Shown in pieces: positions 1-44,416 of a DNA stretch of 44,416 nt (positions within the stretch are counted from its first letter, which is position 1; each line of letters begins with the position of its first letter). Below the pieces are notes generated by a model. It was not told where the DNA came from and made no database searches. It saw only the letters and a program-made list of their open reading frames with translations. Location of the stretch: the NCBI GenBank assembly GCA_013152385.1, contig JAADGL010000031.1:1-44416 (forward strand), written 5' to 3'. A program made the translations under genes and the position numbers. Origin of the DNA: Acidobacteriota bacterium. Lineage in GTDB: Bacteria; Acidobacteriota; Holophagae; Thermotomaculales; Thermotomaculaceae.

Positions 1-99
1 TATCGAATCACCCATTGGATTCTTTGCTTTATAAATTGATTTTCTCGATGCATGGTGCGTATATGCGGTTTTCAGCATTTCCCATTGAACTTTTTTCAA
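1..99 (-). CDS. Truncated 5' end of an unidentified gene
   Basis: An open frame of 33 codons runs off the left edge of the window on the minus strand. It starts with TTG at 99-97, preceded by a GAGGAG ribosome site with five bases between. A good promoter lies about 90 bases upstream (187-216), which supports a real gene start. The visible residues are basic and polar and show no signal peptide or recognisable motif, so no function can be given. An alternative start is the ATG at 78-76, which lacks as good a ribosome site. Confidence 0.4.
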   Translation of the reverse strand, partial: MKKVQWEMLKTAYTHHASRKSIYKAKNPMGDSI

Positions 100-186
100 A
101 CCTGCTCCTCTTTCCGAAAGAGTTTTAGAACATTACGGGTGAACCTGCTGCCGTTTTTTCGCACTCTTCCGGAATTTGATGTAATG

Positions 187-216
187 ATTATATTCCCTGT
201 TCATAAGCGGCGTCAA
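187..216 (-). promoter_or_regulatory. Sigma-70 promoter for the gene truncated at the left edge
   Basis: On the minus strand the -35 box TTGACG (216-211) and -10 box TATAAT (192-187) are separated by 18 bases. The predicted start of transcription is near 180, giving a leader of about 80 nt before the TTG start at 99. It lies just downstream of the minus-strand lipoprotein gene, so the two genes are probably separate transcription units. Confidence 0.6.
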
Positions 217-295
217 GGGGGAATGTGACTTATTTTCTTCAAATTATGTATGTTTTTTGAGCATAAAATGGTAAAAACTGCGGTTTGTGAAGGTT

Positions 296-799
296 TTATT
301 TCCTGTCTTCCAGTTCGACGTTGTGTTTTTTGTTGAGTTCCTCTAATTTGTTCCGCCATTGGTGCTGGAGCTGTTTCATTTTTTTGAATTCCGCGTTTGC
401 TGCCGGTATTATTCCGGAATCCTGTTTTTCAATCGCGGTTTTTAAGAGCAGAAATCCTTTGAATTCATGCCGATATGCCTCGACGTACAGGGAATGGAGT
501 TTTTTTACATCATCGGTTTTCGGTGAAACCTTTTTCAAGATGATTTCCATTTTTTGGCATTCCGGCAGTATTTTTTCCCGCAAGGCTTTGTATAGGGTTG
601 CGTCATCTTTAAAGTTTTTCCCGGAAACGGCATTGTAGTTGTCAATAATCGTGGAGGCGGCGGCCGCGAATTCGGGAATTTGATTATTGATGTAGTCAAT
701 GAGGTCGTCCTGAACCGGGTCCGGGCCGCAGGCGGTTAACAGCAGGCCCAAAATGGCGGAAACCGCGAGTTTCAGCAAGATATGTTTTTTAAATTTCAC
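296..799 (-). CDS. Putative lipoprotein of unknown function
   Basis: This encodes a 167-residue protein with a lipoprotein signal: a basic start, a hydrophobic stretch and the lipobox L-T-A-C with cysteine 24, so the mature protein should be lipid-anchored. The rest is charged and mostly helical, rich in Lys and Glu, and probably coiled-coil, with no family I recognise. The GTG start at 799-797 is chosen because AAGGAG lies at the right distance upstream and the signal peptide then begins at residue 1; the frame stays open to 937 but without a ribosome site there. It is divergent from the amidohydrolase gene at 964. Confidence 0.7.
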   Translation of the reverse strand: MKFKKHILLKLAVSAILGLLLTACGPDPVQDDLIDYINNQIPEFAAAASTIIDNYNAVSGKNFKDDATLYKALREKILPECQKMEIILKKVSPKTDDVKKLHSLYVEAYRHEFKGFLLLKTAIEKQDSGIIPAANAEFKKMKQLQHQWRNKLEELNKKHNVELEDRK

Positions 800-847
800 A
801 GTGTTCTCCTTTTTTTTCAGCAATGCTGCCTGCGCTGAATTTCGGGC

Positions 848-870
848 AATTACAAAAGGTTTTTGTAATT
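848..870. repeat. Perfect inverted repeat between divergent genes, candidate operator
   Basis: Two 10-base arms, AATTACAAAA (848-857) and its exact complement TTTTGTAATT (861-870), flank a 3-base centre. It sits in the intergenic region between the divergent lipoprotein gene and the 8-oxoguanine-deaminase-like gene, where a repressor could control both. It differs from the TTGTATACAA palindrome at the GntR gene, so a different regulator is implied. It has no T-run and is not a convincing terminator. Confidence 0.5.
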
Positions 871-923
871 TAAGAATATCATTGGAGGATTTTCCAGTCA
901 AGAAATCCGCCGCCGCCCAAATA

Positions 924-932
924 TGGTATGAT
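924..932 (+). promoter_or_regulatory. Extended -10 promoter for the amidohydrolase gene
   Basis: TGG directly precedes TATGAT (927-932), an extended -10 element. No good -35 box is seen. Transcription would start near 939, leaving about 25 nt of leader that contains the GAAGGAG ribosome site at 951-957. The inverted repeat at 848-870 lies upstream of this element. Confidence 0.35.
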
Positions 933-963
933 TTCATCAGAAAAAGACACGAAGGAGTTTGCT

Positions 964-2331
964 TTGATTCTGCTGAAAAACTGTTACATGATTGCCACTT
1001 TCAATGATAAGAATGAAGAGTTAAAGGGGATGGATGTTCTGATTCGGGATAACCGGATTGAGAAAATCGAAAAGAACATTTCCCTGACACCGGAAGAGGA
1101 AAACACTGCCGAGATTATTGACGCGTCCCGGCTGCTGGTGATTCCCGGTATGGTGAATACGCACCACCACCTCTATCAGACCCTGACCCGGAATCTGCCC
1201 GGAGCGCAGAATGCCAAGCTGTTTGACTGGCTGGTGTATCTCTATCCCATCTGGGGCAGGATTAACCGGGAAGCGGTGTACTGGTCCACTTTACTCGGCA
1301 CGGCGGAGCTTTTGAAAACCGGCTGCACCTGTACAACGGATCATATGTATCTGTATCCGAAGGATTTTGACGGAGATGTGATGGCTACGCAGTTTGAGGC
1401 GGCTGAAAAAACCGGAATCCGATTCGCCCCCACCCGGGGTTCTATGACCCGGGGGAAAAGTCAGGGCGGCCTGCCCCCGGATCATGTGGTGCAGACGCCT
1501 GAACAGGTGATTGACGATATGTACCGGGTGGTGGATGAGTTCAATGACCCGGCGCCCCTTTCCATGCGGCGCATTATTCTGGCGCCTTGCAGCCCCTTTT
1601 CGGTGGAAGAGCATGTGATGGTGAAAACAGCGGAAATGGGACGGGAGCTGGGGGTTCCAATCCACACGCATCTTTGTGAAACCATTGATGAAGAAGAATA
1701 TTGCCTGTCTGTTTACGGAAAACGCCCGCTTGCCGCTATGGAAGATTGGGGCTGGACCGGGCCCAATGTGTTTTACGCCCACGGAATCTGGTTTAACGAC
1801 GATGAACTCCGGGTTCTGGCTGAAAGCGGTACCGGCGTGGCCCACTGTCCCGGTTCCAATATGCGCCTCGGTTCCGGTATCGCCCGAATCCGGGAGATGA
1901 TGAATCTCGGCATCCGGGTGGGTATCGGGGTGGACGGTTCCGCTTCCAACGATACTTCGGATATGCTGGGTGAAGCAAGAAATGCCATGCTGTTGCAGCG
2001 GGTAAAGTACGGCCCGGACGCTTTGACGGCACGGGAAACCCTGAAACTGGCAATTCAGGGGGGCGCGGATCTCCTCGGATTCAAGCAAATCGGAAAAATT
2101 GAGCCGGGATTCGGCGCCGACCTGGCGCTGTTTAATATGAAGCAGTTTCAGTATGCCGGGGCTCTTTCCGACCCCATTGCCGCGATTCTGTTTACCGGAT
2201 TTTCACACGAAACCGCATATACAATTGTAAACGGAAAAATTGTGGTACGGGAAGGGAAGCTGGCCGGGTTGGATGAGGATGAAATCGCCGGAAATGTCAA
2301 CCGCATTGCCGAAATGTTATTAACCCCCTGA
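964..2331 (+). CDS. 8-oxoguanine deaminase-like amidohydrolase
   Basis: This is a metal-dependent hydrolase of the ATZ/TRZ branch of the amidohydrolase superfamily, 455 residues. Metal ligands are visible in order: THHH near residue 67, HTH near 234 with the following E in LCET, the YAHG histidine near 275 and the GVDGSASND aspartate near 325. The text around THHHLYQTLTRNLPGAQ and the region after ILAPCSPFSVE resemble 8-oxoguanine deaminases (also annotated hydroxydechloroatrazine ethylaminohydrolase) more than E. coli SsnA. The reaction would be 8-oxoguanine to urate plus ammonia, in the cytoplasm, which fits the downstream purine locus. The start is TTG at 964, six bases after GAAGGAG; the ATG at 928 has no ribosome site. 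The exact purine substrate is inferred. Confidence 0.85.
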   Translation: MILLKNCYMIATFNDKNEELKGMDVLIRDNRIEKIEKNISLTPEEENTAEIIDASRLLVIPGMVNTHHHLYQTLTRNLPGAQNAKLFDWLVYLYPIWGRINREAVYWSTLLGTAELLKTGCTCTTDHMYLYPKDFDGDVMATQFEAAEKTGIRFAPTRGSMTRGKSQGGLPPDHVVQTPEQVIDDMYRVVDEFNDPAPLSMRRIILAPCSPFSVEEHVMVKTAEMGRELGVPIHTHLCETIDEEEYCLSVYGKRPLAAMEDWGWTGPNVFYAHGIWFNDDELRVLAESGTGVAHCPGSNMRLGSGIARIREMMNLGIRVGIGVDGSASNDTSDMLGEARNAMLLQRVKYGPDALTARETLKLAIQGGADLLGFKQIGKIEPGFGADLALFNMKQFQYAGALSDPIAAILFTGFSHETAYTIVNGKIVVREGKLAGLDEDEIAGNVNRIAEMLLTP

Positions 2332-2346
2332 CGTTAGGAGGGAATA

Positions 2347-2862
2347 ATGGAAAATGATGAGAAAACAACCGAACAAATAAACAGCAAACTCAATGACATT
2401 CGAAAAGAGGTGATGACAGCACCTGAGAAAAAGCCGCCTGCCCTGACGGAAACGATGATTGAATCCGTAAAAGGAATCGGCCCCTGGGCACGTTTCCTGT
2501 CAGTTATGGGCTTTATTTCTGTCGCCTTTATGTTAATCGGTGCCGCATTTATGCTGGGAATCGGCCTCTTTGCCAATAACCTGGGCAGAAGCGCAATGCC
2601 GAACGGAATGATGATAGCCATGGCTGTTCTTTACGTGATCATCGCGATTCTGTATATCTTTCCCTCGATATATCTCTGGAATACTGCCGCTGCTGTGGTC
2701 CGGATGAAAAAAGGTGATATTGTCGCCGGTATGGAAACCGCCCTCGCGAAGCAGAAATCTTTCTGGAAGTTTGTGGGAATTATGGTGATTTCTCTCCTGG
2801 TAATATACCCGATCTTCATTATTGGCGTACTTGTGTTCGGTGCCATGTCCGGGCTTCACTGA
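2347..2862 (+). CDS. DUF5362-like small membrane protein
   Basis: This 171-residue protein has a charged, Lys/Glu-rich cytoplasmic N-terminus of about 45 residues. Three to four hydrophobic segments follow (about 55-75, 95-120 and 142-165), with the short motif W-N-T-A between the second and third. The layout matches the DUF5362 family of unknown function. An AGGAGG ribosome site precedes the ATG. It begins 15 bases after the amidohydrolase stop, so it is probably co-transcribed, though nothing in it suggests a purine role. Confidence 0.7.
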   Translation: MENDEKTTEQINSKLNDIRKEVMTAPEKKPPALTETMIESVKGIGPWARFLSVMGFISVAFMLIGAAFMLGIGLFANNLGRSAMPNGMMIAMAVLYVIIAILYIFPSIYLWNTAAAVVRMKKGDIVAGMETALAKQKSFWKFVGIMVISLLVIYPIFIIGVLVFGAMSGLH

Positions 2863-2906
2863 CAGCCCGGTTTCTATAACCCATCCACTCATTCAAGGAG
2901 GTTTCC

Positions 2907-3092
2907 ATGAAACACAATGTAGGCAAACCGGACAGTTGGTTCCGGGTAATTGTCGGAATCATTATCATCGGCCTTGGCATTTATTACAAAAACTGGTGGG
3001 GAGCAATCGGCGTTATCCCCCTGATCACCGGATTCTTCCATTTTTGTCCGTTGTACTGCGTATTCAAGGCATCCACTGCAAAAGAAGAGTAA
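2907..3092 (+). CDS. DUF2892 (YgaP-like transmembrane) protein
   Basis: This 61-residue membrane protein has two hydrophobic helices (about 14-30 and 33-47) and the signature GFFHFCPLYCVF near its end. It matches DUF2892, the transmembrane domain found at the C-terminus of the rhodanese YgaP and also as stand-alone proteins. The two cysteines in CPLYC are typical of the family. A strong AAGGAGG ribosome site lies seven bases before the ATG. It is followed by a bidirectional terminator at 3112-3145. The function of the stand-alone form is unknown. Confidence 0.75.
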   Translation: MKHNVGKPDSWFRVIVGIIIIGLGIYYKNWWGAIGVIPLITGFFHFCPLYCVFKASTAKEE

Positions 3093-3111
3093 CAATTTCT
3101 GCCGTAAACAC

Positions 3112-3145
3112 AAAAAAGCCCCTTCAAATGAAGGGGCCTGTTCTG
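3112..3145. terminator. Bidirectional intrinsic terminator
   Basis: An 8-bp perfect stem, GCCCCTTC (3118-3125) with GAAGGGGC (3130-3137), closes a 4-base loop. Six A residues precede it (T-run for the minus strand) and a T-rich tail follows. It lies between the convergent DUF2892 gene and the thioredoxin-fold lipoprotein gene and can end both transcripts. Confidence 0.85.
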
Positions 3146-3150
3146 TTTGC

Positions 3151-4335
3151 TTAGGCGTTTACCAGATTCTCAATTTTTGTTTTCAGTTTGTTAAGGTCAT
3201 CAGAACCCACTTCGACATCCACAATGATTCCTTTTCGATTAATGAAAAACAATGTGGGAATTCCCTCAATGTTGTAATCGGTAAACCCTTTATCATCATT
3301 GGCAATGGCAACCGGATAATTCATTTTGAAACGTTTGAGAAATTTCTTTGTCAATTCCAGTTCTTTTGCCGCATCTACTTTCCCGGCACTCTGACGGTCA
3401 TCCCGATAAAAACCGTAGTATCTGGTGTATCCCATGACCACCAGGCCTTTGTCTTTCAGCGCATCATAGGAAGCCGCAAGTACCGGAATTACCTGACGGC
3501 AGGGAGGGCACCATGTCGCCCAAAAATCAATGAGAACCACTTTCCCCTTTAGTTTTTTCAATGTTAATTTCTTGCTGTTCAACCATTTTGCCGCCTTTAA
3601 TTCAGTGGCGGGTTTTCCAATCATATTCAACATTTTTAACTGGGATTCCAGACTTTTTTTGCTGCGTTCATCGGTGGTTTTTGTGATTGCCGTTTTAATA
3701 ATTTCTCTGGCTTTATCCATGTTTCCGGCATCTTTTGCCTGGAAAGCGAGATCCTGATATACGTACCCCACATATTGTTTCAGGTAAACCGGAAGTTTTT
3801 TAACCGCCAGAAACTTTTTTGCGTATTCGGCTTTTGCTTCTTTTGTGGGAGCGTAAAAGGCAAAGTTCAGATAATCTTCATAAAGCTGATCCCCGGCCGG
3901 CATCTTCGATTCCACTTCCCGGAATAACTTGTATGCACCGGCTTTGTCCTTTTTGGCAAGCAGAATTCCCACCTTCTCAATTTTTACACGGGGTTTAATT
4001 TCGGAGTTATTTCCTTTCAGAAGCCCCTCCGCCTTTTTATCCGCTTCATCGGTTTTTCCGGCAAGCATCAGCGCTTTAACCCGCATCAGCTCTATCTCGT
4101 CCCCTTTCTGGTCTTTGTTTTTTTCAAGCAGGGCGTCCAGAGCGGCATTTCGTTCATTGACTGTTTTTTGATAGGCTTCCCGGCTTTTCACATTCTCCAC
4201 TTTCATCTGGAAATCGCTTCGGATTTTCTGGAAATCTGTTTTAAATTTTTTGACAGCTTCCTTGTTTCCGGTACTGCACCCCACCAGCCCCACAGCGAGA
4301 ATGGCGAGAATCAGAATCAAACTATTTCGTTTCAT
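3151..4335 (-). CDS. TlpA-like thioredoxin-fold lipoprotein
   Basis: This 394-residue extracytoplasmic lipoprotein has its signal peptide ending at LVGC, cysteine 20. Residues 25-240 are helical with repeated A/L/K patterns suggesting TPR-like hairpins. The last 150 residues are a TlpA/ResA-type thioredoxin domain with the redox motif CPPC (Cys276 and Cys279) inside FWATWCPPCRQ and a cis-proline region IEGIPTLFF. Its likely role is thiol-disulfide reduction of exported proteins, for example in cytochrome or cell-envelope biogenesis; the partner is unknown. GGGAGG lies upstream of the ATG, and a TATAAT element at 4368-4363 may be its -10 box. It is convergent with the DUF2892 gene. Confidence 0.85.
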   Translation of the reverse strand: MKRNSLILILAILAVGLVGCSTGNKEAVKKFKTDFQKIRSDFQMKVENVKSREAYQKTVNERNAALDALLEKNKDQKGDEIELMRVKALMLAGKTDEADKKAEGLLKGNNSEIKPRVKIEKVGILLAKKDKAGAYKLFREVESKMPAGDQLYEDYLNFAFYAPTKEAKAEYAKKFLAVKKLPVYLKQYVGYVYQDLAFQAKDAGNMDKAREIIKTAITKTTDERSKKSLESQLKMLNMIGKPATELKAAKWLNSKKLTLKKLKGKVVLIDFWATWCPPCRQVIPVLAASYDALKDKGLVVMGYTRYYGFYRDDRQSAGKVDAAKELELTKKFLKRFKMNYPVAIANDDKGFTDYNIEGIPTLFFINRKGIIVDVEVGSDDLNKLKTKIENLVNA

Positions 4336-4408
4336 GGTTCCTCCCGGTTAATTCATAGAGGCATTATACCCTATCGCAGTCATGACTTTCTCATTTTTAA
4401 ATGGAAAT

Positions 4409-4678
4409 TCAGTATGTCAGCCACAGATAATCAAAATCAGATAAATTTTCAGCAATAACATCTGCCAATTCAGAAGAAATCCGCCGGGTTTCCGCGTCAT
4501 ACTTGTCCTCGCTTTCTGCCAGTTCGCGGAGGTCTTCAACCACATACGGCTCCATTTCAAGTATAATTTCGCCCCGATGGGGAACGTCCAGATACTGGCA
4601 GAGGACATCATAGACCCTACGGGGCCGTTTGCACCCATCCAACCTTACAGAAAGTACTTTTTTATTAAGCACTTGCAT
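4409..4678 (-). CDS. Hypothetical 89-residue acidic protein
   Basis: This small soluble protein is rich in Glu and Asp, with a basic patch (GCKRPRRVYDVL) near residues 15-26 and no membrane segment. No family is recognised. It has its own ribosome site (AGGAGG, about seven bases before ATG) and a clear promoter on the minus strand (4716-4744), so it is very probably expressed alone. It lies between the thioredoxin lipoprotein gene, same strand, and the divergent cytochrome b5-like gene. Confidence 0.6.
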   Translation of the reverse strand: MQVLNKKVLSVRLDGCKRPRRVYDVLCQYLDVPHRGEIILEMEPYVVEDLRELAESEDKYDAETRRISSELADVIAENLSDFDYLWLTY

Positions 4679-4715
4679 TTTTTATTCCTCCTGAAATTCT
4701 GCAAACCTGCAGGGC

Positions 4716-4744
4716 ATTATAAAACGCAGATTCCCCCCATTCAA
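4716..4744 (-). promoter_or_regulatory. Promoter of the 89-residue hypothetical gene
   Basis: On the minus strand TTGAAT (4744-4739) and TATAAT (4721-4716) are 17 bases apart. Predicted transcription start is near 4709, about 30 bases before the ATG at 4678. It is arranged back to back with the + strand promoter at 4792-4820. Confidence 0.6.
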
Positions 4745-4791
4745 CAGAAAATGTCATTTTTTTATCTGATTTTTTTATTCCCCGCCATTCC

Positions 4792-4820
4792 TTGACAAAA
4801 AAGGCCGGCAAACGGATAAT
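4792..4820 (+). promoter_or_regulatory. Promoter of the cytochrome b5-like/DUF2231 gene
   Basis: TTGACA (4792-4797) and GATAAT (4815-4820) are 17 bases apart, close to the sigma-70 consensus. Transcription would start near 4827, giving a leader of about 37 nt with GGGAGG before the GTG start at 4864. Confidence 0.7.
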
Positions 4821-4863
4821 AAAATAATAAAGCCCGGATAAAATCTCTGAACAGGGAGGTATT

Positions 4864-5550
4864 GTGAAAAGGGAGAACCTTAAAAATTATGACGGCAAAG
4901 ACGGGCGGCCCGCATATTTTGCGTACAAGGGCAAAGTGTACGACATCACCGGAAGTAAATTGTGGCGAAACGGCACCCATGTCAACCGCCATCATGCCGG
5001 GGAAGATCTTACGGATTTCATGTCCATGGCGCCCCACGCAGAAGAAGTATTAGAGCAATGCAAAATTGTGGATACGATTGACGATGAAGTTGCCGAAGAC
5101 ATTTTCATTGACCGCATGGACCGGCTCCGTGATTGGTACCGAAGATTCCATCCCCACCCCGTCACCCTGCACTATCCCATGGGTTTATTTTACTTTGCCG
5201 CTTTCATGCAGCTTTTATACCTCATTTTCAGGGTTTCAGCCTTTGAATCCGCCGCTTTTTATGCTTTTATCGGAGCTACGCTGACCACCATTCCGGCAGC
5301 AGTTTCCGGATTATTCAGCTGGTGGGTAAACTACCAGATGACACTGACCCGTATTTTCCGGATGAAAATCATTTTTACCCTTGTCATGCTGGTATTTGGT
5401 ATCAGCGGATGTGTACTGCGTTTTCTTTATCCCGGAATCTCCGCAGGCACATCGCCATTGTCATTTAGCTATTCGGCACTGGTTTTCCTGAACGTCCCGG
5501 CTTTAACCATTGTGGCCTTCAATGGCGGCAAAATAACCTGGCCTTCCTGA
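4864..5550 (+). CDS. Cytochrome b5-like heme domain fused to DUF2231 membrane domain
   Basis: The 228-residue protein starts with GTG after GGGAGG. Residues 5-75 form a prokaryotic cytochrome b5-like heme/steroid-binding domain, with likely axial histidines in GTHVNRHHAGEDL and APHAEEVL. After an amphipathic linker, residues 95-225 form a DUF2231-type membrane domain that opens with FHPHPVTLHYPMGLF and holds four hydrophobic segments. The extra conserved histidines at the start of that domain could bind another heme. It is probably an inner-membrane electron carrier; partners are unknown. A rubrerythrin-like gene follows 41 bases downstream, suggesting a redox unit. Confidence 0.8.
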   Translation: MKRENLKNYDGKDGRPAYFAYKGKVYDITGSKLWRNGTHVNRHHAGEDLTDFMSMAPHAEEVLEQCKIVDTIDDEVAEDIFIDRMDRLRDWYRRFHPHPVTLHYPMGLFYFAAFMQLLYLIFRVSAFESAAFYAFIGATLTTIPAAVSGLFSWWVNYQMTLTRIFRMKIIFTLVMLVFGISGCVLRFLYPGISAGTSPLSFSYSALVFLNVPALTIVAFNGGKITWPS

Positions 5551-5591
5551 TACGAACCGGCATTTGCCTAAGATAACAAAGGGTGGTAACT

Positions 5592-5825
5592 ATGGATAAA
5601 CAGAGAATAAAAGAATTGGAAGAAATGATTCAGGTAGTTTTACTGGCAATCCCCAGAGAAATTTCCGCAAGGGAATTCTACCTTCAAGCGGCAAAAAAGG
5701 CTGTCAGCGACTCGTCCCGTCTGCTTTTTTCCGACCTTGCGGAACAGGAAAAAGGCCACGAAGCGGAACTCAGGCGAATTCTTACGGAATTAAAAACAGA
5801 ACTGAAAGAGGCACGGGGGCACTGA
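5592..5825 (+). CDS. Half-size rubrerythrin/ferritin-like protein
   Basis: This is a 77-residue two-helix protein. Helix one holds EISAREFYLQAA and helix two LAEQEKGHEAEL, the E...Y and ExxH iron-binding pattern of rubrerythrin helices. Ordinary rubrerythrins carry this pair twice in a four-helix bundle; here there is only one copy, so a diiron site would need two chains, as in encapsulated ferritins. No encapsulin-targeting tail is evident. The ATG at 5592 is preferred over the in-frame GTG at 5583 because it is better spaced from the AAAGGGTGG ribosome site. It probably shares a transcript with the upstream cytochrome b5-like gene. Confidence 0.7.
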   Translation: MDKQRIKELEEMIQVVLLAIPREISAREFYLQAAKKAVSDSSRLLFSDLAEQEKGHEAELRRILTELKTELKEARGH

Positions 5826-5972
5826 CATCCAGGCCTTCTCCCGTTCTATCACACCGCTCAACCGGACAATATTTTTTCACAGGTTACTTGTAGATGGCGT
5901 AAACCATGAAACCGGCATTGTAAACAATCATTCCGCTCTGCTGGCTTTCCCTGCCACCGGGCAACAAAAAAT

Positions 5973-6001
5973 TTGTTTCTTCCTTCCCGATTTACTACAA
6001 T
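5973..6001 (+). promoter_or_regulatory. Promoter for the STAS-permease pair
   Basis: TTGTTT (5973-5978) and TACAAT (5996-6001) are 17 bases apart. Transcription would start near 6008, about 30 bases before the ATG at 6039. The remainder of the 213-base gap from 5826 shows no gene, no clear terminator and no purine-riboswitch core. Confidence 0.5.
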
Positions 6002-6038
6002 TAAAAAATCTACAGCCGTTGCGCTCAAGGGGGTACAA

Positions 6039-6386
6039 ATGGACATTCAGGTTTCGGAAACGGGAAATTATATTTTACTCCGAATTGAAGGGAAACTGGA
6101 TTCGACAACATCAATGGAATTCGGAACAATTGCCGAGTCAAAGGCCAAAGAAAAACCAACAAATATGATAATTGATTTGAGCGAATTAAGCTATATCAGC
6201 AGCTCCGGCCTCCGTATATTTCTGCAGCTTGCAAAAATAGTCAAACAAAACGGCACAAAACTCTTCCTGGCCGCAATGCAGGGCCAGGTAAAAGAAATAT
6301 TCGATTTGGCAGGGTTCACCCCTTATTTCAGCATTGTAAATTCTGTAGATGAAGCATCTTCCCGCATGGGAAATGAATCCAGATGA
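6039..6386 (+). CDS. STAS-domain protein (anti-sigma-factor-antagonist type)
   Basis: This 115-residue stand-alone STAS domain is of the SpoIIAA/RsbV type. The core is seen as LIDLSELSYISSSGLRIF near residues 47-65; the serine before SGL aligns with the phosphorylated serine of SpoIIAA, while the usual Asp before it is Ser here. The C-terminal half (GTKLFLAAMQGQVKEIFDLAGF) is typical. The ATG at 6039 follows AAGGGGG. Its stop overlaps the permease start (ATGA, 6383-6386), so the two are translationally coupled. Because SulP anion transporters carry a fused STAS domain on the same transporter fold as the permease, it may bind and control that permease. Confidence 0.85.
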   Translation: MDIQVSETGNYILLRIEGKLDSTTSMEFGTIAESKAKEKPTNMIIDLSELSYISSSGLRIFLQLAKIVKQNGTKLFLAAMQGQVKEIFDLAGFTPYFSIVNSVDEASSRMGNESR

Positions 6387-8080
6387 AACGCCCGGAAAAT
6401 ATCACATACTGGGTGGATGAGGTTCCACCGCCCTGGATTTCCCTGCTTCAGGGGCTTCAGCACATCTCTGTTTATGCCATTTCGCTGGTTTTTCCCGTTC
6501 TCATTGTCAGCACCATCAACGCGTCAAAGGAACAGGCCATGTTTCTTGTCAGCGTTTCCATGATTGCCGGCGGTGTCGGGGTCATTCTCCAGGCAATTAA
6601 ACGGGGGCCCATGGGATCCGGCTTTCTGATTCCGCAAATCTGCGGCCCGTCCTTTATTCCCTCTTCTCTCCTTGCGGTTCAGGTGGGCGGCATTCCCCTG
6701 ATGCTGGGCATGACGATGTTTGCCGGTTCGCTGGAAATGGTTTTTTCCCGTTTTCTGAGAAAAATGCGCGCCCTGTTTCCCCCGGAAGTAACCGGCACCA
6801 TCGTAACAATGGTGGGAATTTCAGTGGTGGGGCTGGCAATGAAAAATTTTGCCGGCCTGGGGGGAAACGATACGGTTGTGGAACCGGCAGAGCTTCTGGT
6901 TTCCATTGTCACCCTCGGCACCATGGTCGGAATCAATGTCTGGACAAAGGGAAAACTCAAAATGTTCAGTGTGTTGGTCGGCATGGTGGTGGGATATGTC
7001 CTGGCAATATTCACCGGAGTGATTTCTCCCGGTGCCCTGGCTCAAATCAAAAATGCGTCTGCGGCATGGTTTCCCTTCACCCATCATCCCGGTTGGGCAT
7101 TCCGGGGCGATATGGTTCTGCCTTTCGGAATTGCCATGATCTGCTCTTCCCTGAAAAGCATCGGGGACATGATTACAGCCCAGAAAATCAACGACCGGGA
7201 CTGGAAACGGCCGGACATGGAAAATATCAGCGGCGGAATACTCGCGGACGGCGCCGGATGCTTCACCGCCGGAGTACTGGGGGGAATGGGACAATCCACA
7301 TCTTCCGCCAACCTCGGCCTCACCATTGCCACCGGCGTTACCAGCCGCAGAGTGGCGCTCTGGATGGGCGGCCTGCTGATTGCCGGGGGGTTTCTTCCGA
7401 AAATATCGGCTCTGTTCGCCGTTATGCCCCGGCCGCTGATGGGTTCGGTACTGATTTTCGCTTTGAGTTTTATGGTGGTGGCCGGATTCCAGATTATCAC
7501 TTCCCGGATGATGGATGCCAGAAAAACCTTTGTCGTGGGATTTTCCATTATTTTCGGCCTCAGTGCCGATTTAACACCGCAGATTTACCAGAATGTTCCC
7601 CACTGGATTCACCCGGTGGTGGCATCTTCCCTGTCCCTGTCCGCGGTTCTCGCGGTACTGTTAAACCTGGTATTCAGAATCGGAATTTCAAACAAAGAGT
7701 CTTTCAGAATACAGGTGGGCGCCGGATCCGAAGAAATTTTTCAGAAAATGGAAAAACTCGGCAAACGCTGGGGCGCAAGGCCGGAGATTATCTACCGTTC
7801 CGTCGCCGCACTGGATGAACTGCGCAGCCTGATTGAATCCTTCCCGAACCCCTCTCAATCTTTTGAGGTGAATGCCAAGTTTGATGAATTCAACCTGGAT
7901 TTGACCATCGGAGTTCCCTGGAAACTTCCGGAAACGGCTGCCGGGGAAAACGCCGCACCGCATGACGAAATTCCGACGGAAACATCCCTTGCCACAACAA
8001 TGCTCAAACGGATTCCGGACCGCATCTCCTTTCATGAAGACAAAAGCGGAACCCGAATCAAAATTCATTTTGACCATTAA
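6383..8080 (+). CDS. NCS2 (uracil/xanthine) permease with extra C-terminal RsbW-like domain
   Basis: This 565-residue inner-membrane protein has as residues 1-430 a nucleobase:cation symporter-2 transporter with about 14 hydrophobic segments. Typical marks are GLQHISVYAISLVFPVLI near the start, GPSFIPSS, and GGMGQSTSSANLGLTIATGV, which includes the substrate-site region. The likely cargo is xanthine, urate or another purine, given the neighbours. Residues 440-565 are not part of normal NCS2 permeases. They resemble an RsbW/SpoIIAB histidine-kinase-like ATPase domain (AALDELRSLIESF, LDLTIGVPW, ISFHEDKSGTRIKIHF), but the N-box asparagine appears to be lost. It overlaps the STAS gene by 4 bases. 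Substrate and domain identity are inferred. Confidence 0.8.
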   Translation: MKRPENITYWVDEVPPPWISLLQGLQHISVYAISLVFPVLIVSTINASKEQAMFLVSVSMIAGGVGVILQAIKRGPMGSGFLIPQICGPSFIPSSLLAVQVGGIPLMLGMTMFAGSLEMVFSRFLRKMRALFPPEVTGTIVTMVGISVVGLAMKNFAGLGGNDTVVEPAELLVSIVTLGTMVGINVWTKGKLKMFSVLVGMVVGYVLAIFTGVISPGALAQIKNASAAWFPFTHHPGWAFRGDMVLPFGIAMICSSLKSIGDMITAQKINDRDWKRPDMENISGGILADGAGCFTAGVLGGMGQSTSSANLGLTIATGVTSRRVALWMGGLLIAGGFLPKISALFAVMPRPLMGSVLIFALSFMVVAGFQIITSRMMDARKTFVVGFSIIFGLSADLTPQIYQNVPHWIHPVVASSLSLSAVLAVLLNLVFRIGISNKESFRIQVGAGSEEIFQKMEKLGKRWGARPEIIYRSVAALDELRSLIESFPNPSQSFEVNAKFDEFNLDLTIGVPWKLPETAAGENAAPHDEIPTETSLATTMLKRIPDRISFHEDKSGTRIKIHFDH

Positions 8081-8133
8081 CTCTGTCCGGAACAAAGGCG
8101 CTGTACGTATTTTTTTATTTACCGGAAAAGCAC

Positions 8134-8162
8134 TTGACTGTATTTTGTATTTTGTATACAAT
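8134..8162 (+). promoter_or_regulatory. Promoter of the gntR-purine operon, probably leaderless
   Basis: TTGACT (8134-8139) and TACAAT (8157-8162) are 17 bases apart. The ATG of the GntR gene begins at 8170, only seven bases after the -10 box, so the predicted first transcribed base is the start codon itself. No ribosome site precedes that ATG. A 10-base palindrome (8152-8161) lies over the -10 box. Confidence 0.7.
8152..8161. promoter_or_regulatory. GntR/FCD-type operator palindrome TTGTATACAA
   Basis: TTGTATACAA is a perfect 10-base palindrome with the GT...AC core typical of operators bound by the FadR/FCD branch of GntR regulators. It overlaps the -10 element of the promoter of the adjacent GntR gene, so binding would block RNA polymerase. 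This suggests autorepression of the whole purine operon, relieved by a purine-derived ligand. I saw no second exact copy in the intergenic regions. Confidence 0.65.
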
Positions 8163-8169
8163 CTTAGCC

Positions 8170-8811
8170 ATGAGAGAAGGGATTCGGCCGGAACCGTTAC
8201 GACAAATCATCTATAAAGACCTGTTAAACCGGATTGTTACCGGCACACTGGAACCGGGAGTGCCGGTTCGGGACACTGAAATTTCAGAAGAAATGGGTGT
8301 CAGCCGCACACCGGTACGGGAAGCGTTGCTGCGTCTTGCCCGGCAGGGGCTGCTGGTCAACCTCCATCACAGGGGTTTTGTGGTCAGCGAAATGACAGCG
8401 GATGTTGTCAAGGAAACTTACCCGATGGTCCGGGCACTGGAATGCCTGGCACTTCAGGAATCCCCTCCCCTGCCCGAAACACTTCTGGCAAAGCTCCGGC
8501 GGCTTAATCAGTCCCTCGAAAACAGTGCGGACAAGGTGGAAAAACGGATTTCACTGGATGAACAGTGGCACGAGGTACTGCTTTCCGGATATGAAAATCA
8601 GCGGCTGAAAAATGCCATCGCGGAGCTGAAAGCGGTGGTACGGCGTTATGAGTTCGGCTATATGCGGGATGTTGAACTGGTTTCCCATTCCGTAAATGAC
8701 CATGCCCGCCTGCTCACTGTCATTGAAAATGACGGAAAAGATGCCGCACTGCCCCTTCTGGAAGCACACTGGCGCTATTCGATGGAAAATCTTTTGAAGC
8801 GAATTAAATAG
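8170..8811 (+). CDS. GntR-family (FCD subfamily) transcriptional regulator
   Basis: This 213-residue repressor has residues 5-75 as the GntR winged helix-turn-helix, with the signature EEMGVSRTPVREALLRLARQGLL. Residues 80-213 form an all-helical FCD ligand domain, in which histidines in EQWHEVLL, NDHARLLTVI and EAHWRY fit the usual metal/ligand positions. The ATG at 8170 is chosen because the domain starts there and the promoter -10 ends at 8162; an in-frame TTG at 8134 is inside the -35 box. It is the first gene of the purine operon, 29 bases before the YgeY-type gene, and probably represses it through TTGTATACAA. The ligand is unknown. Confidence 0.9.
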   Translation: MREGIRPEPLRQIIYKDLLNRIVTGTLEPGVPVRDTEISEEMGVSRTPVREALLRLARQGLLVNLHHRGFVVSEMTADVVKETYPMVRALECLALQESPPLPETLLAKLRRLNQSLENSADKVEKRISLDEQWHEVLLSGYENQRLKNAIAELKAVVRRYEFGYMRDVELVSHSVNDHARLLTVIENDGKDAALPLLEAHWRYSMENLLKRIK

Positions 8812-8840
8812 AAAATATTGCGGATTTATTGGAGGTAACA

Positions 8841-10040
8841 ATGAGTAAGATATCGGAAATTCGGGAAAAAGCGGCGGCATACCGGGACAAAACGGCTGAA
8901 AATCTGTCCGCAATGGTAAAAATACCGTCCATGAGCTGTGAAGAGGAAGCGGTTATCAATGAAATCGCCCGCCAGTGCCGGGAAGCCGGTTTTGATGAAG
9001 TCCGGGTGGACGGGCTGGGCAACCTCATCGGCCGCGTGGGCCACGGCCCGAAGATTCTCGCCATTGACGCCCATATTGACACGGTGGATGTGGGAGACCG
9101 TTCACAATGGGATTTTGACCCGTTTTCCGGTGAGATAAAAGACGGGTTTGTGCTGGGCAGAGGAAGCGCGGATCAGGAAGGAGGCGCGGCAGCCATGGTT
9201 ACCGCAGGCCGGATTCTGAAAGAGCTGGGCTATGACGGCGAATATTCGGTTTATTTCACATTCACGGTTATGGAAGAAGACTGTGACGGCATGTGCTGGA
9301 ATTATCTGATTGAAAAAGAAAAATTTGTACCCGACTTTGCCGTTTCCACCGAACCGACAAACCTGAATATTTACCGGGGCCACCGGGGCAGAATGGAGTT
9401 TGAAATTCATTTCCACGGGCTTTCCTGCCACGGGTCCGAACCGGAACGGGGCGACAATGCCATTTATAAAGCCGCCCGGTTCGCGCTGGAGGTTGAAAAA
9501 CTTCACAAGCGTCTGAAAACAGATGATTTCCTCGGAAAAGGCAGTGTCACCGCCTCCATCTGCCAGTCATCCTCCCCGTCCCAGTGTTCCGTTGCGGATT
9601 ACTGCCGCATCTATCTGGACCGCAGGCTGACATGGGGCGAAACCAAGGAAACCGCCACAGCGGAACTGGAAGCATTTTTGCCGGAGGGCGCGGAAATTAC
9701 CATTCCGGTTTATGAACGGAAAAGCTACAAGGGAACGGTTTTCACGCAGGAAAAATATTTCCCCACCTGGAAAATTCCCGAAACTCATCCGCTGGTGACT
9801 GCGGGAGCGAATGCATACCGGAAACTTTTCAGCGGGGAACCGAAGATTGACAAATGGACATTTTCAACCAACGGTGTGGCGATCTGCGGAAAACACAAAA
9901 TTCCCGTTATCGGATTCGGGCCGGGCAACGAAGTCCTCGCCCACGCACCCAACGAGAAAACCCCGGTGGACCATCTGGAAAAAGCGTCCGCGTTTTACGC
10001 GGCTCTCCCCTACATGCTGGAAAAAGGAGGAAAACAATGA
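8841..10040 (+). CDS. ygeY: YgeY-type M20-family hydrolase
   Basis: This 399-residue cytoplasmic zinc hydrolase of the M20 peptidase/deacetylase family reads very like E. coli YgeY along its whole length. Visible marks are DAHIDTV (metal His78, catalytic Asp80), GRGSADQEGG (metal Asp111), MEEDCDG (Glu145/Glu146), STEPT, GRMEFEI, CHGSEPERGDNAI, DRRLTWGET, WTFSTNG and HAPNEKT. YgeY belongs to the anaerobic purine/urate degradation gene set; it is expected to cleave an amide or carbamoyl intermediate, but its substrate cannot be read from sequence. The ATG at 8841 follows GGAGG. The stop overlaps the ygeW start (ATGA, 10037-10040). Confidence 0.92.
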   Translation: MSKISEIREKAAAYRDKTAENLSAMVKIPSMSCEEEAVINEIARQCREAGFDEVRVDGLGNLIGRVGHGPKILAIDAHIDTVDVGDRSQWDFDPFSGEIKDGFVLGRGSADQEGGAAAMVTAGRILKELGYDGEYSVYFTFTVMEEDCDGMCWNYLIEKEKFVPDFAVSTEPTNLNIYRGHRGRMEFEIHFHGLSCHGSEPERGDNAIYKAARFALEVEKLHKRLKTDDFLGKGSVTASICQSSSPSQCSVADYCRIYLDRRLTWGETKETATAELEAFLPEGAEITIPVYERKSYKGTVFTQEKYFPTWKIPETHPLVTAGANAYRKLFSGEPKIDKWTFSTNGVAICGKHKIPVIGFGPGNEVLAHAPNEKTPVDHLEKASAFYAALPYMLEKGGKQ

Positions 10041-11047
10041 GCACTCTCTTTCGCGGAAAACACCTGATTACATTTGACGACTGGACCCGGCAGGAAATCA
10101 ACACGGTTCTGGATGTTTCAATGGATTTGAAACGGCGTTACGCCCTTCGGGAACGGACAATTCTGCTGCCGGAACGGACTCTGTTTATGATTTTCTTTGA
10201 ACAGTCCACCCGGACCCGGAACTCTATGGAAGCGGCCATGACCCAGCTCGGCGGCCATGCCCACGATTTAACGGTGGACAAGATGCAGATTTCCCACGGG
10301 GAATCACCGAGAGATACCGCGAAGGTACTGTCCCGGATGGGAGACGGCATTGCCATCCGCAACTGTTTCCACGGCATCGGAAATGATTATATTTCCGAAA
10401 TTGCCCGGGAATCCGATATTCCGGTCATTTCCATGCAGGATGACATTTACCATCCCCTGCAGGTCATTGCCGACCTGATGACAATTCAGGAATATTTCGG
10501 CAAAGATTTGAAGGATATCAAAATCGCAGTTACCTGGGCTTATGCCACTTCCCATGCCAAACCCCTCTCCGTTCCCCAGTCCCAGGCACTTCTCTTTCCC
10601 CGTTTCGGCATGGATGTTGTGGTGGCGCATCCGGAAGAGTTCCCGTTGCAGAAAAACATTGTGGAAAAGGCAAAGAAAAATGCCGCAGAAGGCGGCGGCA
10701 AGCTGACCATTGTTCACGATATGGATGAAGCTGTCCGGGATGCCGATATTGTGATTCCGAAAAACTGGGGCGGATTCGGCTTTTTCGACCACTATGTGGA
10801 CGATGAAGAACATAACCGGATTATGAAGGAAAACCTTGAAAAGCACAAAGACTGGATTTATGACGAACGGCGCCTCGCCCTGTCCAAACCGGATATGAAG
10901 CTGATGCACGCGCTGCCGGCGGACCGGAACAAGGAAGTCACCGACGCTGTTTTAGACAGCGAACATGCCATTATTTACGATGAAGCGGAAAACCGCCTCC
11001 ACACCGCCCGGGCACTGCTGGCATTGACGATGGGAGGACGTGCCTGA
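10037..11047 (+). CDS. ygeW: YgeW-type carbamoyltransferase
   Basis: This 336-residue protein belongs to the aspartate/ornithine carbamoyltransferase superfamily. The carbamoyl-phosphate loop is FEQSTRTR (S57-T-R-T-R61), a second site is HPLQVIADL near 142, and the C-terminal part has LMHALPADRNKEV and EAENRLHTARALL. Neighbourhood and motifs fit the YgeW group (unknown transcarbamylase). In purine catabolism it could phosphorolyse a carbamoylated intermediate to carbamoyl phosphate for ATP formation; this is inference. It is shorter than E. coli YgeW (396 residues). The ATG is preceded by AGGAGG and overlaps the ygeY stop. Its own stop lies inside a 12-bp hairpin stem. Confidence 0.87.
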   Translation: MSTLFRGKHLITFDDWTRQEINTVLDVSMDLKRRYALRERTILLPERTLFMIFFEQSTRTRNSMEAAMTQLGGHAHDLTVDKMQISHGESPRDTAKVLSRMGDGIAIRNCFHGIGNDYISEIARESDIPVISMQDDIYHPLQVIADLMTIQEYFGKDLKDIKIAVTWAYATSHAKPLSVPQSQALLFPRFGMDVVVAHPEEFPLQKNIVEKAKKNAAEGGGKLTIVHDMDEAVRDADIVIPKNWGGFGFFDHYVDDEEHNRIMKENLEKHKDWIYDERRLALSKPDMKLMHALPADRNKEVTDAVLDSEHAIIYDEAENRLHTARALLALTMGGRA

Positions 11048-11070
11048 AACAGCCGAAACGGCTGTTTCAG
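11044..11070 (+). terminator. Strong hairpin at the ygeW stop codon, no U-run
   Basis: A perfect 12-bp stem (11044-11055 with 11059-11070) closes an AAA loop. The ygeW stop codon TGA (11045-11047) is inside the left arm. The bases after it (TAGTGTT) are only weakly T-rich, so it is not a classic terminator. It may protect the upstream mRNA end or attenuate downstream transcription. Confidence 0.5.
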
Positions 11071-11079
11071 TAGTGTTAA

Positions 11080-11125
11080 GTAAAACGGGGACTGGCAACT
11101 TCCCAGCTGCCTGTCCCCGCTTTAC
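11080..11125 (+). repeat. Second long stem-loop in the operon's only large gap
   Basis: Two 18-base arms (11080-11097 and 11108-11125) pair with two mismatches around a 10-base loop. With the preceding hairpin they fill most of the 113-base gap between the ygeW-type and threonine-synthase-like genes, the one place where genes of this operon do not nearly touch. It probably acts in RNA processing or partial termination. Confidence 0.5.
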
Positions 11126-11160
11126 GGGCCGCCCACACCCGACTGTCAACGGAGAAAAAG

Positions 11161-12354
11161 ATGAATAAAGAGACATTGCAGTTTATCTACAAATGCAGCG
11201 AATGCGGAAAAACCTACGCCATTGAGCCCGGTATCTACACCTGCCCCGACTGCACGAAGAAGCAGAAAGAAAATGAGCCTTTACGGGGGGTTCTGGATGT
11301 GGAATTGAGCGGGGCCGCCCCTGACAGCCGGGATGTACGGGATTTCCTGCCGGTTCCGAAAGATTTTTTCCCCGGTATTCCGGTGGGAAATACTCCGCTG
11401 TGGTCACCGGAACGATTGCAGAAACAACTGGGATTTCCCCGTCTCTTTATCAAGGATGACGGACTGAACCCCACCGGGTCCCTGAAAGACCGGGCATCTT
11501 ATCTTGTGGCGGCATTTGCCAGACAGCATGGAATTCAAAATATCATTGTGGCATCTACCGGCAACGCGGCTTCTTCCATGTCCGGCGTGGGGGCGGCTGC
11601 GGGACTTAATATCACAATTTTTATCCCGAAAACCGCCCCGGAAGCCAAGATGGTGCAATCCCTTCAATACGGCGCCCGGGTTATCCTCGTGGACGGGACT
11701 TACGATGATGCCTATGAGCTGTCAATGAAGTATGCCGCAAAAAATGTGTGTCTCAATCGGAATACCGCTTACAACCCATTGACTATCGAAGGAAAGAAGA
11801 CAGCCGCGCTGGAAATCTTTTTTCAGCTGGGGCGCGTACCGGATTTTGTGTTTGTCCCCGTGGGGGACGGTGTTATTATCAGCGGTGTTTTCAAGGGGTT
11901 CAATGATATTGTCAAACTCGGGCTTGCAAAGAAAATTCCCACGATTGTCGCGGTTCAGGCCGAAGGGAGCAGTGCCATCTGCCGGGCTTTCAATGCAGGC
12001 AAATTCCTTGAACCGCTTTCCTCCCGCACTGTGGCGGATTCCATCTCGGTGGATGTGCCCCGGAACGGTTTTCACGCCCTCGCGAACCTCACCCGCCATC
12101 ATGGGAAATGCCTCACCGTCTCAGATGAAGAAATTCTCACTGCACAGAAACAGCTTTCCTCCACTGCCGGGCTGTTTGCGGAACCGGCGGCCGCCACTGC
12201 CTTTGCCGGTTTTATGAAAATGAAGGCAGAGCTGGACTGTTCAGCAGAGATTGTGATGCTTTCCACCGGAAACGGCCTGAAAGATATTGTTTCCGCGAGA
12301 AAGGGGGTGGCAATACCGGAAAAGCCCGTAAAGACCACAGGTGAAATCACATGA
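11161..12354 (+). CDS. Threonine synthase-like PLP enzyme with N-terminal zinc ribbon
   Basis: This 397-residue fold-type II PLP enzyme has residues 9-33 as a zinc ribbon (Cys12, 15, 28, 31). The catalytic domain shows the PLP lysine in NPTGSLKDRAS (Lys109), the phosphate/substrate loop ASTGNAASS near 131-139, and a C-terminal LSTGNGLKD. These are threonine-synthase features. Position between ygeW and molybdenum-hydroxylase genes makes ordinary threonine synthesis unlikely; an ammonia-lyase step on a purine-derived amino acid, the role taken by YgeX in E. coli, is a plausible alternative. GGAGA precedes the ATG. It overlaps the next gene by ATGA (12351-12354). Confidence 0.8.
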   Translation: MNKETLQFIYKCSECGKTYAIEPGIYTCPDCTKKQKENEPLRGVLDVELSGAAPDSRDVRDFLPVPKDFFPGIPVGNTPLWSPERLQKQLGFPRLFIKDDGLNPTGSLKDRASYLVAAFARQHGIQNIIVASTGNAASSMSGVGAAAGLNITIFIPKTAPEAKMVQSLQYGARVILVDGTYDDAYELSMKYAAKNVCLNRNTAYNPLTIEGKKTAALEIFFQLGRVPDFVFVPVGDGVIISGVFKGFNDIVKLGLAKKIPTIVAVQAEGSSAICRAFNAGKFLEPLSSRTVADSISVDVPRNGFHALANLTRHHGKCLTVSDEEILTAQKQLSSTAGLFAEPAAATAFAGFMKMKAELDCSAEIVMLSTGNGLKDIVSARKGVAIPEKPVKTTGEIT

Positions 12355-12935
12355 ACAGGGAAACCGTCACCGGAGTTGTCCTTGCCGCCGGGTTTTCCAG
12401 CCGCATGGGAAAGTTCAAACCGGCGCTTCCGGTGAAGGGGAAACCCCTGTTGCACCATCCGGTGGAAACCCTTCTGGCAGTCTGCGGCCGTGTGCTGGTA
12501 GTTACCGGACACAACCGGGAAAAGGTGGAAGAACTGATGTCGCCCTTCCCTTCTGTTCAGCTGATTTTCAATCCGGATTTTGAAAGCGGAATGTTCTCGT
12601 CGGTAAAAACCGGCGCGGCGGCTGTGGAAACGCCCCGGTTCTTTCTGACCCCCGGCGATATTCCTTTCTTTTCCCGGAAAACATGCGAAAAACTTCTTTC
12701 ATGTGACGGGAATGTGGTTTCCCCCGCCTTTAAAGGCAAGAAAGGACACCCTGTTTTGCTGGATTATTCAATACGCAGGGAAATTCTTTCGGCACCGGAT
12801 ACGGAAATTCTCCGGAACATTCTTCACCGTCATAATCCTGTCATTGTAGAGACCGATGATGATGGAATTCTGGTGGATATTGATACGCAAACCATCTATA
12901 ATGAGTTTAAAAATACGCGCAAGGAACAATTATGA
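12351..12935 (+). CDS. mocA: MocA-like molybdopterin nucleotidyltransferase
   Basis: This 194-residue protein belongs to the MobA/MocA nucleotidyltransferase fold. The nucleotide-binding signature is VVLAAGFSSRMGKFK at residues 7-21, and LTPGDIPFFS near 101-110 is the metal-binding region. MocA makes molybdopterin cytosine dinucleotide, the cofactor form of xanthine-dehydrogenase-family enzymes, and the gene stands just before the molybdenum subunit, as ygfJ/mocA does near xdhD in E. coli. Both ends overlap neighbours by 4 bases (ATGA), so it is translationally coupled. CTP versus GTP specificity is inferred from context. Confidence 0.87.
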   Translation: MNRETVTGVVLAAGFSSRMGKFKPALPVKGKPLLHHPVETLLAVCGRVLVVTGHNREKVEELMSPFPSVQLIFNPDFESGMFSSVKTGAAAVETPRFFLTPGDIPFFSRKTCEKLLSCDGNVVSPAFKGKKGHPVLLDYSIRREILSAPDTEILRNILHRHNPVIVETDDDGILVDIDTQTIYNEFKNTRKEQL

Positions 12936-15064
12936 AGAACTCAATCAGTACTCCGACGGATCGCCTCGATGGCCCGGAAAAAGCATCGGGAAAGGCAGTT
13001 TACACAGACGATATCCGTCCCGAAGGCCTTCTTTTCGCCCGGACGCTCCGCGCAGACCGTCCGAGAGCCCGGATTACCGCCATCCGCCTGCCCGAGATTC
13101 CGGACAATTATTTTATTGTGGACAGAAATGACGTTCCCGGCCGCAACCGCATTAAAATGCTGGAAGATGACTGGCCGTTTTTTGCCGGAGAAGTCATTAA
13201 CCACGTGGGAGAACCCATTCTCCTTGTGGTGGGGCCGGACAGGGAAAAAGTAGCCGATATTCTCAACTCAATCGAGGTGGAATACGAAGACCTTCCCCCG
13301 GTTCTCTCCATTGATGATGCTATTGCGGCAAAATCGCCAATTTTCGGTGACGATAATTGCTTCGCGGCATACAGTTTCCGGAAAGGTGACCCGGACACCG
13401 CGTTTTCCACCGCGAAAACCGTTATTGAAGGCGAATTTAAAACCGGTTATCACGAACAGGCGTACATGGAGCCTCAGGGAATGATCGGAAGCTACAAAAA
13501 CGGGAAACTCACTGTCACCGGTTCCATGCAATGCCCGTTTTACGTGAAAAATGCCATGATGCAGCTCACCGGTTTCAAAGAAGACGCCGTGCAGATTATT
13601 CAGGCGACAACCGGCGGCGCATTCGGGGGAAAGGAAGAATACCCGTCCCTTCTCGCAGGCCATGTGGCTGTCGCGGCAATCAAGACCGGAAAACCGGTGA
13701 AACTTGTACTCGAAAGAGGAGAAGACCTCGCAGTCACCACAAAACGGCACCCTTCAGTCAGCCGGTACCGGTCCGCCATAGACGAAAACGGCCGGGTAAT
13801 CGCCATGGAAGCGGATATCACCCTTGACGGCGGCGCGTACGCGGGCCTGTCTGCGGTGGTGCTTCAACGGGCGCTGTTTGCCGCCATCGGCGTGTACAAT
13901 ATTCCCAACGTCACTGTCCGGGGCCGGGTAATGGCAACCAACCACGTGCCTTCCGGTGCGTTTCGCGGTTTCGGCGCGCCTCAGGCGTTTTTTGCGGTGG
14001 AAATGCACATGGAACAGATTGCTTCCGAACTGGGAATGAACCCGCTGACTTTCAAGGAAATTCATCTTGTCCGGCAGGGAGATACCACCTCAACCGGCGG
14101 CGTGCTCCGGGATGAAATTAAGATTCATGAAATGCTGGCAAAGGTGCTGAAAATGTCCAATTACAGAAAAAAGGAAGGCATTTTCGCCTCAAAAAAGGGA
14201 CGGTTCAGAAGTGGAATCGGATTGGCAATCTATCTCCACGGCTGCGGATTCACCGGAAAAGGGGAAGAAATCATCAAAGGTACGGCTACTATCCGGAAAC
14301 TGGCAGAAGACCGGGCGGAAATCCTCATTTCCAATGTGGAGATGGGACAGGGGGCCCAGACAACCCTTCGGAAAATCGTGGCAAGAATACTGGAACTGCC
14401 GATTCAGAATATTGAATACGCCAACCCGGATACCGATCGGGTACCGGATTCCGGCCCCACTGTTGCATCCCGTACTGTGATTATCGTGGGCCACCTTCTG
14501 GAATCCGCGGCAAAGGAACTGAAAAAAAGATGGAATGAAAGTGAAACGCTTTCGGTATCCAAGAGCTACCGCCACCCTTCCTACATTCAATGGGACCAGG
14601 ATAAACTTCAGGGCGACGCCTACCCCGCGTATTCATGGGGAATTGTCGCAGTGGAAGTGGAAGTGGACACATTGACATACGAAACCGCTGTCAAAGGGGT
14701 ATGGACAGTTCATGATGTCGGCATCGCCATTGACGAAGAAATTATCCGGGGACAGATTGAAGGCGGAATTCTCCAGGGACTCGGCTATGCTTCACTGGAG
14801 GTCATGGATACCGCCGACGGCGCGTACCGCCAGCACAGCTTCACAGACTACATTATTCCGACTTCGGTGGATGCCCCGGTTATCGAAAGTGAACTGATTG
14901 ACAATCCCTACGAATATGGGCCGTTCGGTGCCAAGTGTGCGGGAGAACTGCCCATCGCCGGAGCGGCACCCGCTTATGCCGCCGCTGTCAGCCACGCGCT
15001 GGGAATCGAAATCCATGAAATCCCGGTAAAACCGGAAATACTGATAAAAAGGGCGGTGAAATGA
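12932..15064 (+). CDS. xdhA: Xanthine dehydrogenase-family molybdopterin-binding subunit
   Basis: This 710-residue catalytic subunit has residues 10-110 as the ab-hammerhead domain. The rest binds the molybdenum cofactor: TTGGAFGGKEEY near 226, FRGFGAPQAFF near 344 (arginine of the substrate pocket), NVEMGQGAQTT near 467, and GPFGAKCAGELPIAG near 665, which carries the catalytic glutamate. It should hydroxylate a purine such as hypoxanthine or xanthine, or run in the reducing direction on urate. It is a separate subunit, not the long fused XdhD of E. coli, and its size is near E. coli XdhA. It overlaps the neighbours by ATGA at both ends. Confidence 0.93.
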   Translation: MKNSISTPTDRLDGPEKASGKAVYTDDIRPEGLLFARTLRADRPRARITAIRLPEIPDNYFIVDRNDVPGRNRIKMLEDDWPFFAGEVINHVGEPILLVVGPDREKVADILNSIEVEYEDLPPVLSIDDAIAAKSPIFGDDNCFAAYSFRKGDPDTAFSTAKTVIEGEFKTGYHEQAYMEPQGMIGSYKNGKLTVTGSMQCPFYVKNAMMQLTGFKEDAVQIIQATTGGAFGGKEEYPSLLAGHVAVAAIKTGKPVKLVLERGEDLAVTTKRHPSVSRYRSAIDENGRVIAMEADITLDGGAYAGLSAVVLQRALFAAIGVYNIPNVTVRGRVMATNHVPSGAFRGFGAPQAFFAVEMHMEQIASELGMNPLTFKEIHLVRQGDTTSTGGVLRDEIKIHEMLAKVLKMSNYRKKEGIFASKKGRFRSGIGLAIYLHGCGFTGKGEEIIKGTATIRKLAEDRAEILISNVEMGQGAQTTLRKIVARILELPIQNIEYANPDTDRVPDSGPTVASRTVIIVGHLLESAAKELKKRWNESETLSVSKSYRHPSYIQWDQDKLQGDAYPAYSWGIVAVEVEVDTLTYETAVKGVWTVHDVGIAIDEEIIRGQIEGGILQGLGYASLEVMDTADGAYRQHSFTDYIIPTSVDAPVIESELIDNPYEYGPFGAKCAGELPIAGAAPAYAAAVSHALGIEIHEIPVKPEILIKRAVK

Positions 15065-15537
15065 GTCAAATCATACAGTTTACCCTGAACGGAACCCCTG
15101 TCTCCCTTGAAAGCGACCCGATGCGCCGCCTTCTGGATGTTCTTCGGGATGATTTTTCCGAAACCGGGGTTAAAGAAGGCTGCGGGGAAGGAGAATGCGG
15201 CGCCTGCTCCGTTTTTCTCAACGGAAAACTGGTCAACTCCTGCCTTGTGGCACTGGGAAGCATTGAGGGGATGAATGTTGAGACAATTGTTCATTTCAAA
15301 AACACGCCGGCTTACCGGGTAATCGAACAGGCGTTCAGTGATGCCGGAGCGGTTCAATGCGGATTCTGTACACCGGGAATGGTCCTTGCCGCTTACGCAT
15401 TGCTGAAAAATAACCCCCATCCCGGTGAAAACGATATCCGTGAAGCCATTTCCGGCAACCTGTGCCGCTGCACCGGTTACAATATGATTGTGGACGGCAT
15501 CAGGCTGGCGGCTAAAAGGGGGGAAGGCAAATGGTAA
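15061..15537 (+). CDS. xdhC: Xanthine dehydrogenase-family [2Fe-2S] subunit
   Basis: This 158-residue electron-transfer subunit has the plant-type [2Fe-2S] cluster bound by Cys41, 46, 49 and 61 (GCGEGECGAC...SCL). The second cluster, in a four-helix domain, is bound by Cys100, 103, 135 and 137 (CGFC and CRC). All eight cysteines are present. It passes electrons from the molybdenum centre to FAD. The symbol follows the E. coli naming for the iron-sulfur subunit and is not the XdhC maturation factor at 17731. It overlaps the Mo subunit by 4 bases and the FAD subunit by 7. Confidence 0.95.
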   Translation: MSQIIQFTLNGTPVSLESDPMRRLLDVLRDDFSETGVKEGCGEGECGACSVFLNGKLVNSCLVALGSIEGMNVETIVHFKNTPAYRVIEQAFSDAGAVQCGFCTPGMVLAAYALLKNNPHPGENDIREAISGNLCRCTGYNMIVDGIRLAAKRGEGKW

Positions 15538-16376
15538 AATCCTATCGGCCCCGGACACTGGAAGAAGCACTGAAAATCCGCTCCGAAACCCGCTGCATCC
15601 CCTACGCCGGAGGAACCGACCTGATGGTTCGATATCGCCGGGGCGCAGGGCTCGCTGCTGGATTCGACCAGCCGGTACTGTTTATCGGACAACTTGCCGA
15701 ACTGACTCAAATTTATGAAAAAAATGGAGAACTCACCATCGGAGCCTGTGTTCCCTATCGGGAAATCATCCACCAGCGCCACACCCCGGAAATTCTCCGT
15801 CAGGCATGTGAACTCATCGGCGCACCGGCTGTCCAGAACCTCGGCACACCGGGGGGAAATATCTGCAATGCCTCTCCCGCCGGAGATACGCTGCCGCCTT
15901 TATCCGTTCTTGATGCCAATCTGACTTTGCAATCCCTTTCCGGAGAACGGAACGTCTCGATTCTGTCTTTTTTCACAGGGCCGGGAAAAACCATTCTCCG
16001 GGATGATGAACTGCTGACTGCGATTCACTTCCGTCTGCCCCATTTCACGGTGGAAGGGTACCGGAAAGTGGGGACAAGAAAGGCAAATGCCTTGTCAAAA
16101 GTATCATTTGCGGCTTTTATGCTGAAAGAAAAGGAAATGCTGGCGGATATCCGTATCGCCCTTGGCGCGGTAGCCCCCACTGTGGTGCGTTCCAGAGAAC
16201 TGGAAAACCGTCTTATCGGCCAGCCGCTTACGGATCTGGCAAAACTGCTGCCGGAAATTCTGGAAAGCTACGGAAAGCTGATCCTGCCCATCACAGACCA
16301 GCGCTCCGATGCGAATTATCGTAAAACCATCGCACTTCGCCTGATAGAAAACTTTGTACTGAAGGAGGAATCATAA
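15531..16376 (+). CDS. xdhB: Xanthine dehydrogenase-family FAD-binding subunit
   Basis: This 281-residue flavoprotein belongs to the CoxM/XdhB family. PYAGGTDLMV near residues 24-33 and LGTPGGNICNASPAGDTLPP near 104-123 bind FAD; a C-terminal CO-dehydrogenase flavoprotein domain follows (VGTRKANALSKVSFAAFML near 182-200). It completes the three-subunit hydroxylase with the two genes upstream. The order is Mo, FeS, FAD. Its ATG overlaps the FeS stop by 7 bases and its TAA shares one base with the next ATG. Confidence 0.93.
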   Translation: MVKSYRPRTLEEALKIRSETRCIPYAGGTDLMVRYRRGAGLAAGFDQPVLFIGQLAELTQIYEKNGELTIGACVPYREIIHQRHTPEILRQACELIGAPAVQNLGTPGGNICNASPAGDTLPPLSVLDANLTLQSLSGERNVSILSFFTGPGKTILRDDELLTAIHFRLPHFTVEGYRKVGTRKANALSKVSFAAFMLKEKEMLADIRIALGAVAPTVVRSRELENRLIGQPLTDLAKLLPEILESYGKLILPITDQRSDANYRKTIALRLIENFVLKEES

Positions 16377-17005
16377 TGAAATTTGATAAACAATACTGGT
16401 TGACAGCAGCCGTTTTCGGATCCATGTGGGGAATCAGTGAAGCTGTTCTCGGGACACTTCTTCACGGAATATCCCATTTTCTGACCATACCCGGATTAGC
16501 CGGACTGGTGATGTTTCCCATCGGTTTTTTCTTTATGCACCGGGCTTTTGTCAAAGGGGGGAACCGGAACATTATCTTTCAGACTGCCGCAGTGGCCGCA
16601 GCCATTAAACTGAGCGCCCTTGCCCTTCCCTTCCTGTCTCCGATGGATACGGTAAATCCGGCAATGGCGATTCTTCTCGAATCCGCAGCCGCGTTCTTCA
16701 TCATCGGCACCGAACCGGAAAAAACATTCAATTTTGCAACCGTACTGACCCTGACCGTAAGCTGGAAAAGTATTTTTGTGGCAACACAATGGATTGGCGG
16801 TATTTCCGCCGGGATGGCATTCACGGCACCGGACATTCTGATTCGATTCCTCATCATCGACAGTATCGTCAATGCCGGTTTGATTATGGCAATGACAAAA
16901 ATTCCGGCAGATTTCCGGCTGCTGAAAAAGCCTGTCCGTCCGCTTCATGCCGGAATTTCGCTTCTGACCGCAATTGTCCTGAACGGGCTGGCACTGATGA
17001 TTTAG
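16376..17005 (+). CDS. Uncharacterised multi-pass membrane protein of the xdh operon
   Basis: This 209-residue protein has six or seven hydrophobic segments (about 10-30, 38-56, 65-83, 93-112, 120-140, 150-170 and 188-208) and few charged residues between them. I recognise no family with certainty; size and hydrophobicity are compatible with an ECF-type substrate-binding (S) component, but no diagnostic motif is seen. GGAGG lies before the ATG, and the start codon shares a base with the stop of the FAD subunit gene (TAATG), so it is firmly within the operon. It may import a purine, a cofactor precursor or a metal oxyanion. Function is unknown. Confidence 0.65.
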   Translation: MKFDKQYWLTAAVFGSMWGISEAVLGTLLHGISHFLTIPGLAGLVMFPIGFFFMHRAFVKGGNRNIIFQTAAVAAAIKLSALALPFLSPMDTVNPAMAILLESAAAFFIIGTEPEKTFNFATVLTLTVSWKSIFVATQWIGGISAGMAFTAPDILIRFLIIDSIVNAGLIMAMTKIPADFRLLKKPVRPLHAGISLLTAIVLNGLALMI

Positions 17006-17008
17006 CAA

Positions 17009-17734
17009 ATGAATGTAATTGAATCGCTGATTGAATCCACCCGGGCAGTTCCGGTACGCCGTGTTCTGGCCGGATGCTTCAATACTGTTGTACAAAGCAG
17101 CGGATGGGGCATTGCCAGCACGTTAAAACCGCTGTCCCAACGGCATGAAGCCGTACCGGGAGCCGGAACACTGGTCGGCCGCAACGTAAAAGAGCTGGCG
17201 GCACTTGCCCGTTCCGACAACAGCCTTGCCGCATCCGTCGGCATTGCCGCCATCAACAGCGCCCTTGAGACCGCGGCGCTTCCGTTAAAAGAACTCAACG
17301 CCCGGGAATTGCTTGTGGAAAAGGGAAAAGGCGGTGTACTCGGCATGATCGGGCACTTTCCCTTCATCGAAAGGGTAAGAAACCTGTTCTCCGGCGCCCT
17401 CGTGTTTGAACTGAACCCTCAAAAAGGCGATCTCCCTGCGGAAGAAATCAGAAAGCGGCTGAAAGAAGCGGATGTGGTGGCAATCACCGCCACTTCCCTG
17501 ATCAACCACAGCTTTGATGAAATCATTTCCTCATGCAGAAAAGACAGTTACCGGGTACTGCTGGGGCCATCCACCCCGCTGACACCACTGCTCTTCCAAT
17601 TCGGCATTGACGCGGTTTCCGGCAGTATTGTCACCGACCCGGACACTTTTCTGCCCATGGCGGCGGAGGGAACCCCGTTCCGGAAACTGGCCGGCATCTC
17701 CCATGTCACACTTTTGAAGGAGGATATGAATTGA
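17009..17734 (+). CDS. DUF364 (Rossmann-like, putative metal-chelating) protein
   Basis: This 241-residue soluble protein has an N-terminal part like DUF4213 (VLAGCFNTVVQSSGWGIAST, LARSDNSLAASVGIAAINS). Residues 110-235 match DUF364: GKGGVLGMIGHFPFIERVR, a Rossmann-like core, ADVVAITATSLINHSFDEII and LLGPSTPLTPLLFQFGID. The family is described only as possibly heavy-metal chelating and often lies near molybdenum or metal-cofactor genes. Here it sits between a membrane protein and the XdhC-type factor, suggesting cofactor supply or maturation of the hydroxylase. It starts three bases after the upstream stop. Its stop overlaps the next start as TTGA. Confidence 0.75.
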   Translation: MNVIESLIESTRAVPVRRVLAGCFNTVVQSSGWGIASTLKPLSQRHEAVPGAGTLVGRNVKELAALARSDNSLAASVGIAAINSALETAALPLKELNARELLVEKGKGGVLGMIGHFPFIERVRNLFSGALVFELNPQKGDLPAEEIRKRLKEADVVAITATSLINHSFDEIISSCRKDSYRVLLGPSTPLTPLLFQFGIDAVSGSIVTDPDTFLPMAAEGTPFRKLAGISHVTLLKEDMN

Positions 17735-18546
17735 ACAGCATTTTTCAGCAGATTCAACAGGAAATAGAAAACGGACACCGCATCGTGCTGGCCACAGTGG
17801 TAGACAAAAAAGGACACGGGCCCGCCGCCCCCGGCGCGAGAATGCTGGTGAGGGAAGACGGGAGTGCCGTGGGCACCGTCGGCGGCGGCGCACTGGAAAA
17901 AGCGGCGCTGAAAGCGGCCGGAACCCTCTTTCAATCCGGAAAGACCGCCCTCATTCACTACAACCTCGATGATGATGACCGCCTTGTGGACAACAAAGTG
18001 GAAACCGGAATGGTCTGCGGAGGCAGCACCACTATCTTTTTTGAACTGATGGGAAACAATCCCCACCTCGTCATCCTCGGGGCCGGCCACGTGGGACAGG
18101 CTGTTCTGGCGCATGCCGCTTTGCTGGGCTACCGTATCACCGCGGCAGACAGCCGGAAAGGCCTGCTGGACAGCATCACACCTCACAAAACCATCCTTCT
18201 TCCGGATTATCGGGACGGATATGGGAAACTCGCCGTCACCAGCCGTTCTTTTGTTGTAATCTGCACACATTCCCACAGCTTTGATGCAGTGGCAATGGAA
18301 AACATCTACCGGCTTCCGGTTCAACCGGCTTACATTGGAGTCCTTGCCTCCCGGAAAAAAGCCGAAACAATGGTTAAAAAACTGAAAGAACAGCTTCCGA
18401 ACGCCGACCTGTCCCGGCTTCATATGCCGGTGGGACTTAAAATCGGCGGGCCGTCACCGCAGGAAATTGCCATCTCCATCCTGGCTGAAATTCAGGCTGT
18501 CCGGTACGGAAAAACGGGGCAAAATCACATGGGGGGAAAATGGTGA
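17731..18546 (+). CDS. XdhC/CoxI-family molybdenum hydroxylase maturation factor
   Basis: This 271-residue protein has an N-terminal XdhC/CoxI domain with VLATVVDKKGHGPAAPGARM (residues 20-39) and the conserved METGMVCGG-like segment (here VETGMVCGG near 90-98). A C-terminal Rossmann domain shows VILGAGHVGQAVLAHAALLG near 112-131. XdhC proteins bind molybdenum cofactor, assist its sulfuration and insert it into the apo-hydroxylase. E. coli YqeB is a relative encoded near xdhD. The start is TTG at 17731, placed after GAAGGAGG with correct spacing and overlapping the DUF364 stop. It overlaps the NTPase gene by 7 bases. Confidence 0.9.
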   Translation: MNSIFQQIQQEIENGHRIVLATVVDKKGHGPAAPGARMLVREDGSAVGTVGGGALEKAALKAAGTLFQSGKTALIHYNLDDDDRLVDNKVETGMVCGGSTTIFFELMGNNPHLVILGAGHVGQAVLAHAALLGYRITAADSRKGLLDSITPHKTILLPDYRDGYGKLAVTSRSFVVICTHSHSFDAVAMENIYRLPVQPAYIGVLASRKKAETMVKKLKEQLPNADLSRLHMPVGLKIGGPSPQEIAISILAEIQAVRYGKTGQNHMGGKW

Positions 18547-19016
18547 CCTTCATTGTCGGGCCGGTAAACAGCGGAAAAACCACAAAGATGGCCGCCCTGT
18601 ACCGGGAAAAAGGTGGAGACGGCATCCTCTGCCCGAAATTCATGGAAAAGGGTACCCACCGGGGCTATGACCTTGTTCACCTCAAAACCGGGCAACGCCT
18701 TCCCTTTGCCAGAATTGCCGATGCAATACCGGACAACTGGGACGAGGCATTTTCCTTCGGCCCTTACAGCTTTTCAGAAAAAGCACAGGAAAAAGCTGCT
18801 GAAATTATTAAAAATGCCGTTAAAACCGGAATTTCACCTGTTTTTCTCGACGAAATCGGCCCGGTAGAACTGCAAAACAGGGGATTTGCCCCCCTGTTTC
18901 GTTCCCTGTCGAATTCCGGAAAAGATACAATCGTGAGCGTACGGGATTTCCTGTTTGAACAAATTATTGAATTCTTTGAGATAAAGAACAATCAAATTTA
19001 TAAGGAGCAGATATGA
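18540..19016 (+). CDS. THEP1-like nucleoside-triphosphatase
   Basis: This 158-residue P-loop protein has Walker A GPVNSGKTT at residues 7-15 and Walker B VFLDEIGPVEL near 99-109, followed by a conserved arginine region near 138. The layout matches the NTPase_1 (THEP1) family of small nucleoside-triphosphatases, which also resemble MobB-type proteins. Its place next to the XdhC-type factor suggests energy-dependent cofactor handling rather than general NTP hydrolysis; this is inference. The ATG overlaps the upstream gene by 7 bases and its stop overlaps the next start as ATGA. Confidence 0.78.
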   Translation: MVTFIVGPVNSGKTTKMAALYREKGGDGILCPKFMEKGTHRGYDLVHLKTGQRLPFARIADAIPDNWDEAFSFGPYSFSEKAQEKAAEIIKNAVKTGISPVFLDEIGPVELQNRGFAPLFRSLSNSGKDTIVSVRDFLFEQIIEFFEIKNNQIYKEQI

Positions 19017-20473
19017 TTGACTTAACTGTGAACAAAGCACAACTTGAAAAAACAGCAGAACGCTGCCGGGAACGGGGCATTGTCCTTCCCACTTTCGACC
19101 AGATGAAACACCCGGAAAACGTGCCGGACTGGGCAAAGAAAGAACTGAAAAACATCGGGCTCTGGGATGTTCATCCCCGGAACCTCTTCCGCATTACCTG
19201 GAAAAACGAACCGGTTGTCAAAGGCGGAACCTACGGGGATGTCAATTACGTGGAATTTCCGCCGGAACTCACCGGCGTCAATGCCAGAATCATCGCCCTC
19301 GTGGGCAAATGGTTTCCCACCGGCGCCCATAAAGTCGGTGCAACCTACGGCTGCCTCGCTCCCCGTCTCACCACCGGCCAGTTCAACCCTGTTACCCAGA
19401 AAGCGGTCTGGCCCTCCACCGGAAACTACTGCCGGGGCGGCGCCTATGTCTCCGCACTTCTCGCCTGCGAATCCATCGCCATTTTACCGGAAGAAATGTC
19501 AAAAGAACGGTTTGAATGGCTCTCCAACGTTGCCGGCGAAGTCATCGCCACCCCCGGCTGCGAAAGCAACGTCAAGGAAATCTTCGACAAATGCTGGGAA
19601 CTCCACGAAGAACGGGGAGATGACATTGTAATCTTTAACCAGTTTGACGAATTCGGAAACCATCTCTGGCATTACGAAGTTACCGGAAACGCCATGCTGG
19701 AAGTTTTGAAAAAGGAAATGAAACCGGGCCAGGAATACGCCGGCGTTGTTCTCACCTCCGGTTCATCCGGTACAATGGGCAGCGCGGATTTTCTGAAAGA
19801 ACAGTTCCCCGGCTCCAAGCTGGTGGTCAGCGAAGCCCTGCAATGCCCCACCCTGCTCTTAAACGGGTTCGGCGGCCACCGCATCGAAGGTATCGGCGAC
19901 AAACACGTACCCTGGATTCACAACGCGAGAAATACCGATATGGTCACCGCCATTGACGACGAGCACCCCATGCGCCTTATCCGCCTCTTCAACGAGCCGA
20001 AGGGAAGAGAATACCTGAAAAAACAGGGGATTAACCCCGAACTGGTGGACAACCTCGACCTTCTGGGCATCTCCGGTGTGGCAAACCTGCTTTCCTCCAT
20101 CAAATTTGCCCGTTACTTCGAGCTTACCGGCGATGACATTGTCCTCACCGTCCTCACCGACTCCATGGAACTCTACGGTTCAAGAATGCGGGAACTCCAC
20201 GAAGAAAGGGGTGAATACAGTGAGATTGACGCGGGGAAAGACTATGAACTTTTAACATCCATCACCCCGGACTATACCGAAGAACTCAATTTCTACGGCA
20301 GAAAACGGATTCACAACCTCAAATACTATACCTGGATCGAACAGCAGCAGAAAGAACTGCCGGAACTCAACGCCCAATGGCATGATTACCGCAATTACTG
20401 GAAAAAAATCCACGATATGGTTCCGAAAATTGACGAACGTATCGAGGAATTCAATGCAATGGTGCGGGGCTGA
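19013..20473 (+). CDS. Unusual fold-type II PLP-dependent enzyme
   Basis: This 486-residue protein shows a cysteine-synthase-like PLP fold: lysine in PTGAHKVGAT (Lys107), a substrate loop PSTGNYCRGG (134-143) and a glycine-rich phosphate cup TSGSSGTMG (248-256). About 90 residues precede the catalytic region and about 130 follow it, longer than ordinary members. It is not close to YgeX, threonine synthase or cysteine synthase by eye. As the last gene of the purine operon it may eliminate ammonia from, or split, an amino-acid-like purine breakdown product; no substrate can be assigned. GGAGC precedes the ATG and an intrinsic terminator follows. Confidence 0.75.
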   Translation: MIDLTVNKAQLEKTAERCRERGIVLPTFDQMKHPENVPDWAKKELKNIGLWDVHPRNLFRITWKNEPVVKGGTYGDVNYVEFPPELTGVNARIIALVGKWFPTGAHKVGATYGCLAPRLTTGQFNPVTQKAVWPSTGNYCRGGAYVSALLACESIAILPEEMSKERFEWLSNVAGEVIATPGCESNVKEIFDKCWELHEERGDDIVIFNQFDEFGNHLWHYEVTGNAMLEVLKKEMKPGQEYAGVVLTSGSSGTMGSADFLKEQFPGSKLVVSEALQCPTLLLNGFGGHRIEGIGDKHVPWIHNARNTDMVTAIDDEHPMRLIRLFNEPKGREYLKKQGINPELVDNLDLLGISGVANLLSSIKFARYFELTGDDIVLTVLTDSMELYGSRMRELHEERGEYSEIDAGKDYELLTSITPDYTEELNFYGRKRIHNLKYYTWIEQQQKELPELNAQWHDYRNYWKKIHDMVPKIDERIEEFNAMVRG

Positions 20474-20526
20474 GCCCTGCGCCGCTGCGCGGTTTATATA
20501 AACAGAAAAGGGCAGAAAAGACAGAG

Positions 20527-20558
20527 AACACCCCGCCTGACGGCGGGGTGTTTCATTT
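20527..20558 (+). terminator. Intrinsic terminator of the purine operon
   Basis: An 11-bp perfect stem (20527-20537 with 20542-20552, core CACCCCGCC) closes a TGAC loop and is followed by TCATTTC. It lies 54 bases after the stop of the last operon gene and ends the roughly 12.3-kb transcription unit. The stretch from here to 20638 shows no gene. Confidence 0.8.
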
Positions 20559-20638
20559 CATGCCGAAAGAAAAAACTCCAGAACAGCAAAACCGGTCCCG
20601 GATTTTTCTGTTGTTCAACTCCATTCACGTTGTCCCAA

Positions 20639-21397
20639 TCAGAATTTCCCTTTCTCCTGAATCTGTTGAAAGCGCCATTCACAGAGCTGTTTGAACCGGT
20701 TCATAACGTTGGATGTTACACGGTTATGAATCGCTTCCCATAAGCCATGGATAAGCCGTTTTTTTGATAAATCCTCCCGGCCGTAAAAATTGAAACCGAC
20801 CACGAGAAAAACCTGAGATGTTTCAACCTCTCCCTGGGAAGCAATAGGAGAACGGGCATACATGGCAAAAATGCCGATGGGATAACCCCCGCTGCAATCG
20901 TAAAGAAGGTAACGGGCGTTATCCATTTCATCGGGGTCAGGCGTTTTCTGGATTCGGCGGGCGTTCAGATCGAAAAGTGGAATGTAGTGAAGGCCGAGAA
21001 ATCCATCACAGCCAAAAGGGTAACGGCGCCACCCGAAGGGATAGAGGTGAATTGCGTCAAGACGACCGTCAATCCGATTGACTTCCGCAAGGTGGTTTGG
21101 CCAGCAGGTGGCATCACCATCCCAATTCAACAGTTCTTCAAACACATATTTTACCGGCAGGTTAATACCAATTTGATGAATATTGAGAATTACATACCGC
21201 TGAACATTCAGCCCCAGCCGCTGCATAATGCGCTGACTGTAATTTTCCCGTTCCTCATCCGAATCAAACCGAACCAATGTCGGAATTTCCGGTTTATGAA
21301 GAATAAAATAGCGGACATCTGTCAGCCAGTTTTGACTCCGGTTTGGAGGAACAGGCGATAATTCCCGATTCCGGTGATGACCCGTAATTTCTTTCAT
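20639..21397 (-). CDS. Hypothetical soluble 252-residue protein
   Basis: No family is recognised. The protein is soluble, rich in aromatic residues and arginine, and has no signal peptide. Noticeable segments are a Tyr/Phe/Gly-rich middle (HLYPFGWRRYPFGCDGFLGL near 117-136), LYDCSGGYPIGIFAMYARSP near 169-188, and a basic helical C-terminus. GAAGGA lies about eight bases before the ATG, and TATAAT (21435-21430) with TTGAAA 19 bases away may be its promoter. It is convergent with the purine operon and upstream of, on the same strand as, the iron transporter genes, but 134 bases separate them. Confidence 0.6.
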   Translation of the reverse strand: MKEITGHHRNRELSPVPPNRSQNWLTDVRYFILHKPEIPTLVRFDSDEERENYSQRIMQRLGLNVQRYVILNIHQIGINLPVKYVFEELLNWDGDATCWPNHLAEVNRIDGRLDAIHLYPFGWRRYPFGCDGFLGLHYIPLFDLNARRIQKTPDPDEMDNARYLLYDCSGGYPIGIFAMYARSPIASQGEVETSQVFLVVGFNFYGREDLSKKRLIHGLWEAIHNRVTSNVMNRFKQLCEWRFQQIQEKGKF

Positions 21398-21531
21398 CCG
21401 GCACTTCCTTCAAATTAAATGAACAATTTATTATACCCCATATACAAAGCAGGCTTTCAAACTGAATTTGGTTTCATCAAAACAGATTCAGTTTTATATC
21501 TTCCAGTTCCAGGCCATTCGAAAGCAAAGAC

Positions 21532-22248
21532 TCAATTTCGCTCCTGTTGTCCCGTTTCTGTCTCCGGCAAACCGGGGTTCTTGTCTCTGTTGATTCCCCC
21601 TTTACTTATTACAACAATACGGGTAGCAATGCTGAAAGCCTCTTCTCTGTCATGGGTGACGTAAAGGAGAGTAAACCCCAGTTTTTCATGGAGACGGAGT
21701 ATTTCTTTTCTGATACGGGTGTTCAGTTCAACATCGAGACCGGAAAGGGGTTCGTCCATCAGCAGAACAGCGGGTTCCGGGGCCAGTGCCCGCGCCAGCG
21801 CAACACGCTGCCGCTGTCCACCGGAAAGCTCCCCCGGCTTTCGGCCGCCTAGACCTTTCATTCCGACAAGTTCAAGGATTTCTTCGATTTTTTCACTGCG
21901 CTTTTTCTTCGGAACCCCTCCGGATTTCAGCGGAAACTCAATATTTCCTCTCACCGTAAGGTGTGGCCAGAGGGCAAGGTCCTGAAAAACCATGCCGATA
22001 TTCCGCTTTTCCGGGGGGAGGAAAATGCGTTTACCCGCCGCCGCCAGATGTCCTCCAATGCTGATACTGCCGCTGTCCGGGGCAATAAATCCCGCGATAA
22101 GACGTAGGATTGTCGTTTTGCCGCAGCCGGAAGGGCCCAGTATCACAATGCGCTCCCCGCGGTTTATTTCCATTGAAATGTCGCTTAACACCTTTGCCGT
22201 GTTGCTGCCGTAGCTTTTGGAAACCCTGTTTAACTCGATTATTTTCAT
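21532..22248 (-). CDS. ABC transporter ATP-binding protein, ferric-iron type
   Basis: This 238-residue cytoplasmic ATPase has Walker A GPSGCGKTT near residue 36, Q-loop MVFQDLALWPH, signature LSGGQRQRVALARALA, Walker B LLMDEPLSGLD and the H-loop VTHDREE. It energises the permease encoded just upstream and overlaps it by ATGA (22245-22248). The ATG at 22248 is chosen over the longer open frame because AAGGAA is correctly placed. The C-terminus ends soon after VVISKGG without a TOBE domain. After the G5 run at about 21598-21602 another frame stays open to about 21487, so a one-base slip there may have changed the tail. Confidence 0.87.
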   Translation of the reverse strand: MKIIELNRVSKSYGSNTAKVLSDISMEINRGERIVILGPSGCGKTTILRLIAGFIAPDSGSISIGGHLAAAGKRIFLPPEKRNIGMVFQDLALWPHLTVRGNIEFPLKSGGVPKKKRSEKIEEILELVGMKGLGGRKPGELSGGQRQRVALARALAPEPAVLLMDEPLSGLDVELNTRIRKEILRLHEKLGFTLLYVTHDREEAFSIATRIVVISKGGINRDKNPGLPETETGQQERN

Positions 22249-23837
22249 ATTGTTTCCTTTTCCTGAACAGGATTGGATACCATCCACAAAATTCCCGCAG
22301 GAATGATGGTTACCGCAACCATGATAATACAGAGTGCCGCGATGAGGCGGGGAGAACCGTTGGCCATAAGCGTGAAAATACGGACCGGAAGCGTATCATG
22401 GCCGGCCGGATAAACCAGCATCGTGACGGCGGTATCCCGAAGGGAAAAAACATATCCCGCAATCCAGCCGGCAAAGAGGCCGTTCTTTGCCAGAGGCGCC
22501 ACAATCAGTGCCATTCTGCGAAACCAGCCGGCACCGGCAATCCGGGCGGCTTCTTCCATTGACCCCGGTATCTGCCCGAGATAGGCGGCGGAAATTCTGC
22601 TGGTCAGTGCGGTATAGCGGGCAAGATATCCCAGTATGATAATCAGCGGCGTTGCGTAGATAAAATTGGTCAGGGGGCGGTTCCACAGGGTCACAAGGCC
22701 GATACCGAGAACTGTCCCGGGAAGGGCAAAGAGAAATATGGTCACAAAATCAACTGAACGCCAGAAACGCAGTGCCCTTGTCCGAATCAGGTAGCCGGTA
22801 AAAAAACCGAATATGGTCAGCAGTGTCGCCCCGAAAACCGCATAAAGAAGACTGCGCAGCAGGCTGTCCCCGCCTTTGCGGAAAGCTTCGGCATAACTGT
22901 CAAATCCTGCGGATTGAATCAGCAAAACGGCAAGAGGCATAATCACCAGCAGAAAAACCGCCAGCGCCACTGAAAAAAACAGGATTTTCCGGTATTTTCC
23001 AAAATTGATTGGCAGAGGGATTGAGGAATCTGAAAATGAAGGAATTTCCGTTCCCCTGCCCCGCAGTAAATAAAATTCGGCCGCAAGGACTACCAGAGTA
23101 AGTACCGCAAGGGGGGCCGCCGCCGCGGTGGCGGCTTTGAAATTGTAAAAGGCTGAAAACTGGGTAAAACTCTCCACCGGAAACACATTGTATCGAAGAA
23201 AATTCGGAACACCGAACTCACCGAAAGAAAGCAGAAAAACCAGCATGGCAGATAAAAGAATACCCGGCAGAATCAGGGGGATAGTGATATTTTTCAACAC
23301 ACCCCGCCAGCCTGAAACCAGCCGCCCGGCCTCTTCAAGCCGGGGATTGACCGATTTCAGAAAAACCATGGTCAACACCATTGGAATGGGCAGAAACGTT
23401 GAAAAGAGAACCAGAACACATCCGGGAAGTCCAAAAAGAAGACGAGTGGCCACCGTTGTAAAATGCGGGCCCAGCACTCCGGCCAAAAAGCCGCCGCCAA
23501 ACAAATCAGACCACGATACTGCGATAATATAAGGGGAAATTAACAGCGGAATAACAAACAGAAACACAAAAAGCCGGCGAAAAGGAAAATCCGTTTTTCC
23601 AAAGAGAATCCCGAGGGGCACCCCGGCCACAAGCGTCAGCACCGTCACCAGAGAAGCCAATGCCATGCTGTGCCCCATCAGTACCCACTGGCGGCGGGAA
23701 GTGAGTACGCCTTTGTACGCGGCAAGGGTTAAGCAACCGTCAGCCGTGACGCTTTTGGCCAGCATGAACAAAACCGGCAGCAACCCCGCAATCATCAGCA
23801 GAATAACAACAGAGGTCAGAAAAATCCGTTTCCGCAC
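22245..23837 (-). CDS. ABC transporter permease, FbpB-like
   Basis: This 530-residue inner-membrane protein has two fused permease domains and about 12 hydrophobic segments, the usual layout for ferric-iron and related permeases. The coupling-helix motifs for the ATPase are seen as EEAGRLVSGWRGVLKNITIPLI near 175-196 (first half) and EEAARIAGAGWFRRMALIVAP near 428-448 (second half). The start is GTG at 23837, directly after the stop of the binding-protein gene, with AGAGGT nearby. It should import the ligand captured by the binding protein. Confidence 0.88.
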   Translation of the reverse strand: MRKRIFLTSVVILLMIAGLLPVLFMLAKSVTADGCLTLAAYKGVLTSRRQWVLMGHSMALASLVTVLTLVAGVPLGILFGKTDFPFRRLFVFLFVIPLLISPYIIAVSWSDLFGGGFLAGVLGPHFTTVATRLLFGLPGCVLVLFSTFLPIPMVLTMVFLKSVNPRLEEAGRLVSGWRGVLKNITIPLILPGILLSAMLVFLLSFGEFGVPNFLRYNVFPVESFTQFSAFYNFKAATAAAAPLAVLTLVVLAAEFYLLRGRGTEIPSFSDSSIPLPINFGKYRKILFFSVALAVFLLVIMPLAVLLIQSAGFDSYAEAFRKGGDSLLRSLLYAVFGATLLTIFGFFTGYLIRTRALRFWRSVDFVTIFLFALPGTVLGIGLVTLWNRPLTNFIYATPLIIILGYLARYTALTSRISAAYLGQIPGSMEEAARIAGAGWFRRMALIVAPLAKNGLFAGWIAGYVFSLRDTAVTMLVYPAGHDTLPVRIFTLMANGSPRLIAALCIIMVAVTIIPAGILWMVSNPVQEKETI

Positions 23838-24887
23838 CTATAATACCTCTGCCCACCCCTTCAAAAATGGCTGAATCTCAACCATTTTTTTCGCGACTTC
23901 GGCGTAATTTACCTGCATTACCCTGATTTTGTTTATGGGCTTCAATTCCGGTGGCTGTTCAACACCGGGATGAAGCGGAATCTGGGCGCAATCGGCAAAT
24001 GCCAGTTTTCTCTCCGTTTCCCGGGACAAGAGATAATCAATGAGCTTCCTCGCAGTTTCCGGATGCGGTGCCCCTTTGATCAGCACTGCAGCATTGGGCA
24101 CAATGAAGCACCCGATTTCACCGGCTTTCTGATCCGGATACACCATAACAACATCCTTCCCCTGACGGATACGATTCACCGCGTCATCACTGTCCACAAG
24201 GCTGAAGAAATACCGTCCGGCGGCAACAAAATCCGCGCTTTCCCCGTTACTTGTGGAAACCGCCACATCATTCACTTTCAACCCCATCATAAACCCGTAG
24301 GCTTTCTCTTCCCCCCACACCGTGTACAAAGCGGCAATCTCGGAAGTTGTTGTACCGAAAAGGGGATTCGCAATTACAGCCTTCCCTTTCCAGCGGGAAT
24401 CCGTGTAGGCGGTTATGGATTTCGGCATCTCCCCGGATTTCACATTTTTGCGGTTCACGATAAATACCCGTGCCCGGGCGGAAAAACCGGTCCAGAACCC
24501 GTCTTTGTCCCTGAACATAGACGGAATTCCCTTTGCGTTCGGGGAAAAATAAGGCGCACTGATTCCCTTTTGTTTCAGAACTTCGGCACGAATGGGCTCA
24601 TTTGCCCAGTACACATCCGCCTGAGGGTTGTTTTTTTCTGCAATCAGACGGTTCATGGTGCCGGTACTCTTCGCTTCTTCCGTATCGTACACCGCTTTTA
24701 CTTGAATGCCGGTTTCCTTCTCAAAATCTTTCAGAACCGGTTCCGAAAACACCTGATCTTCGGAAACATACACCACAACCGTCTGTTCCGTCCGCTTCCG
24801 GCCTGTTTTGGTCTTTGAATACCGAATCAGAAAAGTCCCCGCCGCCAGAATGGAGACAATAACAAAAAAATACAGTAGTTTTTTCAT
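23838..24887 (-). CDS. ABC transporter substrate-binding protein, ferric-iron type
   Basis: This 349-residue exported protein has an N-terminal hydrophobic segment (residues 4-21) but no lipobox cysteine, so it is either secreted or membrane-anchored. The mature part follows the FbpA/AfuA plan: VVVYVSEDQVFSEPVL at the start, ADVYWANEP near 91-99, and PHPETARKLIDYLLS near 278-292. Tyrosines typical of iron binding cannot be confirmed by eye; other ligands such as phosphonates or thiamine-like compounds remain possible. It overlaps the upstream gene by one base and is followed without gap by the permease. Confidence 0.85.
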   Translation of the reverse strand: MKKLLYFFVIVSILAAGTFLIRYSKTKTGRKRTEQTVVVYVSEDQVFSEPVLKDFEKETGIQVKAVYDTEEAKSTGTMNRLIAEKNNPQADVYWANEPIRAEVLKQKGISAPYFSPNAKGIPSMFRDKDGFWTGFSARARVFIVNRKNVKSGEMPKSITAYTDSRWKGKAVIANPLFGTTTSEIAALYTVWGEEKAYGFMMGLKVNDVAVSTSNGESADFVAAGRYFFSLVDSDDAVNRIRQGKDVVMVYPDQKAGEIGCFIVPNAAVLIKGAPHPETARKLIDYLLSRETERKLAFADCAQIPLHPGVEQPPELKPINKIRVMQVNYAEVAKKMVEIQPFLKGWAEVL

Positions 24888-25639
24888 TACTTCACCCGTT
24901 TCGTTTTGCGCTGCTCCGCAGGGCGGACGGAAAAATCATCAAATGAAGTCACGGCATCCGCCTTTGTCCACACACCAGCGCCCCCGGCAGCGTTAATTTT
25001 GCTCCAGGTTCCACTAATAAGTTTTTTTCCGTTTAAATAGCCCTCGAAACGGTTTCCTTTCTGAACAATTTTCATTGTATGCCATTTTCCGGCCGGCAAT
25101 TTGACTGTGGCACTTGCCAGTATCCGGCGAACCCCGTTTATAACGGAATAGACACAAAAATTATCTTCCAGCGGGTTAAACCGTGCAACATAATAGTTGT
25201 TTTTGTTCAGAACCCGCCACATAATACCGCCGCCCTGATCTCCCCGGCCTTTCACGGCCTTGAAATGAACCGAAATTTCTCCGTTGAAAAATACAACGGA
25301 TTTCGTCCAGCAGATATTGAATGTCCCGCCGAAGCGGTGATTCGGGCGGGTCATTCCCAGTACATGGCTGCCGGAAGGGGCAGTGCTGTCTTCAATCACC
25401 TGCCAGGTCTCCATCGGCCCGCGAAGCCGCGTGGCATCCGCCGTCCACCCTGCCGGCAGTTTTCCCACAGAAACAGTATCAAAGTTCTGATTCAAGCTTT
25501 TCACCTGCACCGGAACAAAGAGTTTCCGCCCCGGATTCGCACTTTGTGCCAGGACACCGCAGCAAATGAGAATTGCCGCAGTGATCAGCAGGAATATCCC
25601 TGAACCCCTCAATCCGCAACGATCTGTTTGACAAGTCAT
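24887..25639 (-). CDS. Exported lectin-fold-like protein of the transporter operon
   Basis: This 250-residue protein has a signal peptide or anchor (hydrophobic residues 14-31). The rest resembles the concanavalin-like DUF1080/LamG-type beta-sandwich: QNFDTVSVGKLPAGWTAD, GTFNICWTKSVVFFNGEISV, GGIMWRVLNKNNYYVARFNP, KWHTMKIVQKGNRFEGYLNG and a final FDDFSV strand. Such domains bind or hydrolyse glycans, but no catalytic residues are evident. GGAGGAG precedes the ATG. It is the first gene of the unit and overlaps the binding-protein gene by one base, so it is likely made together with the transporter. Confidence 0.72.
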   Translation of the reverse strand: MTCQTDRCGLRGSGIFLLITAAILICCGVLAQSANPGRKLFVPVQVKSLNQNFDTVSVGKLPAGWTADATRLRGPMETWQVIEDSTAPSGSHVLGMTRPNHRFGGTFNICWTKSVVFFNGEISVHFKAVKGRGDQGGGIMWRVLNKNNYYVARFNPLEDNFCVYSVINGVRRILASATVKLPAGKWHTMKIVQKGNRFEGYLNGKKLISGTWSKINAAGGAGVWTKADAVTSFDDFSVRPAEQRKTKRVK

Positions 25640-25804
25640 CCTATTCTCCTCCGGTTTTGTTTCTATACAATATCACTTTTGCAAACAGATGGCCAAGCCT
25701 GATAAACGGAATGAATAAACCGGAGAAAAGGGAGGTAAAGCAGAGTGTAAAGATTCGGAAACGCTCCGCATCTTTTGACACAAAAAAAATCTAAAGGAGA
25801 TAAA

Positions 25805-26017
25805 ATGATACGGAAACCAGCCTGGAAATGTACGAAATGCGGTAATACGGAGTTTGAAACCGATGTAATGCGGGCAACCGGAGGCCGGTTCGCAAAAATT
25901 TTTGATGTGCAGAACCGCAAATTCACCACCATCACCTGCACCCGCTGCCGCTACACCGAATTCTACCGGGGAGAAACATCCACACTTGGAAACATTCTGG
26001 ATTTCTTTACCCATTGA
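25805..26017 (+). CDS. Small zinc-ribbon protein (COG3478-like)
   Basis: This 70-residue protein has two cysteine pairs, CTKC near residue 9 and CTRC near 48, forming a zinc ribbon. The surrounding WKCTKCGNTEFETD and TTITCTRCRYTEFYRG text is typical of predicted nucleic-acid-binding zinc-ribbon proteins (COG3478, often annotated GTP-binding or zinc-ribbon domain protein). AAAGGAG lies just before the ATG at 25805; the in-frame upstream ATA/ACA region lacks a start. It is monocistronic by position. Its function is not established. Confidence 0.75.
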   Translation: MIRKPAWKCTKCGNTEFETDVMRATGGRFAKIFDVQNRKFTTITCTRCRYTEFYRGETSTLGNILDFFTH

Positions 26018-26056
26018 AAAAACACCGACACACCAGGCAAAAAAGTTCTGTTGGGT

Positions 26057-26422
26057 TTAACTCCCTTTGAACAGAATTGTATATGCCAGCATCGCCAGCA
26101 GCAGCAGTGTCAATCCTCCCACAAGAAAAAGTTTAACTTTTCTTGCCTTCGGAGACAAATCCTTCCACTTCTTCTCGTCATCCCACTTATCTTTATTCTC
26201 AATTCCAATAAAAATAAGAACCAGTCCCATGCCCCACAGCGTAACAATTTTTGCCGCGACACCAAGGACCAGCCAGGTTACACCAATATAAAATAAAGTT
26301 CGGAAATTGGGGGACTTCTTTGCTTCCGGATCCTCTTTCTTCATTTTTCCGGAAATAAACATAAAAATAAATAAAAGAACCGCAATACCGGCCACCAACG
26401 CAATCAAAATCGTTCTGTCCAT
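26057..26422 (-). CDS. Small membrane protein of unknown function
   Basis: This 121-residue protein has three hydrophobic segments (about 4-22, 42-70 as two short stretches, and 97-117). Charged loops lie between them (KMKKEDPEAKKSPN and ENKDKWDDEKKWKDLSPKARK). The ATG at 26422 follows AAGGAG; the open frame upstream to 26554 has no ribosome site. No family is recognised. It is convergent with the zinc-ribbon gene and divergent from cydA, with which the 286-base gap is shared. Confidence 0.65.
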   Translation of the reverse strand: MDRTILIALVAGIAVLLFIFMFISGKMKKEDPEAKKSPNFRTLFYIGVTWLVLGVAAKIVTLWGMGLVLIFIGIENKDKWDDEKKWKDLSPKARKVKLFLVGGLTLLLLAMLAYTILFKGS

Positions 26423-26662
26423 TTTATTCTCCTTAATTACAGAAACATACAAAGCCACATTTCCCTGTTGCATATTCTTTACAACAAAAGGAATACAAAT
26501 TCTCTTATTTAGTATTACTCTTCCACCGCTGTTTTGTTCAGCACTTTCCATCAAAAAGCCTGTTTTTTTACAAAATCACCTTGAATCAGGCCGATTTTTT
26601 TGATAATAATATCTATTATGTATTTAAACGCAGGAATTTCTCCGGCAAACAAAATTTTGCGC

Positions 26663-26668
26663 TATAAT
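26663..26668 (+). promoter_or_regulatory. -10 element (TATAAT) before cydA
   Basis: A perfect TATAAT lies 41 bases before the cydA ATG, giving a leader of about 33 nt. No good -35 box is found at normal spacing, which suggests that an activator is needed. The rest of the gap from 26423 is AT-rich and shows no gene. Confidence 0.4.
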
Positions 26669-26708
26669 GAATTCAGGTATCACACAAATAAAGAAGGGGG
26701 TAACAAGT

Positions 26709-28016
26709 ATGGATGTATTAACACTGTCACGGCTCCAGTTTGCCGTGGCAACCTATTTCCACTTCCTGTTTGTTCCGTTGACACTGGGACTTTCACTGCT
26801 GGTGGCCATTATGGAAACCATGTATGTGAAAACCGGGGACGAAGAGTACAAACGGATTACCAAATTCTGGGGAAAACTGTTTCTGATTAACTTTGCCATT
26901 GGAATTGTCACCGGTATTACCCTTGAATTCCAATTCGGCACCAACTGGTCCCGTTATTCCGTCTTCATGGGGGATATTTTCGGATCTCTCCTTGCAATTG
27001 AGGCCACCCTCGCCTTCTTTATGGAATCCACTTTTATTGCGGTGTGGGTGTTCGGATGGGAGAGGCTCAGCAAAAAAATGCATGCAGCCGCTATCTGGAT
27101 GGTATTTATCGGCTCCAACATTTCCGCATTCTGGATTTTAACGGCAAATGCGTGGATGCAACACCCGGTGGGATATTCGCTGAATAACGGCCGCGCGGAG
27201 CTGGCCAGCTTCCTTGATGTCATTACCAACCCCTACGCTTTTCTGAAATTTTTTCACCAGCTCCCGGCCGCCTATACCGTCGGCGGATTCTTTGTTATGG
27301 GAATCAGTGCATGGCATATTCTCAGAAAAAGCAATGTGGGTTTCTTTAAAAAATCTTTCCGTCTTGCTGCGGCTTTCACCCTTATCTTTGCAGTAGTAGT
27401 GGTTATCACCGGACATTTAAGCGGTGAAGAAGTCGCAAAATATCAGCCGGCAAAACTCGCTGCAATGGAATCTCTCTGGAACACCGAAAAGCCCGCAGGA
27501 ATGAATCTGCTGGTAATTCCGGACCCGGCTCACGAACGAAACAGTTTTGAAGCACTGAAAATTCCCCATTTGCTCAGCATCCTGGCCCATTACACACCGG
27601 ATGCGGAAGTAAAAGGCCTGAAAGCCTTCCCGAAAGACGAACGGCCACCTGTAACTCCCGTATTCTTCGCATTCCGAATTATGGTGGGAATCGGATTTCT
27701 CATGATCCTGCTGGCACTTTTCGCATGGCGCTGGCAGGATAAAATTGAGAATTATCCGAAATTCATGAAAATATTAGTCTGGGCAATTCCCCTCCCCTAC
27801 CTCGCAATTGAGCTGGGATGGACAGTGGCGGAAGTTGGCCGCCAGCCATGGATTGTGTACGGATTAATGAAAACCTCCAAGGCCGTATCCACTGCAATCA
27901 GCACACCGCAGGTCGCAACCAGCCTCATCGCATTTACACTGGTGTATACCCTGCTTGGTATTGCAGATTTTTACCTGTTATTCACTTTTGCCCGCAAAGG
28001 GCCGAAAGAAAACTGA
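26709..28016 (+). CDS. cydA: Cytochrome bd ubiquinol/menaquinol oxidase subunit I
   Basis: This 435-residue inner-membrane subunit binds three hemes. The N-terminus LSRLQFAVATYFHFLFVPL carries His18, a heme b595/d-side ligand. GIVTGITLEFQFGTNWSRYS, FMESTFIAVWVFGWERLS, ANAWMQHPVGY, FFHQLPAAYTVGGFFVMG and GWTVAEVGRQPWIVYGLMKT are all conserved family blocks. The Q-loop between about 225 and 300 is short, as in the CydA-S group. It reduces oxygen to water with quinol electrons at high affinity, which fits oxygen defence in an anaerobe. The ATG at 26709 follows GAAGGGGG. cydB follows after 12 bases. Confidence 0.93.
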   Translation: MDVLTLSRLQFAVATYFHFLFVPLTLGLSLLVAIMETMYVKTGDEEYKRITKFWGKLFLINFAIGIVTGITLEFQFGTNWSRYSVFMGDIFGSLLAIEATLAFFMESTFIAVWVFGWERLSKKMHAAAIWMVFIGSNISAFWILTANAWMQHPVGYSLNNGRAELASFLDVITNPYAFLKFFHQLPAAYTVGGFFVMGISAWHILRKSNVGFFKKSFRLAAAFTLIFAVVVVITGHLSGEEVAKYQPAKLAAMESLWNTEKPAGMNLLVIPDPAHERNSFEALKIPHLLSILAHYTPDAEVKGLKAFPKDERPPVTPVFFAFRIMVGIGFLMILLALFAWRWQDKIENYPKFMKILVWAIPLPYLAIELGWTVAEVGRQPWIVYGLMKTSKAVSTAISTPQVATSLIAFTLVYTLLGIADFYLLFTFARKGPKEN

Positions 28017-28028
28017 GGAGGAAATCAC

Positions 28029-28121
28029 ATGTTGAACATTACCTGGTTTATCCTGTGGGGACTCCTCTGGGCAGTTTACTTCATGCTGGACGGTTTTGAG
28101 ACCTCGGCCTGGGTGCCCTGA
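28029..28121 (+). pseudogene. cydB: 5' fragment of cydB before a frameshift
   Basis: Translation from the ATG at 28029 (after AGGAGG) gives the normal CydB N-terminus MLNITWFILWGLLWAV followed by YFMLDGF, then leaves the conserved reading and stops at TGA 28119-28121. Removing two bases from the GAGA at 28098-28101 restores the family sequence DGFDLGLGALMPLY and joins it to the long frame that follows. The piece contains the first membrane helix of subunit II. Confidence 0.8.
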
Positions 28122-29056
28122 TGCCCCTCTACGCAAAAAACGACACGGAAAAACGGATGATATTCAATGCCATGGGCCCATTCTGGGACGGAAACGAAGT
28201 ATGGCTCATCACCGCAGGCGGCGCCACCTTTGCCGCATTTCCGAAAACGTACGCTGTCATGTTCAGTACGCTCTACACGCCGCTGCTCATGATCCTGTTC
28301 GCCCTGATTCTCCGGGGAGTGGCATTCGAATTCCGCAGCAAAATTGAAAATCCGGGCTGGCGTAAAATCTGGGATTGGTGTCTGATTGTCGGCAGCTTTT
28401 TCCCGGCTCTGCTGTTCGGAGTGGCTTTTGCCAATATTTTCAAAGGGATTCCCTTTGACGCACAGGGGATGTTTCACGGAAACCTGTTTACACTGCTGAA
28501 CCCCTACGGCCTGGCGGGAGGCCTGTTCTTTCTGTTCTTCTTCTTCATGCACGGTGCCCTCTGGGCCTCGGTTAAAACCACCGGAATGCCGGCGGATCGG
28601 GCAAAAAACGCCGCATCAAAATTATGGGTAGTTGTCCTGATTCTCGCCGTTATTTTCCTCGTATATTCCAAATTCGCGACATCCCTTTACAACAACTATA
28701 TTGCGCACCCGATTATGTTCATTATTCCTTTAATTGCGGTAGTCGCACTGATTACGGTCCGGGTATTCATCGCGAAAGCCAGCTGGTGGAAAGCATGGTT
28801 TGCCTCCTGCGTCACCATCGTGGCGGTCACCTATTTCGGGCTTGGCGGAATTTTCCCCAACCTCTACCCGTCTTCACTTGACCCGGCGGCATCTCTGAAC
28901 ATCTACAATTCGGCATCCACCCAGGGAACGCTGAAAATCATGTTTATCGTAGTGCTGCTGTGTATTCCTTTTGTCATCGCTTACCAGATCTGGCACTATA
29001 TCACACTGCGCCATCCGGTAGATGAAGACATCATCCACGACGAAGAAGCTTATTGA
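28121..29056 (+). CDS. cydB: Cytochrome bd subunit II, main part of a frameshifted gene
   Basis: This 311-residue frame holds most of CydB: KNDTEKRMIFNAMGPFWDGN near residue 5, EVWLITAGGATFAAFP, LRGVAFEFRSKIE and about seven more hydrophobic helices. The complete gene would run 28029-29056 and give 341 residues after a 2-base correction. As written, the first helix is in another frame. The ATG at 28121 shares its A with the TGA stop of the 5' fragment (TGATG), so reinitiation could in principle make a two-piece protein. A sequencing or assembly error is an equally simple explanation. A strong terminator follows. Confidence 0.88.
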   Translation: MPLYAKNDTEKRMIFNAMGPFWDGNEVWLITAGGATFAAFPKTYAVMFSTLYTPLLMILFALILRGVAFEFRSKIENPGWRKIWDWCLIVGSFFPALLFGVAFANIFKGIPFDAQGMFHGNLFTLLNPYGLAGGLFFLFFFFMHGALWASVKTTGMPADRAKNAASKLWVVVLILAVIFLVYSKFATSLYNNYIAHPIMFIIPLIAVVALITVRVFIAKASWWKAWFASCVTIVAVTYFGLGGIFPNLYPSSLDPAASLNIYNSASTQGTLKIMFIVVLLCIPFVIAYQIWHYITLRHPVDEDIIHDEEAY

Positions 29057-29072
29057 GCTGATTTCACATTAC

Positions 29073-29106
29073 GGGAGGGGCCAGGCCCCTCCCTCCTTTT
29101 TTTTCT
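29073..29106 (+). terminator. Intrinsic terminator after cydAB
   Basis: The stem GGGAGGGG (29073-29080) with CCCCTCCC (29086-29093) closes a short CCAGG loop and is followed by TCC and a run of T residues. It lies 17 bases after the cydB stop. Confidence 0.88.
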
Positions 29107-29128
29107 TCCAAAACTTTACAAAAAAGGC

Positions 29129-29156
29129 TTGACAACGAAAATGAAGATGCTATTAT
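29129..29156 (+). promoter_or_regulatory. Promoter of the peroxiredoxin-desulfoferrodoxin operon
   Basis: TTGACA (29129-29134) and TATTAT (29151-29156) are 16 bases apart. Transcription would start near 29163, about 27 bases before the ATG at 29190. Confidence 0.7.
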
Positions 29157-29189
29157 TACGAATGATTCCTGATAAGTACGGAGGAAAAA

Positions 29190-29372
29190 ATGAGTGAAGT
29201 AAAAACAAACATTCTGAAAGAGATGAAGAAGGCCGGAAAACCGGTTCGTCCCGGCGATATTGCCAAAGCATTGTCCATTGACGGAAAAGAAGTATCAAAA
29301 GCAATTAAAGAACTGAAAGAAGAGGGGAAAGTTATTTCTCCGAAACGGTGCTTCTACGCACCTGCCGAATAA
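29190..29372 (+). CDS. Small winged helix-turn-helix protein
   Basis: This 60-residue protein is little more than a winged helix: [20 protein letters not shown] is the first helical part, [20 protein letters not shown] the recognition helix region, and [13 protein letters not shown] the wing. A single cysteine lies in the wing (KRCFY), which might allow redox sensing; that is inference. GGAGG precedes the ATG. It leads an operon with a peroxiredoxin gene 25 bases downstream and desulfoferrodoxin, so it may regulate oxidative-stress genes, although it has no dimerisation or ligand domain. Confidence 0.72.
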
Positions 29373-29397
29373 CCGAAAAATAACTGGAGGAAATGAA

Positions 29398-29991
29398 ATG
29401 ACACTTGTTACCAAAGAAGCACCTGATTTTACCGCAACAGCTGTAATGCCGGATAATACTTTCGGCGAACTGAAACTATCCGATTACCGGGGCAAACACG
29501 TCATCCTGTTTTTCTATCCGCTGGATTTCACCTTTGTCTGCCCTTCCGAGATTATTGCCTTCAACAAAAAGCTGGATGAATTCAAGAGCCGGGGCTGTGA
29601 AGTTATCGGAGCCTCTGTTGATTCGGAATTCAGCCATCTCGCGTGGAAAAACACACCGGTGGAAAAAGGCGGCATCGGCAATGTACAATTTCCCCTGGTG
29701 GCGGACATCACAAAGAATATCTCACGGGACTACGGCATCCTGTTCAACGAAGCTGTTGCACTCCGCGGCCTCTTCCTCATTGACAAAGAAGGGATTGTAC
29801 GCCACTGTGTGATCAATGACCTTCCGCTTGGCAGAAACATTGATGAAGCTCTCCGCGTTCTGGAAGCTCTTCAATTTGTTGAAAAGCACGGTGAAGTCTG
29901 CCCCGCCAACTGGCAGGAAGGGAAAAGTGCTATGGAACCCACAACGGAAGGTGTGGCAAAATTCCTTGCAGAACATACGGATGAACTCTAA
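29398..29991 (+). CDS. Typical 2-Cys peroxiredoxin (AhpC/Prx1 family)
   Basis: This 197-residue cytoplasmic peroxidase has its peroxidatic cysteine, Cys48, in [14 protein letters not shown] and its resolving cysteine, Cys168, in [11 protein letters not shown]; both belong to the typical 2-Cys Prx class. It reduces hydrogen peroxide and organic peroxides using a thioredoxin or similar reductant; no AhpF gene is present in the window. GGAGG precedes the ATG. Its place between the HTH gene and desulfoferrodoxin fits a route that converts superoxide to peroxide and then to water. Confidence 0.94.
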
Positions 29992-30027
29992 ACTATACTT
30001 GTAACCATCAAAAATCCGGAGGATTTT

Positions 30028-30405
30028 ATGACAAAACGTACGGAAATTTACAAATGCAACGTTTGCGGCAACATTGTGGAAATTATCGGTGAAGGTGCCG
30101 GCACCCTGGTCTGCTGCGGCGAAGACATGGAACTGTTAACGGAAAAAACCGCAGATTCCAGCACCGAAAAACATGTTCCTGTTATTGAAAAAATTGACGG
30201 CGGCTACCGGGTGTATGTGGGTTCTACCCTTCACCCGATGGAAGAAAAACACTGGATTCAATGGATTGAACTCACCGCTGACGGTGTTTCACACAAGAAA
30301 TACCTGAATCCGGGCGACAAGCCGGAAGCCGTTTTCGCAATCGGAGACGCATCAACCGTTTCCGCCCGTGAATTCTGTAACCTCCACGGCCTGTGGAAAG
30401 GATAA
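30028..30405 (+). CDS. dfx: Desulfoferrodoxin (superoxide reductase, 2Fe type)
   Basis: This 125-residue protein has an N-terminal desulforedoxin domain that holds a structural iron with Cys10, Cys13, Cys29 and Cys30. The C-terminal superoxide-reductase domain has the His4-Cys iron ligands His49, His69, His75, Cys117 and His120 ([10 protein letters not shown] and EFCNLHGLW). Glu48/Lys nearby fit the usual active-site EKH motif (STEKHVP). It reduces superoxide to peroxide without making oxygen, a hallmark of anaerobes. GGAGG precedes the ATG. It is the last gene of the three-gene stress operon, before a strong terminator. Confidence 0.95.
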
Positions 30406-30440
30406 CATCACCGCCCATCAAAATTATTTCATATTTATTC

Positions 30441-30479
30441 AAAGGGGAGAAAACATCTTCGGTTTTCTCCCCTTTTTTT
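30441..30479 (+). terminator. Intrinsic terminator after desulfoferrodoxin
   Basis: A perfect 14-bp stem (30441-30454 with 30462-30475, core GGGGAGAAAAC) closes a 7-base loop and runs into seven T residues. Confidence 0.92.
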
Positions 30480-30572
30480 ACTCAAAAACCTTGTATTCAG
30501 AGCCTTCTCATCTGATTCATCCCATATCGGAAGCCTGGCTTCAGAAAGTCTCAAACCCAATTCATCAAAATT

Positions 30573-30600
30573 TTGACAAACACAGAAAGTCAGGTATAAT
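30573..30600 (+). promoter_or_regulatory. Consensus promoter with long leader before the PA-IL-like gene
   Basis: TTGACA (30573-30578) and TATAAT (30595-30600), both perfect, are 16 bases apart. Transcription would start near 30607, leaving an AT-rich leader of about 170 nt before the ATG at 30777. The leader holds no small gene I can support but does hold an inverted repeat at 30704-30739. Confidence 0.75.
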
Positions 30601-30703
30601 TACTGTAGATTCTTAACCAAGTTTTTTTACGGATGATTTTTTTGTTCCGGTCTTTTTAACTTTTTCGGACAATTTTATGTTTTCGACGGTAATACATGTA
30701 ATC

Positions 30704-30739
30704 GTAATTATCGTTTAAATTTTTAATGGCGATAATTAC
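30704..30739 (+). repeat. 10-bp inverted repeat in the 5' leader
   Basis: GTAATTATCG (30704-30713) and its exact complement CGATAATTAC (30730-30739) are separated by 16 AT-rich bases. In RNA it would form a weak stem-loop some 38 bases before the start codon; in DNA it could be a protein-binding site downstream of the promoter. Confidence 0.45.
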
Positions 30740-30776
30740 CATATCATAAACCCGGAACCCGAAGGAGGGCAGAAAA

Positions 30777-31280
30777 ATGAGGAAAAAATTATTCGTGTTT
30801 GTCACAGTTATCTTTGTTTTGCTCTGCGGAATTCCGCAGGCACAGGCAAAACACGCTCCCAAACGGCAAAAGCAGGAAACAAAAATTGTGAAAATCCGAG
30901 GCAATCAAGCATGGGTAAACACCGGCCTCCGGATTTATCCGCAGGACACTGTCAAAATAAAAGCGTCCGGAAAAGTCTATTTCAATAAAGAAGGTCAGTC
31001 CGGTGTCAGCCCCAACGGATGGCCTGTCAGCAGTTATTCAAAAAGCTGGCCGGACAACTGGAACTACTGCGACGACCCGGAACCGGGAATGAACCATGCC
31101 GCCCTTATCGGAAATGTCGGACACCCGAATTTCTTTATCGGCAGACAACATACTTTTTCAGGGAAAAACGGAACTCTGTATATCGGAATCAATGATTGCA
31201 CATTGAATGGAATGTATAAAAACAGCGGGCAGTTCATTGTTACCATCACCGTAACCAGAGGGGCACCAATCCACCGATAA
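30777..31280 (+). CDS. Secreted PA-IL (LecA)-like domain protein
   Basis: This 167-residue protein has a clear signal peptide (residues 1-24, with A-Q-A before the likely cleavage). The mature domain matches the PA-IL-like beta-sandwich: WVNTGLRIYPQDTVKIKASG near 46-65, GVSPNGWP, HAALIGNVG near 107-115, FFIGRQHTF, and LYIGINDCTLNGMYKNSGQF near 138-157. In LecA this fold binds galactose through calcium; the IND/NSG region with Asp and Asn could bind calcium here. It acts outside the cytoplasm; sugar binding is inferred. GGAGGG precedes the ATG, and a long leader and a consensus promoter lie upstream. Confidence 0.78.
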   Translation: MRKKLFVFVTVIFVLLCGIPQAQAKHAPKRQKQETKIVKIRGNQAWVNTGLRIYPQDTVKIKASGKVYFNKEGQSGVSPNGWPVSSYSKSWPDNWNYCDDPEPGMNHAALIGNVGHPNFFIGRQHTFSGKNGTLYIGINDCTLNGMYKNSGQFIVTITVTRGAPIHR

Positions 31281-31306
31281 CCTCCAAAAAATTCTCACGT
31301 TGTGAC

Positions 31307-31336
31307 GGCGGGGGCATTCCCGCCTTTCATTTTTTC
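31307..31336 (+). terminator. Intrinsic terminator after the PA-IL-like gene
   Basis: The stem GGCGGG (31307-31312) with CCCGCC (31319-31324) has a 6-base loop and is followed by TTTCATTTTTT. Confidence 0.75.
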
Positions 31337-31391
31337 CCACTTTGCTGCTGTTTTCCTGTAAAATCGGGAATAACATATCATGGAGGCGGCG

Positions 31392-31931
31392 ATGGAAACC
31401 CTGCAGGCAATTTTAACCCGGAGAAGTATCCGCAGTTTTACGGACGAACCGGTTTCGGAAGAACAGATACACCGGATTATCGAAGCGGGCATGTATGCGC
31501 CCAGCGCCAATAATCACCAGCCCTGGCATTTCATTGTCATTAATGAGCGGGAACAATTAAACAAAATCCCTGTCTTTCATCCTTACGCAAAAATGGTCAA
31601 TAAAGCGCCGCTCGTAATTGCAGTCTGCGGAGACACACGCCTGGAAGCCGCAGAAGGCTATCTTGCGCTGGACTGCGGTGCGGCTGTACAGAATATGATG
31701 CTGGCGGCCCACTCACTGGGTATCGGTTCCTGCTGGCTGGGGGTTTATCCCCGGAAACAACGAATGGAAGCGGTAACCGAACTCCTGGAACTTCCCCGGC
31801 ATATTCTCCCCATTGCGTTGATTGTGCTGGGAATTCCCCGTGAGTTAAAATCCACGCCCAAGCGCTTCCGTCCCGACCGCGTTTACAGTAACCGCTGGCC
31901 GTATCCGGAACCGGAAACAGGAAGACTCTGA
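31392..31931 (+). CDS. Nitroreductase-family flavoprotein
   Basis: This 179-residue FMN enzyme of the nitroreductase family shows an N-terminal RRSIRSFTDEPVSEEQ with the FMN-binding arginines, MYAPSANNHQPWHFIVI near 35-51, and the glycine-rich LGIGSCWLGVYP near 111-122. Such enzymes use NAD(P)H to reduce nitro compounds, quinones or flavins; the physiological substrate is not known. The ATG at 31392 is preferred over the in-frame ATG at 31380 because GGAGG lies between the two at the proper distance. It stands alone, convergent with the dehydrogenase gene. Confidence 0.88.
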   Translation: METLQAILTRRSIRSFTDEPVSEEQIHRIIEAGMYAPSANNHQPWHFIVINEREQLNKIPVFHPYAKMVNKAPLVIAVCGDTRLEAAEGYLALDCGAAVQNMMLAAHSLGIGSCWLGVYPRKQRMEAVTELLELPRHILPIALIVLGIPRELKSTPKRFRPDRVYSNRWPYPEPETGRL

Positions 31932-31998
31932 AATAATAAAGAAAAAACGGATATTCTCCCGGCTCATGCTCTTTATCTAATCTTAAGCCTTCCCCCAT

Positions 31999-32730
31999 TC
32001 ACAGGGAACGGCCTCCGTCCACACGCAGCACCTGGCCGGTAACAAAATCATTTGACATGAGAAAAGAAACCGCCTTCGCCACGTCTTCCGGTTCTCCGAT
32101 ACGCGAAAGAGGAATGGTTTCCAAAATCCGCTGCCGCTCCGCATCATCGGTATTTTCCGGCAGAAGCACCGGCCCCGGTGCAATTACATTCACCTGTACA
32201 TCAGGAGCCAACAACCGTGCCAGCCCTTTCATTAAGGCATGCATTCCGGCACGGGAAACCGAATATGGGATATAGGAAGGCCAAATCAATTCTCCCGCCA
32301 CGTCACCGATTGCAATAATCTTTCCCCTGCCCTTCTTTTTCATTTCTCCGCCAAACACCTGTGCCCCGAAGAAAGCCCCCTTCAGATTCACATCCATAAA
32401 ATGCTGCCATTCTCTGTCGGAAACAGAAAAAAACGGTGTGGCCGCAAAAACCGACGCATTGTGTACCCAGACATCCAGGCCTCCATAATGCTTCTCAATT
32501 TCACTATCCATTGCTGTCCAGGTTTCCCGCTGAGAAATATCTCCGGAAAGTACCAGCGGCCGGCAGGAAGTCAAAGCCTCAATCTCAGAAGCCGCAGCCG
32601 CAGCCGCCTCATTGCTTTTGAAAGCATGAAGAATAACCGCCGCCCCGAGGCGCGCCAATTCCAGCGCAATCACCTTTCCCACACGCTTCGCGCTTCCGGT
32701 GATTAAAACCCTGCATCCACTGATTTCCAC
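31999..32730 (-). CDS. Short-chain dehydrogenase/reductase with altered YxxxK motif
   Basis: This 243-residue SDR-fold protein has a cofactor loop ITGSAKRVGKVIA near residues 10-22; the arginine/lysine there suggests NADPH. VHNAS near 89-93 is the NNAG equivalent, and FVTGQVLRVDGGRSL ends the protein. The overall look recalls the pteridine-reductase/FolM group. The active-site motif reads Y-S-V-S-R, so the catalytic lysine is arginine (codon CGT on the minus strand, near 32245), which is rare. The start is GTG with AGGAGG upstream. The reaction is not assigned. Confidence 0.82.
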   Translation of the reverse strand: MEISGCRVLITGSAKRVGKVIALELARLGAAVILHAFKSNEAAAAAASEIEALTSCRPLVLSGDISQRETWTAMDSEIEKHYGGLDVWVHNASVFAATPFFSVSDREWQHFMDVNLKGAFFGAQVFGGEMKKKGRGKIIAIGDVAGELIWPSYIPYSVSRAGMHALMKGLARLLAPDVQVNVIAPGPVLLPENTDDAERQRILETIPLSRIGEPEDVAKAVSFLMSNDFVTGQVLRVDGGRSL

Positions 32731-32821
32731 CTCTGCGGCCCTCCTGTGAGACGTTTTTTAAATAGTATCATAAAAAAGAAAGGGGACGGAACACGGAAAA
32801 GTCACAGCTGAAAATCCGTTT

Positions 32822-33643
32822 TCATTTCGCCAGCAGACATACCTCAATCCAACCGCTGTCTTCTGCGGGAAAATACCGGTTCGCCCCTGTCCTGGCCATT
32901 TCCAGAAATTTCATGCTGCACGTATCCGAAACAGACATATCCGCACAGTACTTTTCAAGCTCCGAACCGCTGTAGCGCTTGATATGCGATAAACCGCATT
33001 CATTTGAAATAACATCAAAAATCTTTTTCGGAATAACCGCTTTGTCAGCGTCAATTTTGTCATTCTGTTTGAGAAATTCAACAATCGCCCAATCGGGCCG
33101 AACCACCCGAACAAGTTTTCGAAGTATTTCCGCGGGCAAATAATAGCTGATACCTTCAAATATCATCAAAGTCTCTTTCATTGAATCCCAACCGTGCACA
33201 ACAAGGCTTTTATAAACGGAAGAAGGGGTTAATAAATCGGTTTCAATAAAAAAAATTTTCGGCTTTGATATATCCCCCGTTTCTCCGTACAGATTAAATT
33301 TCCATCCCATATTCTCACGATCAAGCTCAAACACTTTGACGTTCGGGTAACGCTCCGTCACTTCAATGCCAAGGGCATCAAGGCCCGCCCCCGCAATTAT
33401 CACCTGATAATGCCCGTTTCTGTCTGAAAATGCCTGCTCAATCAAATGGAAAACACCGAATTTCCGATTCTTAATCACCTGGTCATAATAAGGGCAGATT
33501 GCCGCACATTTCTCATAAAGGGGCCGGCCTTCCTCCAGATTCAATCGGCCCAGAAAATTTCTTGCCCATTCGCTTCTGTAACAATCCTGCCCTGCCCAAA
33601 GCAGGACCAGTGCCGAAGTAGATGACAATTTCAACGTGTTCAC
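32822..33643 (-). CDS. Leucine carboxyl methyltransferase-family SAM methyltransferase
   Basis: This 273-residue class I methyltransferase shows the glycine loop VIIAGAGLDALGIEVTERYP near residues 81-100, an acidic residue after it (VKVFELDREN), a second SAM-contact aspartate near FFIETDLLT, and LMIFEGISYYLPAEILRKLV near 159-178. These are the LCM/PPM-type (PF04072) features shared by polyketide and actinobacterial SAM methyltransferases. The substrate is unknown. The listed start is GTG at 33643, but the TTG at 33634 is better spaced from GAGAGGTG. It lies between SDR and UbiA genes, all on the minus strand. Confidence 0.75.
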   Translation of the reverse strand: MNTLKLSSTSALVLLWAGQDCYRSEWARNFLGRLNLEEGRPLYEKCAAICPYYDQVIKNRKFGVFHLIEQAFSDRNGHYQVIIAGAGLDALGIEVTERYPNVKVFELDRENMGWKFNLYGETGDISKPKIFFIETDLLTPSSVYKSLVVHGWDSMKETLMIFEGISYYLPAEILRKLVRVVRPDWAIVEFLKQNDKIDADKAVIPKKIFDVISNECGLSHIKRYSGSELEKYCADMSVSDTCSMKFLEMARTGANRYFPAEDSGWIEVCLLAK

Positions 33644-33691
33644 CTCTCAACCACCACTGAGTAATACAGACCTGCCATACCCGCCGGGCGG

Positions 33692-34588
33692 TTAATTCGC
33701 GATAAAAATACCGGCCGCCATCAGAAGCGGGGTCAGCAGATTAATTAAGACATTCAAAACCAGATACGGAACAATGGCCTGAGTATTGTCCGCATATTTC
33801 AGTGCCCCGCGGCCGGCTGCGAAAGCCAGTGGAGCAGTTGCCAGGCCCAAAAGAGACCACAGCGGCAGAATTGACAGAAAAACAGCGGCAGCAAGGGTCA
33901 GATACGCCAGCAGAAGAAAGGAAATATAGAGCCAGGCGGACTTCTTCCGGCCCATTAGAATCGGGTAATGACGGCGCCCCACCCCTCTGTCCGCTTCAAC
34001 ATCGGGAAACTGGTTCAGCAACAGAAGGTCATTGACCAGAAAAAACGGCACAAAAGATGCCGCTACCGCAGATAAGCCGTAACTGCCGGTAAGGGCCACA
34101 TGGGTTCCGATCACCATAATGGAACCAAAACCGATTCCCGGTGAAATCAGGCAGAAAAAAGGATTGCGGGTAAACCATTTTGAATATCCCAGAACCATAA
34201 CGGCTCCAATCAGGCCCAGAGGAAGCAGAAGCCAGCCCCGAAGCCAGATGAAATAAATCCCGATGGCAACAGTCAATGCCATGGCAAACCATGCGACAAA
34301 AAGAACCACCTCCACCCCATCCGGATTTTCCGGCAGGGTGCCGCTTCCGCCGCTGAACGGCGTTTTTGTGGTATTAAAATCCAATCCGGACTTAAAGTCC
34401 GTGTATTCATTGAACGCATTGACACTGATATGGGCAAAAACACCCCCTGAAACCGCCAAAACGGCCTGGAAAACAGAAAACTGAGCGCCGGCGAAGGATG
34501 CCGTTGCGATACCGAGAAAAACACAAATCGGCGCGAGAATTACAAACGGCAGCCGCATCGGGCCGAACAGAACGGACATTTTATTCAT
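33692..34588 (-). CDS. UbiA-family prenyltransferase (MenA-like)
   Basis: This 298-residue membrane protein has about eight or nine helices. The two aspartate-rich motifs that bind prenyl diphosphate through magnesium are visible: NAFNEYTDFKSGLD near residues 59-72 and NQFPDVEADRGVGRRHYP near 191-208. It transfers an isoprenoid to an aromatic acceptor; a menaquinone-type role would suit the cytochrome bd encoded nearby, but no other quinone gene is in the window. The ATG at 34588 follows AGGGGGG; the longer frame to 34651 has no ribosome site. Confidence 0.8.
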   Translation of the reverse strand: MNKMSVLFGPMRLPFVILAPICVFLGIATASFAGAQFSVFQAVLAVSGGVFAHISVNAFNEYTDFKSGLDFNTTKTPFSGGSGTLPENPDGVEVVLFVAWFAMALTVAIGIYFIWLRGWLLLPLGLIGAVMVLGYSKWFTRNPFFCLISPGIGFGSIMVIGTHVALTGSYGLSAVAASFVPFFLVNDLLLLNQFPDVEADRGVGRRHYPILMGRKKSAWLYISFLLLAYLTLAAAVFLSILPLWSLLGLATAPLAFAAGRGALKYADNTQAIVPYLVLNVLINLLTPLLMAAGIFIAN

Positions 34589-34673
34589 CTTACCCCCCCT
34601 TAACCCTTCTGTTTCGTACACTATATCATGTAACGGTTCCGGGGGAAACAAGATGAAAGATACCGGTTAACCA

Positions 34674-34704
34674 TTGACAGCCCAAAGTTGCGGCGTAAGA
34701 TATA
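34674..34704 (+). promoter_or_regulatory. Promoter of the BON lipoprotein gene
   Basis: TTGACA (34674-34679) is followed by the A/T-rich -10 region AAGATATAA (34697-34705); the best hexamer GATATA is 19 bases away and AAGATA 17. Transcription would start about 25 bases before the ATG at 34736. Confidence 0.45.
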
Positions 34705-34735
34705 AAAGACAGAATAAAATCCCCCCGGAGGCTTT

Positions 34736-35089
34736 ATGAAACGGAATATTCCCTTTCTTGTTGTCCTGATTTTTTCCATCGTTTTTTCAAGCGGCTGCGC
34801 ATTGCTTCTGGTGGGCGGTGCCGGCGCAGGGGGTTACTATGTGGGAAAAGATAAACGTCCGGTGGGCCAGATTGCGGAAGATGCCCGGATTACCGCTGAA
34901 ATCAACCGTCAATACATTGCCGATTCTGTGGTTTCCGCCAGAAAAGTGGATGTGGACACATACATGGGGGTGGTAACCCTGTGGGGCAACCTGCCCAGCC
35001 GGAAAGCCGTAGACCGGGCGGTATCCATCGCCGAAAGCGTAAAAGGGGTAATCAAAGTCATTTCAAAGCTGAAAGTAATTCCGGACTGA
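34736..35089 (+). CDS. BON-domain lipoprotein
   Basis: This 117-residue lipoprotein has a lipobox SSGC with cysteine 21, followed by a glycine-rich linker (LLVGGAGAGGYYVG). Residues 42-115 form one BON domain: DARITAEINRQYIADS, VDVDTYMGVVTLWGNLPSRK and the final AESVKGVIKVISKLKVI. BON domains, as in OsmY, bind phospholipid or envelope components and often serve in envelope stress. Only one BON copy is present, against two in OsmY. GGAGG precedes the ATG. It is divergent from the prenyltransferase gene. Confidence 0.85.
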   Translation: MKRNIPFLVVLIFSIVFSSGCALLLVGGAGAGGYYVGKDKRPVGQIAEDARITAEINRQYIADSVVSARKVDVDTYMGVVTLWGNLPSRKAVDRAVSIAESVKGVIKVISKLKVIPD

Positions 35090-35201
35090 AAAGCAAAAAC
35101 AGCGCAGTCAAAAGGAACGACCGGCAAGCAAAAAAAGATTCAACTCTCTGATGCCTCTTGTCTGTCCTGCTTACGCCCATATGAAATTCAGGATAAAAAA
35201 A

Positions 35202-35291
35202 TGGCGGAGAGAGAGGGATTCGAACCCTCGGTACCGTTTCCAGTACAACTGCTTAGCAGGCAGCCCTGTTCAACCACTCCAGCATCTCTCC
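35202..35291 (-). tRNA. tRNA-Ser, anticodon GCT
   Basis: This is a class II tRNA of 90 bases with the CCA end encoded (TGG at 35202-35204 on the + strand). The acceptor stem GGAGAGA pairs with TCTCTCC and the T-loop reads GGTTCGAAT-like (ATTCGAA on +). The anticodon GCT is at 35257-35255 and a long variable arm is present. Seven T residues follow directly on the transcribed strand and may end transcription. It reads AGC/AGT serine codons. Confidence 0.93.
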
Positions 35292-35301
35292 TCCGCGATT
35301 A

Positions 35302-35391
35302 TGGCGGAGGAGGTAGGATTCGAACCCACGGACCTCGTGAAAGGTCAACGGTTTTCAAGACCGCCGCATTCGACCACTCTGCCACTCCTCC
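35302..35391 (-). tRNA. tRNA-Ser, anticodon TGA
   Basis: This is a class II tRNA of 90 bases with encoded CCA. The acceptor stem GGAGGAG pairs with CTCCTCC and the anticodon TGA is at 35357-35355. It has a long variable arm and a standard T-loop. It lies ten bases upstream of the tRNA-Ser(GCT) gene on the minus strand, and both would share the promoter at 35406-35434. It reads TCA and related serine codons. Confidence 0.93.
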
Positions 35392-35405
35392 ACACAACTC
35401 AAACG

Positions 35406-35434
35406 ATTATAATGAGCCGGTCCGCGGAAGTCAA
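35406..35434 (-). promoter_or_regulatory. Promoter of the tRNA-Ser pair
   Basis: On the minus strand TTGACT (35434-35429) and TATAAT (35411-35406) are 17 bases apart. Transcription would start near 35399, eight bases before the first tRNA. The tRNAs therefore need not depend on dnaG transcription. Confidence 0.82.
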
Positions 35435-35454
35435 CCGGATTTCTGCCCGCTTTG

Positions 35455-37161
35455 TTATAATTGATAGAACTCCTTTGCCAGCTTTTCTTTACGCTTTAAA
35501 AGTTCGTTCCTCTCTTCCTCTGTCAATCCGTCCTGAAACGCTTCCAGCTTTTTTTTCACCTCACGGAGCTCCTGCTGTACCACCTGCCTTTTCAGCGCCC
35601 GGAACAGGGAATCGGCATCAGCGGATACCTCCTGCTCCCTCAATGTCAAAAATGCATTCAAGTCTCTGCTGAAACGGTGAATAACATCCGAAACCCTCTC
35701 ATATTCAATCTCCAGCATTTCAAGAAGAAAGGGATTAACCGGAAGTTTTTTCAACCACTCCTGATTCTCCCGAATCCGCTCCTTCAAGCCGGGCTGCCTC
35801 GCAAGCAGGAGCAGAATTCCCTTTTCCGCTTCCCGAAGATGGTCCAGGGGGGTTTCCGGCCGCAAATCCTCTTCTTTCTTCCGGAATGGACGCTTTGTCC
35901 GGCTGTGAAGCTGGGTGGCAATATTCCGCTCCGGAACCCCGAGGCGGACAGCAAGGTCTTTTACATAGTAACTCTGACGAATCCGGTCCGGAATCACCGA
36001 AATCACATCCAGAATAGCGTTGATTCTGTCCAGCTTTTCTTCCAGTGTCAAGTTTTGAATCATCTCCGGTTTCAGGGTCTGGTTGGAGAGAAATACCGGA
36101 ATTTCAACCGCTTTATCCAACAGCATCATAAACTCTTCTTTCCCTCTTTTTTTAACAAATGAATCGGGATCCTCACCGCCTGGAAGCGTAATACCGTACA
36201 CAAACAGCCCCCCCGGCGCCAGTACTTTGAATGAACGGAGCGCCGCTTCCATCCCCGCGTTGTCCGCATCAAAACAGAGATAAATTTTCTTTGCGAAACG
36301 TTTCAGCAAAATAGCGTGATTTTCCGTGAAGCTGGTTCCGAGGGCGGCAGCCACATTGACCACTCCATGCTGGTAAAGTGCCGCAAAATCCATATACCCC
36401 TCAACCAGAATCACAAAACCGGTTTTCCGAATATAATCCCGGGTCAGATTCAGTCCGTAGAGCATCCTTTTCTTCTCAAAAACAGGGGTTGCCGGGCTGT
36501 TCAGATACTTGGGTGCTTTTGTGTCTTTCTTTATAACGCGCCCTCCGAAACCCACAATTTTTCCATACAGATTCTGAATGGGAAACATCAGCCTGTCTCT
36601 GAATTTATCTCTGCCCTGATCATTCAACAGCCCCGCCTTCTCCATAATTTCCCGTTTAAAGCCTTTTTCTTGCAGATAAGAAATCAGGCCGGACTCCGGA
36701 GCATAACCGATTCTTAACGCCGCCGCTGTCTCAGCTGAAATCCCTCTGCCGCGCAGATATTCTTTCACCCCGCTGCTTTTTTTGAGTGCCTCTGAATAAA
36801 ATTGCCCCGCAGCTTCCAGTGCTTCCAGAATGCGGTCACGGTCACTGCGGTCAACACTATCCCCCTGTTCAAATTCAAGGGGAACTCCGTATCGTTCCGC
36901 AAGGAACCGTACCGCTTCGTTAAAATCGAAATTTTCAATCTGCTGAACAAAAGAAATAATATCTCCGGCAGCATGACATCCGAAACAATGGAACAATCCG
37001 GTTTCAGGGGAAATATAAAACGAAGGTGTCTTTTCCTGATGAAAGGGGCAAAGCGCCCGCATGCGGCTGCCGGCACGGGTCAATTTAACGTAAGACCCCA
37101 CCAGCTCCACAACATCAATTCGACTCTTCAGTTCCTGGATAAATTGCTGTGAAAAAATCAT
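35455..37161 (-). CDS. dnaG: DNA primase
   Basis: This 568-residue replication primase makes RNA primers at the fork. The N-terminal zinc-binding domain has the CHC2 ligands Cys38, His41, Cys59 and Cys62 (CPFH and CFGC). The catalytic core follows with RDRLMFPIQNLYGKIVGFGGR near 188-208. The TOPRIM domain shows VEGYMDFAALYQHGV near 255 and CFDADNAGMEA near 297 with its metal-binding acidic residues. The C-terminal helical helicase-interaction part is present. The ATG has GGGAG upstream. It follows mutS2 by 78 bases and lies in an rpsU-mutS2-dnaG unit; rpoD is not seen in the window. Confidence 0.96.
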   Translation of the reverse strand: MIFSQQFIQELKSRIDVVELVGSYVKLTRAGSRMRALCPFHQEKTPSFYISPETGLFHCFGCHAAGDIISFVQQIENFDFNEAVRFLAERYGVPLEFEQGDSVDRSDRDRILEALEAAGQFYSEALKKSSGVKEYLRGRGISAETAAALRIGYAPESGLISYLQEKGFKREIMEKAGLLNDQGRDKFRDRLMFPIQNLYGKIVGFGGRVIKKDTKAPKYLNSPATPVFEKKRMLYGLNLTRDYIRKTGFVILVEGYMDFAALYQHGVVNVAAALGTSFTENHAILLKRFAKKIYLCFDADNAGMEAALRSFKVLAPGGLFVYGITLPGGEDPDSFVKKRGKEEFMMLLDKAVEIPVFLSNQTLKPEMIQNLTLEEKLDRINAILDVISVIPDRIRQSYYVKDLAVRLGVPERNIATQLHSRTKRPFRKKEEDLRPETPLDHLREAEKGILLLLARQPGLKERIRENQEWLKKLPVNPFLLEMLEIEYERVSDVIHRFSRDLNAFLTLREQEVSADADSLFRALKRQVVQQELREVKKKLEAFQDGLTEEERNELLKRKEKLAKEFYQL

Positions 37162-37239
37162 ACCTGCTCCCGGAAAATTTCATTTCCTGAATTTTAACAG
37201 ATTGCTTATCCAAAGGGGGGCTGAGTTCTCAAAACCCGG

Positions 37240-39576
37240 CTATTTCAAAAAAACAAGTGTGGCACCGTCATCCGTATCCGGCTCAAACCGTTCGACATAA
37301 GGACTTTTTTTCAGGTATGCCCGAATTCCCTTTCTTAATTTTCCGGAACCGTGGCCGTGAATTACCCGGATTGATTCATGGCTTTGAAGAACGCACTGAT
37401 CCAATGTCTGTTCCAGCACATAAATTGCATCCTCCACCCTTTTTCCGACCAGATTGCACTGGAGCGACGGTTTCACCGCCCGGGGGGTTGAAAAATGAAC
37501 ACCGGTCCCGCTGCCGCCGGCCCCATTGCTTCCGCTGCTTTCAAGGGATAAATCACCGGCTGCGAACCATACGGATTTCCCCCGCACCGTCACTTTTACC
37601 CGGTCTCTTTGCTTACTGACTTCATCCACAATGCCGGTGATGCCAAGGAGGTGATGACGGACCCTGTCCCCCCTGCTGAACCCGGCAGACGGCTTCTTCT
37701 TTTCCGTATCCTTCAATTTCGAAGCGATTTTCTCATCATAAGAAGAAATAAAGTCATCTTCCACTTTTTTGGCCGCTGCCCGCTGTTTTTCTGAAACCCG
37801 GTACAGCGCTTTTTCTTTCTCTTTTCTGAAATCCCGGAGAATCCGCTGATATTTCTGCTCAAATTCATCGTGAAGTTCTCTCTTCTCCGCTTTTAACTCC
37901 GTCATCAGGGTTTTATACCGATTTCCAAGGGCGGCATTTTCTTTGAGCAGTGCGGTAAGCTGTGCTTCTTTCTCTTCAAGCTCCCGGATTTTCCCTGCCA
38001 GCTGCATAACCATCAGGTCTGAATTTCTTCCGGCAGAGGCTCCTGCGATAGCTTCGGCTCTGCGAATCACCTTTTCCGGCAAACCGATACGCCGGGCAAT
38101 TGAAATGGCATGGCTCCGTCCCGGCAGGTCATACAGCAGGCGGAAAGTCGGCAGCAACTTCTCTTCGTCAAACTCCACAGATGCCAGGCGTACTTTATAC
38201 TCTCCCTCAAACGCCATCTGTGTCACTTCCTGATAATGTGTGGTAAGAACCGTATATCCCCCGAGTTCCGCCAGCACGCTTGCCACGGCAACCGCAATGG
38301 CAGCCCCCTCTCCCGGGGCGGTACCGGTACCCAGTTCATCAATTAATACCAGCGTGTCCGGACCGGCTTTTTCCAGGATTCTTTTAAGCCCCAGCATATG
38401 AGAGGAAAATGTCGAAAGAGATTCATCAATACTCTGCCTGTCTCCGATATCCGTAATGATGCTGCGAAAAACAGGGAAAGTGCTGTTTTCCTCCACCGGA
38501 ACCGGAATCACTGCCTGATTCATCAACTGCAAAAGGCCGCACATCTTCAGAAAAACGGTTTTTCCGCCGGTATTTGAGCCCGTTACCACAAGGATTCCGG
38601 CATCTCTGTCCACTTCAATCGTGTTGGGCACCACTTCCTGCTGATTAAACAGCAAAAGCGGATGCCGGGCATCCCTCAAGCACAGCGGCCCCGAAGGTAA
38701 AACCGCAGGCAGCCGGCACCCGTATTTTGCCGAGAAACGGTACCGGGCCAGCATTGAATCAAAAAAGCCGATAACCGCGTCCAGAACACGGAAAAAATCA
38801 CGATTGTTCAAAACCGCCCGGCTCAGTTCTTTCAACAGCCTGTTTTGTTCAATTTGAATATCATTGAGACACTGCTGCAGCTCATTGTTCTGCCGTACCA
38901 CGGAAATCGGCTCAAAAAAAGCAGTGGCACCGCTTGCGGAAGTGTCGTGGATAAGCCCCTGAATCCGGCCGATAAAATCCCGCTTCACCGGAATGACAAA
39001 CCGTCCCGCCCTCCGGGTCACAAGTTCATCCATCATGATTTCGTGATGAGAAGCCATCACTTGTTTCAGTGCCGATTCCACAGCCTTTTCCAGCCGCCTT
39101 TTCCGGGCATGGAGCTTTTTCAAATGCGGGGTCGCGTCTTCCCGGATACTGCCGTCCGCGTCGAAGGCCTTCGTCACCGAACGGGCCCAGTCACTTAAAT
39201 CTATAAATTCCGAAAAATGACGGGAGAGCAGGGTGTTTTCCCGTGCAAACTTTCTCAGTGAAATACCGATTTCATAATTTCTCAATATTCCGAGAAGAAC
39301 AAGGGGCTCAAAAAAATAGTCGGAAACATAAGAAACCGGCAGGGGGAAAAATTTCCCTCCTGCCGGTTCGATTTTCCTGCCCCTATCCAGCAATGCTTCA
39401 ATTTCCCGGTATTCCTTCTGCAATTTTTCAATCCGGCCGGCCGAATCGAAAACAGTCAGATTCTTTATACTGCGAACTCCCTGCTCGGAACCGCAGTATC
39501 CGGAAAGTGTTTCCAGGACCCGATTAAATTCGAGTTCCTGAAAACTGAAGTCATTCTCCGTTAAGGCGTCTTTCAA
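37240..39576 (-). CDS. mutS2: MutS2 family ATPase/endonuclease
   Basis: This 778-residue protein has N-terminal helical MutS-like core domains, Walker [15 protein letters not shown] near residue 335, and Walker [20 protein letters not shown] near 410. A long Lys/Glu-rich coiled coil (about 520-630) follows, and the C-terminal Smr nuclease domain has the motif [20 protein letters not shown] near 740. MutS2 acts in suppressing recombination and in rescuing collided ribosomes. The mutS mismatch domain I is absent, as expected. The TTG start at 39576 lies inside rpsU with a 26-base overlap; no better start is seen before the conserved FNRVLETL region. Confidence 0.95.
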
Positions 39577-39760
39577 TTCTCAGTTTCTTCAGCATCTTCT
39601 TTCGGGCAGCAAGAGCCTTCTTTTTGCGAATTTCACTGGGTTTCTCAAAATGCTGCCGTTTCTTAATCTCTGAAAGAATACCGACTTTCTCGCATTTTCT
39701 CTTAAAACGCTTCAGCGCATTCTCAAAGCTCTCATCATCCCGCACATAAACAATTGCCAT
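39551..39760 (-). CDS. rpsU: 30S ribosomal protein bS21
   Basis: This is a 69-residue basic protein of typical bS21 length. Recognisable parts are [20 protein letters not shown] near the N-terminus, [10 protein letters not shown]-like [20 protein letters not shown], and a basic tail. It binds the small subunit near the anti-Shine-Dalgarno end of 16S rRNA. GGGGTGA precedes the ATG and a promoter lies 68-95 bases upstream. Its last 26 bases overlap mutS2, so translation of the two is probably coupled. Confidence 0.95.
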
Positions 39761-39827
39761 TCAGCTTTCACCCCATTTCTTGTATAAATTTACAAATGCG
39801 CACAATACGCACATTGTTTACATAAAT

Positions 39828-39855
39828 ATTTTAACCGGATTTTTGTCCCAGTCAA
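39828..39855 (-). promoter_or_regulatory. Promoter of the rpsU-mutS2-dnaG unit
   Basis: On the minus strand TTGACT (39855-39850) and TAAAAT (39833-39828) are 16 bases apart. Transcription would start near 39821, leaving a leader of about 60 nt that can fold into a small GC-containing stem near 39795-39817. Confidence 0.65.
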
Positions 39856-39884
39856 GAACTTTTTGCCACAATCGGGATAAAGGT

Positions 39885-41417
39885 TCATGAGAAAAGATCG
39901 GAAATTTTTGATATGAACCCGCCGTTTTTTCGATTTCCTTTTTTCAGCGTGTTCATCCCTTCGATCGCGACCTTATTTTCAGGGTCCAGGGTTAAGGCTC
40001 CGGCAAAAAATTTTGCAGCACTTTCCCTGCGGCCGGTTTTTGCGCAGAGACGGCCGAGAAGCTCATAGCACTCCAGCAGACTCGGGTTCAACTCCAGAGC
40101 CTTTTGCAAGTTCCACTCCGCACGCTTTGCCCACATCGGATTATCCACCTGCAACTTTCCCAATTCCAGATAATACCTCGCATCGTCCGGATTCAGCTGA
40201 ATACAGCGATTCAGCATCTCAATCGCTTCCGAGAAACGGGCCTGGCTGATATAAAACAGCGCATCCCGAAACGCAATCTCGGATTTGCTGGTGGTTCTCC
40301 CCTCCGCTTCTCTCGGCGGTTCTTTCTCCTGCTTCTTCAGTTTCATATCATAGGCTTTGCGGCCGTCTTCATCTTTCAGAATCTGGAACGCCTCTGTCAG
40401 GCGGGAAACAATCTCATCCAGCATTCCGGATATTTCCGCATACTGCTTCCCGGTAAAACGGTCGGGATGATAACGTTTCATCAATTTATAGTAATTGCGT
40501 TTAATTTGACTGATTTCTTCTTCCTGAGCCACATCAAGAAGCTGATAAAAATTGACATTGTCAAGATCTTTATAAAATGATTTAACCTCCCGGACAAAAT
40601 TCTGCTGCTTTTCCGTAAGTTCCGGCACAGCCTCGGTAGCCTCCGGCTCTTCCGCCTGCTCCATGATGTTCTCCATAACTTCTTTTCGGGCCTCTTCATA
40701 AAAAGAGCTGTCCTGGGACTGGGAAAAATCAATCAGCCCGATTAAATGCAGGCCATACAGAATTTTCACAAACCGGTCCCGGCTCATACCGGCAATCTTT
40801 TCAATGTCACCCATGGAAAGATGCCCGTCAATTCTGGAAAAGATAAACCCCTCTTCCGGTGTCAGGCTGATTTTTTGAAACAGCAGCATCGGGTTGTCCA
40901 TGAAACTGGGAATGCAATCTTTGTTTTCCTCAAAAACATTTTCAATAAAAGCAGGATTATCCAGATCACGGATACATTCCAGCAGGATATTCCCCGTGGA
41001 AATCTCCAGCATCAGCGCAGGGTCCAGTGAAATCTGTTTTTTTTCAAAATTTATTTCATCAATTTCTTCAAAAAAAGGCCGCATCACGATATGCTGAATC
41101 ATTTTTTTGACTGTTTCCTTGATATCCGCCTCACCGACGATTCCATTATCACAGAGATACCGGCCGAACCGCTCTCCCGCAGCGTGCGCCTGCGAGAGGT
41201 GGCGTTCCAGCTCCTTTTTTTCAAGATATCCGTTTTTTACGAGGAATTCGCCCAGCTTTTCGCCTTCCACACCGGAACGGGCATAACGGATGTTACCGTT
41301 GACAAAGCATATCAATCGTTTACCTGCTCTAAAGTTGCAGACTAACAGACCGGTTTCCCGGTTGAGATAGATGTTTTTAATCAGTCCGAAAAGTTCACGA
41401 ATTCCAATTTTGCCCAT
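39885..41417 (-). CDS. DUF4388-like / J-domain / TPR protein
   Basis: This 510-residue cytoplasmic protein combines several modules. Residues 1-130 resemble DUF4388 (GLLVCNFRAGKRLICFVNGN, GEFLVKNGYLEKKELERHL). A second helical stretch to about 240 is also DUF4388/winged-helix-like. Residues 285-355 form a J-domain with FYQLLDVAQEEEISQIKRNY and the HPD motif in KRYHPDRF. The last 120 residues hold at least two TPR units (ALFYISQARFSEAIEMLNRC, LLGRLCAKTGRRESAAKFFA). It likely recruits DnaK to bound partners; the partners are unknown. It has its own promoter on the minus strand (41453-41481). The ribosome site is weak. Confidence 0.82.
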   Translation of the reverse strand: MGKIGIRELFGLIKNIYLNRETGLLVCNFRAGKRLICFVNGNIRYARSGVEGEKLGEFLVKNGYLEKKELERHLSQAHAAGERFGRYLCDNGIVGEADIKETVKKMIQHIVMRPFFEEIDEINFEKKQISLDPALMLEISTGNILLECIRDLDNPAFIENVFEENKDCIPSFMDNPMLLFQKISLTPEEGFIFSRIDGHLSMGDIEKIAGMSRDRFVKILYGLHLIGLIDFSQSQDSSFYEEARKEVMENIMEQAEEPEATEAVPELTEKQQNFVREVKSFYKDLDNVNFYQLLDVAQEEEISQIKRNYYKLMKRYHPDRFTGKQYAEISGMLDEIVSRLTEAFQILKDEDGRKAYDMKLKKQEKEPPREAEGRTTSKSEIAFRDALFYISQARFSEAIEMLNRCIQLNPDDARYYLELGKLQVDNPMWAKRAEWNLQKALELNPSLLECYELLGRLCAKTGRRESAAKFFAGALTLDPENKVAIEGMNTLKKGNRKNGGFISKISDLFS

Positions 41418-41452
41418 TTTCTATACACTTTCCGCCTTCTTTTGATACCATC

Positions 41453-41481
41453 AATATATCACCAATCAGGCTTATTTTCAA
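41453..41481 (-). promoter_or_regulatory. Promoter of the J-domain gene
   Basis: On the minus strand TTGAAA (41481-41476) and TATATT (41458-41453) are 17 bases apart. Transcription would start near 41446, 29 bases before the ATG. Confidence 0.62.
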
Positions 41482-41561
41482 GAAGTATTTACCTTATGGT
41501 TTCAAAGAAAATCCAAAATTTTGATTCCCCCCACTCCGGCGAACAATTCTTTACTTTTTTA

Positions 41562-41570
41562 TGATATAAT
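41562..41570 (+). promoter_or_regulatory. Extended -10 promoter of the COG3044-like ATPase gene
   Basis: TGA directly precedes a perfect TATAAT (41565-41570). No clear -35 is present. The start would be near 41577, about 23 bases before the ATG at 41600, with AGAGGT as ribosome site. Confidence 0.55.
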
Positions 41571-41599
41571 ATTTTTGACAAAAAATTCAGAGGTGTATT

Positions 41600-43309
41600 A
41601 TGCGGACCGCAACAGAACTGAAAGAACAGATACAGAGAATCAACGGAAAGGGATATAAGGCATATAAACAATTGGAAGACATATTCAAATTCAATAAATT
41701 CACCCTCTTTGCAGATCACATTCAGGGAGATCCCTATGCCGCCCCGTCCGCCTTCCGGGCAAGAATCCCCCTGTCCGAAACATCCATATCCGGAAAATTT
41801 CCGGAAAATGAAATCCGGCGCACCGCTGCCGAAGATTTTTTAACCCGCCTTTTTCTTTTTAATACCTCAAAACTCTGCCGGGGAATCCGGGGAACCGGAA
41901 CCAGCGGGATGATTACAATTCAGAAACCCGGACAGGAAATTCTGAAACGGAGTTCCGTTGTCCTGACCGGTGAATACCTTGAATTCCGATTCTATGCCTC
42001 TCTTCCGGCACGGGGCCGTACGATCCTGGGTTCTGTTGCCGAAAGTATGCTGCTGAATGAACTTCCGGGAATTATTCAACTTTCCTCCAACTTTGATACG
42101 ACCATCACGAACCGCCTGCACCTCCATGTGAACACATACGAAGATTATCGCGCCCTGCAGCGCTCACTAACCGAACACGGGTTGGCCGCTTTTATTCCGG
42201 ACGGCGCGATTCTGCCGAGAAAAAGCGGAATCGACAACACACCGCTGAGCGGAACCAACGGCCCGCTGGTTCCCTTCCGGTCCCCCGAATCCATGGAAGT
42301 CACCCTGCAAACACCAAACAAAGGGCCGGTATGCGGAATGGGAATTCCAAAAGGAGTCACCGTTATTGCCGGCGGCGGCTTTCATGGCAAATCCACTCTC
42401 CTCAATGCCATTCAAACCGGTGTGTACGGGCACATCCCACTGGACGGCAGAGAATTTGTCGCAACAGTGGCGGATGCGGTAAAAATCAAAGCGGAAGACG
42501 GCCGTTCCATCCGGAATGTCAATATTTCCCCGTTTATCCGGAACCTTCCCTTCGGAAAAGACACAACAGACTTTTCAACTGAAAACGCCAGCGGTTCAAC
42601 CTCACAGGCTGCCAACATCATGGAGGCAATCGAGGCCGGAACCACACTGCTGCTCATTGACGAAGATACGTCTGCCACAAATTTCATGATTCGTGACGAA
42701 AAAATGAAAAAAATCGTCAGGAAAGAACCCATTACCCCCCTCATTGACGTCATTCGTTCCCTCTACGAAAATCTCGGCATTTCCAGCATCATCGTCACCG
42801 GCGGCGCCGGGGACTATTTCGAGGTTGCGGACACCGTCATTCTAATGGAAGACTATCTTCCCGAAGAAATCAGCAGCAAAGCAAGGGAAAAGATACGTCA
42901 GGCAGGCCGCGGCTTTCCGATTGCCCCGGAAACATTAAAAAGACGGCTGAAACTTCCCTCACCAAGAAAAGGAAACAAAGAAAAATTTGCCGCAAAAGGG
43001 CGGACAACCCTTCAAATCGGACAAACGTATGTGGATATTTCGGCACTTGAACAACTGGCGGAAGTGTACCAGACCGAATGTATCGCCTTCATTCTGAAAC
43101 AGTACCATGACCGCCCTGAATCCGGAACGCCGGTAATGAAAGACGCTGTGGAACAGATTTTGAGGCGTTTTGAAATATCCGGATTCAGAAACATCAAACG
43201 GGGCAGCCTTGCCCTTCCCCGAAAACAGGAAATCATGTTCAGCATAAACCGGGCCCGGGGAATCCGGTCAGATGGAAAACAGGGAAAAAACAACACTTCC
43301 GAAGACTGA
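41600..43309 (+). CDS. COG3044-type predicted ABC-class ATPase
   Basis: This 569-residue soluble protein has its Walker A in VIAGGGFHGKSTLLNAIQTGVY near residue 256, a signature-like region NASGSTSQAANIMEAIEAG near 330-348, and Walker B TTLLLIDEDTSATNFMIRDEKM near 349-370. VTGGAGDYFEVADTVILMEDY near 398-418 follows. These are the features of the stand-alone predicted ATPases of the ABC class (COG3044), which have no membrane partner. The conserved N-terminal domain (YKQLEDIFKFNKFTLFADHIQGDPYAAPS) is also present. Its biochemical role is not known; a nucleic-acid-related function has been suggested from the fold. It is monocistronic. Confidence 0.88.
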   Translation: MRTATELKEQIQRINGKGYKAYKQLEDIFKFNKFTLFADHIQGDPYAAPSAFRARIPLSETSISGKFPENEIRRTAAEDFLTRLFLFNTSKLCRGIRGTGTSGMITIQKPGQEILKRSSVVLTGEYLEFRFYASLPARGRTILGSVAESMLLNELPGIIQLSSNFDTTITNRLHLHVNTYEDYRALQRSLTEHGLAAFIPDGAILPRKSGIDNTPLSGTNGPLVPFRSPESMEVTLQTPNKGPVCGMGIPKGVTVIAGGGFHGKSTLLNAIQTGVYGHIPLDGREFVATVADAVKIKAEDGRSIRNVNISPFIRNLPFGKDTTDFSTENASGSTSQAANIMEAIEAGTTLLLIDEDTSATNFMIRDEKMKKIVRKEPITPLIDVIRSLYENLGISSIIVTGGAGDYFEVADTVILMEDYLPEEISSKAREKIRQAGRGFPIAPETLKRRLKLPSPRKGNKEKFAAKGRTTLQIGQTYVDISALEQLAEVYQTECIAFILKQYHDRPESGTPVMKDAVEQILRRFEISGFRNIKRGSLALPRKQEIMFSINRARGIRSDGKQGKNNTSED

Positions 43310-43325
43310 AACTCAAAGCCGCACA

Positions 43326-43337
43326 GCCTGTACAGGC
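43326..43337. repeat. 12-bp palindrome upstream of the formimidoyltransferase gene
   Basis: GCCTGTACAGGC is a perfect 12-base palindrome in the gap between the ATPase gene and ftcD, 74 bases before the ftcD -35 box. It could be an operator or part of a weak terminator for the ATPase gene; no T-run follows. Confidence 0.35.
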
Positions 43338-43410
43338 AAGCGGAAAATCAAAACCGGCACAGCTTAAACTCAATAATTTTTCTCCATATCCCCCCTGCCC
43401 GGGTAAAAAC

Positions 43411-43439
43411 GTGACAAGAAAGTCTTCTTCTGGTATGTT
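43411..43439 (+). promoter_or_regulatory. Promoter of the formimidoyltransferase gene
   Basis: GTGACA (43411-43416) and TATGTT (43434-43439) are 17 bases apart, with TGG directly before the -10 as an extended element. Transcription would start near 43446, about 25 bases before the ATG. Confidence 0.5.
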
Positions 43440-43470
43440 GGAGTCGAATTCGGGCAGGATGGAGGATGTT

Positions 43471-44416
43471 ATGAAACAGATTGTGGAATGCGTACCAAAT
43501 TTTTCCGAAGGAAGAGATAAGAAAATTCTGGATCAGATCGCGGACGTGATTCGTTCCGTGGATACGGTTCAACTCCTTGACATAGATCCCGGAGCAGACA
43601 CCAACCGAACGGTTTTTACATTTATCGGTGAACCGGAAACGGTAGTGGAAGCAGCATTTCAAGCTATCAAAAAAGCATCGGAACTGATTGATATGTCCAA
43701 ACATTCCGGTGCGCACCCCCGAATGGGCGCCACCGACGTGTGCCCGTTTATTCCGGTCTCAAACATCACCATGGAAGAATGCGTGGAACTGGCGAAAAAG
43801 CTGGGAAAACGGGTGGGCGAAGAATTAAAAATCCCCGTATACCTCTATGAATACGCTGCGGCAAAACCGGAACGGAAAAACCTTGCCACCGTCCGGAAAG
43901 GAGAATACGAAGGGCTGCCGGAAAAGCTGGCAAACCCCGAATGGGCACCGGACTTCGGCCCCGCAGAGTTCAACGAACGCTCCGGCGCAACCGCAATCGG
44001 CGTACGTGAATTTTTAATCGCATACAACGTAACACTGAACACCAGAGAAAAGAAATACGCCACCGATATCGCGCTGGAACTGAGGGAAAAAGGGCGGCCG
44101 AAACGTGTGGGCAACATCCATCCCTTTTACACCAACGGAACACTTGTAAAACACAAAGAGAACGAATTTTTCTGCGGAAGCTGCGATTTTGTGGCAAAAA
44201 AACCGGAAGAACTCTTCGACCACTGTGAAAAAGAACACGGCTACACCCTGCCCGCCATTCTGGAAGAGCACGGCATGAACCCCGCGAAACTTGTGGGCAA
44301 AGCGGCAATCAAACCGGGACTTTTTAAAAACTGCAAAGCCATCGGCTGGTACGTGGATGAATACCACCGTGTCCAGATTTCCATCAACCTGACCAACTAT
44401 AAAATTACCCCGCCCC
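43471..44416 (+). CDS. ftcD: Glutamate formimidoyltransferase, 3'-truncated by the window, with zinc-finger-like insertion
   Basis: This open frame runs off the right edge (315 codons visible). The start VECVPNFSEGRD, the catalytic-histidine region KHSGAHPRMGATDVCPFIPV near residues 71-90, IPVYLYEYAA near 121 and GVREFLIAYNVTLNTREKKY near 173 identify the formiminotransferase N- and C-subdomains. Between ELREKGR and KPGLFKNCKAIGWYVDEY lies an insertion far longer than I know for the family, carrying Cys235, Cys238, His251 and His256 in a C-X2-C-X12-H-X4-H pattern. The enzyme moves a formimino group to tetrahydrofolate from formiminoglutamate or, in purine fermenters, formiminoglycine. GGAGG precedes the ATG. 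Confidence 0.9.
   Translation, partial: MKQIVECVPNFSEGRDKKILDQIADVIRSVDTVQLLDIDPGADTNRTVFTFIGEPETVVEAAFQAIKKASELIDMSKHSGAHPRMGATDVCPFIPVSNITMEECVELAKKLGKRVGEELKIPVYLYEYAAAKPERKNLATVRKGEYEGLPEKLANPEWAPDFGPAEFNERSGATAIGVREFLIAYNVTLNTREKKYATDIALELREKGRPKRVGNIHPFYTNGTLVKHKENEFFCGSCDFVAKKPEELFDHCEKEHGYTLPAILEEHGMNPAKLVGKAAIKPGLFKNCKAIGWYVDEYHRVQISINLTNYKITPP

What the first reader, a model, noticed from the sequence alone, without database searches (positions are those of the whole stretch)
6039..8080. Purine permease with an RsbW-like tail coupled to a separate STAS protein
Seen: a SpoIIAA-type STAS gene overlaps by ATGA an NCS2 permease whose last 125 residues fall outside the transporter fold and read like a histidine-kinase-type ATPase domain with the N-box asparagine lost. 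Known: NCS2 (UraA) and SulP/SLC26 share one fold, and SulP carries a fused STAS domain; RsbW/SpoIIAB binds STAS partners. Inferred: a partner-switching pair has been built onto a nucleobase transporter, so the STAS protein may gate or sense purine flux.
Basis: partly seen in the sequence, partly recalled or inferred. Interest (0 to 1): 0.78.

Follow-up and report, generated by a model that had tools for sequence, protein, structure and literature searches.

The report
Permease with dead anti-sigma-kinase tail
A bacterial membrane transporter of the nucleobase-permease fold ends in a worn-out copy of the protein kinase that normally handles STAS switch proteins and is encoded together with such a switch protein; the same fusion recurs in distant bacteria and archaea, often beside a complete kinase-phosphatase switch, so these cells probably plug a phosphorylation switch straight into a transporter.

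Summary
A 115-aa STAS gene (6039-6386) overlaps by ATGA a 565-aa NCS2-fold permease (6383-8080). Residues 435-565 form a separate domain whose model best matches SpoIIAB/RsbW/UsfX; a profile of 18 such tails aligns to RsbW at E=2e-6. In 41 tails the N-box Asn and adenine-binding Asp are always lost and the GxG nearly always, the N-box Glu is mostly kept, and a new signature (WGAR, FDEFNLD, HFxH) is conserved: a probably kinase-dead RsbW homologue under selection.

The fusion occurs in Acidobacteriota, Desulfobacterota, Pseudomonadota and sigma-less archaea. STAS, SpoIIE phosphatase or RsbW genes lie near 14 of 38 fusions against 2 of 40 matched regions (p=6e-4); STAS plus phosphatase 12/38 against 0/40.

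The "purine" part is weak: no fusion keeps the TM8 Glu or TM10 Gln/Glu that bind nucleobases, and purine genes do not recur at other loci.

Most likely, unphosphorylated STAS docks on the dead domain and controls the transporter, while an RsbW kinase and a PP2C set STAS phosphorylation. Docking is inferred; the complex could not be modelled. No description found in the papers library. New variant of a known kind.

The parts
6039..6386 (+). STAS-domain-only protein (SpoIIAA/RsbV type), 115 aa
   Evidence: Pfam STAS 4.2e-22, TIGR00377 4.8e-22 over cut-off; conserved next to the permease in the congener
6201..6203 (+). Ser55 of the STAS protein, at the position two before the conserved Gly where SpoIIAA/RsbV are phosphorylated (equivalence from general knowledge)
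   Evidence: invariant in the STAS alignment A4; codon read
6383..6386 (+). ATGA overlap of STAS stop and permease start (translational coupling likely)
   Evidence: sequence; same overlap in L084/L006 and in L061
6383..7684 (+). NCS2/UraA-fold membrane part of the permease, residues 1-434
   Evidence: Pfam 2.6e-53; AF2 model matches UapA 2.8e-15 and UraA
7154..7156 (+). Lys258 at the TM8 position of the substrate-binding Glu (UapA E356, UraA E241)
   Evidence: alignments; role of the Glu from PMC3405029
7307..7309 (+). Ala309 at the TM10 position of the substrate-binding Gln/Glu (UapA Q408, UraA E290)
7685..8077 (+). C-terminal degenerate RsbW/SpoIIAB-like (GHKL, HATPase_c_2) domain, residues 435-565
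   Evidence: AF2, Foldseek to SpoIIAB/RsbW, profile-profile E=2.4e-6
7817..7819 (+). Glu479, the kept N-box Glu; the N-box Asn position four residues on is Leu483
8170..8811 (+). GntR/FCD regulator downstream (context)
8844..18546 (+). Purine-catabolism-like cluster (context): YgeY, YgeW-like carbamoyltransferase, PALP enzyme, MocA-like, three xanthine-dehydrogenase-like subunits, XdhC-like
   Evidence: not conserved with the permease elsewhere

Best explanation
The permease is the membrane-bound end of a partner switch. Its C-terminal domain is an RsbW/SpoIIAB homologue that has lost ATP binding and kinase activity but is kept as a docking platform for a STAS protein. Unphosphorylated STAS binds the domain and changes the state of the transporter; an RsbW-type kinase phosphorylates the STAS serine and releases it, and a SpoIIE-type PP2C phosphatase, often a membrane receptor encoded next door, restores binding. 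In this genome the STAS protein is made together with the permease through ATGA coupling, and kinases and phosphatases are encoded elsewhere. Shown: domain homology, loss of catalytic residues, conservation of the fusion, recurrent linkage to STAS/PP2C/RsbW genes. Inferred: STAS docking, its phospho-control, and that the permease is the output rather than the sensor.
For: Tail fold and homology; control against STAS profile 0.59. Catalytic loss with a conserved new signature in 41 tails. Linkage: STAS/PP2C/RsbW in 14/38 fusion loci against 2/40 matched regions, STAS+PP2C 12/38 against 0/40; scattered over the tree, at least 11 changes. Complete sets STAS-PP2C-RsbW beside the fusion in L013, L116, L117, and STAS+PP2C in L057, L061, L118, L123; 5TMR-LYT receptor on the PP2C in six loci. 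STAS Ser55 conserved. Archaeal carriers have no sigma-70, so the switch there must act on something else. The genome has RsbW-like proteins with intact N-boxes and SpoIIE phosphatases.
Against: No complex was modelled and no binding is known. 24 of 38 loci show no module gene within the fetched flank, including the nearest permease core from another phylum (L066, 7.8 kb upstream and 3.3 kb downstream read). The window itself has no adjacent kinase or phosphatase. Against tail-less NCS2 genes of the same genomes the linkage difference is not significant (14/38 v 1/10, p=0.14).
Confidence: 0.55

Rival explanations
1. Transceptor: the NCS2 part binds (or slowly carries) a ligand and its conformation decides whether the tail holds the STAS protein, so the permease is the sensor and the partner switch acts on other targets such as sigma factors or enzymes.
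For: Substrate-coordinating TM8 Glu and TM10 Gln/Glu are absent in all 41 fusions while the rest of the scaffold is kept, as might be expected for a receptor; bacterial carriers have many sigma factors; transporter-receptors with fused signalling domains are known (CbrA).
Against: Archaeal carriers have no sigma factor; the PP2C neighbours already carry their own receptor domains, which makes a second sensor less needed. Two tail-less relatives share the Lys, so the loss is not specific to fusions.
Confidence: 0.25
2. The tail is a ligand-binding or dimerisation domain that has left partner switching: the old ATP pocket now binds a small molecule or a second tail, and the nearby STAS genes are historical leftovers.
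For: New conserved residues (W463, R466, D501, E502, N504, D506, H562, H565) replace the ATP motifs; many loci have no module nearby.
Against: Linkage recurs in distant lineages and above background; the STAS gene overlaps the permease by ATGA in the window, the congener and a Desulfobacterota genome.
Confidence: 0.15
3. An ordinary purine permease of a purine-degradation operon with an unimportant C-terminal extension; the STAS gene is a chance neighbour.
For: Downstream genes include YgeY, a YgeW-like carbamoyltransferase, a MocA-like protein and xanthine-dehydrogenase-like subunits.
Against: The tail is conserved in bacteria and archaea; nucleobase-binding residues are missing; pbuX score below cut-off, 272 of 414 bits; purine genes absent near the fusion in the congener and elsewhere.
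Confidence: 0.05

Closest known systems
RsbW/SpoIIAB anti-sigma kinases with RsbV/SpoIIAA and RsbU/SpoIIE (partner-switching modules)
   Same: Same fold of the tail and of the STAS partner, phospho-acceptor serine kept, PP2C and active RsbW genes beside many of the fusions
   Different: The tail is fused to a transporter and lacks the N-box Asn, adenine Asp and GxG; no sigma factor partner is implied and archaeal carriers have none
NCS2/NAT nucleobase transporters (UraA, UapA, XanQ/PbuX)
   Same: Membrane fold, QH motif in TM1, the LADG Asp and TM10 Asn-x-Gly
   Different: TM8 Glu and TM10 Gln/Glu absent; extra C-terminal domain
SulP/SLC26 transporters
   Same: Related 7+7 fold coupled to a STAS domain
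   Different: There the STAS domain is fused; here STAS is a separate protein and the fused part is the RsbW-like partner
MlaB on the MlaFEDB ABC transporter
   Same: A free STAS protein acts on a transporter, with the phospho-site position at the interface (PMC7367683)
   Different: MlaB binds an ABC ATPase, and phosphorylation is not shown
CbrA/CrbS SLC5-histidine kinase transceptors
   Same: Transporter fused to a GHKL-type signalling domain
   Different: SLC5 fold, STAC domain and an active histidine kinase; here NCS2 and a dead RsbW-type domain

Membership tests
RsbW/SpoIIAB kinase (HATPase_c_2, PF13581) | Fold | tested here: met
   18 of the 20 PDB chains with E<=0.001 are SpoIIAB/RsbW/UsfX; profile-profile E=2.4e-6
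RsbW/SpoIIAB kinase (HATPase_c_2, PF13581) | N-box Glu | tested here: met
   E479 in the window; 35/41 tails
RsbW/SpoIIAB kinase (HATPase_c_2, PF13581) | N-box Asn, G1 Asp, G2 GxG for Mg-ATP | tested here: not met
   Asn 0/41, G1 Asp 0/41, last Gly of GxG 1/41, against 13/13, 11/13, 13/13 in RsbW
RsbW/SpoIIAB kinase (HATPase_c_2, PF13581) | Pfam gathering score | tested here: not met
   window tail no hit; 6/18 relatives match at E<1, best 3.4e-6
RsbW/SpoIIAB kinase (HATPase_c_2, PF13581) | Phosphorylates a STAS partner | not testable with these tools
   needs biochemistry
STAS-domain-only protein (PF01740) | Domain score and phospho-acceptor Ser | tested here: met
   4.2e-22 over cut-off; Ser55 aligned and invariant in A4
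NCS2/NAT transporter (PF00860) | Family score and fold | tested here: met
   181.6 bits against cut-off 27; UapA/UraA
NCS2/NAT transporter (PF00860) | TM8 Glu and TM10 Gln/Glu of nucleobase carriers | tested here: not met
   K258 and A309; 0/41 and 0/41 (PMC3405029)
Partner-switching module | STAS, RsbW kinase and PP2C together at this locus | tested here: not met
   window has STAS only; kinases and phosphatases lie on other contigs
Partner-switching module | STAS, RsbW kinase and PP2C with the fusion in relatives | tested here: met
   all three near the fusion in L013, L116, L117 and, more loosely, L012, L067, L084, L112, L123, L127
Partner-switching module | Physical STAS-tail binding | not testable with these tools
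   single-chain prediction only
SulP/SLC26 | C-terminal fused STAS domain | tested here: not met
   tail against STAS profile E=0.59; tail fold is RsbW-like

The most novel reading that the evidence does not exclude
A widespread class of membrane transceptors or gated transporters, shared by bacteria and archaea, in which a remodelled NCS2 transporter carries a dead anti-sigma-kinase domain that competes with the active RsbW kinase for a STAS protein, so that partner switching is wired to the membrane and works in archaea without any sigma factor.
Probability: 0.35. Interest if true: 0.85.

Novelty: new variant of a known kind. Interest (0 to 1): 0.72.

Why it matters
Partner switching is textbook control of sigma factors, and SLC26 transporters carry STAS domains whose role is still debated. 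A transporter that bears a dead version of the STAS-binding kinase, next to a free STAS protein and often its phosphatase and kinase, links the two fields. It offers an output for partner-switch modules in organisms without sigma factors and a directly testable case of STAS-controlled transport in the UraA/SLC26 fold.

Tried and rejected
Direct Pfam and NCBIfam search of the window tail alone: nothing; the relation appears only with relatives, profiles or structure. Tail profile against PDB sequences: only a designed protein at E=1.5, chance. The first phylum search with two tails gave two weak extra hits (L009, L010) in unrelated proteins, rejected. The idea that the tail is a STAS domain as in SulP: rejected. 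A conserved link to purine catabolism: not found at other loci. Comparison with tail-less NCS2 genes of the same genomes (1 of 10 against 14 of 38) points the same way but is not significant (p=0.14; three of those control permeases and the one in own contig C29 were not re-detected by my permease profile, so their place rests). In one search the control rows L002, L076, L078 and L079 are wrong reading frames and were ignored; NL002 in the tree was ignored for the same reason.

Full report
What is there. In the window a STAS-domain-only gene (6039-6386, 115 aa) overlaps by ATGA a 565-residue permease gene (6383-8080). The STAS protein scores 4e-22 with Pfam STAS. The permease matches Xan_ur_permease over residues 21-395 and the NCBIfam pbuX model to residue 431 without reaching its cut-off. 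Residues 435-565 match nothing in Pfam or NCBIfam on their own. A genome of the same genus (G003; its record is titled Acidobacteria bacterium) has the same pair with the same overlap, permease 83% and tail about 50% identical.

What the tail is. AlphaFold2 with six homologues gives an NCS2-fold membrane part (best structural matches UapA and UraA) followed by a separate domain with the order strand-helix-helix-strand-strand-loop-helix-strand-strand. The tail modelled alone (mean pLDDT 76) matches in the PDB the anti-sigma kinases SpoIIAB, RsbW and UsfX: 18 of the 20 chains with E<=0.001; the other two are chains of one Leptospira response regulator. Profile comparison with RsbW proteins gives E=1.3e-4 with six tails and 2.4e-6 with eighteen; a STAS control gives 0.59. 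Six of eighteen tails match HATPase_c_2 on their own, and a genuine 138-aa RsbW is hit by the tail profile (L072). Fold and homology are therefore firm.

What it has lost and kept. Over 41 tails aligned with 13 RsbW proteins, the N-box Asn is gone in all, the G1 Asp is gone in all (Tyr in 35), and the last Gly of the second GxG survives in one; the N-box Glu is kept in 35 and the G1 Gly in 37. The tails share residues that RsbW lacks: in window numbering W463, R466, the stretch F500-D506 (FDEFNLD) and the terminal HFxH (562-565) (the residue numbers printed in that call are offset by five, those here follow P0002). So the domain is probably not an ATP-dependent kinase (inference from the residues), yet it is under clear selection.

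Distribution. The tail was found in 2 of 396 genomes of the window's phylum, 16 of 395 of the Desulfofustis phylum (three of the 16 weak or partial, one of these an ordinary RsbW), 4 of 398 of the Bauldia phylum and 14 of 295 of the phylum of a MAG titled Euryarchaeota. Thirteen genomes of that last group have no sigma-70 region 2 match while all five bacteria tested do, as expected for archaea. The nearest permease core outside the window's genus is in the Desulfobacterota set (L066), so lateral transfer is likely (inference).

Neighbourhood. I fetched the surroundings of 38 fusion loci and 40 regions of similar size from the same genomes, chosen by fixed coordinates. STAS, PP2C or RsbW genes occur in 14 fusion loci and 2 controls (p=5.7e-4); STAS in 13 and 1; STAS plus PP2C in 12 and 0 (p=6e-5). 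Some loci are close kin, so the p values are optimistic; on the tree of permease cores the state changes at least 11 times, so it is not one lineage. Examples: L117 STAS-PP2C-RsbW-fusion on one strand; L116 the same set convergent with the fusion; L118 and L123 fusion-STAS-PP2C; L013 fusion-STAS-PP2C-RsbW; L061 PP2C-STAS-fusion with a four-base overlap; L012 (Desulfofustis glycolicus) fusion, two other genes, a dCache-PP2C-HATPase protein and STAS. In six loci the PP2C has a 5TMR-LYT receptor domain in front, in L084 and L012 a dCache domain. The window itself has only the STAS partner; its genome carries RsbW-like proteins with full N-boxes and eight SpoIIE proteins on other contigs.

Is it a purine permease? 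In the window the pair precedes a GntR regulator, a YgeY-like hydrolase, a carbamoyltransferase, PALP enzymes, a MocA-like protein and xanthine-dehydrogenase-like subunits, which suggests purines. But none of the 41 fusions has the TM8 Glu (K or R in 32) or the TM10 Gln/Glu (Ser, Ala, Gly or Thr instead) that hold the base in UapA and UraA and are reported as necessary for binding and transport (PMC3405029). Two tail-less relatives (L075, L083) also have the Lys, so this marks a wider subfamily. The purine genes do not recur at the other fusion loci. The substrate is open; an anion, or a ligand that is sensed rather than carried, is possible.

How it most likely works. Inference: the dead domain is a docking site for unphosphorylated STAS, and the kinase/phosphatase pair sets how much STAS is free to dock, thereby gating the permease. 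The absence of sigma factors in the archaeal carriers makes the permease itself a natural output there. The reverse flow, permease state controlling STAS availability, cannot be excluded. I found no paper in the library that joins NCS2 permeases with HATPase or STAS partners (open-access papers only), and a review of STAS-only proteins does not mention permeases.

Verdict. My own estimates: that the tail is a degenerate RsbW domain 0.97; that STAS docks on it 0.7; that docking gates the transporter as stated 0.55.

Noticed in passing
L082 (G667:C21), 8212-10053: A second kind of NCS2-HATPase fusion: 613 aa, distant permease part and a less worn tail that matches HATPase_c_2 at 4.8e-5, just under the cut-off; keeps an EE pair at the N-box but no Asn.
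   Followed up: partly
window 4864-5550 and L061:4416-5336: A DUF2231 membrane protein (with a cytochrome-b5-like N-terminus in the window) lies upstream of the STAS-permease pair in the window and in a Desulfobacterota genome (E=2.7e-41 between the two).
   Followed up: no
L120:8532-11926 and L121:8413-11808: Two archaeal genomes carry two tail-bearing NCS2 genes in tandem, the second with a shortened tail.
   Followed up: no
G002:C5:22534-23830 (L083): A same-genus genome has an NCS2 gene without this tail, split by a stop or frame change.
   Followed up: no
window 8844-20473: Purine-degradation-like cluster with a split xanthine dehydrogenase, a YgeW-like carbamoyltransferase scoring between families, and two PALP enzymes; one of them (19013-20473) is not well named by NCBIfam.
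   Followed up: no
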